Shown: positions 1-64,000 of the stretch, piece after piece | Layout: each line of letters opens with the position of its first letter | Numbering within the stretch: the stretch's first letter is position 1 | Source: Nitrospirales bacterium | GTDB taxonomy: Bacteria > Nitrospirota > Nitrospiria > Nitrospirales > UBA8639 | Assembly: GCA_022828225.1 (NCBI GenBank) | Contig: JAJEJG010000023.1 | Coordinates: forward strand, 45,001-109,000 | Length of the DNA stretch: 64,000 nucleotides | Direction: 5' to 3' | Notes under the pieces: model-generated | Told to the model about the DNA's origin: nothing | Databases searched by the model: none | Seen by the model: only the letters and a program-made list of their open reading frames with translations | Translations under genes and position numbers: made by a program

Positions 1-415
1 CGCTGGCTCCCACCATCGGAACCGTGGAAGCCGGATCAACGGCCGCATGACTCAATGCCGCGATAATCCCGCACAAGAAATAAAAGACGATGAACTTGCC
101 ATGCCCCATCACGTCTTCAATGTTGTTCCCGAAAATCCACAGATAAAGCATGTTCCCGATCAGGTGCATCCAGCCGCCGTGCAGAAACATGCTGGTCACC
201 AGACTGCCGTAGGGCGACACCGCTACGAGTTCAGCCGGGAGTTCCGCATACCCGAACACGACCGCCGGGATGGCTCCATACTGATACACGAACGCTTGCC
301 CGCTCTGCTGCCCCAACGTCACCTGGTTCAGGAACACGACCACGCAGGCCACCAGAAACGCGATGGTCATGACGGGTTTGATTTCCGTCGGGTTGTCGTC
401 ACGCAGGGGAATCAT
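1..415 (-). CDS. Rhomboid-family intramembrane serine protease, 3' part cut by window edge
   Basis: Read from the ATG at 415, the frame stays open to the window edge for 138 residues. A first membrane segment spans about residues 15-30. The rhomboid signature HGGWMHLIGNMLYLW follows near residues 79-93, then another hydrophobic segment around 108-122. The reading ends at VGAS, so the presumed catalytic serine of the GxSG motif is encoded by bases 2-4, the last full codon before the edge. The family cleaves transmembrane substrates inside the membrane. No strong ribosome binding site is visible before the ATG. The 250 bases upstream hold the phased GCTATG array, which may therefore sit in this gene's control region. 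The C-terminal histidine half is outside the window. Confidence 0.9.
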   Translation of the reverse strand, partial: MIPLRDDNPTEIKPVMTIAFLVACVVVFLNQVTLGQQSGQAFVYQYGAIPAVVFGYAELPAELVAVSPYGSLVTSMFLHGGWMHLIGNMLYLWIFGNNIEDVMGHGKFIVFYFLCGIIAALSHAAVDPASTVPMVGAS

Positions 416-459
416 GGAATCACGCTGTGCCAGTTCTGCCGGCATGCCATCTGAAAGCT

Positions 460-642
460 GCTATGCCGTGCTATGCTTTGCTATGAAATGCTATGTTTTT
501 GCTATGATGTGCGATACAGTGCTATTTTTGCTATGTTCTTGCTATGAAATTGCGATGTCTTGCTATACTTTTGCTATGTATTTGCTATGATTTGCTATAT
601 TCATGCTATGATTATGCTATGGTTTTGCTATGCCTTGCTATG
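460..642. repeat. Helically phased array of 18 GCTATG-type hexamers
   Basis: GCTATG or a close variant begins at 460, 470, 480, 490, 501, 511, 521, 530, 541, 552, 562, 573, 584, 594, 605, 616, 627 and 637. Thirteen copies are exact, four have one mismatch and the copy at 511 has two. The steps are 9-11 bases with a mean of 10.4, the pitch of B-DNA, so all copies face the same side of the helix. The 3-5 bases between copies vary and are mostly A/T. The array fills the gap between the DHH phosphoesterase stop (669) and the rhomboid start (415). It breaks frame in all readings, so it is not coding. Its function is unknown. Fixed hexamer, variable spacer and constant pitch suggest a binding surface for a protein or intrinsically shaped DNA. 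Confidence 0.95.
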
Positions 643-668
643 CCACGCCATTTCCGGGCAACGCGATG

Positions 669-1505
669 CTACTTTCCGATGGGATTCAGGATATCCGCGT
701 CTTCAAGAGGAATGGAAAAACCCGCGGCATTGGCGTGCCCACCGCCCCCGTGCCGGACGGCAATGGCAGAGACGTCAGTGGTCCCCGGTTTCGAACGCAG
801 GCTGAAATATCGCCGGCCGTTCCGTTGATGCCAGATGATGCAGAACGGATAGTCCCGGCACAGGCGTTCACCGATCTGACTGGTCATAACCGGGCTGTAC
901 ACCGCCGGCACAGTTTCACCCTCGAACTCGACCAGAACCGATTCCTTGATGATCTTGGTGATCAGGACGTCTTCCCGGCGTAGAATCGCCCGGCCTTCGA
1001 TTTCCAACGTGTCCTGCGTCAGCCCGTCCCAGACCTGAAAATCAAACGGATACGAATCCAACGCGGCGTTGATCTCCCGGCTCTTGGGCAACCGCCATTC
1101 CCACAGATCCTTGTCCTGAATGTATTGCAGTAACCAGGGCACCGGCTCCGGGTGCGCCCATTCCCAGGCCAACACCGCGCCGCTTTTTTTCATATCGAAA
1201 TACGCGTACGGGAGACCGGCCAACGCGGCCTGCGCCGTCACGTGGTGATCCAGGATTCGCAAACTCGCCGTGAATTCGGCCAAGCGTTCGATGACTTCAC
1301 GAGGATAACTGAAGTCCACCATCACCACGTGGTCATGGGTCAAACCCGACGGCGGGGCCAGTCCATGTTCAACCGGCACATAGCGCGCGTCCGGATACTT
1401 CTTCCACAACGCCCAAGCCGCGCCGAACCCGTCCAGGCAATCGGCATGATACAGCACGACCGTCGGATCCTGTCCTGACAACGGTTTGTCCGTAGACTCT
1501 CTCAT
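669..1505 (-). CDS. DHH/DHHA1-family phosphoesterase
   Basis: This 278-residue protein carries the DHH-superfamily metal site: HADCLDG (20-26), VDFSYP (63-68) and LDHH (85-88). A glycine-rich GGGGHANAAGF stretch near the C-terminus is typical of the DHHA1 substrate-binding domain. Relatives are RecJ-like and nanoRNase/pAp phosphatase-like enzymes that hydrolyse phosphodiester bonds in short nucleic acids or nucleotides. The exact substrate cannot be read from the sequence. It lacks the extra domains of RecJ and is close in size to stand-alone DHH phosphohydrolases. The ATG at 1505 is the first in frame. It is transcribed towards the rhomboid gene across the GCTATG array, and divergently from vapBC. 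Confidence 0.85.
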   Translation of the reverse strand: MRESTDKPLSGQDPTVVLYHADCLDGFGAAWALWKKYPDARYVPVEHGLAPPSGLTHDHVVMVDFSYPREVIERLAEFTASLRILDHHVTAQAALAGLPYAYFDMKKSGAVLAWEWAHPEPVPWLLQYIQDKDLWEWRLPKSREINAALDSYPFDFQVWDGLTQDTLEIEGRAILRREDVLITKIIKESVLVEFEGETVPAVYSPVMTSQIGERLCRDYPFCIIWHQRNGRRYFSLRSKPGTTDVSAIAVRHGGGGHANAAGFSIPLEDADILNPIGK

Positions 1506-1595
1506 CGTTCAAGACCATAGCACGAATCCGGTTGCAGACAAAATCCTTTGACAATTCCCGCTGCCAAGCTGGTGACGAGAGTCTCTGGTGTTGCA

Positions 1596-1644
1596 TATAA
1601 TGACGACATCACGTATGGTAGAAGCAATATTTTATTTCTACCAT
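1596..1644 (+). promoter_or_regulatory. vapBC promoter and operator palindrome
   Basis: TATAAT at 1596-1601 is a good -10 box; the -35 is weak. Just downstream lies a perfect inverted repeat, ATGGTAGAA (1615-1623) and TTCTACCAT (1636-1644), with a 12-base AT-rich centre. The half-sites are 21 bp apart, two helical turns. It ends 10 bases before the antitoxin start, the usual place for VapB or VapBC to bind and repress its own operon. Confidence 0.7.
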
Positions 1645-1654
1645 TTGATGCAAG

Positions 1655-1912
1655 ATGGGCCTTAACATCAAAAACGACGAAACTTGCCGGCTTGCCGGCG
1701 AGTTGGCCAAGTTGACCGGCGAGACCATGACCGGCGCGATTACCGTGGCATTGCGCGAACGCCTTGAGCGCGAGAAGCGCGAGCGTAGCGTCGAGACCCG
1801 CGTGCAAGAGATGCGCGCCATTGCCGAGCGGTGCGCCAAGCTCATGGGGCCGGGACCTTCGGCCGTGGAAATCGGCGATATGCTGTATGACGAGCGGGGA
1901 TTGCCCAAGTGA
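1655..1912 (+). CDS. vapB: VapB-type antitoxin
   Basis: An 85-residue protein that resembles the short VapB antitoxins of the Rv0623/PSK type. The N-terminal MGLNIKNDETCRLAGELA segment fits a ribbon-helix-helix-like DNA-binding region. It is followed by a charged helix rich in Arg and Glu and a C-terminal tail that would wrap the toxin. It neutralises the PIN-domain RNase encoded next. The stop codon TGA (1910-1912) overlaps the toxin's GTG start (1909-1911), so translation is coupled. An operator-like palindrome lies immediately upstream. The ATG at 1655 has only a weak ribosome binding site. Confidence 0.88.
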   Translation: MGLNIKNDETCRLAGELAKLTGETMTGAITVALRERLEREKRERSVETRVQEMRAIAERCAKLMGPGPSAVEIGDMLYDERGLPK

Positions 1913-2295
1913 TCGTCGACAGCTCAGCCATCGTCGCCATTCTCAACCGCGAGCCGGATGCAGGACGCTACGAGACCGCGGTCGCCACGGCATCGAATTG
2001 CCGTATGTCCGTGATCAATCTGTTTGAGGCCTCTATTGTTGTCGAAGCTCGTGGCGGTGCGGCTGCCGGGCATGAACTTGATACGTTCGTAGACAGGGCC
2101 GGGATCACGTTGATGCCGGTCACGACCGATCACATTGATGCAGCCCGCCGTGCTTGGCGGCGCTTCGGCAAGGGGAATCACCGGGCGGCGTTGAATTTCG
2201 GCGACTGTTTTGCCTACGCGCTCGCCAAAACAACAGGCGAGCCGCTCCTGTTCAAAGGCAAGGATTTCACCCACACCGATATCGAACCGGCGTGA
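1909..2295 (+). CDS. vapC: VapC-type PIN-domain RNase toxin
   Basis: 128 residues with the PIN-domain acidic set visible: D4 in MIVDSS, E40 in NLFEAS, D99 in NFGDCFAYALA, and D119 or D124 near the end. Members are Mg-dependent endoribonucleases that usually cut tRNA or rRNA and are held inactive by VapB. The GTG start overlaps the antitoxin stop, the standard vapBC arrangement. Length and all key residues are intact, so the module appears functional. The target RNA cannot be predicted from sequence. Confidence 0.93.
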   Translation: MIVDSSAIVAILNREPDAGRYETAVATASNCRMSVINLFEASIVVEARGGAAAGHELDTFVDRAGITLMPVTTDHIDAARRAWRRFGKGNHRAALNFGDCFAYALAKTTGEPLLFKGKDFTHTDIEPA

Positions 2296-2314
2296 GTTTG
2301 CCCCCTCCCACCAC

Positions 2315-3586
2315 TCAGGACTCTTGAGCCAACGCCTGCGGAAGCCCGTTCAACCAATCGATGAGTTGCCTGAGTCGACCCGCGTCCTGTCGATGATAGG
2401 GGAGAATCAACCGGGGGAGAGAGCGCGCTTCCGGATCATCGAGTTCCGGCGCCAATGCTTTCCCTTGCACGATGACCCCGTTGGGAGCGAGATCGTGAAA
2501 TCGCGACCTGACTTCCTTGAGTTGCACCGGAGTCAAGGCATGTCGCATCCGGATAACCAGGGATTCTTTTACGAACCGGTATGAATGAAAGTTCCGATAG
2601 AAGCGTTGGATTTCGTCGGCCGCAGCCTCGGCATTGTCGAAAACTTTCAACAATGACAAATCCGATTCAGTAATGAATCCCCGAGTCAACAGATCGTGCG
2701 ACACAAAATCCATCCACCGGGTCCAATAATCAGAGCCCGGCGTCTGGAGACAGACAATCGGCATGACGTTCGCCTTGCCGGTCTGGATCAAGGTCAGCAG
2801 TTCGAACGCTTCGTCCATGGTCCCGAACCCGCCGGGGAAAAAGGCGGCGGCCTGCGATTCCCGCACGAACAGGAGTTTCCTGGTAAAGAAGTACTTCAGG
2901 TGAACCAGCTTGGGGTCGCCGGCGATGGTGGGGTTCGCGGATTGCTCAAAGGGCAGCATGATATTGACGCCGAAACTCATGTCCTTGCCCGCTCCCTGGT
3001 GGCCGGCCTCCATGATGCCTGGCCCCGCGCCGGTAATCACCATGAACCCGCGCCGGCTCAACATCTGCCCCAACCGCGCAGCCAGTTGAAAATTGGGGTC
3101 GTCGGAAGGCGTCCTGGCCGACCCGTAGATGCTCACTTTCAGACAGTGTTCATAGGGCTGAAAGATCCGGAACGCATGTTGAAGTTCCTTGAACGCCCGG
3201 CTCATGATCTTCACGTCCAACAGGTCGGGCGGCTGTTCGGCCATCCTGACGACACCGGCCAACATGCCCCGGATCAACGTGCTGCGCTGGTCATCTGATG
3301 AGTTCGCCAGGACCCTTTCGAGTCTCGTCAGCAGGGCTTCGTGATCCTCCGGTAGCTCGCCGGACAGCAGACTCGCGCCCGATTCCTGATCAGCCGACGG
3401 CATCACGACGCTGGCCAACACCCCCGCGTCCACGTGACTTCGCCAGCCTTTGGATGACTCCGGTCGAACACGTTGAAGTCTGGCCAGCACGTGATCGTGC
3501 TCGTCCCCCAGTTCGTGCGACAGAATGCTCGTTCCCGGCTCGGGAGCGGCAGGTGGAAAATGGTTCGAGTTGTGTCCGTTCATCAT
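2315..3586 (-). CDS. LOG/TIGR00730-family Rossmann-fold protein with duplicated N-terminal segment
   Basis: 423 residues from the ATG at 3586, chosen because AGAGGTGA lies about 7 bases upstream; a GTG at 3595 would overlap that site. The C-terminal two thirds is a LOG-type (lysine-decarboxylase-like) domain with GAGPGIMEA near 186-194 and the signature PGGFGTMDE at 251-259. LOG proteins are cytokinin-riboside-monophosphate or nucleotide phosphoribohydrolases. Ahead of it are two tandem copies of a roughly 48-residue unit, at about 18-64 and 70-117. They share the pattern G-S-LS-EL, then (D/E)H, then RL-RV, SS, RS, G-LA-VV. That N-terminal extension is unusual for the family. The protein is transcribed divergently from dus. 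Confidence 0.85.
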   Translation of the reverse strand: MMNGHNSNHFPPAAPEPGTSILSHELGDEHDHVLARLQRVRPESSKGWRSHVDAGVLASVVMPSADQESGASLLSGELPEDHEALLTRLERVLANSSDDQRSTLIRGMLAGVVRMAEQPPDLLDVKIMSRAFKELQHAFRIFQPYEHCLKVSIYGSARTPSDDPNFQLAARLGQMLSRRGFMVITGAGPGIMEAGHQGAGKDMSFGVNIMLPFEQSANPTIAGDPKLVHLKYFFTRKLLFVRESQAAAFFPGGFGTMDEAFELLTLIQTGKANVMPIVCLQTPGSDYWTRWMDFVSHDLLTRGFITESDLSLLKVFDNAEAAADEIQRFYRNFHSYRFVKESLVIRMRHALTPVQLKEVRSRFHDLAPNGVIVQGKALAPELDDPEARSLPRLILPYHRQDAGRLRQLIDWLNGLPQALAQES

Positions 3587-3676
3587 GGCGATCACCTCTT
3601 GTCAAACTTTCCGAACATTGCGCCGGACAATGCTCTCCTCTATCTTATATTGAACTCTTTCTCTATATTGTACCCT

Positions 3677-4846
3677 ATGTCGTCTTCTTCAACGCGCATG
3701 GCTTCCGGTATGAGCTTCTGGCATCACCTTCCCCAGCCCATCATCGGACTGGCTCCCATGGACGGAGTCACCGATATTGCGTTCCGTCACATTATCGCCA
3801 ACTACGGCCGGCCGGACGTGATCTTTACGGAATTCACCAATGTCCACGATATTTGCCAGGGCCGGGTCATGGGCTGGGAGCCGTTACGGTACACCGGCGG
3901 GCAACGCCCCATCGTGGCCCAACTCTACGGAAAGGAGCCGCTGTTGTTTTACCAGGCCGCCCACGTGGTGAGTGAACTCGGGTTCGACGGCCTGGATATC
4001 AACATGGGGTGCCCGTCGAAAAACGTGGCGTCGTCCGGATGCGGCGCCGGGCTCATCAGAACGCCGGAACTGGCCCTCGATATCATGGACGCGACCGAAC
4101 GCGGGCTGCGCGATTGGGCCGACGGGCAAACTTTGGCCGAAGCCGGGCTCAAACCCGGCATCGTCGAAAAAGTGCGCATGGCGCGTGCCGCGCAGGACCA
4201 TCAGGCCCCGCCGCGTGCCGCCCTTCCGCTTTCAGTGAAGACGCGCCTGGGGTACGACTCCGTCATTATCAAGGAATGGAGCGCGTGCCTGGCCCAAGGC
4301 CGGCCGCAGGTCATGTCCATCCACGGGCGCACGTTGAAACAAATGTACCGGGGCGACGCGGATTGGGACGCGATCGCCGAGGCCACTGCTCAAATCCGCC
4401 AACAAGGCATTCTCGTGTTGGGCAACGGCGACATCGGCTCCTTGAACGAAGCCATCGCCCGCATCCGTGCCAGCGGGGTGGACGGCATCCTCATCGGCCG
4501 GGCGGCTCTGGGCAACCCGTGGATCTTTCACGGCAAAGAAGCGATCCGGGAGGCCGTGAGAACGCATTCCCGGTATCCGGTTCCCGAACCAACGGTCTCC
4601 CTGGAAGACCGGTTCGACATGATCCTGAAGCACGCCCGCACGTTTGAACGGTTTCACGATGCGCCCCGTTTCCCGCGCATGCGCAAACACCTGGGCTGGT
4701 ATTGCAGCGGCTTTCCGCATGCGGCCGCCCTGCGCGCCGATATGGTCAAAACCAACAATTCCGGGGACGTGAAACGGTTGCTCCACGAATACGTCTCCCG
4801 GCACGTCGCCTCCGACGTCGAAGCTCTCACCGCCGCACCGGCGTAG
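3677..4846 (+). CDS. dus: tRNA-dihydrouridine synthase (Dus family)
   Basis: 389 residues from ATG 3677; a second ATG eight codons on is also possible, and neither has a strong ribosome binding site. FMN-binding motif LAPMDGVTD lies at 25-33 and the Dus signature with the catalytic cysteine, GCPSKN, at 111-116 (Cys112). The barrel continues through SVKTRLGYD, the IHGRT motif and GNGDI, and an IGRAALGNPW phosphate-binding stretch. The enzyme reduces specific uridines in tRNA to dihydrouridine with NAD(P)H. Which of the bacterial subfamilies (A, B or C) it belongs to is not clear. It is followed after 15 bases by maf on the same strand. Confidence 0.92.
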   Translation: MSSSSTRMASGMSFWHHLPQPIIGLAPMDGVTDIAFRHIIANYGRPDVIFTEFTNVHDICQGRVMGWEPLRYTGGQRPIVAQLYGKEPLLFYQAAHVVSELGFDGLDINMGCPSKNVASSGCGAGLIRTPELALDIMDATERGLRDWADGQTLAEAGLKPGIVEKVRMARAAQDHQAPPRAALPLSVKTRLGYDSVIIKEWSACLAQGRPQVMSIHGRTLKQMYRGDADWDAIAEATAQIRQQGILVLGNGDIGSLNEAIARIRASGVDGILIGRAALGNPWIFHGKEAIREAVRTHSRYPVPEPTVSLEDRFDMILKHARTFERFHDAPRFPRMRKHLGWYCSGFPHAAALRADMVKTNNSGDVKRLLHEYVSRHVASDVEALTAAPA

Positions 4847-4861
4847 CCCCCCGAAGCACTC

Positions 4862-5488
4862 GTGTCCCTCATCCTGGCTTCCACTTCCCCGCGCCGCCGC
4901 GAACTGCTGGCCCTGCTCGGCATCGCGTTCGAGGTCGTCCCGCCCGCGGCCGAGGAAGTCCCCTCCCCCGGCCTGTCCCCCCGGGAGCAAGCGAAACAAT
5001 TCGCGCTGGATAAGGCGCTCTCCATCGCCCGCCGGCATCCGGATGACCTGGTGCTGGGCAGCGACACGGTGATCGAGATCGACGGAACGCTGGTGGGCAA
5101 GCCGCAGGACCTCGACGACGCCGAATCCATGCTGCGGCAACTCCGGGGACGGACTCACCACGTACACACCGGCATCGCGCTCCTGCGCCAGGCCGCACAC
5201 GTAACTGTCGTCCGGGCCGAGACCGCCCTGGTTCGGATGACGCCGTTCACGGACCGGGAACTCAGGCGCTATCTGGAGACCGAAGAAAGTTTAGGGAAGG
5301 CCGGGGCGTATTCGATTCAAGGGGAAGCGGCGCGGTTCATTGAAAAGATCGAGGGAGATTACCCCACCATCGTCGGATTGCCCTTGCGGCAAACAGCCGA
5401 CCTCTTGGAACAACAGGGCGTCATCCTGCCGACACCCGTCGAAGAGATTTACCGCCTGAAGCCCTACGCGAATTGGAAGGAGTTTTGA
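4862..5488 (+). CDS. maf: Maf-like nucleoside triphosphate pyrophosphatase
   Basis: 208 residues starting at GTG 4862. It opens with the Maf signature ILASTSPRRRELL (residues 4-16) and has the conserved GSDTVI (66-71) with the catalytic aspartate. It ends with the usual GLPL segment. Maf proteins hydrolyse canonical or modified NTPs (dTTP, UTP, m5U/pseudo-UTP) to the monophosphate and so clean the nucleotide pool; some are linked to septum arrest. It probably shares a transcript with dus. Two strong hairpins follow the stop codon. Confidence 0.92.
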   Translation: MSLILASTSPRRRELLALLGIAFEVVPPAAEEVPSPGLSPREQAKQFALDKALSIARRHPDDLVLGSDTVIEIDGTLVGKPQDLDDAESMLRQLRGRTHHVHTGIALLRQAAHVTVVRAETALVRMTPFTDRELRRYLETEESLGKAGAYSIQGEAARFIEKIEGDYPTIVGLPLRQTADLLEQQGVILPTPVEEIYRLKPYANWKEF

Positions 5489-5495
5489 GGGCTTA

Positions 5496-5546
5496 GCGGG
5501 GTTTCGCCCCCGCACGACGAGGTCCTTTTGTTTCGGCAAAAGGACC
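5496..5546. terminator. Two consecutive hairpins after maf
   Basis: GCGGGG (5496-5501) pairs with CCCCGC (5508-5513). GGTCCTTTTG (5521-5530) pairs perfectly with CAAAAGGACC (5537-5546) around a six-base loop. Neither is followed by a clear T run, so they may be Rho-type 3' end structures or a mobile repeat rather than classical terminators. Confidence 0.45.
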
Positions 5547-5722
5547 CAAAACCATGTCCGCCCTGCATGGCCCTTTGGGTTCCCTGCGAGGCTTGCCGAG
5601 TCCGGCGGCTGCGCAACTCGCTCCGCTCAGACAGTGCTCGCCGTTGCTCCGGACTCGGCTGCACTTCTCGGCCATGCAGAAGGCGGTGGTGCAACTGACA
5701 ATGATTTGAAAAATGCCATAAA
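5547..5722. other. Intergenic stretch, no gene recognised
   Basis: This stretch holds open frames on the minus strand but none looks like a protein I recognise. The composition is typical of repeat-derived spacer. It lies between the maf hairpins and a strong terminator. I see no convincing start with a ribosome binding site. Confidence 0.4.
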
Positions 5723-5753
5723 AAAGGCGGCCCTTGTATCAAGGACCGCCTTT
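5723..5753 (-). terminator. Rho-independent terminator (minus strand)
   Basis: The left arm at 5723-5736 (AAAGGCGGCCCTTG) pairs with the right arm at 5740-5753 (CAAGGACCGCCTTT) around a TAT loop, with one internal mismatch. On the minus strand the stem is followed by a run of T residues. It would have ended the PCP_red-like gene before the insertion that now separates the gene from it. Confidence 0.8.
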
Positions 5754-5777
5754 GTGGAATCAATTCCCGACTCTACT

Positions 5778-5836
5778 TTACATGAACTTCATGAACTTTT
5801 CCTTGGCTTCGTCCATGAGTTCGGCGGAGTCCGTGA
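5778..5836 (-). pseudogene. Duplicated 3' end of the PCP_red-domain gene
   Basis: On the minus strand this reads SAELMDEAKEKFMKFM and a TAA stop, the same C-terminus as the intact gene that ends at 6544. Fifty bases (5780-5829) are identical to 6546-6595, followed by one mismatch and five more identical bases. Upstream of 5836 the similarity ends. Together the two copies form direct repeats 766 bp apart that bracket remnants of toxin-antitoxin genes. Confidence 0.9.
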
Positions 5837-5858
5837 TCTCGGAAGTACGCTCCGGGAA

Positions 5859-5957
5859 ATGAAAACCGTCGTCGATACCAACGTTCTCATATCGGGTATC
5901 TTCTTTGACGGGCCGCCGGCACGAATCCTGAACTCACACGGTTTGTTTAAGAGGTGA
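5859..5957 (+). pseudogene. Truncated PIN-domain toxin (5' fragment)
   Basis: Reads MKTVVDTNVLISGIFF and continues through GPPARIL to a stop after 32 codons. This is the start of a PIN-family toxin of the COG1569 kind, including the first catalytic aspartate (VVDTNVLIS). The rest of the domain is missing: the similarity stops where the 3' end of the opposing higA-like gene begins. The fragment cannot form an active PIN fold. It is part of the remnant cassette between the direct repeats at 5780 and 6546. Confidence 0.75.
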
Positions 5958-6236
5958 ACCTACTCTGATTCCTTTGGCCCATTTTTCAACTTGCGCAGCA
6001 TCATATTGAAACTGGACCCGCATCCACCCTTCGGCTGTTCCTCCAAAAATTTTCGAAAGCCTGACGGCCATCTCCCAAGATAAATCCGCCTTTTCATTCA
6101 CAAGGTTGCTCAACGCAGAGCGCGACACGTTCAAGCGTTTAGCCGCCTCGGTCACCGTTAAACCACTCCGCTCCAGACAGTCCACGTTCACCAGAACGCC
6201 TGGATGTGGAGGATTTTTCATTTTTATCGCCTTCAC
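5934..6236 (-). CDS. higA: HigA-type antitoxin (XRE helix-turn-helix)
   Basis: 100 residues with the HigA layout. NPPHPGVLV lies near the N-terminus, then a Cro/XRE helix-turn-helix (LTVTEAAKRLNVSRSALSNL, about residues 26-45), then DLSWEMAVRLSKIFGGTAEGW, which is characteristic of the family. A second in-frame ATG six codons in (MKNPPHPG) matches the usual family start better. The partner toxin reading frame immediately upstream is broken, so this antitoxin now stands alone. It shares family and order with the intact pair at 37.7-38.3 kb. It runs to 5934 and overlaps the PIN fragment on the other strand by 24 bases. Confidence 0.85.
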   Translation of the reverse strand: MKAIKMKNPPHPGVLVNVDCLERSGLTVTEAAKRLNVSRSALSNLVNEKADLSWEMAVRLSKIFGGTAEGWMRVQFQYDAAQVEKWAKGIRVGSPLKQTV

Positions 6237-6250
6237 CGCAACACGCCTTC

Positions 6251-6531
6251 CTAGTGATAATCTTCCAGATTCACGTCAAGGGCATAACCATCTTCAAAAC
6301 GGAAGTAATCCGCCAATTCGCTCGTACTGTGACGCTCCATACTCCTCTTCTGTCGCCCTTAAGCTCATGCAATTTATATTCATGGACATCCATATCCTCT
6401 ATACGCTCCGCCGCCGCCAGCCGCGCCAGGATAGTCCGTATCCGTCTTACCAGATCGGGGGGAAGCTTTCGGGTATCGTTTTCTTCAAAATACCGCTTCA
6501 GCCCCCGATGCTTAAGGAAGGTTGAAGTTAA
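6251..6531 (-). pseudogene. higB: HigB/RelE-type toxin, frameshifted and without a start
   Basis: On the minus strand the frame reads KHRGLKRYFEEND and later LKGDRRGVWSVTVRANWRIT, a clear HigB/RelE-like toxin. Near 6301-6306 one base is missing. The final part (FRFEDGYALDVNLEDYH, stop at 6251) is only readable after a frame change. At the other end no start codon is found before a stop, because the frame runs into the duplicated gene end at 6546. The intact paralogue is at 37737-38015. A sequencing error could explain the single frameshift but not the missing start. Confidence 0.8.
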
Positions 6532-6543
6532 CCTATGCCCGCG

Positions 6544-7287
6544 TCACATGAACTTCATGAACTTTTCCTTGGCTTCGTCCATGAGTTCGGCGGAGACCGT
6601 GGTCGCGCCGCGTTCCTGGGCCAATCGTTCGATTTCCTTGCGGGCCATGGGTTGAATGAAGTCCGGGATGTTGCGCAGTCGCTCTTCGGCTTCGGGCGAC
6701 CAGTTCAGGCCGTTCGATGAATTCTTGGAATCATCCATGACTTGCAACGTGACCGTCGTATAGCCGTTCTTCCGCGCGTACGTTTCCACGCTGCCCTTGA
6801 CCATCGGCTGCACGAACGACGGCAGCTTGTCCAACCGTTCCTGCGCGTCGGGACTCCATTGCAGCGCGGCCGGTTGCGTGCCGGTGGAGGCCTCGCCGCT
6901 GGTTAATCCCATCTGTGCGACCATCGCAGAAAACGGACAGCCGCCGGACTCGCCCTCTTTGGCGGGGGCCCCCGATGCGGGGGCCGCGGTCTGCCCGGCG
7001 CTGATTTTGTCGTTCAGATAGGCCGCCATGGACCCGGACGGTGCCGGAGCGCCGACGTCTTCTTTTAGCGTACCCCTCGTCATTTCCAATGGAGAAGGAG
7101 CCACCGTCCGTCCGCCAAGCTGTACGCCTAGGGAACTGACCATTTGGGTTTCGCCCGGATTCGTCACCATGGACACCTTCGCCTCGCAGGAGGGGCAGGC
7201 GAAAAACACTCCGAGCGATCCTTCGGCGGGTTTCTCGACTTTTTCAAAACTCATATAGGTTTCACAGTTCAAGCAGACGAATTTCAT
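6544..7287 (-). CDS. Zinc-ribbon protein with two PCP_red-like domains
   Basis: 247 residues. The N-terminus has two CxxC pairs (C5/C8 and C31/C34), a rubredoxin-like zinc ribbon. After a low-complexity Ala/Pro/Gly linker (about 75-140) come two copies of a roughly 50-residue helical unit. The first starts WSPDAQERLDKLPSFVQPM and the second WSPEAEERLRNIPDFIQPM. This unit matches the small domain found at the C-terminus of the light-independent protochlorophyllide reductase B subunit (PCP_red). In non-phototrophs such proteins have no settled function; a redox or Fe-S maturation role is a guess supported by the Mrp neighbour. Its last 50 bases are duplicated at 5780-5829. Confidence 0.75.
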   Translation of the reverse strand: MKFVCLNCETYMSFEKVEKPAEGSLGVFFACPSCEAKVSMVTNPGETQMVSSLGVQLGGRTVAPSPLEMTRGTLKEDVGAPAPSGSMAAYLNDKISAGQTAAPASGAPAKEGESGGCPFSAMVAQMGLTSGEASTGTQPAALQWSPDAQERLDKLPSFVQPMVKGSVETYARKNGYTTVTLQVMDDSKNSSNGLNWSPEAEERLRNIPDFIQPMARKEIERLAQERGATTVSAELMDEAKEKFMKFM

Positions 7288-7356
7288 GACGGCCTCACGC
7301 GGGAGAGTTAAAGGTGAAAAGGGTAAGCCTCATCGGTCAATGGGCAGACACCGCCC

Positions 7357-8271
7357 CTACAAATTTTCGGCCAGGACTCTTTTGTAATCCAGCATCGACT
7401 GGATCCGGCCGACAATATCCGTATAGCGCCGGTTCGTGGGATACTCCCCGTCCAACAACGGAGTCCCTTTGTCGAACGTCTTCGCAAAGTTCCGGTCAAA
7501 GGGAATGCGGCCCAACAACGGCAGATTGAGGGCTTCGCACATGCCTTCCGTGTTGCCTTCGAACAGCTCATTCTCGGCGCCACAGGACGGGCACCGGTAT
7601 TGGCTCATGTTTTCGACCACGCCCAAGACGGTGATCCCCAGTTCCGTGGCATAGCCGATCGACTTCTGCACCACGTTCGAGGCCACTTCCGACGGCGTCG
7701 TGACCACCACCGCACCGGCCAGATCCGGCAGGAAGCCGGCAATGACCGGCGGTTTGTCCGCTGCCGCACCCGGGGGAAGATCGGCCAACAGATAATCCAG
7801 GTCGCCCCAGAGTATATCGGCCAGGAACTCCCGGATCACGTTCATCTCCATGAGCCCGAGCCACACGGGACTCAAATCCATCGGGCCTTTCCATCGCACG
7901 GGAGCCGTCTCATCGAGCAGGAAATCCATGGACGCCACTTTGATGCCGTAGGGCCCTTCCGGCGGCCGGGCCCCATCCGGCGTGACATCGAGCCCCTTGC
8001 CCAGAATCCCCATCATGCGGGGCACACAGGGCCCGTTGAGATCCACGTCGATGATCCCGACCTTGTGGCCCTGCCGGCCCAGGGCCAAGGCCAAATTGAC
8101 CGTGGTCATGCTCTTCCCGACGCCGCCCTTACCGCTCATCACCACGATCTTGTGCTTGATCCCCGACATGCGGTCCTGCACCTGCCGGGTCTGCTGGGTG
8201 ATCTGCTGGACGACCTTGGCGTCGTCGGTGTATTGCAATTTACCCAGAATGCTTTTCAGGTCTTTTTCCAT
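7357..8271 (-). CDS. mrp: Mrp/NBP35-family P-loop ATPase, Fe-S cluster carrier
   Basis: 304 residues. The deviant Walker A GKGGVGKS lies at 47-54 with its signature lysine, IIDVDLNGPCVPRMMG follows at about 74-89, and DLPPGAAADKPP is a switch-like segment near 165-176. The CxxC (C228/C231 in RCPSCGAEN) is the cluster-bridging motif of ApbC/Mrp dimers. The family binds and transfers 4Fe-4S clusters to apoproteins in the cytosol. The TAG stop lies within CCCCTAC, the end of a short repeat seen elsewhere in the window. The PCP_red/zinc-ribbon gene follows downstream on the same strand, so the two may be co-expressed. Confidence 0.9.
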   Translation of the reverse strand: MEKDLKSILGKLQYTDDAKVVQQITQQTRQVQDRMSGIKHKIVVMSGKGGVGKSMTTVNLALALGRQGHKVGIIDVDLNGPCVPRMMGILGKGLDVTPDGARPPEGPYGIKVASMDFLLDETAPVRWKGPMDLSPVWLGLMEMNVIREFLADILWGDLDYLLADLPPGAAADKPPVIAGFLPDLAGAVVVTTPSEVASNVVQKSIGYATELGITVLGVVENMSQYRCPSCGAENELFEGNTEGMCEALNLPLLGRIPFDRNFAKTFDKGTPLLDGEYPTNRRYTDIVGRIQSMLDYKRVLAENL

Positions 8272-8333
8272 GGAGACTCCTTCACCAAAGGCTTCGGCTC
8301 AAACAAAAAAGGTAGCATAGGGGCTTTGACCCG

Positions 8334-9365
8334 TCAATCAAGGGGCAAGGGAAGGGTGGGAAAGTGCAACAAGTCACCGATGACATGTGTCGTGGGCTGG
8401 GGAGGTTCCGGCAGATCTGGGTTCAGCAAAGGGGCGAACGTGAACATGAGGGACGGGTCCAGGCGGATTGTGACTGCGACGGCATGCATGTGTTCCGCGC
8501 CGTACACTTCCACGGCAGTCACGTTGCCGGCGGAACGGGGAAAGGGGTGAAACATTCGGAACACGTGACTATCACCGAAGAGCAGGATGACCCGTTTCCG
8601 GAAGACCTTTGCCTTCCTGATGAGGGTCTCGGCGAAGCCCTTGAATCCGGAATAGGGGTCGAAGGTTTCCTCCTCCGGATCGAACCCGGACCCGAACATA
8701 TCGGCGTGAATGGCGACCACCATGGCCTCGGCGTCCGCGGCCGTGGCCTTGTCGAAGGAGTCCGCAAGCCACACCCTGTCCGCTTCGTCTCGCGCGAGGA
8801 ATTCCCCGGTCGCCTCGGATCCTTCGATAGCGTCGTAGTTGTTGTTGGAGCCGACCACGTGCGCAGTCACGAACCACACGCCTCCCCAGTTGAACCGGGT
8901 GTTCTCCACATACGGCTCGAAGCCGGTCATGACGTCCGACTGGCGATCGAGACGCATCGGTTGCCCACCGAGACTCTGGTCAGTCGGGAAATAGTGCGTG
9001 CGGATGAATGCCAGCCGGTCGAGGGGATCATACGCACCGGCCAGCAAGCGATGACAGTCGGTCCATTCGTTGTCCCCGGGGGTATAGATAAGGGCCGACG
9101 CGAAGCTGTTCATCAAATCCCGCTGAGCGAGCAACTCTTGGTCTGAACAGGGATCCACACCTGATTTGGTGTCGCCGAGGTGGATGGTAAAGACGGGAGC
9201 CCGGCGGTTGATTTCCGCGATCAACGCCTTGAATGCGGGGTAGTCCTGCTCACGCGGGCCATACGGCATATCGCCCAGGGCCACGAAGGTGAACTCCGCT
9301 GCCATTGCTGTGGACGTGAGGGCGAGGCACGCGACAACGAGTCCCGCTGCAAGCCGGCGTTTCAT
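8334..9365 (-). CDS. Exported calcineurin-like metallophosphoesterase
   Basis: 343 residues from ATG 9365, which gives a clean signal peptide (MKRRLAAGLVVACLALTSTAMAA, written here as residues 1-23, cut after AMA). The mature part starts with FVALGDMPYGP, then IHLGDTKSG and TPGDNEWTDC, which match the GD, GD and GNxx metal-binding blocks of the fold with a D replacing the usual H of GNHE. Later come VAIHAD and FGDSHVF. The protein is probably periplasmic and hydrolyses phosphoesters; the substrate is unknown. The start lies one base from the stop of the preceding small gene, so it is the last member of a tightly packed four-gene operon reading leftwards from 10486. Confidence 0.82.
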   Translation of the reverse strand: MKRRLAAGLVVACLALTSTAMAAEFTFVALGDMPYGPREQDYPAFKALIAEINRRAPVFTIHLGDTKSGVDPCSDQELLAQRDLMNSFASALIYTPGDNEWTDCHRLLAGAYDPLDRLAFIRTHYFPTDQSLGGQPMRLDRQSDVMTGFEPYVENTRFNWGGVWFVTAHVVGSNNNYDAIEGSEATGEFLARDEADRVWLADSFDKATAADAEAMVVAIHADMFGSGFDPEEETFDPYSGFKGFAETLIRKAKVFRKRVILLFGDSHVFRMFHPFPRSAGNVTAVEVYGAEHMHAVAVTIRLDPSLMFTFAPLLNPDLPEPPQPTTHVIGDLLHFPTLPLPLD

Positions 9366-9366
9366 G

Positions 9367-9684
9367 TCATTGTTGGCGACCCGCTTCCAGGAGCAACGCG
9401 CCCAACTGTTTGACCCGCTCGAAATAGTCCGAGGGGTCCTCACTCAATTCCGGCAGTACGGCTTCCAATTCGGACAGGCAATCTTCAAGGATCGCCACGC
9501 GTTGCGGGTCGAGTTCACGTTCTTCAAAATAATAGGCGGCGCACCCGCTGACGACCGTATCCAGGGTCATGAGTTGGCCTTCATGAGAGCCCACCCCGAC
9601 CGGCCATTCCGCGGCCTGATGGATATCCCACAATCGGGTCAGGTCCCGGTCATTCGCTGCGGTCATGGCGTCCTTCTCAGCCAT
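9367..9684 (-). CDS. Conserved-looking small acidic protein, unknown function
   Basis: 105 residues, mostly helical by composition and without membrane segments or a signal peptide. A central stretch reads TVVSGCAAYYFEERELDPQR. I do not recognise the family. The start at 9684 overlaps the end of the upstream membrane gene by eight bases and the stop lies one base before the phosphoesterase start. It is therefore almost certainly translated as part of this operon. A second ATG at residue 7 is possible. Confidence 0.65.
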   Translation of the reverse strand: MAEKDAMTAANDRDLTRLWDIHQAAEWPVGVGSHEGQLMTLDTVVSGCAAYYFEERELDPQRVAILEDCLSELEAVLPELSEDPSDYFERVKQLGALLLEAGRQQ

Positions 9685-10060
9685 GGAGTATGAGGTCCGC
9701 GGCCAAGCCTACCGCCAAGGCGAGATCGAGCATCCCGCCGGCCCGGAAGAGCCATGGCGGCCACGTACCGAGCCATTGCAGCACCCGCTCCCGCCACGAT
9801 GCCGGCGCTCCCAGCAACAGACAGGCCTTGATCGCGGCCAGCGCGCCGCACACCGCCCAGACCCAAAATCCCGTAAGACTTATGGTCCCGATCATCAATA
9901 ACAGTCCGATCAGCAGGATCGTCTGCCCGAACCAGAAACGCGGCCAAGGATCCAGGAGAATCCGCCTGGCCCAGACGAGCGCCGTGGCGGGGACAATGGC
10001 GACCGTCAACCCGGCCAACCCCCAGGCCAAGCTCGTCACTCCCATGAAGAGATCTGCCAT
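9677..10060 (-). CDS. Small integral membrane protein, unknown function
   Basis: 127 residues from ATG 10060; an upstream GTG at 10096 would add 12 residues. About four hydrophobic segments can be seen, for example LAWGLAGLTVAIVPATALV, ILLIGLLLMIGTISL and LDLALAVGLAADLIL. No enzymatic motif is visible. It lies downstream of another small membrane protein (10109-10486) of similar size and layout and upstream of the exported phosphoesterase. The pair may be distant paralogues acting at the inner membrane. Function unassigned. Confidence 0.6.
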   Translation of the reverse strand: MADLFMGVTSLAWGLAGLTVAIVPATALVWARRILLDPWPRFWFGQTILLIGLLLMIGTISLTGFWVWAVCGALAAIKACLLLGAPASWRERVLQWLGTWPPWLFRAGGMLDLALAVGLAADLILHG

Positions 10061-10086
10061 CAACCCGTCAACGCCTTTCCTTGATA

Positions 10087-10113
10087 GGGCGGACACAGAG
10101 GTCTGCCCCTACA
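10087..10113. repeat. REP-like hairpin GGGCGGAC / GTCTGCCC with CCCCTAC end
   Basis: GGGCGGAC pairs with GTCTGCCC (one G-T type mismatch) and is followed by CCTACAG. The same GGGCAGACAC...CCCCTAC motif occurs near 7342-7360, and in separated form at 11888-11967. Here and at 7357 the TAG stop codon of the adjacent minus-strand gene is part of this motif. Confidence 0.6.
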
Positions 10114-10486
10114 GCCACCCGCACGCATGAATCAACAACACCGAGAGCGCGCACAGCCCCAGCCCCCAAAAGCGATAATCCACCGCCTCCCGGCTCAAGC
10201 ACCACTGCAACACGGACTGGCGCGTTTCGTCGTTCGACAACAGAAAAAATCCGCCCTTCGCCACCATGGCGAGCCCCGTGACCATCCATACTATCGGGTA
10301 AATCAGATCGGACGCTTGCAGGAGCAGGATCATGCCTCCGACCAGGGTGAGCCCCGACCATTTCGCGAGTGAAGGCGAGGTCGAGAGGGCTTGCCGGACC
10401 TGCCCGACGATCCGCAGAGGCGCCACCAATAAGGCCAACCCGTCGGCCATCCACAACCCCGCAATGGCCATCAGGAGATAGGACAT
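10109..10486 (-). CDS. Small integral membrane protein, first gene of four-gene operon
   Basis: 125 residues with about four hydrophobic segments (MSYLLMAIAGLWMADGLALL, LTLVGGMILLLQASDL, PIVWMVTGLAMVAKGGFFLL and FWGLGLCALSVLLIHACG). No domain is recognised. It heads a minus-strand cluster with 9677, 9367 and 8334. Its stop codon falls inside the CCCCTAC end of a REP-like hairpin, so the element may have set the present C-terminus. Confidence 0.6.
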   Translation of the reverse strand: MSYLLMAIAGLWMADGLALLVAPLRIVGQVRQALSTSPSLAKWSGLTLVGGMILLLQASDLIYPIVWMVTGLAMVAKGGFFLLSNDETRQSVLQWCLSREAVDYRFWGLGLCALSVLLIHACGWL

Positions 10487-10650
10487 TGCTTTGATTGCCC
10501 CGTCTATTCTGTTTCAGGATGGTATCAGAGAAATCGCCTCGGGAAGCGTGGCATTCACCGGGTTTCAGTGTCAAGCGAAGCGGTTGCCTCAACCACGCCC
10601 TGCTGCGTATGCTGCCTGACGATCATCGAAAGCCTTCACCCGAGCACGCC

Positions 10651-11148
10651 ATGACGGAACACGCCCAAGAGACCGCGAAAGCCCTCGTTCAACTCATCCC
10701 CCCGTCCGTCGCTCCCGATTTCCTCGAAGAATACGGACTGACCCTCACTGCCCAACAGGCGCAAACCGTCACCAAAGAGCTGCTGGCCCTGAGCCTGTAT
10801 TGGATCACCTGCGCCGTGCGCGTGAGCATCCCGGAACCCGTATGTAGTCGAATGCACCAAACCATTCATGAACAAGTGCGTGACAAATGGGGCAGCCGGT
10901 TCGGGCTGGTCCACGTGCCCATTGATGAATTTTATGCCGTGATGGAACGCAAGCACCGGACGTGGGAGGACATCGCACAACAAGGCGGGGAACCCATTGC
11001 CGTCTTGAGTGACGCGGCAGAGGGGCTCGAGGACGACCACGTCATTGCTTCCCACGACCGGCAAAACATGCTGGCGGTGCTGCTCGACCTGGTCCCGATC
11101 GACGAGATCGGCGAACTCGTCGCCGAACTTGAGGAAACCCTGCGATAG
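10651..11148 (+). CDS. Hypothetical cytosolic protein
   Basis: 165 residues from ATG 10651. It starts MTEHAQETAKALVQLIPP and is soluble and mostly helical, ending in an acidic segment (DEIGELVAELEETL). No family is recognised and no catalytic motif stands out. An open frame extends upstream to 10495, but that part overlaps the promoter side of the divergent membrane operon and reads unlike protein. The gene stands alone between the divergent operon and gpmA, which is convergent to it. Confidence 0.6.
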   Translation: MTEHAQETAKALVQLIPPSVAPDFLEEYGLTLTAQQAQTVTKELLALSLYWITCAVRVSIPEPVCSRMHQTIHEQVRDKWGSRFGLVHVPIDEFYAVMERKHRTWEDIAQQGGEPIAVLSDAAEGLEDDHVIASHDRQNMLAVLLDLVPIDEIGELVAELEETLR

Positions 11149-11258
11149 AGCTAGGGATAGCTACGCGTCGGGACAAAGCGAGCAAGGGTAGACCCGAGGA
11201 ACACGTGACGTTCCATCGCCTTGTCCAATCCCTGCAGAGTCAGCGTAAGGACTGAGGG

Positions 11259-11864
11259 TTACAAATATCGGTGGGCCACGGCTCGGCCTTCATCGTCCAG
11301 TTCATACAGCAACGGGGCCCCGGTGGGGATGTTCAGTTCAAGGACCTCTTCACGGGAGAGTTGGTCGAGGTGCATGACGAGGGCGCGCAAGCTGTTCCCG
11401 TGGGCCACGACCAGGAGCGTCTCGCCCTTGGCCAGGCGGGGCCATATGTGTTCCCGGTAATAGGGCAGCACGCGGTCGGCCGTGTCCTGTAGGCTTTCTC
11501 CGCCCGGGGGCCGCACGTCGTAACTTCTTCTCCACAATTTCACCTGGGCTTCTCCGTATTGCTTTGCGGTTTCGGCCTTATTAAGGCCTTGCAATTCGCC
11601 GTACATGCGTTCGTTCAACGCCTGGTCCCGTTCTACCGACAGGCCGGATTGGCCGATGACGTCCAATACGATCTCCAGGGTTTTGATGGCCCGCGTCAAC
11701 ACGGAGGTAAAGGCATGATCAAACCGGAAAGGCCGGAGTTTCTCCCCGGCTTCCCGCGCTTCCTGCTCGCCCTTGGGGCTGAGGGGCACGTCCACCCACC
11801 CGGTAAACCGGTTTTCGAGATTCCATTGTGATTCACCGTGGCGAATCAGGACGACTTGTTTCAT
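11259..11864 (-). CDS. gpmA: 2,3-bisphosphoglycerate-dependent phosphoglycerate mutase
   Basis: 201 residues with [10 protein letters not shown] at 6-15 (catalytic His9), [35 protein letters not shown] and VVAHGNSLR, all hallmarks of the cofactor-dependent mutase. It interconverts 3- and 2-phosphoglycerate in glycolysis and gluconeogenesis. It is shorter than the E. coli enzyme (about 250) and lacks part of the C-terminal tail, as in other compact bacterial forms. The start ATG at 11864 lies next to a REP-like region, so its promoter may overlap the repeats there. Confidence 0.93.
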
Positions 11865-11887
11865 GCCTCCTCCTCATGTGCGAACCG

Positions 11888-11967
11888 GGCAGACACCCAT
11901 TCACTCCGCTTCCTTCGACTCCGCTCAGGACAGGCAGGGCAGGCTCCGGTCCACCCCTACAGGCCAC
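11888..11967. repeat. Repeat-rich spacer with GGGCAGACAC, CCTTCGACTCCGCTCAGG and CCCCTAC motifs
   Basis: The two halves of the GGGCAGACAC...CCCCTAC element seen at 7.3 and 10.1 kb are separated here by about 60 bases. Those contain CTTCGACTCCGCTCAGGACA, a motif widely seen as an intergenic repeat in environmental bacteria. It lies between gpmA and the divergent hypothetical gene. Confidence 0.5.
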
Positions 11968-12071
11968 CCGTTTCGTTCCTCTTGCTTTGCTCGGCCGCAC
12001 CTCGTACCATGCCAGGCACGTTCCGCTCCCCGACGGATCCCCGACGGGATCACGCCTCCGAGACAACCGTC

Positions 12072-12908
12072 ATGACGCCTATGACTCAACCCGACCGACC
12101 TCACCTCGATGCCCGGTGGTGGATCGCGCTGGCCCAACGGCTCCACATCGAGGAGAAGGTCGAGCAGTTCTTTGACAACGCGACCACGCCCCACACCGTG
12201 CTGGACCGCGTGGCGGAAGTCGATGGGGACATGCCGTATATCCTGTTCGTCCTGGTGCGCCATTGGATCCCCATCGTGTTGCCCCCGCCGGGTCGTGAAC
12301 GCGTTTCCAAACACGATCCGGATTACTGGTTGGAATCTGCGCAGATCCTGAATGCGGCCGTGACGCGCCTGCGCGAATTAAAACCCCTGATCGACCTCCT
12401 GACCACGGTCAACCCCTTTGAGCCCAAGTCGGCGCCGTCTCCATCGCCGGTGGTCGAGGTCGAGTTGGCCAATATGCTGCAGGACATCGCCAAGGTCGCG
12501 GGGAGCTACGGAGGGCCGGACTATACCTCGATCATCAAAGATTTCGATCCCATCCCCATTCGCCAAACGCAACCCTTTAAGCACAACAAGAAACACAGCG
12601 CCGAGTTATGGGTCGTGTTTCTGCTCCGCGAACATTTTCGCACCCTGAACCTGGGGAAGGACCGCTATTGGCCGCTGCTCACCGACGTGATTACAGCCGC
12701 CGGCATTCGTCAACCCAATGACCATCCGTTTACCCCGGGCGAACTCAAATCCTGGTGGACCAAGAACTGGCCCCGGACCTATACCCTGTTGAAGGAGAAA
12801 AGCGGCGACGGACTGCCCACGGTGCATACGGCCTACCAAAGCGACTATGAGTGGTTCCAATCATGGTTCGGGTGGGAACTGTCGCAACCGGCCGGCCCCG
12901 GCCGCTGA
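12072..12908 (+). CDS. Hypothetical protein, 278 residues
   Basis: Starts at ATG 12072; the open frame upstream to 11838 runs through repeat sequence and is not believed. The protein is soluble, tryptophan-rich (WWIALAQRL, SWWTKNWPRTY, WFQSWFGWEL) with a helical N-terminal half. A motif VRHWIPIVLPPPGRE lies near residue 60. I do not recognise the family. It stands alone, convergent with the zinc-ribbon membrane gene at 12930. Confidence 0.6.
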   Translation: MTPMTQPDRPHLDARWWIALAQRLHIEEKVEQFFDNATTPHTVLDRVAEVDGDMPYILFVLVRHWIPIVLPPPGRERVSKHDPDYWLESAQILNAAVTRLRELKPLIDLLTTVNPFEPKSAPSPSPVVEVELANMLQDIAKVAGSYGGPDYTSIIKDFDPIPIRQTQPFKHNKKHSAELWVVFLLREHFRTLNLGKDRYWPLLTDVITAAGIRQPNDHPFTPGELKSWWTKNWPRTYTLLKEKSGDGLPTVHTAYQSDYEWFQSWFGWELSQPAGPGR

Positions 12909-12929
12909 TTCCCGGCTCGTTCACGGCCG

Positions 12930-13622
12930 TCACAGGATCATCCGGCGGCCCTCCATCTCCTCCCCGCCGGACTCCCCGTCAGGCAAGGGAAACTCGTCTT
13001 CGAGCGGCGCGTCGCCGAGCACGGCAAAGAAGACACCGATCTTCAATAAGAATGACGCCGCCACCAACCAGAACACGTAGGATTGGACGCCGCCTTCATC
13101 CATGAGCTGCCGCATGCGGGTCGCGTGGTCCAGGCCGGTCCGGGCTTTCGCCTTCAATAACAGGTCTCTCACGTGCCAGTAATACACGTAATTGGCGCCC
13201 GCGCTGGCAATGATCGACCACACGATCGGCACGGTGATGTCGCTGGTGATAAACACGGATACGATGGGGCCGATAAAGTACACGAACGCAAACATGTACA
13301 TTTTGCGATACAGAAACCAGAGAAAGGGCTCGACCAAAAACGGGGCCCAGTTCCACGTGAGCGAAAAGCGGGGGCCCTGTGCCGTGTGAAACCGTTGAAA
13401 CACTCGCTGGTAATAATCCCACGCGGGTTTCCACGACCAGCCGCTCGTCAACGTGAATTGGATACATCTCCCGGGACCGATCAACGTCCGCCAATACTGC
13501 TCCTCCTGATCCGTCTCTGATGCAGCCTCAGCCGCGGTTTCCGGGGGAAACTCCTTCCCGCAGCGCAGGCAAAACTGAGCATCATCGGGATTCTGTTGTT
13601 CGCAGGAATCGCAAGCTCTCAT
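12930..13622 (-). CDS. Zinc-ribbon membrane protein with DUF2628-like region
   Basis: 230 residues. The N-terminus has CDSCEQQNPDDAQFCLRC (C4/C7 and C18/C21), a double-CxxC zinc ribbon. After an acidic linker, WNWAPFLVEPFLWFLYRKMYM and the segments that follow look like the DUF2628 membrane domain, with three to four hydrophobic stretches between about 90 and 210. The C-terminus is acidic. Function is unknown; proteins of this design are usually inner-membrane, with the ribbon in the cytoplasm. It is divergent from argD with a gap of about 145 bases. Confidence 0.7.
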   Translation of the reverse strand: MRACDSCEQQNPDDAQFCLRCGKEFPPETAAEAASETDQEEQYWRTLIGPGRCIQFTLTSGWSWKPAWDYYQRVFQRFHTAQGPRFSLTWNWAPFLVEPFLWFLYRKMYMFAFVYFIGPIVSVFITSDITVPIVWSIIASAGANYVYYWHVRDLLLKAKARTGLDHATRMRQLMDEGGVQSYVFWLVAASFLLKIGVFFAVLGDAPLEDEFPLPDGESGGEEMEGRRMIL

Positions 13623-13767
13623 GGTTGGGGTTATACCATGCGACTGTTCCGGAAGGCCACCGGGCGGTCGAATGCCGCGTCAACACGGGAGAAGAAGACC
13701 CCGTTCCATTGCACCGTTGAGAGGCCCTGTGCTAGATTCGCCTTTTTCCACGCGAGGTTTCGTTGCC

Positions 13768-14979
13768 ATGCTGACTGAAGATCTTCAACAGCGTTCCGCC
13801 CGGACGATTATGAACACCTATGCCCGGCTCCCCGTCAGCCTGGTGCGGGGCAAAGGGTGCAAAATCTATGACGCGGAGGACCGGGAATACCTGGACTTTG
13901 TCGCCGGCATCGCGGTCAATGCGCTGGGGCACGGCCATCCGGACCTGGTGACGGCCATCGAACGACAGGCGCGGCATCTCCTGCATACGTCGAACCTGTA
14001 TTATTCCGAACCGCAAGTGCTGCTCGCCGAGCGATTGGTGACGCATTCCTTTGCCGACAAAGTGTTCTTTTGCAACAGCGGGGCGGAGGCCAACGAAGCC
14101 GCCATCAAACTCGCCCGCAAATATTCCTTTGAAAAATACGGCCCGGGCCGACACAAAATCATCACCATGAACAACTCGTTTCATGGACGGACTCTGGCGA
14201 CCCTGACCGCAACGGGACAGACCAAAGTCCAACAGGGATTCGCGCCGCTCCCGCAAGGGTTCAAATACGCCGACTTGAACGATCTTTCTTCGATCAAACG
14301 ACAAATGGATCAACGCACCGCCGCGGTGATGCTTGAACCCATACAGGGCGAGGGCGGCGTGGTGGTGGCCGAGGCGGCGTTTTTGGAACAGCTTCATGCG
14401 CTCTGTCGGAAACGCGACGTGCTGTTGATTTTCGACGAAGTCCAGACGGGCATGGGAAGAACCGGCACACTCTTCGCGTATGAGCACTATAACGTGCAGC
14501 CGGATATCATGACCCTGGCCAAGGGCTTGGGCGGCGGGCTTCCCATCGGCGCCTGTCTCGCCACCGACGACGTGGCGCACGCGTTCGGGCCTGGGTCCCA
14601 TGCGTCCACGTTCGGCGGAAATCCCCTGGTCTGCGCCGGCGCCCTTGCCACGCTTGACGCGTTGTTGGACGACCAGCTACTCGAACGCTGCCGGGCTGCC
14701 GGGGCCTACCTGCAACGAGGGCTCCACTCCCTGCAGAACCGGCTTTCCGTGGTCACGGCGGTTCGCGGTCTGGGGCTCCTGCAAGGCATGGAACTTTCCA
14801 TCGACGGGCAACCGGTCGTCCGGGACTGTCTGGCCCAGCGCATGTTGATCAACTGCACCGTGGGCAACGTCCTTCGGTTCGTGCCGCCGTTGATCGTGAC
14901 CAACGGCGAAATCGATCGGCTGATGGACGTGTTAGCCGACGTGCTACAGAAACGACGCGAATCACTTCCGCATTCATGA
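13768..14979 (+). CDS. argD: Acetylornithine aminotransferase
   Basis: 403 residues from ATG 13768. Class III aminotransferase motifs are complete: FCNSGAEANEAAIKLAR (101-117), NSFHGRTLATL, LIFDEVQTGMGR (220-231) and the PLP lysine K252 in TLAKGLGGGLPIGA. It converts N-acetylglutamate semialdehyde to N-acetylornithine, and in many bacteria also serves lysine synthesis as the succinyl-DAP aminotransferase, which fits the lysA-dapA-dapB genes further down the same strand. First gene of the arginine block; argF follows after 46 bases. Confidence 0.93.
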   Translation: MLTEDLQQRSARTIMNTYARLPVSLVRGKGCKIYDAEDREYLDFVAGIAVNALGHGHPDLVTAIERQARHLLHTSNLYYSEPQVLLAERLVTHSFADKVFFCNSGAEANEAAIKLARKYSFEKYGPGRHKIITMNNSFHGRTLATLTATGQTKVQQGFAPLPQGFKYADLNDLSSIKRQMDQRTAAVMLEPIQGEGGVVVAEAAFLEQLHALCRKRDVLLIFDEVQTGMGRTGTLFAYEHYNVQPDIMTLAKGLGGGLPIGACLATDDVAHAFGPGSHASTFGGNPLVCAGALATLDALLDDQLLERCRAAGAYLQRGLHSLQNRLSVVTAVRGLGLLQGMELSIDGQPVVRDCLAQRMLINCTVGNVLRFVPPLIVTNGEIDRLMDVLADVLQKRRESLPHS

Positions 14980-15025
14980 ATACGGGCAAAATGAAATTGT
15001 GCATCCATCGATTCGGAACTGACGT

Positions 15026-16042
15026 ATGACACTCTTGGGACAGTCCATTTCGGAGCCCGGCGTTTCGGCGGCTCCGCCTGCAACGCCGCAAGGCGGAACG
15101 GAAGACTTGCTGGCTGTCTCCGACGTTTCGAGCAGTCAGATCTTTCGCCTGTTCCGCATTGCCCGCGAACTCAAGGCGACCCCGCGACCCGGTCCGGCTT
15201 CTCAATGGCTCTCGGGATTGACCTTGGGCCTGCTGTTCGAGAAACCCTCGACCCGCACGCGGGTCTCCTTTGAAGCGGGCATGCATCAATTGGGCGGACA
15301 ATCTGTATTCCTGCCGTCGGATACCATCCAACTCAGCCGGGGCGAAAGTCTCGGCGATACGGCCCTCGTGCTGTCCCGGTACCTCGACGGACTCGTCATC
15401 CGTACGTTCGAGCAGTCCACGCTGGAAGAATGGGCGCACCATGCCACCATTCCGGTCATCAACGGGTTGACGGACTTGTGTCATCCCTGCCAAGCCCTCG
15501 CCGACCTGTTTACCCTCATGGAAGTCAAAAGCTCTTTCACCGAAGACGCATTCCGCGGGCTCAAACTCGCGTACGTGGGAGACGGGAACAACGTGGCGAA
15601 TTCATTGATTGAAGCCGGGGCGAAAGTGGGCATGCACGTGGTGATCGGATGCCCGCCTCACTATCAACCCGATCCCGGCATCGTCGAACGCAGCCGCGAG
15701 GAAGCCGGCCGAACGGGCGCCACCATCGAAATTGTGCATGATCCCGCCGAGGCCGCGGAAAACGCCGATGCGCTCTACACGGACGTCTGGACAAGTATGG
15801 GACAGGAGCAGGAACAAGCCGAACGGGTGAAGGCCCTGGCCCCTTACCAGTTAAACGAACAACTGCTCAGCCGGACCAAGTCCTCGGCCATCGTCTTGCA
15901 TTGCCTGCCGGCCCACCGGGGTGAGGAAATTACCGCAACGGTCCTGGACGGCCCGCAGTCCGTGGTCCTCCAACAGGCAGAAAACCGTCTGCACGTTCAA
16001 AAAGCCATCTTAACGGAGTGGCTCGGGCGACCCTGGCCCTGA
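15026..16042 (+). CDS. argF: Ornithine carbamoyltransferase
   Basis: 338 residues. Carbamoyl phosphate site STRTR at 75-79, HPCQ at 153-156 and the ornithine-binding HCLPAHRGEE near 291-300 identify an OTCase rather than an aspartate transcarbamylase. It makes citrulline from ornithine and carbamoyl phosphate in the cytosol. The first 25 residues form a low-complexity extension (EPGVSAAPPATPQGG) not usual for the family; a later start is possible but no good ribosome binding site supports one. It sits between argD and argG. Confidence 0.94.
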   Translation: MTLLGQSISEPGVSAAPPATPQGGTEDLLAVSDVSSSQIFRLFRIARELKATPRPGPASQWLSGLTLGLLFEKPSTRTRVSFEAGMHQLGGQSVFLPSDTIQLSRGESLGDTALVLSRYLDGLVIRTFEQSTLEEWAHHATIPVINGLTDLCHPCQALADLFTLMEVKSSFTEDAFRGLKLAYVGDGNNVANSLIEAGAKVGMHVVIGCPPHYQPDPGIVERSREEAGRTGATIEIVHDPAEAAENADALYTDVWTSMGQEQEQAERVKALAPYQLNEQLLSRTKSSAIVLHCLPAHRGEEITATVLDGPQSVVLQQAENRLHVQKAILTEWLGRPWP

Positions 16043-16057
16043 GCATTTTATAGCACG

Positions 16058-17323
16058 ATGCCGACACCTTCATCGCAATCCAACACGATTAGAAAAGTCG
16101 TTCTGGCCTATTCCGGCGGGCTCGACACCTCGGTCATCCTGCAATGGCTCCGGGAGGAATACGAGGCCGACGTCATCGCCTTTTGCGCGGACCTCGGCCA
16201 AGGCGAGGATCTCCAGGCGATCAAGAACAAGGCCGTGGCCGTGGGAGCTTCGAAAGTCTACGTGGAAGATCTCCGTGAAACGTTCGTCAAGGACTACGTC
16301 TTTCCCATGCTCCGGGCCAATGCCGTGTACGAGGGCTGTTATTTGTTGGGCACCTCGATCGCGCGCCCGCTGATCGCCCGGCGCCAGATCGAAATCGCGC
16401 AACAGGAAAAAGCCCAGGCCGTGAGTCACGGCGCCACGGGCAAAGGCAACGACCAGGTCCGGTTCGAACTCACGTATACGGCCATCAATCCCGATATCGT
16501 TGTCATTGCGCCGTGGCGGGAATGGACCTTTGAATCACGCGGCGAGTTGATCCGGTACGCCCGCAAACACGGGATCCCGGTGACCGCCACCAAGGCCAAA
16601 CCCTATAGCATGGACCTGAACCTGTTTCACGTGAGTTACGAAGGCGGAATCCTCGAGGACCCTTGGAAAGCCCCACCCGAATCCATTTTTCAAATGACGG
16701 TTTCCCCGGAACGCGCGCCCGACCGGTCCCGCCAGATTGAAATCACGTTCGAGCGCGGGGACCCGGTCGCGGTGAACGGCCGGCGCCTGTCCCCGGCCAC
16801 TCTCCTTGCGCTCCTCAACCGGCTCGGAGGGCAACACGGCATCGGACGGGTGGACCTGGTGGAAAACCGCTACGTGGGCATCAAGTCGCGCGGGGTTTAT
16901 GAAACGCCCGGCGGCACGATCCTGCACGTCGCGCACCGCGGCATCGAATCCCTGACCATGGACCGGGAGGTGCTTCACCTGCGCGACAGCCTGATCTCAC
17001 GGTACGCGGAACTCGTGTATTACGGGTATTGGTTCGCCCCCGAACGCGTGATGCTGCAGAAACTCATGGATGAAGCCCAACGCGGGGTGAACGGCACGGT
17101 CCGGATCAAATTGTACAAGGGGAACTGCACGGTCACGGGCCGGCGGTCCCAGTCGTCGCTGTACCGGGAAGATCTCGCGACGTTCGAAGGGGATCAGGGA
17201 TATCGCCAGCAGGATGCCGAAGGGTTTATCCGGCTCAATGCCTTGCGCCTGGCGATCATCAAATCCCGGAAAACCTCGCGGTCACGAAGCACGTCCAGTC
17301 GAAAGGCGCCGCGACCGAAATGA
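16058..17323 (+). CDS. argG: Argininosuccinate synthase
   Basis: 421 residues with the N-type ATP pyrophosphatase loop AYSGGLDTS at 17-25 and the family blocks [12 protein letters not shown] and APWREWTF. It ligates citrulline and aspartate with ATP. The C-terminus ends in a basic Ser/Arg/Lys tail ([20 protein letters not shown]) that is longer than usual. The stop overlaps the argH start by four bases (ATGA), so the two are translationally coupled. Confidence 0.95.
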
Positions 17324-18753
17324 ACTCCGGCAAGCGTTCACCACGTCGCGCCCCGGCTAAGAAAGGCCCTCCGGCAAAAGCCTGGACCGGACGCCTTACC
17401 GAACCGACGCATGAATTGGTCGAGCGTTTTACGTCTTCCCTCCCCTTTGATCGACATCTGTTCGAATACGACATCCTGGGCAGCCTCGCCCACTGCCAAG
17501 CCCTGGAAAAAGCCAAAATCCTGACCCGGGCGGAACGTCGCACCTTGGTGCGCGGGCTCGAACAGGCCCGGGACGAGCTTCGTGGAAACCGGTTCCCGTT
17601 CGCGGATTCGGATGAAGACATTCACATGGCGGTGGAACGCCGGCTGACGGAACTCGTGGGTCCGGTGGGCGGCAAGCTCCATACCGGCCGGAGCCGGAAC
17701 GATCAGGTCACGCTGGATCTTCGTCTGTACCTGCGAGACCACCTTCGGACGTTGGAGTCGCGCATTCAGGATGTTCAACGGGCGTTCCTCGGACAGGCCC
17801 GGGAGAACCTCGACGTGATCATTCCCGGGTACACCCATCTTCAACGCGCCCAGCCCGTCTCGCTGGCCCATCACTTTCTGGCGTACGTGGAAATGCTGGA
17901 ACGCGACAACGCGCGCGCGCGGGACGCCTTGAAACGCGTCAACGTCATGCCCCTGGGTTCGGGCGCCTTGGCCGGCAACAACTATGCGATTGACCGGGCT
18001 TTCACCGCGAAGCTGCTGGAGTTCCCCGCCTTGACCCGCAACAGCCTGGACGCGGTCTCGGACCGGGATTACGTGGCGGAAACGCTCGGAGTTCTGGCCA
18101 TCATCATGATGCACCTGTCACGGTTGAGCGAAGAACTTGTCCTGTGGGCGTCGTCCGAATTTTCCTTTGTGGACCTGCCGGACGGCTTTTGCACCGGCAG
18201 CAGTATGCTGCCCCAGAAAAAGAACCCGGACGTACCTGAGTTGGTCCGCGGCAAAACCGGCCGGGTCTTTGGTCATCTTCTCTCGATCATGACGACCCTC
18301 AAGGGGCTTCCCCTGAGTTACAATCGGGATTTGCAAGAGGATAAGGAGCCTCTTTTTGACGCCATGGGAACTGTGCTAGAGTCGCTGGCGATCTACGCCG
18401 AGTTGATCCGGCGGCTTCGCGTCCGCCACGACGTACTCTCGGAAGCCGCGGGATCGGGATTTCTCCTGGCCACCGAACTGGCCGACTACCTGGTGAACAA
18501 GGGCGTGCCCTTTCGGGAAGCCCATGGCATCGTCGGTCAATTGGTGCGATACTGTCTGGAACACCGGATGGAATGGCATGATCTCTCGTTGGCCGATCTC
18601 AAGGCCGCGTCCCCGCGTTTTTCCAAGGACGCGTTGCGGTTCCTGACCCTTGAAGAGGCCGTTGACCGGAAAGCCCAGACAGGAGGCACCTCCCGAAAAC
18701 AGGTGACTCGGCAAATCAACGCATGGGAAGCGCGTCTCGCCAAGAAAGCCTGA
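17320..18753 (+). CDS. argH: Argininosuccinate lyase
   Basis: 477 residues. Signature [12 protein letters not shown] near 290-301 contains the catalytic flexible loop serine of the fumarase/aspartase superfamily; [10 protein letters not shown] (about 121-130) and [10 protein letters not shown] are also present. It splits argininosuccinate into arginine and fumarate, the last step of arginine synthesis. The N-terminus has a roughly 20-residue basic extension. The stop TGA shares a base with the ATG of the small lipoprotein gene that follows. Confidence 0.95.
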
Positions 18754-18980
18754 TGATGTTGCACGATTCCCGCCATCCGGCTCTGCCACGGACCCTTGTT
18801 ACGGCACTGCTCTTTTCGTTTGCAGCGGGCTGTGGGGTGGTGGCCCCTCCCATTGCGCCGGAAGACATCGGGATCGAAGCCAAGATCCGGGCTCAACGAC
18901 AAGCCGAAGAACAGCGCATGACTGCCGAGGAGAAACCTGAAGTCGTCCTACCCCCTCTCCGACCCGTGGGGAACCAATGA
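18753..18980 (+). CDS. Small lipoprotein, LptM/YifL-like
   Basis: 75 residues from ATG 18753, which overlaps the argH stop. A basic start and hydrophobic stretch lead to a lipobox FAAGC with the lipidated cysteine at 27, followed by GVVAPPIAPEDIG and a charged tail. The position between argH and the lysA region matches the small lipoprotein (LptM, formerly YifL) found in this context in many Gram-negatives, where it assists maturation of the LptD translocon. The identification rests on position, lipobox and size only. Confidence 0.65.
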   Translation: MMLHDSRHPALPRTLVTALLFSFAAGCGVVAPPIAPEDIGIEAKIRAQRQAEEQRMTAEEKPEVVLPPLRPVGNQ

Positions 18981-19066
18981 TCGGCCTTGAGCGAAACACC
19001 GTGATTCGGATAAGTTTCGACAATCCTCGACCTGTTGCTCGACGTTAGTGTAAGGGAGATCGTTCC

Positions 19067-20938
19067 ATGGACAACCACGCAGGACGCGATACAACTCGGA
19101 CGTTACTTCTCCTTGATCCCTACCCCAGGAACAATCCATATCGCATGACCGCGAGCGAGCGGCGCTCCATCTGGTTTCCCAAACTCAGTTTGCCCGTGAT
19201 CGCCGCGTACACCCCGCCCGATTGGGACGTGCAACTCGTGGATGAGGCGGTCCAGGAGATCGACTTCGACCAACCCTGCGACCTGGTGGGTATTTCCGTA
19301 ATGACCTGCTATGCCCCGCGGGCCTATGAACTTGCCACGGAATTTCGGAAACGCGGCAAAACCGTCGTCCTCGGCGGCGTCCACCCCACCTATTGTCCCG
19401 AGGAAGCCCTGCAATATTGCGACACCATCGTGTGCGGGGAAGCCGAAGACCTGTGGCCGCAAGCCATCGCGGACTTCGAGGCCGGGCAGATGAAACGTAT
19501 CTACCGGATGGAGCAATTTCCCGCGCTGGACAACTACAGCGCCCCGAGGATCCAGCTCCTCAGCTCTGATTCCTACATGACGCGACATTGCACGTTCACG
19601 ACGCGCGGCTGCCATTTCGATTGCGAGTTTTGCAGCGTGTCGCCCTTCAACGGGAAAACCACCAGACGGCGGCCTGTGCCGGAAGTCATCGAAGAAATCA
19701 AGAACGTCAAGGAATGGATTCGGGCCGAGTTGGTCGAACGTATGGCCACGGGATCGTTGCGGGAAGCCCTGACCATCGCCGCTAAAGTCTGGGTGGGCCT
19801 CGAAGAAGGATCGATCGTGGCCTTCGTGGACGACCTGCACAACAGTCACCGTGCGTATTGCCGGGAGTTGTGGCAGGCCATGAAATCCCTGAACATCAAA
19901 TGGGGGTGCCAATCCACCCTGTTCTTGGGAGACGACCCGGAAATGGTCAAATTGGCGGCGGACAGCGGTTGCATCTCGGTGTTCGTGGGCATGGAATCCA
20001 TCTCCGATAATTCCCTGGCCGAAACCAACAAGGGCTTCAACCAGGTCAGAAAATTCGAAGACCAGATCAAGATGTTTCACGACCACGGCATCATGGTGAA
20101 TCCGGGCATGGTGTTCGGGTTCGATAACGACGATGAATCCGTGTTCGAATCCACGCTGAACTTTCTCGTCCGCAATCGCGTGGAACTGGCGTATTTCAAC
20201 GTCCTGACGCCCCTGCCCGGCACCGCCCTGTATGAACGGTATTCCCGTGAAGGCCGAATCTTCGATCGGGACTGGGCGAAGTACGACGGCAAGTACGTGG
20301 TATTCCGCCCCAAACGGATGACGCCGGAACAACTGCAGGAAGGCTTCTTCTGGGTCAACCATGAATTCTATTCGTTGAAATCCATTTGGCATCGACTCCG
20401 GCATACCAGCCAGCGCCTGATCCCCCGCATCGAAATGAATTACGAATTTCGCAAGCTGGTCAAGCGATCCTGTCCACAGGGGAAACTCTCTCCCATTGCG
20501 GCCGTGCTCAAGAACCTGCAGGCGAAACTTCCCTCGCTCGATACCGGACAACTCATTCCCAACGCCCTGCACAAAATCAAGGTGCCCGCGAAGCCGCATG
20601 AGCTGTTCCTGAACATCAAGGGCCGGCGCCACGATGCGTCCGTGGCCCTGTTTATCGACCTGGAGGGCACGCTGGATCATTTGAACGCCCGGGAACTCCT
20701 GAACCGCATCAAGGATGCCGCGCAACAAGCCAGGATGGACATCGTGGTCAACTTCGAGCATCTCCGGCAGGCCACCCCCGGGGCCATCCAAATGCTCCTG
20801 GACCAGGACGTGCTCAAGGCGGTCGCTCCTTACGCGAAGCTGCGCTATCGGAAATTGAAAGACGCGTTTGATTCGGCCCTGGACGGGTTGACGCTGTTCG
20901 ACCCCGAACTGTTTGACGAGTTGCCGCAAGATGCATGA
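19067..20938 (+). CDS. B12-binding-type radical SAM protein with C-terminal STAS-like region
   Basis: 623 residues. An N-terminal cobalamin-binding-like Rossmann region (about 10-150; DLVGISVMTCY, VVLGGVHPTYCPEEAL) is followed by the radical SAM motif CHFDCEFC with cysteines 182, 186 and 189. The region between the motif and the VAFVDDLHN strand is lengthened by about 30 residues (EWIRAELVERMATGSLREAL onward) compared with typical relatives. The C-terminal 100 residues (VALFIDLEGTLDHLNARELL) look like a STAS-type fold. Substrate unknown. It lies inside the arginine-lysine block and overlaps lysA by eight bases. Confidence 0.8.
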   Translation: MDNHAGRDTTRTLLLLDPYPRNNPYRMTASERRSIWFPKLSLPVIAAYTPPDWDVQLVDEAVQEIDFDQPCDLVGISVMTCYAPRAYELATEFRKRGKTVVLGGVHPTYCPEEALQYCDTIVCGEAEDLWPQAIADFEAGQMKRIYRMEQFPALDNYSAPRIQLLSSDSYMTRHCTFTTRGCHFDCEFCSVSPFNGKTTRRRPVPEVIEEIKNVKEWIRAELVERMATGSLREALTIAAKVWVGLEEGSIVAFVDDLHNSHRAYCRELWQAMKSLNIKWGCQSTLFLGDDPEMVKLAADSGCISVFVGMESISDNSLAETNKGFNQVRKFEDQIKMFHDHGIMVNPGMVFGFDNDDESVFESTLNFLVRNRVELAYFNVLTPLPGTALYERYSREGRIFDRDWAKYDGKYVVFRPKRMTPEQLQEGFFWVNHEFYSLKSIWHRLRHTSQRLIPRIEMNYEFRKLVKRSCPQGKLSPIAAVLKNLQAKLPSLDTGQLIPNALHKIKVPAKPHELFLNIKGRRHDASVALFIDLEGTLDHLNARELLNRIKDAAQQARMDIVVNFEHLRQATPGAIQMLLDQDVLKAVAPYAKLRYRKLKDAFDSALDGLTLFDPELFDELPQDA

Positions 20939-22199
20939 TTTTCACTATCACAATGATGCGCTCTTCTGTGAAGACGTCCCGCTCGAACGCGTGGCGAAGG
21001 AACAGGGCACGCCCTGCTACATCTACAGTCACGCGACGCTGACCCGCCATTTCCAGGCCTTTGACCAGGCCTTTGCTGAGGTCCCCCATCTCATCGCGTT
21101 CGCCATGAAGGCCAATTCGAACCTGGCCATTCTCCGGCTTATGGCGTCACTGGGAAGCGGGGCCGACATCGTGTCGGGCGGCGAATTGTTTCGCGCGTTA
21201 CAAGCCGGCATCCCCCCGAGCAAGATCGTGTTTGCCGGTGTCGGCAAGAGTCCGGAAGAAATCGGCTATGCCCTGGACTCCGACATCCTGTTGTTCAACG
21301 TAGAATCGCCCGCGGAACTCCAGGCCATCAACGACGTGGCGAGGGGAAAAGGCTTGCGCGCGCGCGTGGCGCTCCGGGTCAACCCGGACATCGACCCCCA
21401 GACCCATCCCTATATCACGACGGGATTGAAAAAGAGTAAATTCGGGATCGGCGCAGACCGGGCCCTGGACGAATTCACGACTGCGTCGTCGCTCCCCAAC
21501 GTCGAGGTCATCGGCGTACACGCGCACATCGGCTCTCAACTGACGCAGGTCAGTCCCTTCGTCGACTCCCTGAAAAGAGTGGTGGGGCTGATCGAGACTT
21601 TGAAAAGCCGGGGCATTCCGATCCGGTATCTCAACATCGGTGGAGGACTCGGCATTACGTATTCGGATGAAACGCCGCCGCTTCCCACGGAGTACGCGAA
21701 CGCCATCATGCCGCTTCTGCAGGCGTCGCAGTGTGAAATCATTATGGAACCCGGTCGCGTGATCGCGGGAAACGCCGGCGTGATGTTGACGCACGTCCTC
21801 TACATCAAGGAGACCGGCGCGAAGAACTTCGCCATCGTGGACGCAGCCATGAACGATCTGCTGCGGCCCAGCCTGTACCAGGCCCATCACGATATCCTGC
21901 CGGTTCGTCAGGTCCCGAATGCGTCGGAAGCGGTGTTCGACGTGGTGGGGCCCGTTTGCGAGTCCGGGGATTTTCTCGCGCAAGGCCGAACCCTGCCCGC
22001 GGTGAAGGCCGGCGATCTCCTGGCGGTGATGTCCGCGGGAGCCTATGGGTTTACCATGGCGTCGAATTATAATTCGAGACCCCGAGTCCCGGAGATTCTG
22101 GTCAAGGGCGGGGAAAGTTTCGTGATCCGGGACCGCGAGTCGTTCGACGATCTCGTCCGCGGGGAAAAGATCCCCGCGTTTCTTGAGGCAAAGGCATAA
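20931..22199 (+). CDS. lysA: Diaminopimelate decarboxylase
   Basis: 422 residues from ATG 20931, which overlaps the preceding stop by eight bases. The PLP lysine K60 lies in FAMKANSN, the glycine-rich phosphate site in NIGGGLGI, and the catalytic cysteine in GPVCESGD near residue 343. The HIGSQ motif is present. It decarboxylates meso-DAP to L-lysine. It leads directly into dapA and dapB, so three steps around DAP are encoded together, though in non-pathway order. Confidence 0.95.
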   Translation: MHDFHYHNDALFCEDVPLERVAKEQGTPCYIYSHATLTRHFQAFDQAFAEVPHLIAFAMKANSNLAILRLMASLGSGADIVSGGELFRALQAGIPPSKIVFAGVGKSPEEIGYALDSDILLFNVESPAELQAINDVARGKGLRARVALRVNPDIDPQTHPYITTGLKKSKFGIGADRALDEFTTASSLPNVEVIGVHAHIGSQLTQVSPFVDSLKRVVGLIETLKSRGIPIRYLNIGGGLGITYSDETPPLPTEYANAIMPLLQASQCEIIMEPGRVIAGNAGVMLTHVLYIKETGAKNFAIVDAAMNDLLRPSLYQAHHDILPVRQVPNASEAVFDVVGPVCESGDFLAQGRTLPAVKAGDLLAVMSAGAYGFTMASNYNSRPRVPEILVKGGESFVIRDRESFDDLVRGEKIPAFLEAKA

Positions 22200-22256
22200 G
22201 CGCGGACGCAACCCGTCCGGCACAGTCAGTCCGACATATTTTCAACCAAAGGTCTC

Positions 22257-23132
22257 ATGATGTTTTCAGGATCCCTGGTCGCCATCGTCACTCCGTTAAA
22301 GAACGGCGCATTCGACGAGACCGCGTATCGCGAGTTGATCGAGTTTCAAATCGCCAACGGCACGCACGGCATCGTGCCCTGCGGGACCACGGGGGAATCC
22401 GCCACGCTCTCGCACGAAGAGCACGAGCACGTCGTCGCGTTCACGGTGGAGGTCGTGAACCGGCGGGTCCCGGTGATTGCCGGCACGGGCTCGAATGCCA
22501 CAGACGAGGCGATCGCCTTTACCGCGCACGCCAAACAAGCCGGCGCGGACGGCGCGCTCCTCATTACGCCCTATTACAACAAGCCGACCCAGGAAGGCCT
22601 GTATCAGCACTATGCGGCCGTGGCCCAGGCCGTGGATCTGCCTTTGATCCTCTACAACATTCCGGGCCGTACCAGCGTGAACATGACCCCGGCGACGATT
22701 GCACGGATCGCCAAGCTCGATAACGTGGTGGGGATCAAGGAAGGCAGCGGGTCGTTGGGGCAGGTCTCCGACATCATTCACCTGTGCGGGGACGATTTGA
22801 CCGTGCTTTCAGGCGATGATTCGTTGACCCTGACGATGATGGCGCTGGGGGCCAAGGGCGTGATTACGGTCACAGCCAATGTCGCGCCGAAGGACATGGC
22901 CGCTTTGGTGAACGCTGCTCTGGACGGGAATTTTGCCGAGGCTCGCGCGGTTCACTTCAAACTTGCGTCGCTGTTCAATGCCCTGTTCTATGAGACCAAC
23001 CCCATTCCGGTCAAAGAAGCCCTGGCCATGATGAAAAAAATCGAACCGGAACTCCGGCTCCCGCTCACGCCGATGTCGTCGGACAACCGTGAACGGCTCC
23101 GGCAGGTCATGAAAGATACCGGGCTGCTCTGA
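22257..23132 (+). CDS. dapA: 4-hydroxy-tetrahydrodipicolinate synthase
   Basis: 291 residues, the usual length. GTTGES at 43-48, YNIPGRT with the catalytic tyrosine near 133, and GIKEGSG with the Schiff-base lysine near 161 are all present. It condenses pyruvate with aspartate semialdehyde, the first committed step to DAP and lysine. The start has two consecutive ATG codons at 22257 and 22260. dapB follows after 40 bases. Confidence 0.96.
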   Translation: MMFSGSLVAIVTPLKNGAFDETAYRELIEFQIANGTHGIVPCGTTGESATLSHEEHEHVVAFTVEVVNRRVPVIAGTGSNATDEAIAFTAHAKQAGADGALLITPYYNKPTQEGLYQHYAAVAQAVDLPLILYNIPGRTSVNMTPATIARIAKLDNVVGIKEGSGSLGQVSDIIHLCGDDLTVLSGDDSLTLTMMALGAKGVITVTANVAPKDMAALVNAALDGNFAEARAVHFKLASLFNALFYETNPIPVKEALAMMKKIEPELRLPLTPMSSDNRERLRQVMKDTGLL

Positions 23133-23172
23133 TGCCATGACGGCTTCCCTGGCATTATCACAACACTAGATT

Positions 23173-23988
23173 ATGAGTTCCCCGATCAACGTCACGGTCA
23201 CCGGCGCCGCCGGAAGAATGGGCAAACGCCTGGTTGCCCTCGTCCATGAATCCTCCCGCCTGCAACTGGCCGGGGCCACGGAAGCAAAAGGACATCCGGC
23301 TCTCGGCAAAGATGCCGGGGACCTGGCCGGCTGCGGATCCCTGGGTGTCGCCTTAACCGACGACTTCGCGCAGGCCCTGGCCGCGTGCGACGTGGTGATC
23401 GATTTCACCGCACCGGAAGCCACGCTGCACCATCTGTCACAAGCCGTCCGACTCAAACGCGCCATGGTCATCGGCACCACGGGGTTGTCTCCCGATGAAA
23501 TGGACCAACTTCGAAAACACGCGGAATCAATTCCCTGCGTTCAGGCGCCCAACATGAGCGTGGGGATTTCGGTGCTGCTCCAGATTATCGGAAAAGTGGC
23601 CCAAGCGCTCGGCGACAACTACGACCTGGAAATCATCGACGCGCACCATAACAAGAAGAAGGACGCCCCGAGCGGCACCGCGCTGAAACTCGCCGAAGTC
23701 CTGGCCGCGGCCAAAGACTGGGACCTGCAGGATGCCGGGGTCTATGCGCGTCACGGCCTCATCGGGGAACGCACGACAAACGAAATCGGCATCCAGACCG
23801 TGAGAGCCGGTGACATCGTGGGCGACCATACCGTGCTCTATGCCGGGCCTGGAGAACGCATCGAGATCACGCACCGCGCGCACAATCGCGACCCGTTTGC
23901 GCACGGCGCCCTGCGCGCCGCAGAATGGGTTGTGAATCAGCCCCCGGGGCTGTACGGCATGGCCGACGTGCTCGGATTATCCCGGTAA
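23173..23988 (+). CDS. dapB: 4-hydroxy-tetrahydrodipicolinate reductase
   Basis: 271 residues. The nucleotide-binding loop GAAGRMGKR lies at 11-19, APNMSVG in the middle, and HHNKKKDAPSGTA carries the substrate-binding residues. It reduces the DapA product with NAD(P)H. It ends the arginine-lysine block; the next gene has its own strong ribosome binding site and is unrelated in sequence. Confidence 0.95.
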   Translation: MSSPINVTVTGAAGRMGKRLVALVHESSRLQLAGATEAKGHPALGKDAGDLAGCGSLGVALTDDFAQALAACDVVIDFTAPEATLHHLSQAVRLKRAMVIGTTGLSPDEMDQLRKHAESIPCVQAPNMSVGISVLLQIIGKVAQALGDNYDLEIIDAHHNKKKDAPSGTALKLAEVLAAAKDWDLQDAGVYARHGLIGERTTNEIGIQTVRAGDIVGDHTVLYAGPGERIEITHRAHNRDPFAHGALRAAEWVVNQPPGLYGMADVLGLSR

Positions 23989-24030
23989 CGCATTCATCTT
24001 TGTTTGTTATTGAAGAAGGAGGGTTGTGTC

Positions 24031-24276
24031 ATGGATATGTTTGGAAAGATTCCGCTCATTGAAATTCCGCTCCACGTAACGCCCGACCAGAAGAAGTGGT
24101 TGGACAAAATGGTGGAAGAAGGCCGGATCGCGGTGCCCCCAGGCGGGACGTTGGAAAAGGGCTCCGTGATTTCGATGTTCGTCCGGATGCTGATTCACAA
24201 CGCCATGGAAGAGCAAATGCGCCAAGCCGCGCTCGAAGCCGAGGATGAGGATGATGACGACGATGATGACGAATAA
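24031..24276 (+). CDS. Small protein with poly-aspartate tail, unknown function
   Basis: 81 residues from ATG 24031, which has GAAGGAGGG eight to sixteen bases upstream, one of the best ribosome binding sites in the window. The N-terminal part (MDMFGKIPLIEIPLHVTPDQ) and a basic/hydrophobic middle lead to an extremely acidic tail, EAEDEDDDDDDDE, encoded by GATGAC-type repeats. No family is recognised. The strong translation signal suggests an abundant protein. Confidence 0.7.
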   Translation: MDMFGKIPLIEIPLHVTPDQKKWLDKMVEEGRIAVPPGGTLEKGSVISMFVRMLIHNAMEEQMRQAALEAEDEDDDDDDDE

Positions 24277-24285
24277 AGAAGGAAT

Positions 24286-24312
24286 CCATCCCCAGCTCTG
24301 ACCGGGGGATGG
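24286..24312. terminator. Hairpin between convergent genes
   Basis: CCATCCCC (24286-24293) pairs with GGGGATGG (24305-24312) with an 11-base loop. It lies between the plus-strand acidic-tail gene and the minus-strand monooxygenase gene and could end transcription of both. There is no T run on either side. Confidence 0.45.
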
Positions 24313-24346
24313 GACAGCAAAAGATATAGCCGTTCTTCGATGAGAT

Positions 24347-24709
24347 TCAGGACGGGGCTGTATTATTTCCTTCCGCAGGCCATGGCCTTCCTGATTCCGG
24401 CTTGTCGGCTGCACCGCGCCGCATTTTCACTATTTCAACTGTATAGTTCTTATACCACATTGATCGCCCCAGCGCCTGAGCGGCTTGGTGTTCCGGGTGT
24501 TGTTTCCAAGCCTTAATGGAGTCGAAATCCTGCCAATAAGAAATCGTGATTTCCTGTTTCCCTTCCGTGCGGTCTGATCTGCCCATATACCCGGGTTGCT
24601 TTTCAACCAGCACATTCATTCTGTGTGCCATGTCTGCGTAACCGGCGATGTTGTCGGCCATTTCAGCAGTAAATATCACTGCGTAATAACAGTCGCCGGC
24701 ATCGTTCAT
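24347..24709 (-). CDS. Antibiotic biosynthesis monooxygenase (ABM)-fold protein
   Basis: 120 residues. YYAVIFTAEMADNIAGYADMA, then QPGYMGRSDRTEGKQEITISYW and KAWKQHPEHQAAQ, match the small ferredoxin-like ABM fold, including the conserved W and the H-x-x-H-like helix. Family members are monooxygenases acting on small aromatic or haem substrates, but many are of unknown role. Proximity to hemL downstream on the same strand allows a haem link but does not prove one. Confidence 0.75.
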   Translation of the reverse strand: MNDAGDCYYAVIFTAEMADNIAGYADMAHRMNVLVEKQPGYMGRSDRTEGKQEITISYWQDFDSIKAWKQHPEHQAAQALGRSMWYKNYTVEIVKMRRGAADKPESGRPWPAEGNNTAPS

Positions 24710-24755
24710 CCATCAATCCCCCGTAAAGGAATGGTCATCAGCAAATCGGAAACAC

Positions 24756-26039
24756 CTACAATCGCTTGAACGCTTCGTGAACGGCTTTGATGGTCCGGTC
24801 GATATCTGTCGCGGTGTGCGCGGTGGAGACGAAGGCGGCTTCGAATTGGGATGGGGCGAAGTAGGACCCGCGTTTCAACGTGTGGTGGAAGAACTTGGCG
24901 TATCGGGTCGTATCGGACTGTTTCGCTGACTGGTAATCCACTACCGGGCTTTCCGTAAAAAATCCACCCAACAGGGAACCGACCCGTGTTTGATAGAACG
25001 GAACGTTGGCTCGTCGTGCGGCTTGCGCCAGGCCTTGCGCCAACTGATTCCCGCGCCGTTCCAGTTTTTCGTACACGCCGGAGGCCTTGAGTTTTTTCAA
25101 CGTTTCGATTCCCGCGGTTACGGCCAAGGGATTTCCTGACAAGGTCCCGGCCTGGTACACGGGACCTGCCGGCGCCACCATTTCCATGATCTGATTTGAT
25201 CCGCCGTAGGCGCCCACCGGCAGTCCTCCGCCGATAATTTTCCCCAGACACGTGAGATCGGGGGCGATGCCGTACAGGGTTTGCGCTCCTCCATAGGCCA
25301 CGCGGAATCCCGAAATCACTTCGTCGAAGATCAGCAGGATTCCGTGTTTTTTTGTGAGCGAGCGTAGTTGCCGGAGAAAGTCTCGTCGAGGCAACACGAC
25401 GCCCATGTTGCCTGCGATCGGCTCGACGATGATACAGGCCAGGTTTCGCCAATGCTTTCGCACCAGGCTCTTCACGGACTCGATGTCGTTATACGGAGCG
25501 GTGAGCGTCTGGCTTGCCGCGGCCTTGGGCACGCCCGGGCTGTCGGGAAGACCCAGCGTCGCGGCCCCGGACCCCGCCTTCACCAGCAGATGATCGGCAT
25601 GGCCGTGGTAGCACCCTTCGAATTTGAGGATGGCGTCCCGTTTGGTAAAGCCCCGCGCCACCCGGATGGCGCTCATCACGGCTTCCGTGCCGGAACTCAC
25701 GAGTCGAACCTTTTCGATGGATGGGAACGCCTCGCAAATCATACGTGCCAACTCCAGTTCCTGTATGGTGGGCGCGCCGTAGCTGGTCCCCACACCCGCA
25801 GCCCGTTGAATGGCCCGTACCACCGACGGATGGGCATGGCCCAGGATCATGGGTCCCCACGAGGCCACGTAATCGAGATAGGTGTTGCCGTCCACGTCGG
25901 TCACCGTGGCTCCCTGTGCGCGTTGGATGAACAACGGATGCCCGCCGACCGACCGAAACGCGCGGACCGGGCTGTTCACCCCGCCGGGGATATATTTCTG
26001 TGAACGGGTAAATAATCTTTTCGACGTGGCGGTCTTCAC
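24756..26039 (-). CDS. hemL: Glutamate-1-semialdehyde 2,1-aminomutase
   Basis: 427 residues. YIPGGVNSPVR at the N-terminus, SSGTEAVMSAIR, LIFDEVISGFR and the PLP lysine K267 in CLGKIIGGGLPVGA are diagnostic and separate it from ornithine-type aminotransferases. It converts glutamate-1-semialdehyde to 5-aminolevulinate in the C5 route to haem and corrinoids. The ABM-fold gene lies downstream on the same strand with a 46-base gap. Confidence 0.96.
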   Translation of the reverse strand: MKTATSKRLFTRSQKYIPGGVNSPVRAFRSVGGHPLFIQRAQGATVTDVDGNTYLDYVASWGPMILGHAHPSVVRAIQRAAGVGTSYGAPTIQELELARMICEAFPSIEKVRLVSSGTEAVMSAIRVARGFTKRDAILKFEGCYHGHADHLLVKAGSGAATLGLPDSPGVPKAAASQTLTAPYNDIESVKSLVRKHWRNLACIIVEPIAGNMGVVLPRRDFLRQLRSLTKKHGILLIFDEVISGFRVAYGGAQTLYGIAPDLTCLGKIIGGGLPVGAYGGSNQIMEMVAPAGPVYQAGTLSGNPLAVTAGIETLKKLKASGVYEKLERRGNQLAQGLAQAARRANVPFYQTRVGSLLGGFFTESPVVDYQSAKQSDTTRYAKFFHHTLKRGSYFAPSQFEAAFVSTAHTATDIDRTIKAVHEAFKRL

Positions 26040-26125
26040 AATGTGTTACCTCTCCAAAAATTGCTTCATCAAGCCTCTAATCCTAGATTCCCGATTAAAG
26101 ATGTCGGGAATGACAGATAGAATCG

Positions 26126-26338
26126 CTACTCGGGATCGCTGAAGCGCTGTCCTTCCTCACCGGACCAGCGCACAATGCCGATTTCTTCCGATTCCCACAG
26201 TTTTTGTTGCTCTTCTGCAGCCAAGTCAGCTTCTTTCATTTTGTCTTCCGCGGACTTTGTGTCTTGTTCACGGGTGGAAACCCAACCCGGCGGTTTTTCT
26301 CCCTTGGGAATATCTTTACGAAGCACGTTGACTGGCAT
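26126..26338 (-). CDS. Small hydrophilic protein, unknown function
   Basis: 70 residues from ATG 26338, preceded by AAGGAGGA, an excellent ribosome binding site. The sequence starts MPVNVLRKDIPKGEKPPGWV and is rich in Lys and Glu, with a helical middle (EDKMKEADLAAEEQQKLWESE). I do not recognise it. Its strong translation signal and clean boundaries argue that it is real. Confidence 0.7.
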   Translation of the reverse strand: MPVNVLRKDIPKGEKPPGWVSTREQDTKSAEDKMKEADLAAEEQQKLWESEEIGIVRWSGEEGQRFSDPE

Positions 26339-26415
26339 GTGATTCCTCCTTGATAGCCACAATCGTCCCGGCACCATTGTGTTCGAACCTTACCCCATGC
26401 GGCCAAGGCATAGGC

Positions 26416-27201
26416 CTAGCTGCGAAGGCCACGTTTTGTCAAGGGATGCTGCACCCGATAGGCATAGAGCGCCATACCCGCGGCGACGACGGCATTGAGG
26501 GACTCGACCGAGTCGCTCATGGGGACGGCGAGCCGTGTGCCGGAGGTGATGGGCGGCAGGCCCGGGCCTTCTTCGCCCACCAACAGTCGAATATCTTTTG
26601 GCCAATGAAACGCGGACAAACTTTCACCCTGCGTATCGAGGGTGACCCACGTGGCGGGTTCCGGCAGACCCTTGATCGAAGGCCCCTGCATCAGGGATGT
26701 CTTGAACATTGTTCCGCTGGCTGCCCGGATCGCTTTGGGGTGAAAGGGATGCGCCGATTCCTTGAGCAGGACGACCCGTTCGATGCCCATGGCCGCAGCG
26801 GTCCGGATCAAGGCTCCCACGTTCGCCGGATCTCCCAAGGGGCACAGGATTTCGAGGCCCCGAGATCGAGCCTCAAGGTCTGCGGAGGGAAAGGGAGGGG
26901 CCTGGCAGACCAGGATCGGAGCCCCCGTACCAAAGAGATCGATCTTCTCGAAGAGAGGCGTGGCCAGGGCATAGGCTTTAACGTGGGCCGGAATCGAGTA
27001 AGGAAAAACCGTTCCTGCACGCTGAATGAGTTCGAGACACAGAGCGGGGTGATGCGCCAGGGTTTCCCGAACGACTTTTTTCCCCGTGACCAGGCATTGC
27101 CGGAACCGCTCAATCCCGCGAGCCTCCTGTAACGTCATCCATCGCTTGACATGGGCATTCTGCGCACTACTGATTGATCGGATCGTTGAAGACGAGGTCA
27201 T
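26416..27201 (-). CDS. TrmH/SpoU-family RNA 2'-O-methyltransferase
   Basis: 261 residues. An N-terminal substrate-binding segment is followed by the SPOUT domain with its three motifs: NVGALIRTAAAMG near 136-148, LLVGEEGPGLP near 208-218 and VPMSDSVESLNAVVAAGMAL near 226-245. The knotted SAM site methylates a ribose in tRNA or rRNA; the exact site is unknown. It lies between the small hydrophilic protein and purM, all on the minus strand. Confidence 0.9.
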   Translation of the reverse strand: MTSSSTIRSISSAQNAHVKRWMTLQEARGIERFRQCLVTGKKVVRETLAHHPALCLELIQRAGTVFPYSIPAHVKAYALATPLFEKIDLFGTGAPILVCQAPPFPSADLEARSRGLEILCPLGDPANVGALIRTAAAMGIERVVLLKESAHPFHPKAIRAASGTMFKTSLMQGPSIKGLPEPATWVTLDTQGESLSAFHWPKDIRLLVGEEGPGLPPITSGTRLAVPMSDSVESLNAVVAAGMALYAYRVQHPLTKRGLRS

Positions 27202-27256
27202 TGAGGAAGAGTCATTTGCAACTGCCGGGGCCCGGACATAGCGTCGTGACGATCAT

Positions 27257-28357
27257 TTAGAATGGAACGAAGGATTTCCCTTTCCCGCGGAGTCGCCCGT
27301 CATGGGTGTGGATCACGACTTCCCAATCCTCAGGATCTCTGTCGGTCACATGCCCGAGCCGGTGTGCCTTTTTCCCGAACCTGCTCACCAGTTCAAGCGT
27401 CCGGTCCACTTGGTTTTCCGGGACCACCAGACAGAAGCCGATCCCCATGTTGAACACTTCGAACATGACCGGATCGGCGATGCCACCGAGTTTTTGAATG
27501 ATGGAGAAGATCGGAGGCGGCGTAGGGAACGTCTCGATCACAAACGTGACTTGAGGAGGGACGCGGTTCAGGTTCAGAAACCCGTCGCCGGTAATGTGGA
27601 ACAGAGCCTTGACGTCGATGTCCGAATCCGCTTCGAGGAGCGGCAGAATTTCCCGCGTATAGATATGCGTGGGCTGAAGTAATTCTTCACCCAGCGACCG
27701 GCCGAGTTCGGGGAATCGTTTGTCATAGAGGGCCATGTCCTGTCCGATGGCTCTTCGTGCCAGGGTGAGCCCGTTGCTGTGCACCCCGTTGCTTTCTATG
27801 CCGATAATCGCGTCGCCCGCGCGGACACGTTCCCCTACGATGACCCTGTCCAGATCCACGATCCCGATAGCCGACCCCGCCAGATCGAACCCTTCGCCAT
27901 CCTTGCCCGCTTCACTCTTGATGACGTCCTTGACTTGAGCAATTTCCCCGCCGGGAATGGAGATGCCGGCACGCAGGGCTCCCTCGGTCAACCCCTTCGC
28001 CAGTTCCCCCAAGCAGCCCGGATCGAGCGTTTGCACCGCGATATAATCCACCATGGCCAGCGGGGTCGCTCCGACACAGAGGAGGTCATTGACGTTCATG
28101 GCAATGCAGTCAATGCCGACCGTGTCGTATTTGCCCATACGCTGGGCCACCAGGACCTTCGACCCCACGCCGTCCGTGGTCATGGCGATGCCCTTATTGT
28201 TGCCGATCTCGATAATGTTGGCGAACAACCCGAAGTCCAGACGGACGCTGCCGATTTTTCCTTTGGGAACGGTCCACGTCTGGCGGAGTTGCTCGGTAAT
28301 GTCGGCCAGGGATTGCACGACTTGATCGGTATCAACCCCGGACCCTTGATAGGTCAT
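27257..28357 (-). CDS. purM: Phosphoribosylformylglycinamidine cyclo-ligase (AIR synthase)
   Basis: 366 residues from ATG 28357; a TTG six codons upstream is an alternative. GVDTDQ near the N-terminus, TTDGVGSKVLVA, DCIAMNVNDLLCVGATP, GGEIAQ and GIESNGVHSNGLTL are the PurM signature blocks. It closes the imidazole ring in purine synthesis. The C-terminus ends LRGKGKSFVPF. A diverged copy of that end lies at 40515-40588, in the accessory region. Confidence 0.95.
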   Translation of the reverse strand: MTYQGSGVDTDQVVQSLADITEQLRQTWTVPKGKIGSVRLDFGLFANIIEIGNNKGIAMTTDGVGSKVLVAQRMGKYDTVGIDCIAMNVNDLLCVGATPLAMVDYIAVQTLDPGCLGELAKGLTEGALRAGISIPGGEIAQVKDVIKSEAGKDGEGFDLAGSAIGIVDLDRVIVGERVRAGDAIIGIESNGVHSNGLTLARRAIGQDMALYDKRFPELGRSLGEELLQPTHIYTREILPLLEADSDIDVKALFHITGDGFLNLNRVPPQVTFVIETFPTPPPIFSIIQKLGGIADPVMFEVFNMGIGFCLVVPENQVDRTLELVSRFGKKAHRLGHVTDRDPEDWEVVIHTHDGRLRGKGKSFVPF

Positions 28358-28462
28358 GCCTGAGGAATCACTCAATTTTCGGACCCTTCCTCCAATGTGA
28401 CAAGTGCGCTGTTTTCTATGATAAAGCCTTATACAATGGAAGTCACCCGTGATTGTCTAGTG

Positions 28463-28643
28463 TTGAAATGGCGAGATGCGCCAGCGTATACTTTTCGTAA
28501 GCGAGGAAAGCAATGGGGTCAACACGGAAACAGCCATCTTGTTTCCGGGCGAGCATGGCTAGATGAGTCATTGCCCTTCGAGTGGGATTAGACGCTCGGA
28601 GGGCAGTTTTGTTTTCGTCAGGCTACGCGAAAGGAGAACCGCC
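28463..28643 (+). promoter_or_regulatory. Promoter and structured 5' leader, riboswitch-like
   Basis: TTGAAA (28463-28468) and TATACT (28487-28492) are spaced by 18 bases. The RNA that follows can form an eight-pair stem, CGGAAACA (28525-28532) with TGTTTCCG (28540-28547). Its seven-base loop contains GCCAT (28533-28537), which can pair with ATGGC at 28555-28559, giving an H-type pseudoknot. A terminator hairpin with a T-rich tail follows at 28572-28615, about 30 bases before the secreted protein's start. No known riboswitch class was recognised. A 64-codon open frame crosses the region but lacks protein-like features. Confidence 0.45.
28572..28615 (+). terminator. Intrinsic terminator within leader
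   Basis: TGCCCTTCGAG (28572-28582) pairs with CTCGGAGGGCA (28595-28605) with a single mismatch or bulge, and the stem is followed by GTTTTGTTTT. It precedes the ribosome binding site AAAGGAG of the next gene, so it may act as an attenuator for that gene or end a short leader RNA. Confidence 0.7.
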
Positions 28644-29102
28644 ATGATGAGATTACTGGCTATCCCGATCATCCTCTTCTCGATTGCTTTGACCATACCC
28701 GAGGTTGAAGCAGCCTGCACAACTACAAAGTTTGGAAATAATGCGGTTACCAATTGCACCGATGGTCGTTCCACGGTGAGTTCGACGTTTGGCGGGAACA
28801 CCGTACACAACTCCAATGATGGAAGCACAAGCATAACGAACTCGTTCGGCAATACCAGTGTTTCCAGCAGCAAGGAGCCTGGCCTGGGCGGGACCAGCCT
28901 ATCCGTCAACGAGGATACGGGCGTTTCCCAATGGAACGACGGCACGACCGGCGTCCACCAGCAAGCGGGCAACACGCGAGTGGACGTTTATAGTGACGGG
29001 AGTATCTGTACCAACACACCAGTGGGATCGACGAGTTTCACGAACTGCACCGGGAATTCGAAAGACGCAGAGAAGCGCAGCACGATAATCGGTACGAAGT
29101 AA
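28644..29102 (+). CDS. Small exported repeat protein, Ser/Thr/Asn/Gly-rich
   Basis: 152 residues from ATG 28644 with AAAGGAG upstream. A signal peptide (MMRLLAIPIILFSIALTIPEVEA) precedes a mature part built of short repeats of the form FGNN-V-N, FGGN-V-NS and FGN-SVSS, about 15 residues apart. Scattered cysteines (residues 25, 37 and two near the C-terminus) could form disulphides. The repeat spacing suggests beta strands, as in surface or amyloid-like proteins, but no named family is recognised. Its leader carries a possible pseudoknot and attenuator. Confidence 0.65.
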   Translation: MMRLLAIPIILFSIALTIPEVEAACTTTKFGNNAVTNCTDGRSTVSSTFGGNTVHNSNDGSTSITNSFGNTSVSSSKEPGLGGTSLSVNEDTGVSQWNDGTTGVHQQAGNTRVDVYSDGSICTNTPVGSTSFTNCTGNSKDAEKRSTIIGTK

Positions 29103-29124
29103 CGATTCTGAGACGAGAAAAAAT

Positions 29125-29197
29125 GGCTGGGGGACCAGGAATCGAACCTGGGTTCACAGATCCAAAATCTGTTGTCTTGCCCCTAGACGATCCCCCA
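29125..29197 (-). tRNA. tRNA-Gln (anticodon TTG)
   Basis: On the minus strand the acceptor arms TGGGGGA and TCCCCCA pair fully. The anticodon stem ACAGA/TCTGT encloses the loop TTTTGGA, giving anticodon TTG. The T arm CAGGTTCGAATCCTG is canonical and CCA is encoded at the 3' end. It stands alone between the secreted protein and brnTA. Confidence 0.95.
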
Positions 29198-29326
29198 ACC
29201 GGGGAGTCTCACCTTACCCAGCCCATCCTGATACAGTCAAGGCCGTTGATGTATGGTGGTCGCTAATACATGCGACTATCCAATGCTTGTGCCTGTTATC
29301 TCGAATGAAGAGGTGGCGGGAATGGG

Positions 29327-29677
29327 TTACCTGGTCTCGGTGGACCCGAAAATGGCTTGGCGCAACGTGTCGTTCAGACGCGTCTGCCAGCCCGGCCCCT
29401 GCTTGCGCAAGTGCGCCGTGATGTCGGCATCAAGCCGAATGGTTATCTGCTCCTTTGTCGGGGCTTTCTGCTTACCCCGTGTGCGGCGATACGCTTCGAC
29501 GATGTGCGGTGCCATTTCACCAGCAGGCCGCGCTCGCTTGAACCACTCCTCGTCCAACTCGAACGTGTCGGGGTCAGCGGCGATTCCGGCATTGATGGCC
29601 GCTTCTTCACCATACTTGGCGGCAATCTCGTCGAACGTCATCTTGCTGAAATCACTGTCGTTCGTGTTCTTGGACAT
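29327..29677 (-). CDS. brnA: BrnA-type antitoxin
   Basis: 116 residues from ATG 29677; the upstream frame lies within brnT and is ignored. The middle segment EEWFKRARPAGEMAPHIVEAYRR and the C-terminal QITIRLDADITAHLRKQGPGWQTRLNDTLR form the BrnA motif, a ribbon-helix-helix DNA-binding dimerisation region. It neutralises BrnT and autorepresses the operon. It overlaps the toxin gene by 26 bases. Confidence 0.9.
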   Translation of the reverse strand: MSKNTNDSDFSKMTFDEIAAKYGEEAAINAGIAADPDTFELDEEWFKRARPAGEMAPHIVEAYRRTRGKQKAPTKEQITIRLDADITAHLRKQGPGWQTRLNDTLRQAIFGSTETR

Positions 29678-29924
29678 AGCGTTTCTCCTCTCGCTGATTG
29701 GCCTTGCGGAGGCTGATGATTCGGATGTTGTCGCCGCGTTCCGTGAACACAACGACATACAACCTGATCCCGATGAAGCCGTAAGCGACCCATCTCGGCT
29801 CGCTGGTGCGGTCATCCGGATTGATGATAGCAGTATCCCACCTGAAGGCTTCCATCACGGTGAAATCCACACCATGTCTGGCGATGTTGGATTTTCGCTT
29901 GGCCTCATCCCATTCGTAAATCAC
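29652..29924 (-). CDS. brnT: BrnT-type RNase toxin
   Basis: 90 residues starting at GTG 29924. It begins with the family hallmark YEWDEAKRKSNIARHGVDF and ends with IRIISLRKANQREEKRY, the catalytic arginine-containing segment of the RelE-like BrnT fold. It encodes an mRNA-cleaving toxin. The toxin precedes its antitoxin, as is normal for brnTA. A strong promoter with an embedded inverted repeat lies directly upstream. Confidence 0.92.
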   Translation of the reverse strand: MIYEWDEAKRKSNIARHGVDFTVMEAFRWDTAIINPDDRTSEPRWVAYGFIGIRLYVVVFTERGDNIRIISLRKANQREEKRYVQEHERQ

Positions 29925-29944
29925 TGTTATCTTATCTTTTCTTT

Positions 29945-29989
29945 ATTGTAACTACGATTTAAATCTTGTCAAGTTTTTTGTAGTTACAA
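29945..29989 (-). promoter_or_regulatory. brnTA promoter flanked by an operator inverted repeat
   Basis: On the minus strand the -35 TTGACA (29967-29972) and -10 TACAAT (29945-29950) are 16 bases apart. A perfect inverted repeat, TTGTAACTAC (29946-29955) and GTAGTTACAA (29980-29989), overlaps the -10 with one arm and sits just upstream of the -35 with the other. Half-sites are 34 bp apart, so a repressor dimer or tetramer on both arms would block RNA polymerase. Confidence 0.75.
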
Positions 29990-30086
29990 ATAAACGTAGG
30001 CTGTTTATTTTACAAGAATCACAAGGAGATGTTTCGCGGTTGGTGCAAGGACCGGCAATCAGCCGGAGAATACTATGGAAGCGCCG

Positions 30087-30746
30087 CTAATACACCCGAC
30101 CGGACACGATCCAATGCCGGTCGTCGGGGACGTCGATCAGCAGGCGGCTCATATACATTTCCGCCAACTGAGCGGCGATCTCGTCTTCGGTAAAGGCGCT
30201 CAACAGGGAATGATAAAAATCGTGGCGCAGTTGTTCCGGTTCATCAGCCGCGTATTGGTCTACTAACGTCCGGGCCTCTTCCGTGGTTTCGGGTCGCAAC
30301 AAATCCATGACGAGTACGGGCGCCCCGGGCTTAGCCAAGTTTTTCACGGCGTACCAAAACTGAAAGGCGTTGGGTACATGATGAACCAGGCTGTTGGAGA
30401 TGACGGCATCAGCCGATGGGGCCAACTCAAGATCCTGGAACCGCTTGCACACGAGTTGGATTCGATCCTCAAATCCCGCCTGGCGAATGGCGTCATCGGC
30501 CCACTGCATCATGGGGCCGGATGCGTCCACGGCAATGACGTGAAGGGTCGGACGGCTCCGGAGAAGCCGGATCGGAATATCCGCGGGACCACATCCCAAA
30601 TCCAGCACGGTTCCTTCCTGGAGATCGGGATATAAGGCTAAGAATTGATCGACGAACCCCTGATTCTCTTCGGCGAAATTGGCATTCGCATACACCTTGG
30701 CCTGCTCTTCTCCATCCATGATTTCCGGTTCAAGAATCCGTTCCAT
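30087..30746 (-). CDS. Class I SAM-dependent methyltransferase
   Basis: 219 residues from ATG 30746 with AAGGAAGAG upstream. The SAM-binding motif VLDLGCGPADIPIRLL lies at about 47-62, VIAVDASGPMMQWA is motif II, and ISNSLVHHVPN is motif IV/post IV. The methyl acceptor is unknown. It lies alone, divergent from apaH. Confidence 0.85.
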   Translation of the reverse strand: MERILEPEIMDGEEQAKVYANANFAEENQGFVDQFLALYPDLQEGTVLDLGCGPADIPIRLLRSRPTLHVIAVDASGPMMQWADDAIRQAGFEDRIQLVCKRFQDLELAPSADAVISNSLVHHVPNAFQFWYAVKNLAKPGAPVLVMDLLRPETTEEARTLVDQYAADEPEQLRHDFYHSLLSAFTEDEIAAQLAEMYMSRLLIDVPDDRHWIVSGRVY

Positions 30747-30914
30747 ATCAACTCTTCCTTTTCATAGCTATCTCCACGTCCGTCAATTTCGTCCGCGTGA
30801 TCGTACCTAGCCCTATAGTGAGGATTCAAGGTGAAAGGAACGCGGCCACATTCTCCTTGCACCATTCCCCTGTTCTGGCTAAGGTCTGAAGAAGGATAAA
30901 CTGAAAGGAACCCA

Positions 30915-31715
30915 ATGGCTACGTATGCATTCGGCGATATTCAGGGGTGCCTGACCCCCCTCCAAAAGCTGTTGGATCGCATTCGATTCGAGCCATCCTC
31001 GGACCGGCTGTGGTTTGTCGGCGATTTGGTCAACCGCGGCCCCCATTCGCTTGAAGTGTTGCGCTTCATCAAGGGTCTCGAAGGGCGTTGCGTGGTCGTG
31101 CTGGGCAACCACGATCTGCATTTATTGGCGATCCATTGCGGGGTCGCGCAGATCCGGAAACACGATACGATTCAACCCGTCCTGGAAGCGCCCGACGTAG
31201 ACGAATTGCTGGACTGGCTTCGGCGTCAATCCATGATCCATCGTGAAGGCGACTATGTGCTGGTCCACGCCGGCATCCTTCCCCAATGGTCCGTCGACCA
31301 AGCCGTTAGATTGGCCGGTGAAGTCGAGGACGCCCTCAGATCCGACCATTATCGCACGCATTTACCGTTCATTTACCGGAGTGAGGAAACCCGTTGGTCC
31401 GACGACATCGCGTCCCCGGCCCGACTCGGCGTGATCACGAACGTCCTGACCAGAATACGGATGTGTACCCAGGAAGGCCTCATCGACCTGGCGTTCAAGG
31501 GCCCGCCGGACCAGGCACCAGCCGGCCTGTCACCGTGGTTTCACTTGCCCCCCCACACCAGACGAACCGAAACCGTGATTTGCGGCCATTGGTCCGCCTT
31601 GGGGGTGTGCGTGGACGAAGGCGTGATTGCATTGGACGGCGGGTGCGTCTGGGGACACGAGTTGGCCTGTCTGCGACTGGAGGACCGGAAGCTGTATACG
31701 ATCGCGTGTCACTGA
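30915..31715 (+). CDS. apaH: Symmetrical bis(5'-nucleosyl)-tetraphosphatase
   Basis: 266 residues. Metallophosphatase blocks GDIQGC (7-12), GDLVNRGPHSLEVL (about 37-50) and GNHDLHLLAI (about 67-76) are followed by VHAGILPQW and GHWSALG. It hydrolyses Ap4A to two ADP. ApaH activity also matters for decapping of Np4-capped RNA in bacteria. The gene has GAAAGGAAC upstream and stands before the sensor kinase. Confidence 0.94.
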   Translation: MATYAFGDIQGCLTPLQKLLDRIRFEPSSDRLWFVGDLVNRGPHSLEVLRFIKGLEGRCVVVLGNHDLHLLAIHCGVAQIRKHDTIQPVLEAPDVDELLDWLRRQSMIHREGDYVLVHAGILPQWSVDQAVRLAGEVEDALRSDHYRTHLPFIYRSEETRWSDDIASPARLGVITNVLTRIRMCTQEGLIDLAFKGPPDQAPAGLSPWFHLPPHTRRTETVICGHWSALGVCVDEGVIALDGGCVWGHELACLRLEDRKLYTIACH

Positions 31716-31786
31716 GCGGGCCCGTAGCAACGAGGTAGTGTCCGTCAACCCGGGAATCCGCATCCGGTACCCCTGCGAGTCGCTCC

Positions 31787-33556
31787 ATGAAGCTGCTGTC
31801 CAAAGAGCATTCCATCCTTGAAAGACCCTTGATGCAATTTCGCCCGTTCGGTGTGACCCCGGACGGGCGGAAAATTCGCGACGTGAGCGGGATTACGATC
31901 AAGGCGAACGTCGAATACTTGGAAGAGGTCGTCGGTACAAAGAACGGGGAAACCGCCGGTCGCCAAGCCGTTGACCGCCTCTGCGATTCGCTGAATGCCC
32001 GGATCACTGATCCCTCGTACCACGTCACCCCCGAATTCTTACAAAACATCTGGCACAGTTATTCCTATGAATTCGCGGTTTACCTCGGCGAGTTCTGCAT
32101 TCTGATCTCCGGGAATCCCAACTTTCAATTCGAGATGGGCAAACACAAATTCATTTCTCCCGTCATTCAAACCTTGGGGCGTCCCTTTTCCGTTGCGCAA
32201 ATTTTCGAACTGTTCCCGCGCTTCGGAGAAAAGTTTGCCAAAGACTCCCTGCGGTTCAACGTGCGCAACGTGACCAATGGTTCCGCCGTTCTGGGTATGA
32301 CGCTGACCGAACACGTAGCCCAACAATTCGGTCCTTATCGCAACCGGTGCGCCTATGTCATTTGCCAGGCATCGAAGGCCGGACTCCTGGCCGTGCCGCA
32401 ACAGGTTCACCACCTGGGATTTGCCAGCGTCCGGGACCTCCGCTGCATGGCGGACGGAGACGAGTCCTGTGAATGGGAATTCCATTGGCCCGCCCAGCCG
32501 TTCTCTGAAACCCGTGGATGGGTTGTAACCGCGATAGTGGCATGCGCGAGCATCCTGGCTTTCGTCTACGTCCGATGGGCGCATTCTGACTTGTCCTGGT
32601 TGGACGCTAGCCTCTTGACCCTCTTGCCGGGCCTGGCCTCCTGGTTCGTCTGGAATTGGTATCGTCTCAAGAAGAAAGTGAAAGAACGGGACACCCTGCT
32701 CAAGGAACAAGTGGATTCCGTGGATGCCCGTCACGAAGAGCTTCGCGAAGCCTATCTCGAACAGGAACGCACGGTTGTGGAACTCCGTACTCTGAACGCG
32801 GACCTGGAAAACCGGATCGAGGAACGAACCCGCTCCCTCGCAGTCGCCAACGAACGACTGCGCGAACTCGATGAACGTAAATCCACGTTCGTCTCCATTG
32901 CGTCGCACGAAATACGCACGCCCCTGACCTCGATGAAAGGCTTCGTGGAAAATATGCTGACCGGCGTGACCGGGGACTTGCGTGAGCGACAAGTCCTGTA
33001 TCTCACGCGGGTCAAATACAACATCGACCGATTGACGCGAACGCTGAACGACCTACTGGACTTGTCCCGTATCGAAGCCGGTCACGTGGAATTACGGTTG
33101 ACCGACGTCTCACTGACCGAAGTGACTGCCCAAGCCTTGGACAATTTACGCCCCCAGGCGGAGGAGAAATCCCTCGTACTGGAGGCCAAGACCCCTTCGC
33201 AACTTGCGCCGGTACGGGGAGACCGGGACAAGATTCTCCAGATCCTGACGAATCTCATTCACAACGCCATCAAGTTTACGCCTTCAGCCGGTCGCATTTC
33301 GATTTCGCTCGCGCCGTTGCAAGACTCCACGATCCAGGTGTGCGTCGCCGACACGGGCTGCGGCATCGCTGCCGAAGAGGTACCCAACGTCTTCGATCGC
33401 TTCTATCGGAGCGACAGCGGGACGACCGAGGCGCGCGGAGCCGGCTTGGGCTTGGCGATCACGAAAAGTCTGGTGGACCTGCATCGAGGACGGATTTGGG
33501 TGGAAAGCACGGTAGGTAGCGGGACCCGATTTTATTTTACACTTCCCACCCGCTGA
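31787..33556 (+). CDS. Membrane sensor histidine kinase with V4R-like input region
   Basis: 589 residues. The N-terminal 235 residues end in RCMADGDESCEW, the cysteine-containing signature of V4R/vinyl-reductase-like sensor domains. Two hydrophobic segments follow (about 245-265 and 275-295), then a coiled coil (300-360), the HisKA box with H374 in ASHEIRTP, and a HATPase domain with NAIKFTPSAG, DTGCGIA and GAGLGLAITKSLV. It should sense a small ligand in the cytoplasm and autophosphorylate on H374. The sigma-54 regulator gene ends 15 bases away on the opposite strand, so the probable pair is convergent. An ATG 16 codons in is an alternative start. Confidence 0.85.
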   Translation: MKLLSKEHSILERPLMQFRPFGVTPDGRKIRDVSGITIKANVEYLEEVVGTKNGETAGRQAVDRLCDSLNARITDPSYHVTPEFLQNIWHSYSYEFAVYLGEFCILISGNPNFQFEMGKHKFISPVIQTLGRPFSVAQIFELFPRFGEKFAKDSLRFNVRNVTNGSAVLGMTLTEHVAQQFGPYRNRCAYVICQASKAGLLAVPQQVHHLGFASVRDLRCMADGDESCEWEFHWPAQPFSETRGWVVTAIVACASILAFVYVRWAHSDLSWLDASLLTLLPGLASWFVWNWYRLKKKVKERDTLLKEQVDSVDARHEELREAYLEQERTVVELRTLNADLENRIEERTRSLAVANERLRELDERKSTFVSIASHEIRTPLTSMKGFVENMLTGVTGDLRERQVLYLTRVKYNIDRLTRTLNDLLDLSRIEAGHVELRLTDVSLTEVTAQALDNLRPQAEEKSLVLEAKTPSQLAPVRGDRDKILQILTNLIHNAIKFTPSAGRISISLAPLQDSTIQVCVADTGCGIAAEEVPNVFDRFYRSDSGTTEARGAGLGLAITKSLVDLHRGRIWVESTVGSGTRFYFTLPTR

Positions 33557-33571
33557 ACCGGAAAGACGGCC

Positions 33572-34954
33572 TTACTGGTCGCCTGTCTGCGCTTCCACCC
33601 GCTTCTGCTTGAGAACGCGCGCGAGGTACGAGCGCTGGAGCCCCAGCGCTTCCGCGGCCTTGGTCTGATTGCCACGGGTGCGTTTCAGGGCTTGTTCGAT
33701 CAGATAATACCGGTAGCGTTCCATCGCCTCATGGTAGGACAAATCACTCGCCTCCCGCACTTGAGGCTCTTCGTCCTGACCGGCAGAAAGGCGCAAATGC
33801 TCGGGACCAATTTCGCGCTCCGTGCACAGGACCACGGCCCGGGCCACGGCGTTCTCCAACTCCCGCACGTTGCCGGGCCACGGATATTGTTGCATGGCCC
33901 CGAGGGCCGCCTCCGTCAGTCGCATGCCCGGCTTTCCCATCTCCTTGGTATAGCGTCTGAGGAACAGGTCGGCCAAATGAGGAATCTCACCGGGCCGGTC
34001 GCGGAGCGGAGGGATGGAAAAACTGATCACGTTCAATCGGTGAAACAAGTCTTCTCGGAAAGCGCCTTCTTTGACGGCCTTCGACAGATCGCGGTTCGTT
34101 GCGGCGATGACCCGGATGTTGACCCGGACCAAGCGCGTCCCGCCCACGCGGTGAAATTCCCGGTCCTGCAGTAGGCGCAACAATTTGGCTTGCAGGTCCG
34201 GTGCCATGTCCCCGATCTCGTCCAGAAAGAGTGTGCCGTCATCGGCCAGTTCGACCTTGCCCTTTTGTTGCGTGGTCGCGCCCGTGAACGCGCCTTTTTC
34301 ATGACCGAACAATTCGTTTTCGAGCAAGGTTTCGGTTAGGGCCACACAATTGATCACCACGAAGGGATTCTCAATCCGCCTGCTCCATTGATGGATGGAC
34401 CTGGCAAAGAGTTCCTTGCCCGTCCCGCTTTCTCCAAGCAACAGCACGGTGGCATCCGAATCCGCCGCCCGTTTGATCAACGCAATGAGGGACGCCATGG
34501 CCGGCGTGTCCGCCACGATGGTCCCGTACCGGGAATCGACTTCCTCGCGCAACACGGCGACGTGCCGTTTCAGCGATTCGCGTTCCAGGGCCTTTTTCAT
34601 GACCAGGATGAGTTGATCCACATCCAGGGGTTTCGTGAGAAAATCAAAGGCTCCGCGCTTCATGGCTTCCACGGCCCGTTCAATCGTCCCATGGGCCGTC
34701 ATCACAATGACCGGAGGAAAATTCGAGAGGGCTGCCTGTTCTTGCCGGGCCAAAATTTCCAGGACTTCGAGGCCCGTCATCCGGGGCATTTCCAAATCAA
34801 GCAGAACGAGTCCGGGTTCTTCGGATTCCAGGAGTTCGAGTGCGAGCCGCCCGTCGCCGGCGGACAGCGTGACATAGCCCAATGACTCCAAACGATCCGT
34901 CAACATCAACACGATGTCGGGATCATCATCGACTACGAGAACTGTTTTCTGCAT
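33572..34954 (-). CDS. Sigma-54-dependent response regulator, NtrC family
   Basis: 460 residues from ATG 34954. A receiver domain (phosphoacceptor D53 in LLDLEMPRMTG) is followed by an AAA+ domain with Walker A GESGTGKE (173-180) and the sigma-54 loop GAFTGA (220-225), then a Fis-type helix-turn-helix (GNQTKAAEALGLQRSYLARV). It activates sigma-54 promoters when phosphorylated. Probable partner is the convergent kinase at 31787. Targets are not evident in the window. Confidence 0.93.
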   Translation of the reverse strand: MQKTVLVVDDDPDIVLMLTDRLESLGYVTLSAGDGRLALELLESEEPGLVLLDLEMPRMTGLEVLEILARQEQAALSNFPPVIVMTAHGTIERAVEAMKRGAFDFLTKPLDVDQLILVMKKALERESLKRHVAVLREEVDSRYGTIVADTPAMASLIALIKRAADSDATVLLLGESGTGKELFARSIHQWSRRIENPFVVINCVALTETLLENELFGHEKGAFTGATTQQKGKVELADDGTLFLDEIGDMAPDLQAKLLRLLQDREFHRVGGTRLVRVNIRVIAATNRDLSKAVKEGAFREDLFHRLNVISFSIPPLRDRPGEIPHLADLFLRRYTKEMGKPGMRLTEAALGAMQQYPWPGNVRELENAVARAVVLCTEREIGPEHLRLSAGQDEEPQVREASDLSYHEAMERYRYYLIEQALKRTRGNQTKAAEALGLQRSYLARVLKQKRVEAQTGDQ

Positions 34955-35149
34955 GGGCAACCCAACGAACGTTGGTCCTGACAAGCAACCCTATGACAAA
35001 CGAAGGCTCGGCTCGGGTTTCGTCCCGGCCCGCTTCTTCCGCCATTCCGAAACGGCCGGAAGCGATTCTAGGCCCACCCTCCGGAAATCTCAACAGATAT
35101 TATAACGAGTGGTTCACAACGATTTCCGCGACACGATCTCTACGGTCAA

Positions 35150-35253
35150 ACCACCCTCTCTCCAAAGGAGAAAAATGCCGAGGTGAGAGCGGTTTATTTC
35201 CCTCCTCTTTGTAAGGGGAGGGTGAGCTAGGCATGCCCCCGCGAAAGCGGGGG
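35150..35253. repeat. Cluster of REP-like hairpins
   Basis: CCCCCGC (35236-35242) and GCGGGGG (35247-35253) form a perfect stem on a GAAA loop. A second hairpin (CCCTCC to GGGAGG) lies near 35201-35222, and CCCTCTCTCC at 35153 opens the block. This gene-free stretch from 34955 to 35318 otherwise shows nothing. Related CCCTCTCC/GGAGAGGG units occur at 45381 and 63838. Confidence 0.6.
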
Positions 35254-35318
35254 TGGGGTAGAGTCGCATCCCTCAACGCTTGGAGTTTTCCGGAGGGCGA
35301 TGCTATAGTCTCGCGGTT

Positions 35319-36575
35319 ATGAGCGGGGAATATCGGACCAAAGCCTTACTCATCGCGGTGTCAGAGGACCCTGTTCCGGTGCAGGCGTGCATCAACCGGC
35401 TCGCCCCGGAGTTTCTCTGCTTCGTGGTCTCCGAATCCCGGAAAGGCTCCATCGAAGCCGACGTTCAACCGGCCATCACCACGATGCCGCAACGGTGGGA
35501 TTGGATTCTCGTGGAAGAGTCCGGGAGCTTTACCGCGGTCCATCAAACGTTCACCAAGAGCCTTCCCGAGATGCTGAAGACCTGGGGCCTGCAACCCGGA
35601 GAACTCGTCGTGGACTTCAGCCGGGCCACACCGGCCATCGCCGCCGCGATGGCGCTCGCCAGCCGGCCGTGGACCTCGCAAGTCGTCGGCTTGACCGCGC
35701 CGGAGAGCGGCACGGGCAAAAGTGACGTGGTCGCGGTTGAAGACCGAACCTTCGCCTGGCAGGAAGGAAACCCCTGGAACGAAGAAGCCGTACCGGCACG
35801 GCAGGAAGCGGCCCTGTTGTTTAATCAAGGAGCGTTCTCCCCGGCGGCCAAACGGTTTCGACGCATTGAATCGCTGGTCGGGGGAAGCCTCAAACCGCTG
35901 TATCACGGCCTCGCGGATTTGGCCGACGGCTATGCCGCCTGGGAAAGCTTCAAGTACCGGGACGCCTGGGACAAACTCAAAACCGCGCACAAGGCCCTGG
36001 AGTTGGCCTCGGTCTGGGGCGGGCCGCCCGGCATGTCCTCGCTACTGTCCGGGGTCAAACAAAACCTGAAGTTTCTGGAAAGCATCGTCATGGACCCCGA
36101 TGACGTCAAACTTCCCGTGGCGCATGATCTGCTAGCCCATGCCAAACGGCGCGAGGGAGAGCAGCAAATCGACTCTGCCCTCCAACTGTTGCTGCGAGCC
36201 TTGGAAGCCTATGCCCAGTACCACTTGTGGAAACAGTATCGAATCAAGAGTTGGGACGTGCAGGTCGAGCAGTTACCGCAGGATCTGCAGGAAGCCTGCC
36301 GGTCCTGTTATAGCAGCGACGTGGACGGCAAGTTTCACCTTCCGCTTCAGGCCCAATTTCGCGCCCTGTCAGGGCTGGGGCATCCCATGGGACAGACCTT
36401 TATGAACGAGTGGACCAAGCTCAAAACCTTGTGGGATGCGGCCCATCAGAGCGTCCTGGGCCATGGGTTTCAAACAACGAAAGCCGACCGGTTTCATCAG
36501 TTCTATGCGGCAGCCATCAAACTGACCAACGTCACCGAACCCGACTTGCCGGTTTTCCCGAGGATGACCCTGTAA
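35319..36575 (+). CDS. CARF-domain protein of the TIGR02710/Cas_02710 type, no CRISPR nearby
   Basis: 418 residues from ATG 35319. The start KALLIAVSEDPVPVQACI and the ELVVDFSRATPAIAAAMALAS motif match the CARF-like N-terminal domain of TIGR02710-type CRISPR-associated proteins, which bind cyclic oligoadenylates in related systems. The C-terminal half is helical and contains LLLRALEAYAQYHLWKQYRI, resembling the conserved R-x-x-E-x-x-x-Q block of Cas_Cas02710. The classic R-x4-6-H HEPN motif is not obvious. No cas genes or arrays are in the window. A thioesterase gene starts five bases after its stop. Confidence 0.75.
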   Translation: MSGEYRTKALLIAVSEDPVPVQACINRLAPEFLCFVVSESRKGSIEADVQPAITTMPQRWDWILVEESGSFTAVHQTFTKSLPEMLKTWGLQPGELVVDFSRATPAIAAAMALASRPWTSQVVGLTAPESGTGKSDVVAVEDRTFAWQEGNPWNEEAVPARQEAALLFNQGAFSPAAKRFRRIESLVGGSLKPLYHGLADLADGYAAWESFKYRDAWDKLKTAHKALELASVWGGPPGMSSLLSGVKQNLKFLESIVMDPDDVKLPVAHDLLAHAKRREGEQQIDSALQLLLRALEAYAQYHLWKQYRIKSWDVQVEQLPQDLQEACRSCYSSDVDGKFHLPLQAQFRALSGLGHPMGQTFMNEWTKLKTLWDAAHQSVLGHGFQTTKADRFHQFYAAAIKLTNVTEPDLPVFPRMTL

Positions 36576-36580
36576 CTCCG

Positions 36581-36961
36581 GTGAACGTCAAAATCTATTA
36601 CGAGGACACCGACTGCGGCGGCGTGGTGTATTACGCCAACTACCTCAAATATTTTGAACGGGCGAGGACCGAATACTTACTCGCACACGGGATCTCGGTC
36701 GCGGAGTTCCAGCGGCAAGGCATCTACTTTCTGGTCACCCATGCGGAAGTCTTCTACCGCTCCGCGGCGCATTACGGCGAAACCCTCAACGTCGAAACAC
36801 GTGCCTCGGCCTCGCGAAAAACCGCCGTCACCTTCTCCCACACGATCCGGGAAACAACCAGCCAACGCCTGATCGTCGAAGGCTCAGCCACCCTCGTCAC
36901 GGTCGACGCCAAAGGAAAAATCATCAAGCGCCCGCCCCAGTTGCAGGCGATGTTCCAGTAG
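36581..36961 (+). CDS. ybgC: YbgC-family acyl-CoA thioesterase
   Basis: 126 residues from GTG 36581, the only start that does not run back into the CARF gene. The hot-dog fold signature YYEDTDCGGVVYYANYLKYF lies at 6-25 with the catalytic aspartate, then THAEVFYRSAAHYGE. It hydrolyses acyl-CoA thioesters; in many bacteria the gene belongs to the tol-pal cluster, which is not seen here. It is spaced five bases from the CARF gene and likely co-translated with it. Confidence 0.88.
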   Translation: MNVKIYYEDTDCGGVVYYANYLKYFERARTEYLLAHGISVAEFQRQGIYFLVTHAEVFYRSAAHYGETLNVETRASASRKTAVTFSHTIRETTSQRLIVEGSATLVTVDAKGKIIKRPPQLQAMFQ

Positions 36962-37051
36962 CCTGCTCCTCCTGTCATCCTCGACATCCTTAATCGAGGA
37001 TCCAGTGTCTTTGCTTCTCCTGACCGGTATAAAGATCAACTCAACTGAATT

Positions 37052-37197
37052 TAGGACCCTCTGATTTATGGTGCTAGCGGGATGCAGGGCAAGGCGTCCC
37101 GTAGCGAGACCCGAGGCTTATCAACTGGATAGGCGAGGGTTGAGCGAGGACACAACGCCGCCATGCGCGCGATAGCGCCATAAGGCAGAGGGTCCTA
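37052..37197. mobile_element. MITE-like element, about 146 bp
   Basis: Begins TAGGACCCTCTG (37052-37063) and ends with its exact inverse, CAGAGGGTCCTA (37186-37197). Imperfect inversion continues inwards for at least 10 more bases (TTATGG/CCATAA, GCTA/TAGC). No transposase is encoded. The right end supplies the TAG stop codon of the zinc-ribbon gene at 37195. I see no target-site duplication clear enough to report. Confidence 0.7.
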
Positions 37198-37545
37198 GGG
37201 TTTTTCCCGGAACACCCACGCCATATACATCCCGCCGATCGCTATGGTGACCAGTTCCACAGTCTGCAGAATGCGGCTCACCACGGCCTCGGGCTCCGGC
37301 GGCGACAGGATAAAGTGCATGCCCAAGTAGGCAGGCGAAGAGCCGGGCGGAGATTCCCACGGCGGAAACAGTACGGCCAATACCAACAGGCCCGCCATGA
37401 TGTACAAAATCCGAAGATTCAGGATTTCCTTGGCACGAGCCTCGGTTTGCGGTTCCTGAACAAACCGCTTCCCGCAACTGGTGCAAAAGCGGGCTTCCGA
37501 AGCCGATTTATGCCCGCAAGCCTGACACGTCTTTTGACCATTCAT
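37195..37545 (-). CDS. Zinc-ribbon membrane protein, small
   Basis: 116 residues. The start MNGQKTCQACGH, then FCTSCGKRF, is a double-CxxC zinc ribbon (C7/C10, C22/C25). Two hydrophobic segments follow (about 44-62 and 94-110). The stop codon lies in the end of the MITE-like element, so the C-terminus may be new. The first 80 bases of this gene are repeated, diverging, at 39116-39197 and 40421-40488. Function is unknown. Confidence 0.75.
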   Translation of the reverse strand: MNGQKTCQACGHKSASEARFCTSCGKRFVQEPQTEARAKEILNLRILYIMAGLLVLAVLFPPWESPPGSSPAYLGMHFILSPPEPEAVVSRILQTVELVTIAIGGMYMAWVFREKP

Positions 37546-37716
37546 GGGGATGGGAATACCTGGTACTTTGAAGGGGTTCCGGTCTTTTGGACAGCCCGAT
37601 CCGTACTATAAGGCGTATTCGGGTTGATTGTCACCCCGCATACCTCTTCTGATTCAGCAGCCCGAGCCCCCATCACGAGCAAAGTCCTCTTGCACTTATA
37701 TTGACAATTGACAACC

Positions 37717-37726
37717 GTTCATGAAC
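37717..37726 (+). promoter_or_regulatory. Palindrome before higBA
   Basis: GTTCATGAAC is a perfect 10-base palindrome ten bases before the toxin start, next to two overlapping TTGACA-like hexamers (37701, 37708). It is a likely site for HigA autorepression. A -10 box with correct spacing is not clear. Confidence 0.5.
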
Positions 37727-37736
37727 AGTGCACATA

Positions 37737-38015
37737 ATGATCGTCACTATCAAACATCGAGGCTTGAAACGGTGGTTTTACAAGGAAGACCCTACCGGTT
37801 TGACTCCGCATCTGGTGCCGATCATTGACGATATTCTGGCACGGCTGAACGTGGCAGAAGATGTGAAAGCCCTGAACCTTCCGGGATGGAACCTGCATCC
37901 GTTAACAGAAGAGTTAAAAGGATATTGGAGCGTGAAGGTCACCGGAAACTGGCGTATTATTTTTCGGTTTGAAGGCGGTAATGTCTTTGACGTCAAGTTG
38001 GTTGATTATCATTAG
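37737..38015 (+). CDS. higB: HigB/RelE-type toxin
   Basis: 92 residues from ATG 37737; a GTG nine bases upstream is possible. [13 protein letters not shown] near the N-terminus and [20 protein letters not shown] near the C-terminus are typical of HigB-type RNase toxins that cleave mRNA on the ribosome. It is the intact counterpart of the broken copy at 6251-6531 and shares the KHRGLKR and WSV-V--NWRI blocks. The antitoxin follows after 13 bases. Confidence 0.92.
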
Positions 38016-38028
38016 AAAGGAGCATGAT

Positions 38029-38328
38029 ATGGGACTACACAATCCACCTCATCCGGGCCGTTCGATCAGACGGGACTGTCTCGAAGCTCTCGGACTGACG
38101 GTGACTGACGGCGCTAAGATACTGGGGATTACCCGGCACATGCTGTCGAGAATCTTGAATGGCCAGGCCGGGATTTCCCCGGAGATGGCCGTGCGGCTGG
38201 AAAAAGCCTTTGGCGGGACCGCGAAGAGTTGGCTCGCACTTCAGCAGGCGTATGATCTTGCACAAGTAAAACGCGAAAAAATCAAAGTGCGGCGCGCGTC
38301 TCTGGTTCTGGAAGAAGTGAGAGTATAA
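38029..38328 (+). CDS. higA: HigA-type antitoxin
   Basis: 99 residues from ATG 38029 with GAAAGGAG upstream. NPPHPGRSI, then an XRE helix-turn-helix ([20 protein letters not shown]), then [20 protein letters not shown], is the family pattern. It binds HigB and the operon promoter. Toxin-first order is normal for higBA. The same order is kept in the decayed locus at 6 kb. Confidence 0.93.
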
Positions 38329-38383
38329 AGAGAATCGATTCCACTAAGCGGGTCGCGGGGCACATTCTGGAGCACATATAGAC

Positions 38384-39103
38384 ATGTCAACGCAGTCGAG
38401 CATCGAATGGACAGACACTACTTGGAACCCAGTGACGGGCTGCACGAAGATCAGCGACAGCTGCAAGCATTGCTACGCCGAGCGAATGACGACACGGCTC
38501 CAAGCGATGGGCGTAGAAAAATATCAGAACGGGTTCGAGTTCACCGTTCACGAGTCCGTACTGGAAGAACCTCTCAGGTGGAAAAAGCCGCGGCTCGTGT
38601 TCGTGAACTCGATGAGCGACCTGTTCCACGAAGCCGTCCCCACCGCGTTCATCGAGTCGGTGTTCCGCATCATGAATCGGGCATCCCAGCATACGTTTCA
38701 GGTGCTCACGAAGCGCCCGGCCCACGTCATGGAACTCGATGATAGATTGATTTGGACGCCGAATATCTGGCTGGGCACGAGCATCGAATCCAAAGAGTGG
38801 ACCGACCGATTGGCGAAGCTGAAAGAATCCAACGCCCTAACAAAATTCCTGTCTCTTGAACCATTGCTTGGGCCTTTGCCCGGCCTGGACCTGGCAGGAA
38901 TCGATTGGGTGATCGTAGGCGGTGAATCAGGACCCGGCGCCCGACTCATGAAGGCGGACTGGGTGCGGGACATACGTGACAATTGCCTACGAAGCGGAGT
39001 CCCGTTTTTCTTCAAGCAGTGGGGCGGTGTGTTCAAGAAACAGACGGGTCGCGTGCTTGATAAAAAAACGTGGGATCAAATGCCCGCTTTCAAAACGATC
39101 TGA
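38384..39103 (+). CDS. DUF5131 (phage Gp37/Gp68-like) protein with radical-SAM-like cysteines
   Basis: 239 residues. The start [18 protein letters not shown] is the hallmark of the DUF5131/Gp37-Gp68 family, with C20, C27 and C30 spaced as in a CxxxxxxCxxC iron-sulphur-type motif. [12 protein letters not shown] and [13 protein letters not shown] are further conserved blocks. In other genomes these genes accompany three-Cys-motif partner (TcmP) proteins in phage or defence contexts; no such partner is seen here. It follows higBA after 55 bases, so it may travel with it. Confidence 0.85.
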
Positions 39104-39197
39104 CGCCATGCCCAATACTGCTCCCGCAACCGGTGCAAAAGCGGGACTCCGAAGCCGATTCATGCCCGCAAGCCTGACATGTCTTTTGCCCGTTCAT
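39090..39197 (-). pseudogene. Fragment of the zinc-ribbon gene, second copy
   Basis: On the minus strand it reads MNGQKTCQACGHESASESRF, then a second CxxC, then stops after 35 codons. The first 28 codons match the start of the intact gene at 37545 with about 90 percent base identity (roughly 39116-39197). The match begins exactly at the start codon; the sequence before the ATG is unrelated. All that remains is the ribbon itself. It could in principle be a real micro-protein. Confidence 0.7.
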
Positions 39198-39429
39198 CAC
39201 GTCAAATTATAATCAAGCAGAGATAAATTTCCAGTAGGGGAATCCGAGACACAGACACGAGCCAGAAACGGTTTCAAACAGGCGACCGACAATGTAATAT
39301 TGCAGAATGATAAATCAAGTAGCCGAACCCGGACCAAGCCATGCGCTAGGCGCTGAAAAAGAAATACGTTCTTATTGATGCTCTAAGTATGTAAGTTCCT
39401 TCTGCATTCACGCTAAGAAAGGTAAAGCA
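39198..39429. other. Intergenic, nothing recognised
   Basis: Lower-GC stretch without convincing start codons or hairpins. It separates the second zinc-ribbon fragment from the small membrane protein and marks the start of a lower-GC segment running to about 40330. Confidence 0.4.
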
Positions 39430-39654
39430 ATGAATAAATTCCTCGCATCATCCATAGCCGTTTTAAATCAGCTTCTAGCTGTGGTCTTTATTCTCATTGG
39501 GTCACTTATTGGATTTAAAGATGATTTGGGAGTCTTGGGGGGATTTTTAGGTTTCTTTGTTGCTGTCATTATTTGTGGAACTCTTGCACTATTAGTTGAT
39601 ATTCGGGATGAACTGACCAGAATTAGGCAAGAATTACAGTATAGAAGTTCATAA
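39430..39654 (+). CDS. Small two-helix membrane protein
   Basis: 74 residues with AGAAAGG upstream. Two hydrophobic segments (about 7-25 and 33-55) precede a charged C-terminal tail (DELTRIRQELQYRSS). No family is recognised. Codon use is A/T-rich compared with the flanks, consistent with recent acquisition. Confidence 0.6.
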   Translation: MNKFLASSIAVLNQLLAVVFILIGSLIGFKDDLGVLGGFLGFFVAVIICGTLALLVDIRDELTRIRQELQYRSS

Positions 39655-39712
39655 GAGGCTCCTTTCTATAAAGACGGGGCGCGGGGACTTATATACCTGT
39701 TTACCCACTACT

Positions 39713-39814
39713 CTAATTTCCACTCTTCTGGACAAGTTGACGAGTCAACTCTACGAGTTCTTTCAGAAGTTGTTCGATAGATTTCAAACGTTCATTCATT
39801 TGATTAGGGATCAT
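39713..39814 (-). CDS. Very small coiled-coil-like protein (tentative)
   Basis: 33 residues from ATG 39814 (MIPNQMNERLKSIEQLLKEL), with GGAAG just before the start; a GTG at 39895 would give 60 residues. The leucine spacing suggests one amphipathic helix. It follows a secreted coiled-coil protein on the same strand and may be co-transcribed. Evidence is weak. Confidence 0.35.
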   Translation of the reverse strand: MIPNQMNERLKSIEQLLKELVELTRQLVQKSGN

Positions 39815-39866
39815 GTCTTCCGGGTTGAGTGGGTTGTGTATAACAGGATTCCTTTCATTCTTTAGC

Positions 39867-40301
39867 TTACTCTTCAGAATTAAATTGCTGTTCACATTTT
39901 CGTCGAGCCACGTAATACAGTCCCATTCTCATATCTTTATCTTCTGAATGCTTTTCTAACAGTCCTTTCAACGTGATATTTTCCAATTCTCTAAAGATCT
40001 TTTCTAAAGTATCTTTATGTTGTCTCATTTCTAATGGATTTCGTTTCTCCAAAGCGTTCCGACAAGGAATTATTAAATGTTCTCGAAGTTCTTGCCTAAT
40101 TTCTTGAATTTTTTGTCGAATTTTTTCTTCTTCTCGTAACTCTTTTTCTATTTCTTCTCGTAACTCTTCCCTCAGTTCTTTTCTTATTTCTTCTCTTAGT
40201 GTTTGAAACTCTTCTTTATTTATTTGGGCTTCTATTTGAGGAAGAAAAAAGACTCCGCTCCATAACCAAATCCCAAGTAGAGCGTATAGAAAAAATTTCA
40301 T
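39867..40301 (-). CDS. Exported coiled-coil protein, unknown function
   Basis: 144 residues from ATG 40301 with GGAGGG upstream. A signal peptide or anchor (MKFFLYALLGIWLWSGVFFL) leads to a long Glu/Arg/Lys helix with repeated EEIRKELREEL heptads (about 28-80), then a less regular C-terminal half with two cysteines. Low GC compared with its neighbours. It might be a small envelope protein; no family is recognised. Confidence 0.65.
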   Translation of the reverse strand: MKFFLYALLGIWLWSGVFFLPQIEAQINKEEFQTLREEIRKELREELREEIEKELREEEKIRQKIQEIRQELREHLIIPCRNALEKRNPLEMRQHKDTLEKIFRELENITLKGLLEKHSEDKDMRMGLYYVARRKCEQQFNSEE

Positions 40302-40420
40302 CAGACCCTCCGTAAGCGTCCCCGTCAAGGAGACAATTTAAAGTAGAGTTTCTGGCTTGTTCGACCTGCCGTCGGAACATGGCAGGGGAAGCTTACGGCA
40401 AGGCCATAGTTTGTTCTCAA

Positions 40421-40488
40421 CTGCAACTGGTGCAAACGCGAGCCCCCGAAGGCAATTCATCCCCGTAAGCCTGACAAGTCTTTTGACC
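40421..40488 (-). pseudogene. Third, degraded copy of the zinc-ribbon gene start
   Basis: On the minus strand GQKTCQAYGDELPSGARVCTSC can be followed in pieces (two blocks of about 10 residues), with the second ribbon cysteine replaced by tyrosine and a stop right after the last CxxC. It matches the starts at 37545 and 39197 with about 75 percent base identity and has lost its ATG. Confidence 0.7.
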
Positions 40489-40514
40489 TTTCCCAAGAAT
40501 AATGAGGAGAAAAG

Positions 40515-40588
40515 AGGATTGGGATGTCCCGATCCAAACCCATGAGTTGCAACTACGCGGAAAAGGGAAATCCTTCTTTTCACTTTAG
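40515..40588 (+). pseudogene. Degraded fragment of the purM 3' end
   Basis: On the plus strand it reads EDWDVPIQTHELQLRGKGKS, then FFSL and a stop. The intact PurM ends EDWEVVIHTHDGRLRGKGKS, then FVPF. Thus 16 of 24 residues agree and the length to the stop is the same. The rest of purM is absent. It lies immediately after the third zinc-ribbon fragment. Confidence 0.8.
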
Positions 40589-40591
40589 CCG

Positions 40592-41785
40592 TTAGATGTC
40601 CTGAAATTGCGAGAGCCACTCCTGAAGAGCCTTGTTTTTCTCTGCATAATCTTCAGGAGTCTTACCATCCGCATCTTGCACCCTGAAAAAATTAGGACCG
40701 ACGTTCAGCAAGGCATCGACAACCATAGGATTTTCGTTGGAGTCAGCCGCCTCATGCAGGGGCGTTTTGCCGAATTTATCCTGCGCATTCGGGTCAGCTC
40801 CGGCATTCAGTAAGGTGGTAACGACCTCGGGATTTTCATTGGACTTCGCTGCCCAATGCAGGGGGATCTTGCCAGTATTGGTTCTCGCGTTCGGATCAGC
40901 TCCGGCGTTCAGTAAGACGGTAATGACTGCTGGGTTATCGTTGAACCAAGCCGCCTCATGTAGGGGCGTCTGGCCAAATTTATCCTGCGCATTCGGGTCG
41001 ATCCCAGCATTCAGTAAGGTAGTGACGACCGTGGGATTATTGTTGGACCTAGCTGCCTCATGGAGAGGGGTTTGATTGGATTCATACTTCGCATTCGGGT
41101 CGGCTCCGGCGTTCAGCAAGGCGATGATGACCGCGGGATCTTCATTGAACCGGGCCGCCCGGTGCAGGGGGGGTTCCCCTCTGTCGGTTCGTGCGTTCGG
41201 GTCGGCTCCGGCGTTCAGGAGTGCCATGACGACGAAGGAATTGCTCCTGACCGCCAGATGTAGGGGAGTTTCTTTATCTCGATAATAGACGTTTTCTCGC
41301 GCATTCGGGTCAGCTCCAGCATTGAGCAGGACCATGATGACTGCGGGATTTCTGTTGGACAAAGCCGACTCATGCAAAGGGGTCTGGTCGAATTTGTCCC
41401 GAGCGTTCGGGTCAGCACCAGCGTTCAGGAGCACTGTGATGATGGCAGAATTTTTATTGTGCGCGGCAGCCTCATGCAGAGGAGTCTGGCCGAATTTATC
41501 CTGTACGTTCGGGTCAGCCCCGGCATTCAGCAAAGCAGTGACAACTAAAGGGTTTTCGTTGGTCTTGGCCGCCCAATGCAGGGGGGTGTCACCAGCCCAA
41601 CTATCATAGGTATCTTCGTTCGTTCGCGCGTTTAGGTCAGCCCCGGCTTGCAGACAATCGGTTACGGTCTTCGGCGTGGCGCTTTTGAAAAACTCCTTGG
41701 TGTTCCACTTCTCACAGTCCGCGCCACTGGCTGGCCAAGCCGCTAGTAGGAGGCACAGGCTACAAATCGCCGCGATGCGTTTCAT
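40592..41785 (-). CDS. Exported ankyrin-repeat protein
   Basis: 397 residues from ATG 41785 with AGGAGAA upstream. A signal peptide (cut after ASG near residue 21) is followed by about ten ankyrin repeats of 35-38 residues with the frame TPLHEAA, then NP-VV-LLNAGADPNA. The DNA repeats are close in sequence, indicating recent tandem expansion. The repeats are longer than the 33-residue norm because of an N-E/N-P insertion in the loop. Likely periplasmic or exported protein-binding role; the partner is unknown. Next to it lie several gene fragments. Confidence 0.85.
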   Translation of the reverse strand: MKRIAAICSLCLLLAAWPASGADCEKWNTKEFFKSATPKTVTDCLQAGADLNARTNEDTYDSWAGDTPLHWAAKTNENPLVVTALLNAGADPNVQDKFGQTPLHEAAAHNKNSAIITVLLNAGADPNARDKFDQTPLHESALSNRNPAVIMVLLNAGADPNARENVYYRDKETPLHLAVRSNSFVVMALLNAGADPNARTDRGEPPLHRAARFNEDPAVIIALLNAGADPNAKYESNQTPLHEAARSNNNPTVVTTLLNAGIDPNAQDKFGQTPLHEAAWFNDNPAVITVLLNAGADPNARTNTGKIPLHWAAKSNENPEVVTTLLNAGADPNAQDKFGKTPLHEAADSNENPMVVDALLNVGPNFFRVQDADGKTPEDYAEKNKALQEWLSQFQDI

Positions 41786-41943
41786 GCGTTTTCTCCTGAA
41801 TCCGCTCCCTACTCTCAACGGGGTTATGATACCTCAACGATACGCCCGTCCATCAACCGCACTTTTAGTGTACTTAACCTCACCGGTAGAGCACAATCAA
41901 AAGAATTCATGACCAAACCGCGCTTTCACTCTTCACGACAGAA

Positions 41944-41973
41944 TTGACAGTATCGGAAGGCCGTTCCTATAAT
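41944..41973 (+). promoter_or_regulatory. Sigma-70 promoter for gpsA
   Basis: TTGACA (41944-41949) and TATAAT (41968-41973), both perfect, are separated by 18 bases and lie 36 bases before the gpsA start. This is the clearest housekeeping promoter in the window. Confidence 0.85.
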
Positions 41974-42008
41974 CCCGCACTCGTTTCCACCTTGCACGAA
42001 CGAACGTT

Positions 42009-43058
42009 ATGACGACTCCTCTGCCTGACATTCACACGATTTCGGTCATTGGGGCCGGGGCCTGGGGCACCACGCTCGCCCGTCATCTGGTGAACCAGAG
42101 GCTCACGGTCAAGCTCTGGGCCTACGAAAAGGAGGTGGTCGGCAGCATCAATCTCAAAGGGGAAAATTCCTTGTTTTTGCCGGGCGTCTCCCTTCCCAAG
42201 GCGCTTTCGGCCACGCATTCTCTTCAAGACGCGGTTGCGGGCACCGGCCTGATCGTACTGGCTGTCCCCTCTCATGCCATGAGACCGGTGCTTCAGGAAT
42301 TGAAACCATTCCTTTCCGATCCTCTTCCAATTGTCGTGGCGTCAAAAGGGATTGAAGAAGAGTCGCATCAGTTGATGTCCCAGGTACTCGACGAACTGCT
42401 GCCCTCCGACTGGGCTCATGGGATCACTGTCCTCACGGGGCCCAGCTTTGCGGCTGAAGTGAGCCGGGATAAACCCGCGACCATTCTGCTGGCCGGTCAG
42501 GATGCCGGCCTCACGGCTCACCTGCAAACGGTCTTTATGTCCGCGTCCTTCCGGGTGTATACCGGCACCGACGTGATCGGTGCGCAATTGGGAGGAGCGC
42601 TCAAGAACGTCATGGCCATTGCGGCCGGCGTGGTGGATGGCCTGGACTTGGGACTGAATGCCCGCGCTGCGCTCATCACGCGAGGATTGGCCGAAGTGAT
42701 TCGACTCGGCGTCGCGCTCGGGGCCGACGTGCACACGTTCTACGGTCTTTCCGGCCTTGGGGATCTGGTGCTGACCTGCACGGGCGCCTTGAGTCGCAAT
42801 CATGCCGTGGGCCTGCAATTGGGCCAAGGCCGGCGGTTGGAGGACATTCTGAACGAAACGGTCACGGTGGCCGAAGGCGTTCGGACCACCAAGGCCGCCA
42901 TGGGATTGGCGCGACGATTTCAGGTGGAGATGCCGATTGTTGAAGGCGTCCACGCGATGTTGTTCGAAGGCAAACCGCCTAAACAGATCGTTGCCGATCT
43001 GATGGCGCGGTCAGCCAAGGGAGAAACCCCTTTCGCCGGCTCAACCCTGCCACGCTGA
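42009..43058 (+). CDS. gpsA: Glycerol-3-phosphate dehydrogenase (NAD(P)+)
   Basis: 349 residues. The dinucleotide loop GAGAWGTTLA lies at 15-24. The conserved block ALKNVMAIAAGVVDGLDLG near 198-216 holds the catalytic lysine, and LTCTGALSRNHAVG follows. It makes glycerol-3-phosphate for phospholipids. It is preceded by a perfect promoter and followed after six bases by larB. Confidence 0.95.
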   Translation: MTTPLPDIHTISVIGAGAWGTTLARHLVNQRLTVKLWAYEKEVVGSINLKGENSLFLPGVSLPKALSATHSLQDAVAGTGLIVLAVPSHAMRPVLQELKPFLSDPLPIVVASKGIEEESHQLMSQVLDELLPSDWAHGITVLTGPSFAAEVSRDKPATILLAGQDAGLTAHLQTVFMSASFRVYTGTDVIGAQLGGALKNVMAIAAGVVDGLDLGLNARAALITRGLAEVIRLGVALGADVHTFYGLSGLGDLVLTCTGALSRNHAVGLQLGQGRRLEDILNETVTVAEGVRTTKAAMGLARRFQVEMPIVEGVHAMLFEGKPPKQIVADLMARSAKGETPFAGSTLPR

Positions 43059-43064
43059 ACCACG

Positions 43065-43823
43065 ATGCACCCCTCGATCCTCGAATCTCTCCTTCAATCG
43101 GTTCAAGACGGGTCCACGTCGATTGCGAACGCGCTGGAACAACTGCGCACCCTGCCCTATGAAGACTTGGGGTTTGCCAAGCTGGATCACCATCGCACGT
43201 TGCGCCACGGCTCACCGGAGGTGATTCTCTGCGAAGGGAAGACCGAGAAGCAGATCGTCGCACTGACCCGGGGCTTGCTGAAACACAAACATCCCGTGCT
43301 TGCCACACGCGCCGATGCCGCGGTCGCGCGCGCGCTTAAACGCGTGAGCCGGAAAGCCGTATATCATCAAGCGGCGCGCGTCGTGGTGATTCAGCCGTCC
43401 GCTCCCGGCCCCTTGCAGGGCGACATCGTGGTCGTCACGGCCGGTACCGCGGATATCCCCGTAGCGGAAGAAGCCAAAGTGACCGCCATGACGTTGGGCA
43501 GCGCAGTGGAGACGATTTTCGACGTGGGGGTGGCCGGGGTCCACCGGTTGTTCGATCAGGTGGATCGTCTCCAACGCGCGCGCGTGGTGATTGTCGTCGC
43601 GGGCATGGATGGCGTCCTGCCCAGCGTGGTGGCCGGTCTGGTGCAGACCCCGCTCATTGCCGTACCCACCAGCAAGGGCTACGGCGCGAACTTCGGGGGG
43701 CTGGCCCCGTTGCTCACAATGTTGAATACGTGTTCCGGCGGGATCGGCGTGGTGAATATCGACAACGGGTTCGGGGCCGGGCACCTGGCGCATCGCATCA
43801 ATACCCTGGTCGATCGGCCATAA
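43065..43823 (+). CDS. larB: Nickel-pincer cofactor biosynthesis protein LarB
   Basis: 252 residues. The N-terminal DLGFAKLDHHRTLRHGSPEVILCEGKT and the C-terminal AIR-carboxylase-like GVAGVHRLFDQVDRL, VVAGMDGVLPSVVAGL and PTSKGYGANFGGLAPLL are the LarB pattern. LarB carboxylates and hydrolyses nicotinic acid adenine dinucleotide to start the nickel-pincer nucleotide. larC lies 840 bases on, separated by a minus-strand gene. larE and larA are not in the window. Confidence 0.93.
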   Translation: MHPSILESLLQSVQDGSTSIANALEQLRTLPYEDLGFAKLDHHRTLRHGSPEVILCEGKTEKQIVALTRGLLKHKHPVLATRADAAVARALKRVSRKAVYHQAARVVVIQPSAPGPLQGDIVVVTAGTADIPVAEEAKVTAMTLGSAVETIFDVGVAGVHRLFDQVDRLQRARVVIVVAGMDGVLPSVVAGLVQTPLIAVPTSKGYGANFGGLAPLLTMLNTCSGGIGVVNIDNGFGAGHLAHRINTLVDRP

Positions 43824-43840
43824 TCACCGGCGCGGTCTAC

Positions 43841-44494
43841 TCACAGGTCACCCTTTTGTGCAGCCTCCGTTTTCACGGGCTGATTGGTATCGGAAGCGCC
43901 CGGATCTGTACCTTCCTCATTCAAGATATCGGAACCGGTTTCATCCGACACGAATGGCACGTGTTCCAAATGCGGGGCCTGCAGGGCGAGGGTTCGCGAA
44001 GAGGACACCTCGAGCGTCCCTCTCGCCAACGGCGAAACGATCTTGGCCTTGGCAAATCCTTCCTCATGGGCCATCAACTTGGCTCTGGCTTCATAGGAAT
44101 ACGTGCCTTGCGATACATGCTTCCGGGTCTGGTCTTTCCCATCCCAGAGGAGGATGGTCGTCATGCGAGGCTTGCCGCCCTTGATGACGACGGTATCCAG
44201 GAGCTGCCGTCTGACCAGGAACCGGATGGAGCGCCTGGTCGGCACGCTGATGAGCGACGAGACTTCGAGCAAATCGAACTGATCCAGTTTTTCCGGCAAC
44301 TCCACGGTCACCGTGATGGCCATAGGCTCATGACCCGGAGCAAACGGCACGGGTGAGGTCGTGATGTCGACGATCTTGAGTGGAGGCGGCGGGGACCGCC
44401 TTTTTCGTTTGGCATCGAGGGCCGCCGGAGCCAGCATAAAAGCCAGAAGCGTGAGCAGGCTGATGAAGGTCAGACGAGAAGAAATCATTGGCAT
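43841..44494 (-). CDS. Exported protein of unknown function
   Basis: 217 residues from ATG 44494 (a second ATG two codons later is equally good). A signal peptide (to about ALDA, residue 28) precedes a basic/proline linker and a beta-rich part starting IVDITTSPVPFAPGHEPMAITVTVELPE, which looks like an immunoglobulin-like strand pattern. No named family. It interrupts the larB-larC order on the opposite strand. The heptamer array at 44499 begins five bases upstream of its start. Confidence 0.6.
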   Translation of the reverse strand: MPMISSRLTFISLLTLLAFMLAPAALDAKRKRRSPPPPLKIVDITTSPVPFAPGHEPMAITVTVELPEKLDQFDLLEVSSLISVPTRRSIRFLVRRQLLDTVVIKGGKPRMTTILLWDGKDQTRKHVSQGTYSYEARAKLMAHEEGFAKAKIVSPLARGTLEVSSSRTLALQAPHLEHVPFVSDETGSDILNEEGTDPGASDTNQPVKTEAAQKGDL

Positions 44495-44498
44495 TGAG

Positions 44499-44590
44499 GA
44501 TTTTTGATTTTGGGTTGCTGATTCTTGATTGTGGATTGTCGATTTCGGATTGCAGAGGAGTGTAGATTGACAATCTGCAATCCGCAATCC
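44499..44590. repeat. Exact 7-bp-period array: GATTNNN then inverted AATC
   Basis: GATT begins at 44499, 44506, 44520, 44527, 44534, 44541 and 44548, with GGTT in the 44513 slot, so eight units repeat every seven bases with three free positions. After a gap, AATC begins at 44572, 44579 and 44586, the same heptamer inverted. GGATTGCAG (44547) and CTGCAATCC (44575) can form a stem. It lies directly upstream of the exported protein at 44494 and between it and larC. Non-coding; resembles the heptameric short tandem repeats known from cyanobacteria and others. Confidence 0.9.
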
Positions 44591-44665
44591 ACCATGTGAT
44601 TACATACCGTGACGCGGGTAGCGCGTCAAGACCCTTTCAATCAGAACGAGGCGTGAAGGATTGCC

Positions 44666-45853
44666 ATGCATCTTCACTTCGATTGTTTTTCCGGTATCAG
44701 CGGAGACATGACGTTGGGGGCCCTCGTGGACGCCGGGCTTTCACCGAGAGCCCTTCGACAAGGCCTCAAGGCGCTTCCTGTTTCCGGATACCGCCTCAAA
44801 ATCTCAAAAGTCCACCGCGGGGCGATTCACGCGACGAAGGTGGACGTAGTTATTCCAAGGGTCGTGGAGAAACGCCGTTCCTGGACGCAAATCCGGCGGC
44901 TGCTGTCCACGAGCCGTTTACCTCCTCAGGTCAAGAAACAAGCTCTTACGGTCTTCGAACGCCTGGCCACGGCAGAAGGCAAAGTCCATGGGCAAGATCC
45001 CGCGCATGTCTCGTTTCATGAAGTGGGGGCCATCGATGCCCTGGTCGATATCGTGGGCGGGCTGCTCGGCTGTCATGAACTGGGAGTGAAGACCTTCAGC
45101 GCCACGCCCGTTAACGTGGGGTCGGGAACGATCGACGCGACCCATGGCGTGTTGCCGGTTCCCGGGCCCGCGGTGGCAGAAATGGCAAAAGGGTATCCCA
45201 TTTATTCCCAAGGGCCCTCTATGGAATTGACGACTCCGACCGGCATGGCTTTGCTGACCACCCTGACCCAAACCTTTGACCGGCTACCGCCTCTGGTGCC
45301 CGGTTCCGTGGGGTACGGAGCTGGCACGGCCGATCCAACCGATTGGCCCAACGTGCTGCGCGTGTTTCTTTCCACCCCGACCCCTCTTCCGGAGGGAGAG
45401 GGGATTCAGGCGGACGAAATTATCCAGTTGGACACAAACATCGACGATATGAACCCACAACTGTACGACACGGTCATGGACCGCCTGTTCGAGAACGGCG
45501 CCTTGGACGTCAGCCTGACCCCCACCATCATGAAGCGCAACCGGCCGGGGATCATCCTCACGGTTTTGGCTCAACCCGAGCACGCGGGGATGCTGACGCA
45601 CCTGCTTTTTCGTGAAACCACCACCCTCGGAGTACGAAGCCGGCTTGTCAGCCGGACCACGCTTCCCCGGTCAATACAAACGATCCGCCTGCCGCAAGGT
45701 CGCGTCCGGGTGAAAACCGTTCACGTGGGCAAGGCCGTCAAACATCGGTCCGAATTTCAGGATTGCCAAGCCATCGCCAAAAAAACCGGAATGCCGGTTC
45801 AAGAGATCATCGAACGGGTGATGCAAGCGATCTGGAACAGGAACCGGGTTTAA
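44666..45853 (+). CDS. larC: Nickel-pincer cofactor biosynthesis protein LarC
   Basis: 395 residues. MHLHFDCFSGISGDMTLGALVDAG at the start, VSFHEVGAIDALVDIVG, then TNIDDMNPQLYDTVMDRLFENGALDVSLTPT identify LarC, the CTP-dependent nickel insertase. It contains an in-frame STPTPLPEGEG stretch near 239-249, encoded by a REP-like CCCCTCTTCCGGAGGGAGAG sequence. Unlike some species, larC here is one continuous frame. pdxA starts three bases after its stop. Confidence 0.93.
   Translation: MHLHFDCFSGISGDMTLGALVDAGLSPRALRQGLKALPVSGYRLKISKVHRGAIHATKVDVVIPRVVEKRRSWTQIRRLLSTSRLPPQVKKQALTVFERLATAEGKVHGQDPAHVSFHEVGAIDALVDIVGGLLGCHELGVKTFSATPVNVGSGTIDATHGVLPVPGPAVAEMAKGYPIYSQGPSMELTTPTGMALLTTLTQTFDRLPPLVPGSVGYGAGTADPTDWPNVLRVFLSTPTPLPEGEGIQADEIIQLDTNIDDMNPQLYDTVMDRLFENGALDVSLTPTIMKRNRPGIILTVLAQPEHAGMLTHLLFRETTTLGVRSRLVSRTTLPRSIQTIRLPQGRVRVKTVHVGKAVKHRSEFQDCQAIAKKTGMPVQEIIERVMQAIWNRNRV
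45381..45403. repeat. REP-like hairpin inside larC
   Basis: CCCCTCTTCC (45381-45390) and GGAGGGAGAGGGG (45391-45403) form a hairpin of the same type as CCCTCTCCC...GGGAGAGGG at 63838-63861. It reads through larC in frame as TPTPLPEGEG. Confidence 0.6.
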
Positions 45854-45856
45854 CCC

Positions 45857-46897
45857 ATGCCGAATACGCCGACACGCCACAAGCCCATTCTCGCCGTGAC
45901 CATGGGTGACGCGGCCGGCATCGGTCCCGAGGTGATTGTCAAAGCGTTGGCGTCTCCCGCGGTGTGGCGTGCGTGTCGCCCCATCGTAATCGGATCCGTT
46001 CCGGTTCTCCAACGGGAAGCCCGCCGTCTGTCCTCTTCCCTCACGGTCCTCCCCTTGGAGGGTGATCACGGGCAAGGACCGGCCATTCGCGGGGGCCGGA
46101 TTCCGGTGTTTGATCCTCTGAAAACTCCGTTGGGCCGCGTCCGCGCGGGCCGGCCCGCCCGAGGCCCCGGAGCGGCTTCGGTCGAGTTCATCAAAACGGC
46201 CGTCCGGTGGGCGCAGAGCGGCTGCGTCTCGGGGATGGTCACGGCTCCGATCAATAAAGAGGCCCTTCACCTCGCCGGGTATCCGTACCCCGGGCATACG
46301 GAACTCCTCGCCGATCTGACGGGCGCCAAACAGGTCGGGATGATGTTAATGGGCGGGCCGCTGAAAATTCTCTTTGTGACGACGCACCTGGCGCTCCGGG
46401 ACGTTCCCGGCGCCTTGACGACCCCACGCGTGTTGCAGGCCATTCGACTCGCCCACCGCGCCATGAAAGATTATTTCCGGATCCCGAGGCCGCAGATCGG
46501 CGTGGCGGCCCTCAACCCTCACGCGGGCGAGCACGGGCTGTTCGGCAGCGAAGAACAGGACTGCATTGCACCCGCCGTTCGCCTTGCCAGGCGCGCCCGC
46601 ATTCACGCATCCGAGCCGCTTCCGGCCGATACCCTGTTCGGCGCCGCGGTCCGGGGAGCGTATGACGTCGTGGTGGCCATGTATCACGATCAAGGGCTGA
46701 TCCCTCTCAAGACCGTGGCGTTCGGACGCTGTGTCAACGTCACGGTCGGCTTGCCGATCATTCGCACTTCGGTGGATCACGGTACGGCCTATGACATCGT
46801 TGGTAAAGGCAAGGCCGACCCCCAAAGCCTTGTGGAAGCCATCAAGCTGGCGAGTCAACTGAGCGCCGCCAGGGGACGGGTGCGGAAAATTTCTTGA
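45857..46897 (+). CDS. pdxA: 4-hydroxythreonine-4-phosphate dehydrogenase
   Basis: 346 residues. AVTMGDAAGIGPEVIVKAL at the start, TAPINKEALHLAGYPYPGHTE, ALNPHAGEHGLFGSEE and VAMYHDQGLIPLK hold the metal-binding histidines and the aspartate. It catalyses a step in the DXP-dependent route to pyridoxal phosphate, needed by ArgD, LysA and HemL encoded nearby. It is in the larC-pdxA-DUF4177-rsmB-rpe-pheST run. Confidence 0.94.
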   Translation: MPNTPTRHKPILAVTMGDAAGIGPEVIVKALASPAVWRACRPIVIGSVPVLQREARRLSSSLTVLPLEGDHGQGPAIRGGRIPVFDPLKTPLGRVRAGRPARGPGAASVEFIKTAVRWAQSGCVSGMVTAPINKEALHLAGYPYPGHTELLADLTGAKQVGMMLMGGPLKILFVTTHLALRDVPGALTTPRVLQAIRLAHRAMKDYFRIPRPQIGVAALNPHAGEHGLFGSEEQDCIAPAVRLARRARIHASEPLPADTLFGAAVRGAYDVVVAMYHDQGLIPLKTVAFGRCVNVTVGLPIIRTSVDHGTAYDIVGKGKADPQSLVEAIKLASQLSAARGRVRKIS

Positions 46898-46948
46898 TCT
46901 CAGCGTCTCTCATCCCTCACCCAAAACTGCCGCAACGGAGGAAGGACC

Positions 46949-47173
46949 ATGGCACGCGAATATAGAGAATATAAAGTTGAGGTTGTCGTGGAAGGCGTAC
47001 TCGGGAGTCTATTGTTCGGGGCCAGCAAACTCCCGGTTGAGAAGATGGAAGAACAGATGAACGAACTCGGCCGGCAGGGATGGGAGGTGACCTTTATGGT
47101 CATTGAAAAGAAACGGCTGTTCCTGTTTTGGGAACGCGAAGCAGCCGTGATCACGTATTCCCGTGCTCGATAA
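46949..47173 (+). CDS. DUF4177-like small protein
   Basis: 74 residues with GGAGGAAGG upstream. EYKVEVVVEG, then MEEQMNELGRQGWEVTFMV, matches the DUF4177 pattern of a short sheet and helix with GWE. Function is unknown across the family. It lies between pdxA and rsmB, on the same strand. Confidence 0.75.
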   Translation: MAREYREYKVEVVVEGVLGSLLFGASKLPVEKMEEQMNELGRQGWEVTFMVIEKKRLFLFWEREAAVITYSRAR

Positions 47174-47198
47174 TACCAGGACATGGTGCAACGTATTC

Positions 47199-48581
47199 AT
47201 GACTTCCCCTCAACACTCTCCTGCTCAGCGCACGGTGCCCAGCCGACGGCTGGCCCTTCAAACCCTTCTGGCCGTGGAACGGGAAACGTGTTTTGCCGAT
47301 GAGGCGTTTGCCCGCTTAGCCGTGCGCGCGAAACTGTCTCACGAAGACCAGGCCCTGGCTTTTGAACTCGTGTACGGGGTACTCCGCCACCGGGCGACAT
47401 TGGATTGGCAATTGAACGCCGTCGCGAGTCGTCCCCTTCACCGGCTGCCCGCGGTTGTAGCCGCGATCCTCCGTCTCGGGGCCTATCAAATGCGGTATCT
47501 GGATCGCATCCCGGTTTCCGCGGCGGTGAACGAATCGGTCAAACTCGCCAAAGGGATCAAAGGCCGGGACTGGCGCGGGGTGGTGAACGGCATCCTTCGA
47601 AATTTGGACCGGACGGAAATCGAGTGGCCGGATATGGCTCACGACCCCGTGAACGGATTGTCCGTCACGTACTCCTGCCCAAACTGGTTGACGCAACGCT
47701 GGATCGACCGATGGGGACTCGAGACCGCGGAAGCGATGTGCCGGCACACACTCACTATCCCGCCCCTGACGTTACGCACCAACACCCTTCGCTGTTCCCG
47801 CGAGCAACTCGAAACCAGGCTCGGCGAAGAAGGGTATACGGTGTCCCGAACGTCCGTCAGCCCCGAAGGGCTCATCCTGGAGAAATGCGGGTCGTTGCAG
47901 GCCTTGTCCGTGTTACAGGAGGGCTGGTGTTACGTCGAGGACGAGGCCGCTCAGTTGGTGCCCCTGCTGTTGGACGTCAAGTCCGGGCAGCGTGTCCTGG
48001 ACGCGTGTGCGGCTCCCGGAGGCAAATGTTCACACATCGCGGCGCTGATGCAGAACAAAGGGGAGATCGTGGCCACCGATCCGGAACCCCGGCGCCTTGA
48101 ACGCCTGGAATCGAATCTGCGCATGTTGGGAATCACGTGCGTGGAAACGGTCGAGCTCTCCCACGAGACGGACCGTGACACTCCATGGTGTTCTGATCAA
48201 GAAGGATTTGATCGGATTCTGGTGGATGCGCCCTGTTCGGGATTAGGCGTGCTCCGTCGCCATCCCGAAGCGAAATGGCAGAAGACTTCCGCACAGCTCG
48301 ATCGGCACGGGAAACGGCAATCAGGCATTCTGGAACGCGTGGCTCCTTACTTGAGAACGGGCGGAGTCTTGGTCTATAGTGCGTGCTCAACGGAGCCTGA
48401 GGAAACGACACAAGTCGTTTCTCGTTTTTGTCAAGACCACCCGGAATTTTGCCGTGAATCAACGGCACGGTGGCTTCCTCCACATGCGCATTCCCTGACG
48501 AATCCGGACGGAGATTTCCTCACGTCCGGCTTCCGTTACAATATGGACGGGTTCTTTGCCTCACGACTTCGACGAACGTAG
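47199..48581 (+). CDS. rsmB: 16S rRNA (cytosine-967-C5)-methyltransferase
   Basis: 460 residues from ATG 47199. An N-terminal NusB-like RNA-binding domain (SRRLALQTLLAVERETCF to LRNLDR) is followed by the methyltransferase with VLDACAAPGGKCSHIAAL (SAM site), DAPCSGLGVLRRHPEAKW (motif IV cysteine) and YSACSTEPEET (motif VI catalytic cysteine). It methylates C967 in 16S rRNA. rpe starts three bases after its stop. Confidence 0.95.
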   Translation: MTSPQHSPAQRTVPSRRLALQTLLAVERETCFADEAFARLAVRAKLSHEDQALAFELVYGVLRHRATLDWQLNAVASRPLHRLPAVVAAILRLGAYQMRYLDRIPVSAAVNESVKLAKGIKGRDWRGVVNGILRNLDRTEIEWPDMAHDPVNGLSVTYSCPNWLTQRWIDRWGLETAEAMCRHTLTIPPLTLRTNTLRCSREQLETRLGEEGYTVSRTSVSPEGLILEKCGSLQALSVLQEGWCYVEDEAAQLVPLLLDVKSGQRVLDACAAPGGKCSHIAALMQNKGEIVATDPEPRRLERLESNLRMLGITCVETVELSHETDRDTPWCSDQEGFDRILVDAPCSGLGVLRRHPEAKWQKTSAQLDRHGKRQSGILERVAPYLRTGGVLVYSACSTEPEETTQVVSRFCQDHPEFCRESTARWLPPHAHSLTNPDGDFLTSGFRYNMDGFFASRLRRT

Positions 48582-48584
48582 ACG

Positions 48585-49256
48585 ATGAGTTTCACGACCG
48601 TACACATTGCGCCTTCGATTCTTTCCGCGGATTTCGCGCACCTGGCCGATGAAATCGCCGCGGTGGAAGCCGCGGGGGCCGACCTGCTGCACGTGGACGT
48701 GATGGACGGGCATTTCGTTCCGAACCTGACGATCGGCCCGCCCATTGTCGAATCGTTGCGAAAAGTTACCGCTCTGCCCCTCGACGTTCATCTCATGGTG
48801 ACGAATCCGGATGCCGTGATTCCCGACTTTGCCCAAGCCGGAGCCAACTATCTCACGGTACATACGGAAACCTGCCCCCATCTGCACCGCACGATCCAAA
48901 GCATCAAAGAGCATGGGGTCAAGGCCGGGGTCACGCTCAACCCGTCCACCTCCTTGAGCGCCCTCGAAGAAGTCGTCGCGGACGTGGACCTCGTGTTGAT
49001 CATGTCGGTCAACCCCGGGTTCGGCGGACAATCGTTTATCCCCGCCTGTTTGGACAAACTACGGCGAGCCAGACAACTCATCGATCAAGCCGGCAGTCGC
49101 GCCCTGCTCGAAGTGGATGGCGGCATCAAAGTCGAGAACGCCGCCAAGGTTCTCAAGGCCGGAGCCGACGTTTTGGTCGCGGGGTCGGCGATTTTTCGCA
49201 GTCCGAATTATGCCGACACGATTGCCGCATTCCGCAACGTTGCCCGAGAACTCTAA
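48585..49256 (+). CDS. rpe: Ribulose-phosphate 3-epimerase
   Basis: 223 residues. [57 protein letters not shown] and [13 protein letters not shown] are the complete TIM-barrel signature. It interconverts ribulose-5- and xylulose-5-phosphate for the pentose phosphate or a carbon fixation pathway. Its stop is 13 bases before pheS. Confidence 0.96.
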
Positions 49257-49269
49257 CCGCGTTGATTCC

Positions 49270-50832
49270 ATGCAGACCACGGCTGTGTATGACAGTTTGC
49301 ATCCTCTCGAAATCAACCTGCTGGCGGCATTCAGCCAGTCCGCGGATCAGCCGGTTTCCGACTCGTCTTTACAGGAACTTTCCCAGCTAGAGCCATCTCA
49401 AGTCAGCATGGCCCTGGGATGGCTTCAAGCCAAAAAACTGGTCAGCATCTATTCCGAAGTTGTCACGGCGTGGGTGGGGTTGACGGAAGTCGGGCACCGG
49501 TACCTGACTGACGGGTCTCCACCCGAGTGGATTATCAGGACGTGCAAACAAGGGGCCGAGGAGGGACGGTCCTTCACTGTGAAGGATTTGCAGGGCCTGA
49601 ACACGTTCCCCCCCACGGATCTCAGTCGAGCCTTTGGCCTGCTCAAAAAAGAGGGCGCCATCGCCTTGGTAGCCGGAGGCCGCATAGAACCCACGGATAC
49701 GCCGAGTCCCACTGTCGAGAAGCTACGCGTGCTCCTGCACGAGTTGAAGAAGAGCCGCCAAGAGCTGCTCTCTTTTTCCCCGGACCAACAAGCCCTCTTG
49801 CGCCAATACGCGGTCAAACGGGGCAGCGCCCAGGAGCCGTTTCGGATCGAGGAACGGATTCAACGCGAATACACCCCGACCAAAACGGGAAAGGCCGTTG
49901 CGAAACGCTGTCATGCCGGCTCCGTGGAAGAAGTCTCCCAACTGACGCCCGACATGCTCAAGGACGGCTCATGGCGCAACAAGCGTTTCCGGAAATACAC
50001 CATTACGCTCAGACCCCCGAGGGTCGCGCCCGGACGGCGCCATCCGTACAGGGAATTTCTGGACCTGGTCAAACATAAATTGGTCGGCATGGGCTTTCAG
50101 GAGATGCGAGGCCCCCTGGTCGAAACCGAGTTTTGGGACATGGATGCCCTGTATATGCCGCAATTCCATCCGGCGCGGGCCATTCACGACGTCTACTTCG
50201 TGAAGACCCCGACCCACGCAAAGGCGGTCACCGAACCGTTTCTCTCTCAAGTGGCAGCCACCCATGAGACCGGCGGGTCGACCGGTTCAAGCGGGTGGGG
50301 GTACCGCTATGACAAGGAACGGGCCCGTCGCTTGGTTCTGCGCAGCCAAGGCACGGCCGTGTCGGCTCGCACCCTGGCGTCGAATCCCCTGATCCCCGGC
50401 AAATATTTTTCCATGGCCCGATGTTTTCGCTATGACCAAGTTGATGCCACGCATGCCACGGACTTCTTTCAGATCGAAGGGATCGTGTTGGGCGAAGAGA
50501 TCAATTTTCGCACGCTGCTGGGTCTGCTCACCATCTTTGCCAAGGAAATGGCGCAGGCGCAGGAGAGCAAGTTTTTCCCGGCCTATTTTCCTTTTACGGA
50601 ACCGTCCGTGGAACTGCACGTCCGGCATCCGAAACTCGGCTGGATGGAATTGGGAGGCGCGGGCCTGTTTCGGCCGGAAGTCACCCAACCCCTGGGAGTC
50701 ACGGTGCCGGTGATCGCGTGGGGCTTGGGCCTGGATCGCATGGCGATGGTGGCCCTGGGTATTCATGATATTCGCGAACTCTTTTCCGTGGACCTTGAAA
50801 AAGTTCGCACCTTGCGCGGGCGGTTTGCGTAA
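49270..50832 (+). CDS. pheS: Phenylalanyl-tRNA synthetase alpha chain, archaeal/eukaryotic type
   Basis: 520 residues from ATG 49270, far longer than the roughly 340 of the bacterial type. The N-terminal 230 residues are winged-helix modules (LHPLEINLLAAFS, LEPSQVSMALGWLQAKKLV, AFGLLKKEGAIAL), as in archaeal and eukaryotic cytosolic PheRS. The catalytic core has REFLDLVKHKLVGMGFQEM, motif 2 with FRYDQVDATHATDFFQIEG, and motif 3 GLGLDRMAM. It charges tRNA-Phe together with PheT, encoded next. The usual bacterial location beside rplT (55 kb) has no pheST. Confidence 0.93.
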   Translation: MQTTAVYDSLHPLEINLLAAFSQSADQPVSDSSLQELSQLEPSQVSMALGWLQAKKLVSIYSEVVTAWVGLTEVGHRYLTDGSPPEWIIRTCKQGAEEGRSFTVKDLQGLNTFPPTDLSRAFGLLKKEGAIALVAGGRIEPTDTPSPTVEKLRVLLHELKKSRQELLSFSPDQQALLRQYAVKRGSAQEPFRIEERIQREYTPTKTGKAVAKRCHAGSVEEVSQLTPDMLKDGSWRNKRFRKYTITLRPPRVAPGRRHPYREFLDLVKHKLVGMGFQEMRGPLVETEFWDMDALYMPQFHPARAIHDVYFVKTPTHAKAVTEPFLSQVAATHETGGSTGSSGWGYRYDKERARRLVLRSQGTAVSARTLASNPLIPGKYFSMARCFRYDQVDATHATDFFQIEGIVLGEEINFRTLLGLLTIFAKEMAQAQESKFFPAYFPFTEPSVELHVRHPKLGWMELGGAGLFRPEVTQPLGVTVPVIAWGLGLDRMAMVALGIHDIRELFSVDLEKVRTLRGRFA

Positions 50833-52530
50833 ATGCCCACCATTTCCTTTTTTCAAAAAGATTTTGAAGATCTGCTCGGTCGAACGGTTCCACCTGACCA
50901 ACTGGAGTCATGGCTCCCGCTGGTCAAAGGGGAATTGAAGGACGTGACCCAGGCCACCGGCGAAATTCGGGTCGAGCTCCAGGACAGCAACCGGCCCGAC
51001 CTGTGGAGCGTGGAAGGGATCGCCCGGCAGATTCGGATCAAGTTACAGGAATCGCCGCCGGCCTATCCTTTTCTGAATACCAAGACCAAGCCCAAACAAC
51101 GCATCCTGGTGGCCGAGGGACTCGAACAGGTGCGACCGTACGTGGCGGCCTGTACGGCCACGGGGTACACCGTCACCGAGGAAAGCCTGGCGCAACTGAT
51201 TCAGGTACAGGAGAAACTGGCCGACCTGTACGGGCATAAACGAAAAACCGTGTCGGTGGGGTTGTATCGTCTCCCCCGGATCCACTTCCCCGTGACCTAT
51301 GGGTTGGTGAAACCCACGGAAGCCCGATTCACGCCCCTTGGCCTTTCCGAAAAACTCACGCTGCAGGAAATCCTGACGGTTCACCCCAAAGGCATCGAGT
51401 ACGGCTCCATTCTCGCCGACCAGCCCCTGCTGCCCCTACTCTGGGATACGGAAGGCCAGATCTTGTCCTTTCCTCCCATCATCAACAGCCAGGACATCGG
51501 GCAGGTGCACGCCGGGGACTCAGACTTGTTGGTCGAAGTCACGGGCACGGATATGCGCATGGTTCTCCTGACCCTCAATATTTTTGCCACAAATCTGGCC
51601 GACCGTGGGGCGGTCATCGAGCCGATCGAGGTGCAATATCCGTATGACACGGGATTGGGCAAATCGATCAGAACCCCCTGCGACATGGGCGCCGTGCAGA
51701 AAATTCCGCTGAAAGCCATTGAATCCGCGCTCGGGCTCCCGATCGACGCCGAACTCGTGCAACAAACCTTGCGCGCCTATGGCTATGAAGTGAAAGCGAG
51801 TCGCCATACCCTCGCGGTGCGGTTACCGCACTATCGCAGCGATCTCATGCATCCAGTGGACGTGGCGGAAGACGTGGCGATCAGCCGCGGGTATGACTCG
51901 TTTGTTCCGGTGATGCCGGCCCAATTCACCGTGGGCTCGTTGTCGGCTCTCGAAATGATGTCCGACTACATTCGCGAACACATGGTCGGGCAGGGATTCC
52001 AGGAGATCTTTTCCAATATTCTGTTGTCGCACGAGGAACTCGTTGAACGGATGAGACTGCCGGAGGACGAGCAAGTGGTGGAAGTGGACAACGTCATGTC
52101 GCAAAGCTTCACCTGTCTTCGGTCCTGGATCGTGCCGTCGCTGTTGCGTGTGGAGACGGCCTCGCCGCGCGCGTTTTACCCGCACCGGCTTTTCGAAATC
52201 GGCGAAGTCGCGATTCCCGATTCGAGCCAGGAACTCGGGTCACGAACTGCGGTCCGACTCGCGATCGTCATCGCCCATCCCCACGCGAACTTTTCCGAAG
52301 TGCATACCTGCCTGGACGTCCTCATGTTTTATCTGGTGAAGGACTACGAACTCGAGCCCCTGACTCACGGCTCCTTCCTCGACGGGCGGGCGGGCACCAT
52401 CCTCTCCCAGGGACAACCCGTCGGATTGATCGGCGAACTCCATCCTGAAGTCCTGGAGCACTGGGGCATCTCCGTACCCATCACAGTATTCGAACTCGAC
52501 ATTGACTGGCTGTGTGCCGAGAGTTCGTGA
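50833..52530 (+). CDS. pheT: Phenylalanyl-tRNA synthetase beta chain, archaeal/eukaryotic type
   Basis: 565 residues, against about 790 in the bacterial type; the N-terminal tRNA-binding (EMAP) and C-terminal anticodon-binding domains of the bacterial form are missing. EIRVELQDSNRPDLWSVEGIARQ, KRKTVSVGLYRL, HPKGIEYGSIL and SFPPIINSQDIG match the archaeal layout. Its start follows the pheS stop directly with no gap. It holds the B3/B4 editing region in the middle and the catalytic-like domain at the end. Confidence 0.93.
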   Translation: MPTISFFQKDFEDLLGRTVPPDQLESWLPLVKGELKDVTQATGEIRVELQDSNRPDLWSVEGIARQIRIKLQESPPAYPFLNTKTKPKQRILVAEGLEQVRPYVAACTATGYTVTEESLAQLIQVQEKLADLYGHKRKTVSVGLYRLPRIHFPVTYGLVKPTEARFTPLGLSEKLTLQEILTVHPKGIEYGSILADQPLLPLLWDTEGQILSFPPIINSQDIGQVHAGDSDLLVEVTGTDMRMVLLTLNIFATNLADRGAVIEPIEVQYPYDTGLGKSIRTPCDMGAVQKIPLKAIESALGLPIDAELVQQTLRAYGYEVKASRHTLAVRLPHYRSDLMHPVDVAEDVAISRGYDSFVPVMPAQFTVGSLSALEMMSDYIREHMVGQGFQEIFSNILLSHEELVERMRLPEDEQVVEVDNVMSQSFTCLRSWIVPSLLRVETASPRAFYPHRLFEIGEVAIPDSSQELGSRTAVRLAIVIAHPHANFSEVHTCLDVLMFYLVKDYELEPLTHGSFLDGRAGTILSQGQPVGLIGELHPEVLEHWGISVPITVFELDIDWLCAESS

Positions 52531-52655
52531 CCGGAGAAGGACAAGACGACATCCCTCTTGGAACAGGTATTCCTCGGGCACTGGCTTCCCTCATCCGACA
52601 ACACGAATGCGCCACAGCAATATTTAGTCCATAAACCAAAAGGGGCATAGATCCC

Positions 52656-53456
52656 ATGAGCGAGACCTATTCTGAATTGCGATTAGAGAAATTGCCCGCA
52701 CTTTTTAGCGTGTTCGCCGCTCTCATTTTAGGTTTGTCTGTAGTTTACGATTATGGTTTCTTCTATATTCTCGGAACAGACTTTTCGGAAATGCCTACCA
52801 CAATATCGGATCACTTGAGAAGTTCACTAACTTGGATTCCAGAGACAATAATTGTGTTTTTTGCTGTTATTGCATTTGAGATGTTCAATAGACGAATAGA
52901 GCAAGGGAAGACGGAAGAAGAAATTATTCAAAGCTCGCCAATGCCAAAATTCACAGCCTGGTTTCGAGCTTCGCCCAAATATCCAATCATCGTAATAGCG
53001 CTTTCGCTTCCACTCACGTTATGGCTTAACCCTGATTTATCAATGCAATTACAGCACTGGCAGTTCTCTTTGATTATCATCTGGTTTTTATCTCATTCCT
53101 ATTTGTTCGGGCATGAAAGAATAATTCAAAGGACATCAAAAGAATTTCTTTTTGCAAGTAAGTGGCTTCCACTCATATTGATTTTTTTCGCCTTCAATGG
53201 CGCTATTGCTGCTAGTTACATCAAAGCTGGTAGCGGCACTAAATATGTCCTAAAGCTCGATGAAACCGAAATTATTGGCACTTTAGCTCGATCCTTTGAT
53301 AAGTACTATCTTATTTGGGATAAGGATAAAGACAGCTTGCTGCTAGTAAACACAAGCAAAGTCTCTCAACTGTACCCGGCACCGACGACTAAAGAATCTA
53401 AAAAAAGACAGCCGACTGCAAAAGCGGCTAATGAGGGAAAATTTACGAAGGCATGA
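52656..53456 (+). CDS. Low-GC multi-pass membrane protein, unknown function
   Basis: 266 residues with about five hydrophobic segments (12-36, 57-73, 108-125, 133-150, 170-190) and a soluble C-terminal domain ending in a basic tail. Composition is clearly more A/T-rich than on either side, suggesting transfer. No family is recognised. Its stop overlaps the next gene's start by four bases. Confidence 0.65.
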   Translation: MSETYSELRLEKLPALFSVFAALILGLSVVYDYGFFYILGTDFSEMPTTISDHLRSSLTWIPETIIVFFAVIAFEMFNRRIEQGKTEEEIIQSSPMPKFTAWFRASPKYPIIVIALSLPLTLWLNPDLSMQLQHWQFSLIIIWFLSHSYLFGHERIIQRTSKEFLFASKWLPLILIFFAFNGAIAASYIKAGSGTKYVLKLDETEIIGTLARSFDKYYLIWDKDKDSLLLVNTSKVSQLYPAPTTKESKKRQPTAKAANEGKFTKA

Positions 53457-53683
53457 AAAAGAAACCGGCAGAATCGCGATTCGCGCTTTGCATTGAAAAC
53501 AGGGATTGTGAGGATCTGGAGAAGCGGAAAATCTACCATATTGTGCCTGACGATGAAGCGGCGCGTGAGGGGTATCTGAGAGTCATAGACGAATCCGGGG
53601 AAGACTACTTGTATCCCGAATCGTATTTCATTGTCATCGAACTGACTCGCAAAGCACAGGAAGCGCTGGTAGCGGCAGGCTGA
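53453..53683 (+). CDS. Small conserved-looking protein with LCIEN and CEDLEKRKIY blocks
   Basis: 76 residues starting at ATG 53453, overlapping the upstream stop (ATGA). FALCIENRDCEDLEKRKIYHIVPDDEAAREGYLRVIDESGEDYLY is a pattern I have seen as a short hypothetical protein in many bacteria, near antitoxin-type genes, but without assigned function. Probably soluble. Coupled to the membrane protein gene. Confidence 0.6.
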   Translation: MKKKPAESRFALCIENRDCEDLEKRKIYHIVPDDEAAREGYLRVIDESGEDYLYPESYFIVIELTRKAQEALVAAG

Positions 53684-53994
53684 CTTGCTCGTTGGCGTCG
53701 ATTACGAAGACTATCTTTGAACTCATCATCGATGAAAATGCCCTATCCGCCACATCCCGCGAAGTAGAACTGTATTTCTGCTCGACACAGGTCACGTCTC
53801 CGCAACTTTTCCGGAACAAGGCAGTATCCCGCCACCCCGATTCCATTCACCCGTAGCCATGGAAAGCCGGCGTTGTGCAGGGGTCCCTGCGTTCAGGCGG
53901 TTGTTTCCCATAGCGCCACGGCGCTACAATTTCCACCACTGCGGTTCGCCGTCGCCTTGGCAATTTTTCTCCACAAACACCCGCGGGAGGTTTT
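53684..53994. other. Gene-free spacer before rmuC
   Basis: I see no credible gene or strong hairpin here. Open frames on the minus strand are shadows reaching into rmuC. The last bases hold GGGAGG, the ribosome binding site of rmuC. Confidence 0.4.
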
Positions 53995-55203
53995 ATGCTG
54001 GAAGCCGGCATTGCCATCATCAGCCTTGTGATCGGCGTCATCATCGGCTGGTGGGGCCGGTCAAAATCGTCCCCGGATGAAAAAATCGTCCGCCTGGAGG
54101 CCGAATTGCAGGAGGCGAAAGCATCTGAAGTGAAAGCGAAGACCACTTTGGAGCACCTGCAAACCCAGTTTGAAACGGAAAAGAAACGCCTCGAGGAAAT
54201 TCGCGTCACCATGGAGAATTCCTTCAAGGCCATGGCCGCGGATATTGCCCGGGACAATTCCAAAACCTTTCTCCAGCAGGCCGGCGAGCAGTTCAGGTCT
54301 CTCAAGGAAAACTCGGAAAAAGATCTGGACGAAAAGAAGAAACTCATCGATAAAAGTCTATCCGGGATGAACGACAAACTGGAATTCATTCATAAGCAAT
54401 CGACGGAACTGAAATCCAGCATCGACACCAGCCGGGAAACCACGGAAGCACTCAGTGAACATACCGCCCGCCTGCGTGAAATTCTGTCCTCTTCGCAAAA
54501 ACGCGGCCAATGGGGTGAGCGCATGGTCGAGGACATCCTGCATTTTGTCGGCCTCCTGGAAAAAGTGAATTACACCAGGCAGGACCAGGTCGAATCCGGC
54601 CAGCGCCCCGATTACACCTTCCTTCTTCCGCAGGAAAAGAAGTTGAACATGGATGTGAAGTTTCCCCTAGACCACTATGAACGCTACCTGTCCGCGCAAG
54701 ACGAGGAAACCCGCGCTCAAGCAAAAAAGACCTTTTTGCAGCAACTTCGCAATCACGTCAAAACCGTCAGCGGACGCGAATACATCAATCCGGCCGAAGG
54801 GACGCTGGAATACGTGATGCTGTTTATTCCCAATGAATCCATTTACGGCTTCATCAACCGCGAGGACAACGAACTGATCGATTTCGCCCTGGGAAACCGC
54901 GTGCTTTTGTGTTCACCCTTGACCCTGTACGCGGTGCTGTCGCTGGTCCACCAGGCCACGCGCAATTTCATCATGAACGAGCGTGCCTCGGAGGTGATGA
55001 ATTTGGTGGGACAATTCAGAGACCAATGGAAAAAATACATCGACCAAATGGACAAACTGGGTCGGCGGATTGAAGGTCTGAGCGGCGACTATCACGAGCT
55101 GGTCACCACCCGAACCCGCAGTTTGGAGCGGCCTCTCGACAAGATCGAGAATATTTCCCTGTCAGGTGCGGATGACCATCCGGAATTGCTGGAACAGCAG
55201 TGA
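53995..55203 (+). CDS. rmuC: DNA recombination protein RmuC
   Basis: 402 residues with GGGAGG upstream. An N-terminal membrane segment (AGIAIISLVIGVIIGWW, residues 4-20) is followed by a coiled coil (30-150) and the RmuC domain: LSSSQKRGQWGERMVEDIL, RPDYTFLLP, NMDVKFPLDHYERYL, VMLFIPNESIYGFI. RmuC proteins limit inversions at short repeats in E. coli and have a nuclease-like fold. It is convergent with rplT. Confidence 0.93.
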   Translation: MLEAGIAIISLVIGVIIGWWGRSKSSPDEKIVRLEAELQEAKASEVKAKTTLEHLQTQFETEKKRLEEIRVTMENSFKAMAADIARDNSKTFLQQAGEQFRSLKENSEKDLDEKKKLIDKSLSGMNDKLEFIHKQSTELKSSIDTSRETTEALSEHTARLREILSSSQKRGQWGERMVEDILHFVGLLEKVNYTRQDQVESGQRPDYTFLLPQEKKLNMDVKFPLDHYERYLSAQDEETRAQAKKTFLQQLRNHVKTVSGREYINPAEGTLEYVMLFIPNESIYGFINREDNELIDFALGNRVLLCSPLTLYAVLSLVHQATRNFIMNERASEVMNLVGQFRDQWKKYIDQMDKLGRRIEGLSGDYHELVTTRTRSLERPLDKIENISLSGADDHPELLEQQ

Positions 55204-55340
55204 GGGACAGCCTGCTCGAATTGTCCCGTGCGAAACAATGACGCAGTGGCTCGCCGGGATGTTCGGTGATCCCGACGAAAGGAAGGTATTACGTGAGGCT
55301 TTTGCCGATGCACTTCGGCGTTCCCTCGCCGAAGGAAGGG

Positions 55341-55694
55341 CTAGGCTGCGGCTTTTGCCAAGTCCGTCAGGGATTTAAACCCTGCCGGATCGTGAATGGC
55401 CATCTCCGACAGCATCTTCCGATTCAAGGTGATGTTGGCTTTGGTCAGCTCATGGATAAATCGGCTGTAGGATAACCCGTGCGCTTTGACCGCAGCCGAG
55501 ATCCTGGTAATCCACAGTCGCCGGAAATCTCTTTTCCGATGTCGCCGGCCGATGTACGCGTAGACCTGCCCTTTATCGACTGATTCCGTTGCCGTCCGAA
55601 ATAGTTTACTTCTGCCCCCAAACTGCCCCTTGGCTAATTTCAGCCGTTTCTTTCTGCGGCGACGGGTTTGAGGACCTCCTTTGACACGTGGCAT
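55341..55694 (-). CDS. rplT: 50S ribosomal protein L20
   Basis: 117 residues, typical length. MPRVKGGPQTRRRRKKRLKLA, FRTATESVDKGQVYAYIGRRHRKRDFRRLWITRI and SRFIHELTKANI are diagnostic. It nucleates 50S assembly. It is the last gene of thrS-infC-rpmI-rplT; in most bacteria pheST would follow, but not here. Confidence 0.97.
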   Translation of the reverse strand: MPRVKGGPQTRRRRKKRLKLAKGQFGGRSKLFRTATESVDKGQVYAYIGRRHRKRDFRRLWITRISAAVKAHGLSYSRFIHELTKANITLNRKMLSEMAIHDPAGFKSLTDLAKAAA

Positions 55695-55840
55695 GATTTA
55701 CAATCCCTTCATTTTCAATATAGTGAACTCGTCTTTCTCTCTTTGAACCTGCTTGACTTCCGTATCACCCCATCCCGTCCCGGTGCAATGACGTTTCGTC
55801 CGACCAAACACCTGGTTGCGGTGTTCGCCCACTCAACAAA

Positions 55841-56044
55841 TCAGGAATAGGGTAAGAGTCGGGCCAGCGAGGCCTGATCCGGTTTGGCGACCACGACCGT
55901 ATCGCCCAGACGACTCTTCCGTTTGGCGTTTTTCGTGGTCAGGATATGTCGGAGTCCCGCCTTTCGCCTCAGGAATTTTCCGGTTCCCGTACGCTTAAAC
56001 CGTTTGGCTGCTCCCGAATGACTTTTCAACTTCATGCGTGCCAT
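55841..56044 (-). CDS. rpmI: 50S ribosomal protein L35
   Basis: 67 residues, with [24 protein letters not shown] and [18 protein letters not shown] as in the family. A second ATG four codons in (MKLKSHSG) may be the true start. It follows infC after 12 bases and precedes rplT. Confidence 0.96.
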
Positions 56045-56056
56045 GTGTTCATCCCC

Positions 56057-56578
56057 TTAATTCTTGGGCGCCACAATCATATACAGGTTGCGGCCTTCCA
56101 TCCTGGGCTCCATTTCAATCGTGCCCGCATCTTTGAGCTCTTCCCGAATCTTCCCCATGGCCGTCCGGCCCAACTCCTGGTTCGCCATTTCCCGGCCTCG
56201 AAACATGACCGTCACTTTGGTTTTGATCCCCTCTTCCAGGAACTCCACTATCCGGCGAACTTTGGTTTCGAGGTCATGTTTGTCCGTTCGCGGACGAAGC
56301 TTGATTTCCTTGACCTGCGTCGACTTTTGATGCTGGCGCGTCTTATGTTCTTTCTTACTCTGTTCGTACTTGAATTTGCCATAATCCATGATCCGGCACA
56401 CCGGCGGCGTGCTGTTCGGCGCGACTTCCACCAGATCATGCCCGCCCTCATTAGCCCGTTTGAGGGCTTCGGACGTCTTGAGGATCCCCAGTTGCTCACC
56501 TTCCGACCCGATCACCCGGACTTCGGGGACCCGGATCAGGTGGTTCACGCGATGTTTGGCAGTGACCGTCCTACCCAT
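56057..56578 (-). CDS. infC: Translation initiation factor IF-3
   Basis: 173 residues. EVRVIGSEGEQLGILKTSEAL and the C-terminal domain with VREIKLRPRTDKHDLETKV-like sequence (KEIKLRPRTDKHDLETKVRR) and VTVMFRGREMAN. It starts with ATG at 56578 rather than the ATT-type codon of E. coli, so the classical start-codon autoregulation may not operate. The ATG shares one base with the thrS stop. Binds 30S and checks start codons. Confidence 0.96.
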   Translation of the reverse strand: MGRTVTAKHRVNHLIRVPEVRVIGSEGEQLGILKTSEALKRANEGGHDLVEVAPNSTPPVCRIMDYGKFKYEQSKKEHKTRQHQKSTQVKEIKLRPRTDKHDLETKVRRIVEFLEEGIKTKVTVMFRGREMANQELGRTAMGKIREELKDAGTIEMEPRMEGRNLYMIVAPKN

Positions 56579-58548
56579 CAGTGAACAGACGAACTGGTCA
56601 ATGGTTCTGCCGGCAAATCTTGTCGAATCAGATCTATCACCTCGCTGATTGGCAGCGTCCCCACGTTGGTCCCACTGCGTTTTCGCACGGAGACCGATTC
56701 GGCCTCCCGTTCCCGATCCCCCACGACAAGCATGTAGGGAATCTTGGCTTTTTCAGCTTCACGGATTTTGAGCCCAACCTTTTCTTTTCGCAAGTCTGTC
56801 GAGGCGCGTAACCCGGCGTCCGCCAACCGCTCCCGGACGAGCGACGCATAGTCCGCCTGTTTGTCCGTAATGGGCAGCACGATGGCCTGGACCGGAGCGA
56901 GCCACGTCGGAAAGGCACCGGCATAGTGTTCAATCAGAATGCCGAAAAACCGTTCGATGGATCCCATCAGCGCCCGATGAATCATGATCGGTTGGTGCGC
57001 CGCGCCATCCTCTCCGATGTAGGACAACCCGAAGCGTTCGGGATTATTGAAGTCGATTTGCACGGTCGAACATTGCCAGGCCCGTCCCAACGCGTCGTGA
57101 ATTTTCAGATCGATTTTCGGCCCGTAAAACACGCCTTCGCCGGGATCGATCTCATAGGGAAACCCGCTGTTTTTCAGCGCGGCTTCGAGGGCCTCCGTGG
57201 CCTGGTCCCACTTTTCCACGGCACCGACGGCTTTTTCCGGTCGCGTGGACAGATAGAGCGCGAATTCCGTAAAGCCGAAGCGCCGGAGGACGAACATCGT
57301 GAAATCCAGGACTTTTCCGACTTCGGATTCGATCTGGTCCGGGCGGCAGAAGATGTGCGCGTCATCCTGGGTGAATCCCCGCACCCGCATAAGGCCGTGC
57401 AGCACCCCCGACCGCTCATAGCGATAGACCGTTCCCAACTCACCATAGCGAATAGGCAGTTCCCGGTAGCTGCGCAAGTGCGACTTGTACACCATGACGT
57501 GGAACGGACAATTCATCGGCTTCAACTGGTACTCCCCCGCCTCCACGGTCATGGGCGCGAACATATTCTCTTTGTAATAGTCCACGTGCCCGCTGGTCTT
57601 CCACAAATCCAACCGCGCCACGTGCGGGGAATAGACCAGTTCATAGCCGTGCTGCACGTGGCTGTCGCGCCAGAAATTTTCGATCAACAACCGAACCAGC
57701 GCTCCCTTGGGATGCCACAGGATCAGGCCCGGCCCCGTGTCTTCGGGACTGCTGAAAAGATCCAGTTCCTTGCCGAGTTTCCGATGATCGCGCCGTTTGA
57801 TTTCTTCGAGTTTCTCCAAATGGGCATCCAGTTCCGCCTGCGTGGGGAACGAGGTCCCGTAAATTCGCTGGAGCATGGGATTGCGTTCATCGCCCCGCCA
57901 ATACGCGCCCGCGGCGTTCAACAACTTGAAGGCTTTGACTTGACCGGTCGCGCCCACGTGCGGCCCCCGGCACAAGTCGATGAAGTTCCCCTGCTGGTAG
58001 AGCGAGACGACGTCATCCTCGATCTGTTCAATAATTTCGACCTTGAACGCTTCCCCTTTTTCCCGAAACAGTTCGATCGCGTCTTGCTTCGACATCTCCA
58101 CGCGGTGCACGGAATAATTCTCTTGAATAATCTCGTGTGCCCGGGCCTCGATTTTTTCGAGATCCTCCGGCGTGAACGGCCGTTCAAAGGCAAAGTCGTA
58201 ATAGAAGCCTTCGTGAATGGCCGGTCCGATCGTCACGTTGGCCGACGGGAACACGTCTTTCACGGCCTGCGCCATAATATGGGTGCTGCTGTGTCGATAA
58301 ATTTCCTTCCCGTCCTCCGACGCAAAGGTCAAGGGTTCGAGCGTGGCGCTCCTGGTCAGAGGCGCACTCAGGTCCCCGGGTTGACCGTCAATCCTGACGG
58401 CGAACACCTCCGGCGGCAGAGCCCCCGTCAACTCCTTCAACGCCTCGCGCGCCGTGATCCCGGACTGAAAAGTTTTCGTACCGGTCCCCGGCAACGAAAT
58501 TTCGATGCGTTCGCCCTGGACTTTTTCGGTTTCAGTTGAAACTGACAT
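56578..58548 (-). CDS. thrS: Threonyl-tRNA synthetase
   Basis: 656 residues from ATG 58548. A TGS domain at the N-terminus (residues about 15-75) is followed by the editing domain with HSSTHIMAQAVKDVFP, then the class II core with MNCPFHVMVYKSH, RYERSGVLHGLMRVRGFTQDDAHIFC, and the anticodon-binding domain starting WLAPVQAIVLPI. Charges tRNA-Thr. A tRNA-Val gene lies 44 bases upstream on the same strand, possibly on the same primary transcript. Confidence 0.96.
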   Translation of the reverse strand: MSVSTETEKVQGERIEISLPGTGTKTFQSGITAREALKELTGALPPEVFAVRIDGQPGDLSAPLTRSATLEPLTFASEDGKEIYRHSSTHIMAQAVKDVFPSANVTIGPAIHEGFYYDFAFERPFTPEDLEKIEARAHEIIQENYSVHRVEMSKQDAIELFREKGEAFKVEIIEQIEDDVVSLYQQGNFIDLCRGPHVGATGQVKAFKLLNAAGAYWRGDERNPMLQRIYGTSFPTQAELDAHLEKLEEIKRRDHRKLGKELDLFSSPEDTGPGLILWHPKGALVRLLIENFWRDSHVQHGYELVYSPHVARLDLWKTSGHVDYYKENMFAPMTVEAGEYQLKPMNCPFHVMVYKSHLRSYRELPIRYGELGTVYRYERSGVLHGLMRVRGFTQDDAHIFCRPDQIESEVGKVLDFTMFVLRRFGFTEFALYLSTRPEKAVGAVEKWDQATEALEAALKNSGFPYEIDPGEGVFYGPKIDLKIHDALGRAWQCSTVQIDFNNPERFGLSYIGEDGAAHQPIMIHRALMGSIERFFGILIEHYAGAFPTWLAPVQAIVLPITDKQADYASLVRERLADAGLRASTDLRKEKVGLKIREAEKAKIPYMLVVGDREREAESVSVRKRSGTNVGTLPISEVIDLIRQDLPAEPLTSSSVH

Positions 58549-58592
58549 GCGTCTCAAACTCCCATCATCGGCTCTCTCCCGGAGGAGGAAGG

Positions 58593-58667
58593 TGGTAGGC
58601 GCGGGCGGTATTGAACCGCCGACCTCTACCGTGTCAAGGTAGCGCTCTCCCCCTGAGCTACGCGCCT
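58593..58667 (-). tRNA. tRNA-Val (anticodon GAC)
   Basis: On the minus strand AGGCGCG and CGCGCCT form the acceptor stem, CTACC/GGTAG the anticodon stem around TTGACAC, giving anticodon GAC. The T arm GGCGGTTCAATACCGCC is canonical and CCA is encoded. It is upstream of thrS in the same direction. Confidence 0.95.
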
Positions 58668-58780
58668 ATCACAAACAGAGCATGCTAGAGGAGCCCCTCT
58701 TCTCCTGTCAAGAAATTCAGGATTGTCTAGTCCTGCGATAGCAAGCTGGTGGAAGCTCATGCGGTCTATCGAGACATTGT

Positions 58781-58809
58781 TTGACATTCGTACGAACACT
58801 GGATACCGT
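58781..58809 (+). promoter_or_regulatory. Possible promoter with operator palindrome before the restriction gene
   Basis: TTGACA (58781-58786) is followed by the perfect palindrome TTCGTACGAA (58787-58796) and a weak -10 TACCGT (58804-58809) with 17-base spacing. A repressor on the palindrome would sit between the -35 and -10. The helix-turn-helix fused to the methyltransferase is a candidate binder. Confidence 0.45.
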
Positions 58810-58861
58810 TTTTGTCAAATCCAACCTGTTTTTCACGCCATTCCAACACCTGCATATCAGA

Positions 58862-59449
58862 ATGACCATGACGAAAGCATACGACCCGCTCGATTATGCG
58901 AATCTGGCCCGTAGCGTAGTAACTGCCCTTTTGGAATCGGCATCTACCGCGCTTCCGCCCACCGAGAAATTTTCTGGTTCTGGCGTGTACGCACTCTATT
59001 ACACGGGTTCTCTTCCTTTCTATTCGCACATCTCTTCATCGGATTTGGATAAACCCATCTATGTGGGCAAAGCCATCCCGACCGGCGCCAGAAAAGGCAG
59101 CAGTCAGATAGATTCCGATTCAAGTACCGAACTCTTTCGACGCTTGCACGATCACGCCAAATCGATCGAACAGACCGAGAATCTCGATTTAGCCGAGTTT
59201 CAGGCTCGCTATCTGGTGGTGGAACCGGTATGGATCACTTTAGCGGAACGATTTCTCATCGATCATTTCAAGCCGATGTGGAACACCGTGATTGAGGGTT
59301 TCGGCAATCATGATCCCGGGAGTGGCCGTCGTAATATGCGCCGTCCTCACTGGGATATCATTCATCCGGGGCGACCTTGGGCGGCGAAACTCAAAGCCGC
59401 TCAGACACTAGAAGAAATTGTTCGACTTATTGGCACACAGGGGGGATAA
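58862..59449 (+). CDS. Eco29kI-family GIY-YIG restriction endonuclease
   Basis: 195 residues from ATG 58862 (a second ATG at 58868 is equally likely). GVYALYYTG (41-49) and PIYVGKAIPTGARKG (65-79) form the GIY-YIG pair. ELFRRLHDHAKSIEQ, then AERFLIDHFKPMWNTVIEGFGNHDPG, match Eco29kI, whose enzyme cuts CCGCGG. The catalytic Y, R and E positions are present. The stop lies one base from the stop of the convergent methyltransferase gene. Confidence 0.85.
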   Translation: MTMTKAYDPLDYANLARSVVTALLESASTALPPTEKFSGSGVYALYYTGSLPFYSHISSSDLDKPIYVGKAIPTGARKGSSQIDSDSSTELFRRLHDHAKSIEQTENLDLAEFQARYLVVEPVWITLAERFLIDHFKPMWNTVIEGFGNHDPGSGRRNMRRPHWDIIHPGRPWAAKLKAAQTLEEIVRLIGTQGG

Positions 59450-59450
59450 C

Positions 59451-61016
59451 TCAAGGCGCTCGAAGCTCAACCGCTGTTTCATATAATCGCGTTCGCTGGG
59501 TCACCGTCCCGTTCCTGACCGACGAGTTCACGATGCTGTTGCCCGTGCGCTTCTTGCGCACCTCATGCAGAGCGACGATCTCAAAACCCTCTTGTTCCGC
59601 AATCTCGGCAAAGAGCTTGTCCGTCTGAAACTCTATGCCTTGCAGAATGTTGTTCCCGATGACAACCACGACTTTCCCTCCAGGCCGCATGCGCGTTCGC
59701 GTGAGCGCGCAGAAGAGTTGACAATCGTTAAAGTAGGTCGCGGCGTAGTTCGCCCACCCGCGCCCGCCGTAGGTCCCTTTCTCCGTGTGGCGCGTCCTGA
59801 GGTCTTGGAGTTGTTCGGCTAGATGTGGCAGGTGTGGCCGTAACGCAACTTCCGGTCCGGATCGAACCGTCTGCCAAAATTGACCGAAGCTCTTGTGTTC
59901 AATGGTCTTCAGATCCGATGAGGTCTGCGCCATCCCGAGCCAGAACAAATGCGGCCTCGTGTTGCGAACATAATGGTAGTTGTTGAGATACGGAGGCGAG
60001 GTAATGAGTACGTCAATACTGTTCGGTCTGACCCGCCGGGCATGGTCCAGATACGACAGGGGATACACCGTTGCTTGCGGCGTCCGTTTGTGTTTGCCCA
60101 TCCACCCTTGGAAAGTAATGATATCCTCGTGCATTTCGCGCAGCTTACGCTTCACAATGCTGAACACGTCGGCACGGTCGATGTTGGGCTTTCCGGCGCC
60201 CGCCCTCGTCCCAAGGCTCGGTTCGTACGAGTAGTTCGAGAAACTCACCATGACGGCTCCGAAAGCCACCTGAAACAAGTCCGTGACCCAATCCGTCGTT
60301 TCTTGCGCAATAAAATCCTGGCACACCAGAACTTGCCGCTCCACTTCCGGACTGAAAAACGGGACACGGCTTGAAAACCCCTTGGGAGGAAGCGACGTGG
60401 CTCTTTCGGCAAACGACAGTTTTTCTTCACCGTATTCTTCGAAGCGGTCGAGCGTCGCTGCCAGTATGTCTGCATCGTAGTGAGCAGCTTGGGCCTTTGC
60501 CTTACATGCCAACGCCGCGTACGGATTGATCTCAAATCCGGTCGCATCGCATTCATACTTGAGGGCTTCGATCAACGTCGTGCCGACGCCGGCAAACGGA
60601 TCCAAAACCCGCAACCGGTGGCGCTCACGTCTCACGCCTTCGAGCACCCCGGCGACAAACGATCCTGAAAAGCCAGCGATCCAGGGAGTCCAGCGATGCA
60701 GGGTCCGGTCGTGATTCTCGGAGAAAGCCGTATCACGAAAGTCCGAGATCGGTAGTTGGTATTGCACCATCGCTTCGGTGACGGCTGGTTGCTCAGGGCC
60801 GGTAGTTTCTATCAGTCTATTGTCATCTCGACCGCCTTTTCCAACCAGCCAATTTTCGAGTGCGCTACGCAAAAAGCGCCACTCCCTCCCTACCTTTTGC
60901 GACGGAATCCGTCGGGTCCGAGCCATCTCCCCAAGCGTCTTCTCACTTACGCGAATAAACGCTGCAGCCTCGGCCCGCGTAAGGATCTCAGAAGTTCCTG
61001 TATCTTCCTGTATCAT
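59451..61016 (-). CDS. DNA methyltransferase with N-terminal excisionase-like helix-turn-helix
   Basis: 521 residues. Residues 10-58 (ILTRAEAAAFIRVSEKTLGE, then RRIPSQKVGREWRFLRSAL) form a MerR/excisionase-type helix-turn-helix. The methyltransferase part has the SAM motif LDPFAGVGTTLIEAL (138-152) and the catalytic TSPPYLNNYHYV (339-350), so it is an amino-methyltransferase (N4-cytosine or N6-adenine) with motif I before motif IV. M.Eco29kI, partner of the classical enzyme, is a C5-cytosine methyltransferase, so this partner differs. The attached DNA-binding domain could regulate the pair. Confidence 0.85.
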   Translation of the reverse strand: MIQEDTGTSEILTRAEAAAFIRVSEKTLGEMARTRRIPSQKVGREWRFLRSALENWLVGKGGRDDNRLIETTGPEQPAVTEAMVQYQLPISDFRDTAFSENHDRTLHRWTPWIAGFSGSFVAGVLEGVRRERHRLRVLDPFAGVGTTLIEALKYECDATGFEINPYAALACKAKAQAAHYDADILAATLDRFEEYGEEKLSFAERATSLPPKGFSSRVPFFSPEVERQVLVCQDFIAQETTDWVTDLFQVAFGAVMVSFSNYSYEPSLGTRAGAGKPNIDRADVFSIVKRKLREMHEDIITFQGWMGKHKRTPQATVYPLSYLDHARRVRPNSIDVLITSPPYLNNYHYVRNTRPHLFWLGMAQTSSDLKTIEHKSFGQFWQTVRSGPEVALRPHLPHLAEQLQDLRTRHTEKGTYGGRGWANYAATYFNDCQLFCALTRTRMRPGGKVVVVIGNNILQGIEFQTDKLFAEIAEQEGFEIVALHEVRKKRTGNSIVNSSVRNGTVTQRTRLYETAVELRAP

Positions 61017-61042
61017 CCCTTAAATTCCTTTTAATTTCCAGA

Positions 61043-61076
61043 CATGCAACTTTAGCATGAAAGCATAGATTGTCAA
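61043..61076 (-). promoter_or_regulatory. Methyltransferase promoter with inverted repeat across the -10
   Basis: On the minus strand the -35 TTGACA (61071-61076) and -10 TAAAGT (61049-61054) are 16 bases apart. CATGC (61043-61047) and GCATG (61055-61059) flank the -10 as an inverted repeat. This is a plausible autoregulatory site for the helix-turn-helix carried by the enzyme. Confidence 0.55.
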
Positions 61077-61188
61077 GTGAATAGATCGAATTGGCGCTGT
61101 TGACGCCGAATAGTCACTAACGCACGTGGGGACTGATACAGACGCAGGCCAGGCACGACATCTGACGTGAGACGCGGGCAAAACCGGA

Positions 61189-61779
61189 CTAGGAGGATTC
61201 GGCCTGTTGGCGGGAACGACGGTTGACGGGGATGTGATATTCCACGATTTTCTTGCGCAGGGTATTGCGATTCATGCCCAGGAGCTTCGCGGCTTGAACC
61301 TGATTCCCGTTCGTTTCATGGAGCGCATGTTGGATCAACGGTCGTTCCACCGCCTGGATGAGGGTCTCGTGCAAACCCTTGGCCGAACTCACCTTCATCG
61401 TGTGAACAAACTCGCCGAATTTCAACTCGACGTAATCTTCAAGAGTCAGTCCCGGGAATTCCTGTAATCCGCGCTTGACTCCCCTCCCATCACCCTTGCC
61501 GAGCAGCCATGTCATGGTATCCAAAGCCGCCTGAAAGGAAGGCGGACCTGAGATGATCAAGGTCTTCGACACGTCGATGACGTCCGGCAGGTCACCGAGG
61601 CCTTCCTTCGCCGTCTTTTCAGAAAACACCAATCCATCGATCGGTGCTATCTGAGCCTCTTGTTTGACCTGCAGGAGATTCTCCACCGCCGACACACGAA
61701 AGCCTGCTCCATCCCGCCGGAGTTGGAAAGACTTCCCTGCCGGATCGCCCACCACGACAATATGCTTGACTCGCGACAC
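61189..61779 (-). CDS. Fis-type DNA-binding regulator with degenerate receiver-like N-terminus
   Basis: 196 residues. The last 50 residues (HETNGNQVQAAKLLGMNRNTLRKKI) are the Fis-type helix-turn-helix seen at the end of NtrC proteins. The first 110 begin HIVVVGDPAGKSFQLRR and resemble a receiver fold without a recognisable phosphoacceptor aspartate. There is no AAA+ domain. It lies 40 bases downstream of the DASS transporter on the same strand. Confidence 0.8.
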   Translation of the reverse strand: MSRVKHIVVVGDPAGKSFQLRRDGAGFRVSAVENLLQVKQEAQIAPIDGLVFSEKTAKEGLGDLPDVIDVSKTLIISGPPSFQAALDTMTWLLGKGDGRGVKRGLQEFPGLTLEDYVELKFGEFVHTMKVSSAKGLHETLIQAVERPLIQHALHETNGNQVQAAKLLGMNRNTLRKKIVEYHIPVNRRSRQQAESS

Positions 61780-61819
61780 GGTCCTTACTTTTCGAAGAAA
61801 TGACCTACCGGCTTCTTGT

Positions 61820-63301
61820 TCACGCGAACCCCATCAACGGACACAAAAGACGAAGAGTGAGCCAGATGAGGACCGCTCCGATGATGTTCAAAAACACCCC
61901 GGCTCGCAGCATGTTCGGAAGCGGCACGAAGCCGGTGCCGTAGACGATTGCATTCGGCGCGGTCGCGACCGGCATCATAAACGCGAGGCTTGCCCCCAGA
62001 CAAATCCCCAGCGTCGGTGGAACGGGAGAAACCCCGGCCGCGGTGGCGATGGAGATCACCACGGGAACAAGCATGCTCGTCGACGCAGTATTCGAGACAA
62101 TCTCCGTGATCACCAACGCGGTGCCGATGGCAACGGCCGTCAGGGTCCACAAGGTATTGCTCCCGAAGAGCGCTACCAGACTTTCTCCGATGATCGCGGC
62201 CAAGTGGGTTTGCACCATCAGATAGCCAAACGTCAAGCCGCCGCCGAATAACAGGATCGTGCCCCAATTAATGTTCGCGGCCTGGCTCCAACTCAACGTG
62301 AATTCCCCGGCTTTGAAATTGAGGGGCAGCACGAACAGCAGGCCCGCGGCGAAAATCGGGACCATTTCCTTGGGAAGCCGGGCATTGATGAACGTCACCA
62401 ACTCGGAATCTCGTCCCAAGACGATTGCCAACAACCCCGGTCCGACCCAACATCCGATAGCCAGGAGCAACGCGATACAGGTGTTCCGTTGGCCGGGCGT
62501 CCAGCCTTTCTGTTGTTGACGAAGCCCTTGTAGATGCTCGCTCAGGTCCGGGAACGTTTTCGGCAAGGGATGAAACCAATAGAGCACACCGGCAATGCCC
62601 AACCAGAGCACGCCGGCCAGCGGGAGTCCAATGGCCATCCAATCGAAAAACGAGATGGAAACACCGGCTTGTTGGGAAAGCAGGCCCACGCCGATAATAT
62701 TGGGCGGCGTGCCGATCATCGTCGAAATCCCCCCGGCCGCGGAGCCATAGGCTAACAACAGAAGCACGCCGGGCTCATGAGGCCCGGCCTCTTCCCAGGT
62801 CCCGCGAATCGTGGCGAGCAAGCCAAGCGCAATCGGCACCATGATCGCCACGGATGCCGTGTTGCTGATCCACATGGACAGGATCGCTGTGGCCAGTCCC
62901 ATGGCTGCGAATATCCTCATCGGCCTGGCCGCGATCCATGATCTGGACAACAGCCAGACGGAAAACCGCCGATCCAGCCCGTGCACCACAAAGGCTTCAG
63001 CCAAAAAGAAGCTGCCGATAAAGAGAAAGATGATCGGATGGGCGAACGTCGCCAGGACTTCCTTGGCCGACCCCAAGCCCAAGGCAATACACAACGCCGC
63101 CCCGACCAGTGAAGTCACGGCCAGGGGAATGGCTTCCGTGGCCCAACTGACCACGACCCACACCAAAACGGCCGAGAGGGTATGAGCCGAGGGAGGGAGA
63201 CTGGAAAACGGGTTGAGATACACCAGGAGCGCCAACACGGGCGCCGCATACAGGCCGACTCGTTGCCTCATTCCCCAGGCATGCCGGTTTGCGGTTTTCA
63301 T
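61820..63301 (-). CDS. DASS (SLC13)-family anion/dicarboxylate transporter
   Basis: 493 residues with about twelve hydrophobic segments. The two SNT signature motifs (ISNTASVAIMVPIALG near 145-160 and VSNTASTSMLVPVVI near 407-421) and GTPPNIIG/TAPNAIVYG are diagnostic. The family moves dicarboxylates, citrate or sulphate with sodium; the substrate cannot be deduced. The Fis-type regulator follows, perhaps co-transcribed. Confidence 0.9.
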   Translation of the reverse strand: MKTANRHAWGMRQRVGLYAAPVLALLVYLNPFSSLPPSAHTLSAVLVWVVVSWATEAIPLAVTSLVGAALCIALGLGSAKEVLATFAHPIIFLFIGSFFLAEAFVVHGLDRRFSVWLLSRSWIAARPMRIFAAMGLATAILSMWISNTASVAIMVPIALGLLATIRGTWEEAGPHEPGVLLLLAYGSAAGGISTMIGTPPNIIGVGLLSQQAGVSISFFDWMAIGLPLAGVLWLGIAGVLYWFHPLPKTFPDLSEHLQGLRQQQKGWTPGQRNTCIALLLAIGCWVGPGLLAIVLGRDSELVTFINARLPKEMVPIFAAGLLFVLPLNFKAGEFTLSWSQAANINWGTILLFGGGLTFGYLMVQTHLAAIIGESLVALFGSNTLWTLTAVAIGTALVITEIVSNTASTSMLVPVVISIATAAGVSPVPPTLGICLGASLAFMMPVATAPNAIVYGTGFVPLPNMLRAGVFLNIIGAVLIWLTLRLLCPLMGFA

Positions 63302-63599
63302 CCCGATGCGACTGCTCGTGCGACTCCCGGACCCTGTTTCAGGACGAGCCCGGACGGGGTTGATGTGATTGGTTCAAAGCGTGCTTGTGAGAGACAAGCG
63401 TTGGCTGTCGGACAAGATTGAAGCGCACTGTACCATAGCGAGCTGAGGAAAAACTATTTTGTCTATGACGGAAAAATTCACGTGAGAATGTTGAGGGTGA
63501 TCTTGAAGAGCCAAGCAAGGGAGGGCCTGGAGAAGACCCCGCTAGGATTTTCGCAGAGGACGGGGTATCATAGATGGTTTAGGGCACACGAACGGTCTG
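63302..63599. other. Intergenic, no gene recognised
   Basis: No convincing gene lies in this gap between the transporter start and the hldE/rfaE2-like remnant. A possible -10-like TATCAT occurs near 63567 without a paired -35. Confidence 0.4.
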
Positions 63600-63600
63600 G

Positions 63601-63805
63601 TTGATTTTGAGTACGCGCATCGTCACCGCCCAAGAACTCATCCCCCTTCTGACTCGGCAGAGCGAGCAAGACGCCCGGGTGGCGGGCCTTGACCAACGAG
63701 AGCTTCGACTTGCTTCACGTCGGACATATCCGGTATCTCCAAGCGGAACGAGCGTTGAGGGGACCTGTTGGTCGTGGGTGCCAACAGCTCAGTTTTCAGG
63801 TGACT
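63601..63805 (+). pseudogene. Remnant of an RfaE2/HldE-type nucleotidyltransferase
   Basis: Frame 1 reads STRIVTAQELIPLLTRQ, the usual start of this family. After a one-base insertion near 63685 it continues as LTNESFDLLHVGHIRYLQAERAL, where intact proteins have TNGCFDLLHVGHIRYL with the HVGH nucleotide-binding motif. After a second one-base insertion near 63757 it reads GDLLVVGANSSVFR and then stops. The rest of the protein is missing. The family activates heptose phosphates for LPS core. Not functional as read. Confidence 0.75.
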
Positions 63806-63837
63806 TAACGCTGACCCGACCGACCTCCCTCACCCTG

Positions 63838-63861
63838 CCCTCTCCCACGGCGGGGAGAGGG
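63838..63861. repeat. REP-like hairpin CCCTCTCCC / GGGAGAGGG
   Basis: CCCTCTCCC (63838-63846) and GGGAGAGGG (63853-63861) form a perfect nine-pair stem with a six-base loop. It lies between the nucleotidyltransferase remnant and the partial gene at 63885. Related units at 35153 and 45381. Confidence 0.75.
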
Positions 63862-63884
63862 TTCAGAAGGTTATTTTGATATCA

Positions 63885-64000
63885 ATGACCCAAGACAACA
63901 ACCCGTTCCAGACATCCTGTGACCGACTTCTCGCGCCCGTGTTTGAGGCCTTGACCGCTCCGGGGGCGAAACCCCTGGTGCTTGGGCCGCATGGCCCCGG
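63885..64000 (+). CDS. 5' part of an unidentified gene, cut by window edge
   Basis: From ATG 63885 the frame reads MTQDNNPFQTSCDRLLAPVF and runs to the edge (38 residues). The end VLGPHGPG is glycine-rich but not enough to assign a family. AGAAGG lies 17 bases upstream, a little far for a ribosome binding site. Confidence 0.4.
   Translation, partial: MTQDNNPFQTSCDRLLAPVFEALTAPGAKPLVLGPHGP

Follow-up and report, generated by a model that had tools for sequence, protein, structure and literature searches.

The TGCTAT array described here is a member of a dispersed, intergenic repeat family that is restricted to one genus. Members of this family retain a short oriented word and its helical phase as the intervening DNA drifts, which suggests that the rows are read by a protein contacting one side of the DNA. 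On this sequence evidence, we lean towards explaining the family as rows of oriented, one-turn sites for a putative DNA-binding protein.

A phased array of eighteen units

In the window (the whole 64,000-nucleotide stretch of DNA analyzed), a phased array of 18 units of the form (T)GCTAT(G), all in a single orientation on the + strand and separated by steps of 9-11 bp, occupies positions 460 to 642. The units start at 460, 470, 480, 490, 501, 511, 521, 530, 541, 552, 562, 573, 584, 594, 605, 616, 627 and 637, and the 17 intervals (10, 10, 10, 11, 10, 10, 9, 11, 11, 10, 11, 11, 10, 11, 11, 11 and 10 bp) sum to 177 bp, with a mean of 10.4. An earlier note on this DNA had given the coordinates, unit count, interval total and range of steps correctly. 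It had also read the array as eighteen copies of GCTATG; eighteen phased units are present, but only 13 of them carry the exact hexamer, with the other five being variants. Five exact units with steps of 10, 10, 10 and 11 bp (460 to 506) are followed by the in-phase variants GCGATA at 511 and GCTATT at 521 (511 to 526), and then by eleven units (530 to 642), eight of which are exact, with GCGATG at 552 and GCTATA at both 562 and 594. A T precedes all 18 units, giving a core of TGC[T/G]AT, and the spacers of 3-5 bp are T-rich and G-poor. GCTATG occurs 33 times on both strands of the whole 64 kb, compared to 12.2 expected by chance and a maximum of 20 in 100 shuffles, and a single strand carries 13 of these 33 occurrences within 183 bp. 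With Tandem Repeats Finder, segments of this array are scored at periods of 11, 21, 32 and 43, with matches of just 69-78%.

The array is located between the start of a rhomboid-family membrane protein gene (2 to 445, - strand, running off the window; PF01694, E 7e-22), with the ATG of this gene 14 bp from the array edge, and the stop codon of a DHH/DHHA1-type phosphoesterase gene (669 to 1505, - strand; PF02272, E 3.7e-5, slightly below the Pfam cut-off), which is 26 bp from the array. Both genes are transcribed leftward. This neighborhood is syntenic in relatives both with and without the array, and in two genomes without it, G009 and G002, the two genes are separated by only a few tens of bases, showing that the window array sits inside an otherwise close gene pair. 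A scan of the window array for promoters and terminators found nothing. In G004, the rhomboid site contains a degenerate yet still phased array.

Several other features were observed. The gap between the rhomboid and DHH genes in G006 (L219) and G001 (L216) is AT-rich and contains several units of other words (CAATT/CAAAT/CATAT; TGC) at approximately 10 bp, stretches that we read as a decayed or alternative phased array. Elsewhere in the window, positions 1655-2295 encode a VapBC-type toxin-antitoxin pair, in which an Rv0623-like antitoxin (PF07704) overlaps a PIN-domain toxin (PF01850); positions 40745-41170 contain approximately four tandem units of 102 bp (34 codons), possibly ankyrin-like repeats within coding sequence; and positions 44499-44552 contain 2.6 copies of a 21-bp tandem repeat (GATTTTTGATTGTGGATTGCC), with a similar string found downstream of the L171 array.

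The arrays are restricted to one genus

The genome containing the window (G000; 2.36 Mb in 24 contigs) contains approximately 16 arrays at unrelated intergenic sites. Using a criterion of at least three TGCTAT words in a row at 10-12 bp, we identified arrays in 10 of 14 genomes of the genus, namely G000, G001, G003, G004, G005, G008, G010, G011, G012 and G021, and in none of the 256 remaining genomes of the class, with the reversed control pattern giving zero matches in any genome of the genus or class scan. In a scan of 84,980 species, rows with mixed 10/11 steps and varied T-rich spacers were found, among the matches listed, in Nitrospira or Nitrospirales bin records; almost all others listed were identical-spacer or constant-step rows, and the remainder were a few three-word rows of the sort expected by chance. 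Viral contigs contain the triple word almost solely in identical-spacer or constant-step repeats, and we rejected a phage or virus origin on this basis. Our literature searches found no report of these TGCTAT repeats. The host genus probably corresponds to Candidatus Nitrosymbion (GTDB 'bin75'), a symbiont of sponges (PMC11812461).

In a three-gene tree, in which the inner branches of the array clade are weakly supported, the arrays are restricted to one 11-genome clade with 100% support; G009, G002 and G007 fall outside this clade and lack arrays. The genomes are mostly draft assemblies. Array number ranges from 0 to about 20 per genome of the genus, and within the clade from none detectable in G006 and one in G010 up to about 20, so an array is not essential in the genus. 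Orthologous arrays are kept at matching sites in up to eight species, with alignable flanking genes. Relatives contain arrays with different spacers, so the array is neither unique to the window nor accompanied by exact spacer copies, the two patterns that the earlier note had taken to speak against a selected helical array.

Steps between units compensate one another

We analyzed step statistics in 56 arrays from seven genomes (the window's own, G001, G003, G008, G010, G012 and G021), which were found using a one-mismatch rule that somewhat exaggerates word conservation, and which share ancestry, so that counts are not independent. These arrays contain 52 steps of 9 bp, 223 of 10 bp, 221 of 11 bp and 32 of 12 bp, with a mean of 10.43 bp. 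Neighboring steps are negatively correlated (lag-1 correlation -0.42; z -8.8, permutation sd 0.047), and the lag-2 correlation is +0.06; for example, a step of 9 is never followed by another 9 and rarely by 10, and a step of 12 is never followed by 11 or 12. The lag-1 value is -0.40 after collapsing to distinct spacer pairs (n = 389), -0.38 with dissimilar spacer pairs (n = 159), and -0.40 with exact words alone (214 triples). The phase is most coherent at a period of 10.40-10.45 bp, where R reaches 0.904; when the same steps are drawn independently, R is 0.812 (sd 0.021, maximum 0.873 in 500). A negative lag-1 could also arise from inheritance of a 10/11 alternation, in which case a strongly positive lag-2 would be expected. 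In the simulated neutral copying models, either lag-2 was between +0.12 and +0.52 or the negative lag-1 disappeared, and a simulated jittered 10.44-bp lattice gave a lag-1 of about -0.5 with a lag-2 near 0. In orthologous arrays, the lag-1 of step changes is of the same sign (-0.38), and is not significant alone (sign-flip p 0.10).

The compensated steps and the pitch of 10.43-10.45 bp, together with a word that is held while spacers drift, mean that selection for one face of the helix, as had been proposed from the window alone, is well supported. Local steps of 9-12 bp are tolerated provided that the overall phase recovers, which disfavors a rigid protein-protein contact.

The word is conserved while the spacers drift

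We compared 21 pairs of orthologous arrays, chosen by a flank divergence of <20%, with the proviso that some alignments may be out of register. Divergence at the successive core positions is 4.6% (T), 1.3% (G), 2.9% (C), 2.9% (T), 2.9% (A) and 0.3% (T), versus 15.3% at the final G, 26% and 19% at the next two bases, 24% in spacers and 13% in flanks. Arrays were defined by a word that does not include the first T, and the conservation of this T is therefore independent and non-circular. These values identify TGCTAT as the recognized core, with the last G nearly free: GCTATG, which had been taken as the fixed word, is shifted by one base from the constrained one, and its final G drifts approximately as the flanking DNA does. 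In a gap-free pair (L164/L212), all differences are confined to spacers. In the closest pair (L159/L176), the words show no conservation beyond that of spacers or flanks, and in L158/L179 word divergence is lower than that of spacers and higher than that of flanks, with the whole array outpacing its flank; because of these two exceptions, our claim of word conservation rests on the pooled set. Spacers are 3-6 bp in mixed lengths across arrays, with 145 different spacers among 530, and 389 of 455 adjacent spacer pairs are distinct. The copying of spacer together with word that defines a simple tandem repeat is found in local stretches alone.

Genomic context

All arrays are intergenic, and occur in both orientations relative to genes. 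Using a simple home-made gene caller, we classed 16 of the gene pairs as divergent, 12 and 8 as co-directional, and 7 as convergent. The neighbors, named by reading their sequences, include xth, a pyruvoyl arginine-decarboxylase type gene, purE/nuoF, accA, thiC, TonB receptors and a transposase, and reading by eye of the proteins flanking the 16 arrays in the window's own genome found housekeeping or unrelated proteins and no partition or stb genes. The position next to a rhomboid gene highlighted in the earlier note is real for the window array, and is not a property of the family, as the approximately 16 arrays adjoin unrelated housekeeping genes in every orientation. Unrelated neighbors speak against one common regulon, and favor a role at the DNA level that does not depend on transcription. 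We set aside a coding reading, as steps of 10 and 11 bp break frame and every array is intergenic. Rfam gave zero matches to the arrays at E up to 1, and the predicted RNA fold is no better than that of shuffles (z 0.86); with array orientation also independent of that of genes, we rejected an RNA-level function. The presence of arrays between all types of gene pair and in both orientations, combined with this ordinary RNA fold, points to a function at the level of DNA. The long unique spacers of a CRISPR array are absent, with all spacers being 3-6 bp. At the pyruvoyl-decarboxylase-like gene (G008:C100, G001:C32 and G011:C60), we also observed that the protein match crosses one or two TGA codons, which may simply mark the gene end.

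Turnover and spread of arrays

Orthologous arrays often differ by indels the size of whole units (9-12, 19-23 or 29-31 bp), and there are also many indels of 1-2 bp. G005 (C41 and C28) contains exact 11-bp tandem copies that include the spacers, and a 20-bp duplication is present within an array of G010. The earlier note had argued against slippage from the variable spacers; these spacers do vary, but slippage also happens, supplying units, with word and phase being maintained by selection. Flanks common to unrelated loci show that arrays are also spread as a cassette: the 3′ flank TTCCGCAAAGCGGGCGG is found behind 21 of 56 arrays (random rate 5e-5), and the 5′ flank AAAGGCTTGT before 10 of the 56. 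We read seven exact copies of the 3′ flank directly, and each one stands right behind an array. An inverted CATAGCA is present at most 80 bp from 10 of the 56 arrays (L168, L173, L180, L191 and six others), and L180 mixes direct and inverted units. We also observed a second dispersed intergenic repeat of approximately 36-45 bp, with a palindromic core (e.g., ACTGGATCCCCGATCGGGGTCGGGGATGACAG), which is common near arrays (L157-L172); examples are L158:3557-3688 and L159:4481-4518, and identity between loci is up to 100%.

Alternative explanations

Selection on the shape of the DNA rather than on a bound sequence, i.e., intrinsic curvature alone, would account for the phase. Using Bolshoy wedge values, we predict a strong bend of approximately 90 degrees per 84 bp, compared to 36 with the phase broken and 23 in flanking DNA; Olson rolls give 23 for the array versus 10 for both controls. 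The actual spacers are predicted to bend more than shuffled ones, and the pitch of 10.44 bp is the planar-curvature value. The arrays thus have the helically phased motif and predicted net bend of phased curved DNA, in line with the curvature suggested in the earlier note. However, many in-phase hexamers bend as much as GCTATG or more: with spacers fixed, its rank among random in-phase hexamers is the 66th percentile in one model and the 37th in the other, yet the core diverges by only 0.3-4.6%. As bending does not single out this word, a fixed word asks for sequence recognition, and we set curvature aside as the sole cause, considering it an unlikely explanation. Cooperative binding, filament nucleation and curvature, the three roles that the earlier note offered, cannot be fully separated from sequence; in our reading, the phase could come from either curvature or one-face binding, with recognition needed for the word. 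We regard as quite unlikely that the arrays are a functionless satellite produced by slippage or unequal exchange of 10/11- or 21-bp units, a view that would fit the exact copies in G005 and G010, the unit-sized indels, the highly variable array number, and the recurrence of some spacer vocabulary between loci. Against it, spacers have diverged by about 24% around a core that has diverged by only 0.3-4.6%, the copying models we tried gave no such step compensation, and simple tandem repeats of this word elsewhere have identical spacers or a constant step.

The unit, a core plus an AT-rich spacer, also has nearly the architecture of a PhoP site (PMC4832192), and rows of such units could be operators at which an OmpR/PhoB-type factor (6-7 bp core, 4-bp AT-rich spacer, head-to-tail subunits) acts on nearby promoters; for example, a conserved block precedes purE, and the array at this gene is upstream of that block. 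This is improbable, as PhoP strictly needs its 4-bp spacer (PMC4832192) and the arrays mix spacers of 3-6 bp, convergent gene pairs with arrays offer no promoter, and the neighbors are unrelated housekeeping genes. The sole OmpR-type regulator located beside an array, a histidine kinase/receiver/winged-helix fusion next to the C7 array, was rejected as the binder, since a close orthologue is missing from four array-rich genomes (G008, G011, G012 and G021). Least probable of all is a non-autonomous mobile repeat (MITE- or REP-like) that is kept by spreading, and whose own recombinase needs the phase. The shared cassette at unrelated loci, with exact 3′ copies seen at arrays only, and the presence or absence of arrays at orthologous sites would be expected of such an element. 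Set against these, the cassette has no visible terminal inverted repeats and is missing from many arrays, units are not palindromic, and word conservation persists at orthologous sites. G000, which ranks among the genomes richest in arrays, has no match to PF01797 (Y1/RAYT transposase); five of the 14 genomes have PF01797 matches, among them G009 and G006, both without a TGCTAT array, and we rejected RAYT-driven spread.

A proposed role for the arrays

We favor, therefore, rows of sites that are read by a protein. Each unit, i.e., TGCTAT in one helical turn with a T-rich spacer, would be an oriented recognition site, and a row of approximately 6-18 units would put these sites on one face of DNA that is probably bent as well. 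A putative sequence-specific protein, most likely of a nucleoid-associated or chromosome-organizing type, would bind the row as a multivalent platform. Tandem duplication and deletion would lead to gain and loss of units, new loci would be seeded by copying of the cassette 5′-AAAGGCTTGT, array, TTCCGCAAAGCGGGCGG-3′, and purifying selection would keep TGCTAT and the cumulative 10.4-bp phase rather than spacer text or exact local step. This protein or scaffold would touch the DNA from one side by contacts that are independent of one another, and may also wrap or bend it; the variation of local steps, with the cumulative phase alone being kept, fits such contacts and not a rigid head-to-tail oligomer such as PhoP, which would be expected to require constant steps. 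We found no binding protein, with the sole neighboring regulator candidate rejected by its distribution. More tentatively, and as a possibility that we rate below an even chance, these arrays could represent a new 'one-turn, one-face' class of chromosomal element, in which the cumulative phase of a short oriented word is selected and a putative scaffold protein, specific to the genus, is loaded at a dozen sites or more, organizing or bending the chromosome of a sponge symbiont.

Evidence that helical phase is under selection usually comes from two or three operator sites. In this family, dozens of natural arrays with hundreds of steps reveal such selection directly, in the form of compensating 9/11 and 10/12 spacings, making the helix-face question measurable from sequence. 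Rows of TGCTAT paired with phase-broken rows are a defined bait for a DNA-binding protein in an uncultured sponge-symbiont lineage, and with the repeat being young (one clade of one genus), its origin and spread can be watched.

Comparison with known systems

One of the closest known systems is stbDR of plasmid R388, which is bound by StbA and consists of two sets of five repeats with a fixed 11-bp pitch beside stbA (PMC3098194). Like the TGCTAT arrays, stbDR is a row of short one-turn direct repeats (9 bp plus 2 nt, giving 11) bound by one protein (PMC3098194), and its word is also similar (TTGCATCAT vs TTGCTATG), which may be chance. Unlike stbDR, the arrays have up to 18 units, mixed 9-12 bp steps and approximately 16 chromosomal sites, and we noticed no stbA-like neighbor at the arrays. 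The parC iterons of the ParMRC partition system, in which two sets of five repeats at one centromere are bound by ParR, likewise consist of short direct repeats, in sets onto which a protein is loaded (PMC4949242). The TGCTAT arrays share the one-turn direct-repeat pitch of partition iterons, and differ from parC in being dispersed, variable and without a partition operon at the arrays examined.

PhoP sites contain 7-bp direct-repeat motifs with a strict 4-bp spacer, the minor groove of which is contacted by the wing, and higher-order tandem binding extends to three and four motifs (PMC4832192). These OmpR/PhoB-family sites resemble our arrays in having an oriented core plus spacer and one unit per turn (PMC4832192), but they are normally promoter motif pairs with strict spacing, whereas the arrays contain up to 18 units with compensated spacing, with all four step lengths from 9 to 12 bp in use, and are also located in convergent regions. 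REP/BIME elements are palindromes in alternating orientation that are tied to RAYT transposases, with a proposed protein-binding role in chromosome organization (PMC2817692). These are also intergenic and found at many loci per genome (PMC2817692), but TGCTAT units are non-palindromic and oriented one way within a row, and their own genome lacks a Y1 transposase match. Phased A-tracts in bacterial genomes share the 10-11 bp periodicity and predicted bending, and have no fixed word (PMC3940949), unlike the specific word conserved here. As palindromes, RAYT, adjacent partition genes and strict spacing are all lacking, we do not file the arrays under any of these families. In our reading, by analogy, TGCTAT arrays would work most like one-turn iterons such as stbDR and parC, spread through the chromosome in the fashion of REP/BIME elements.
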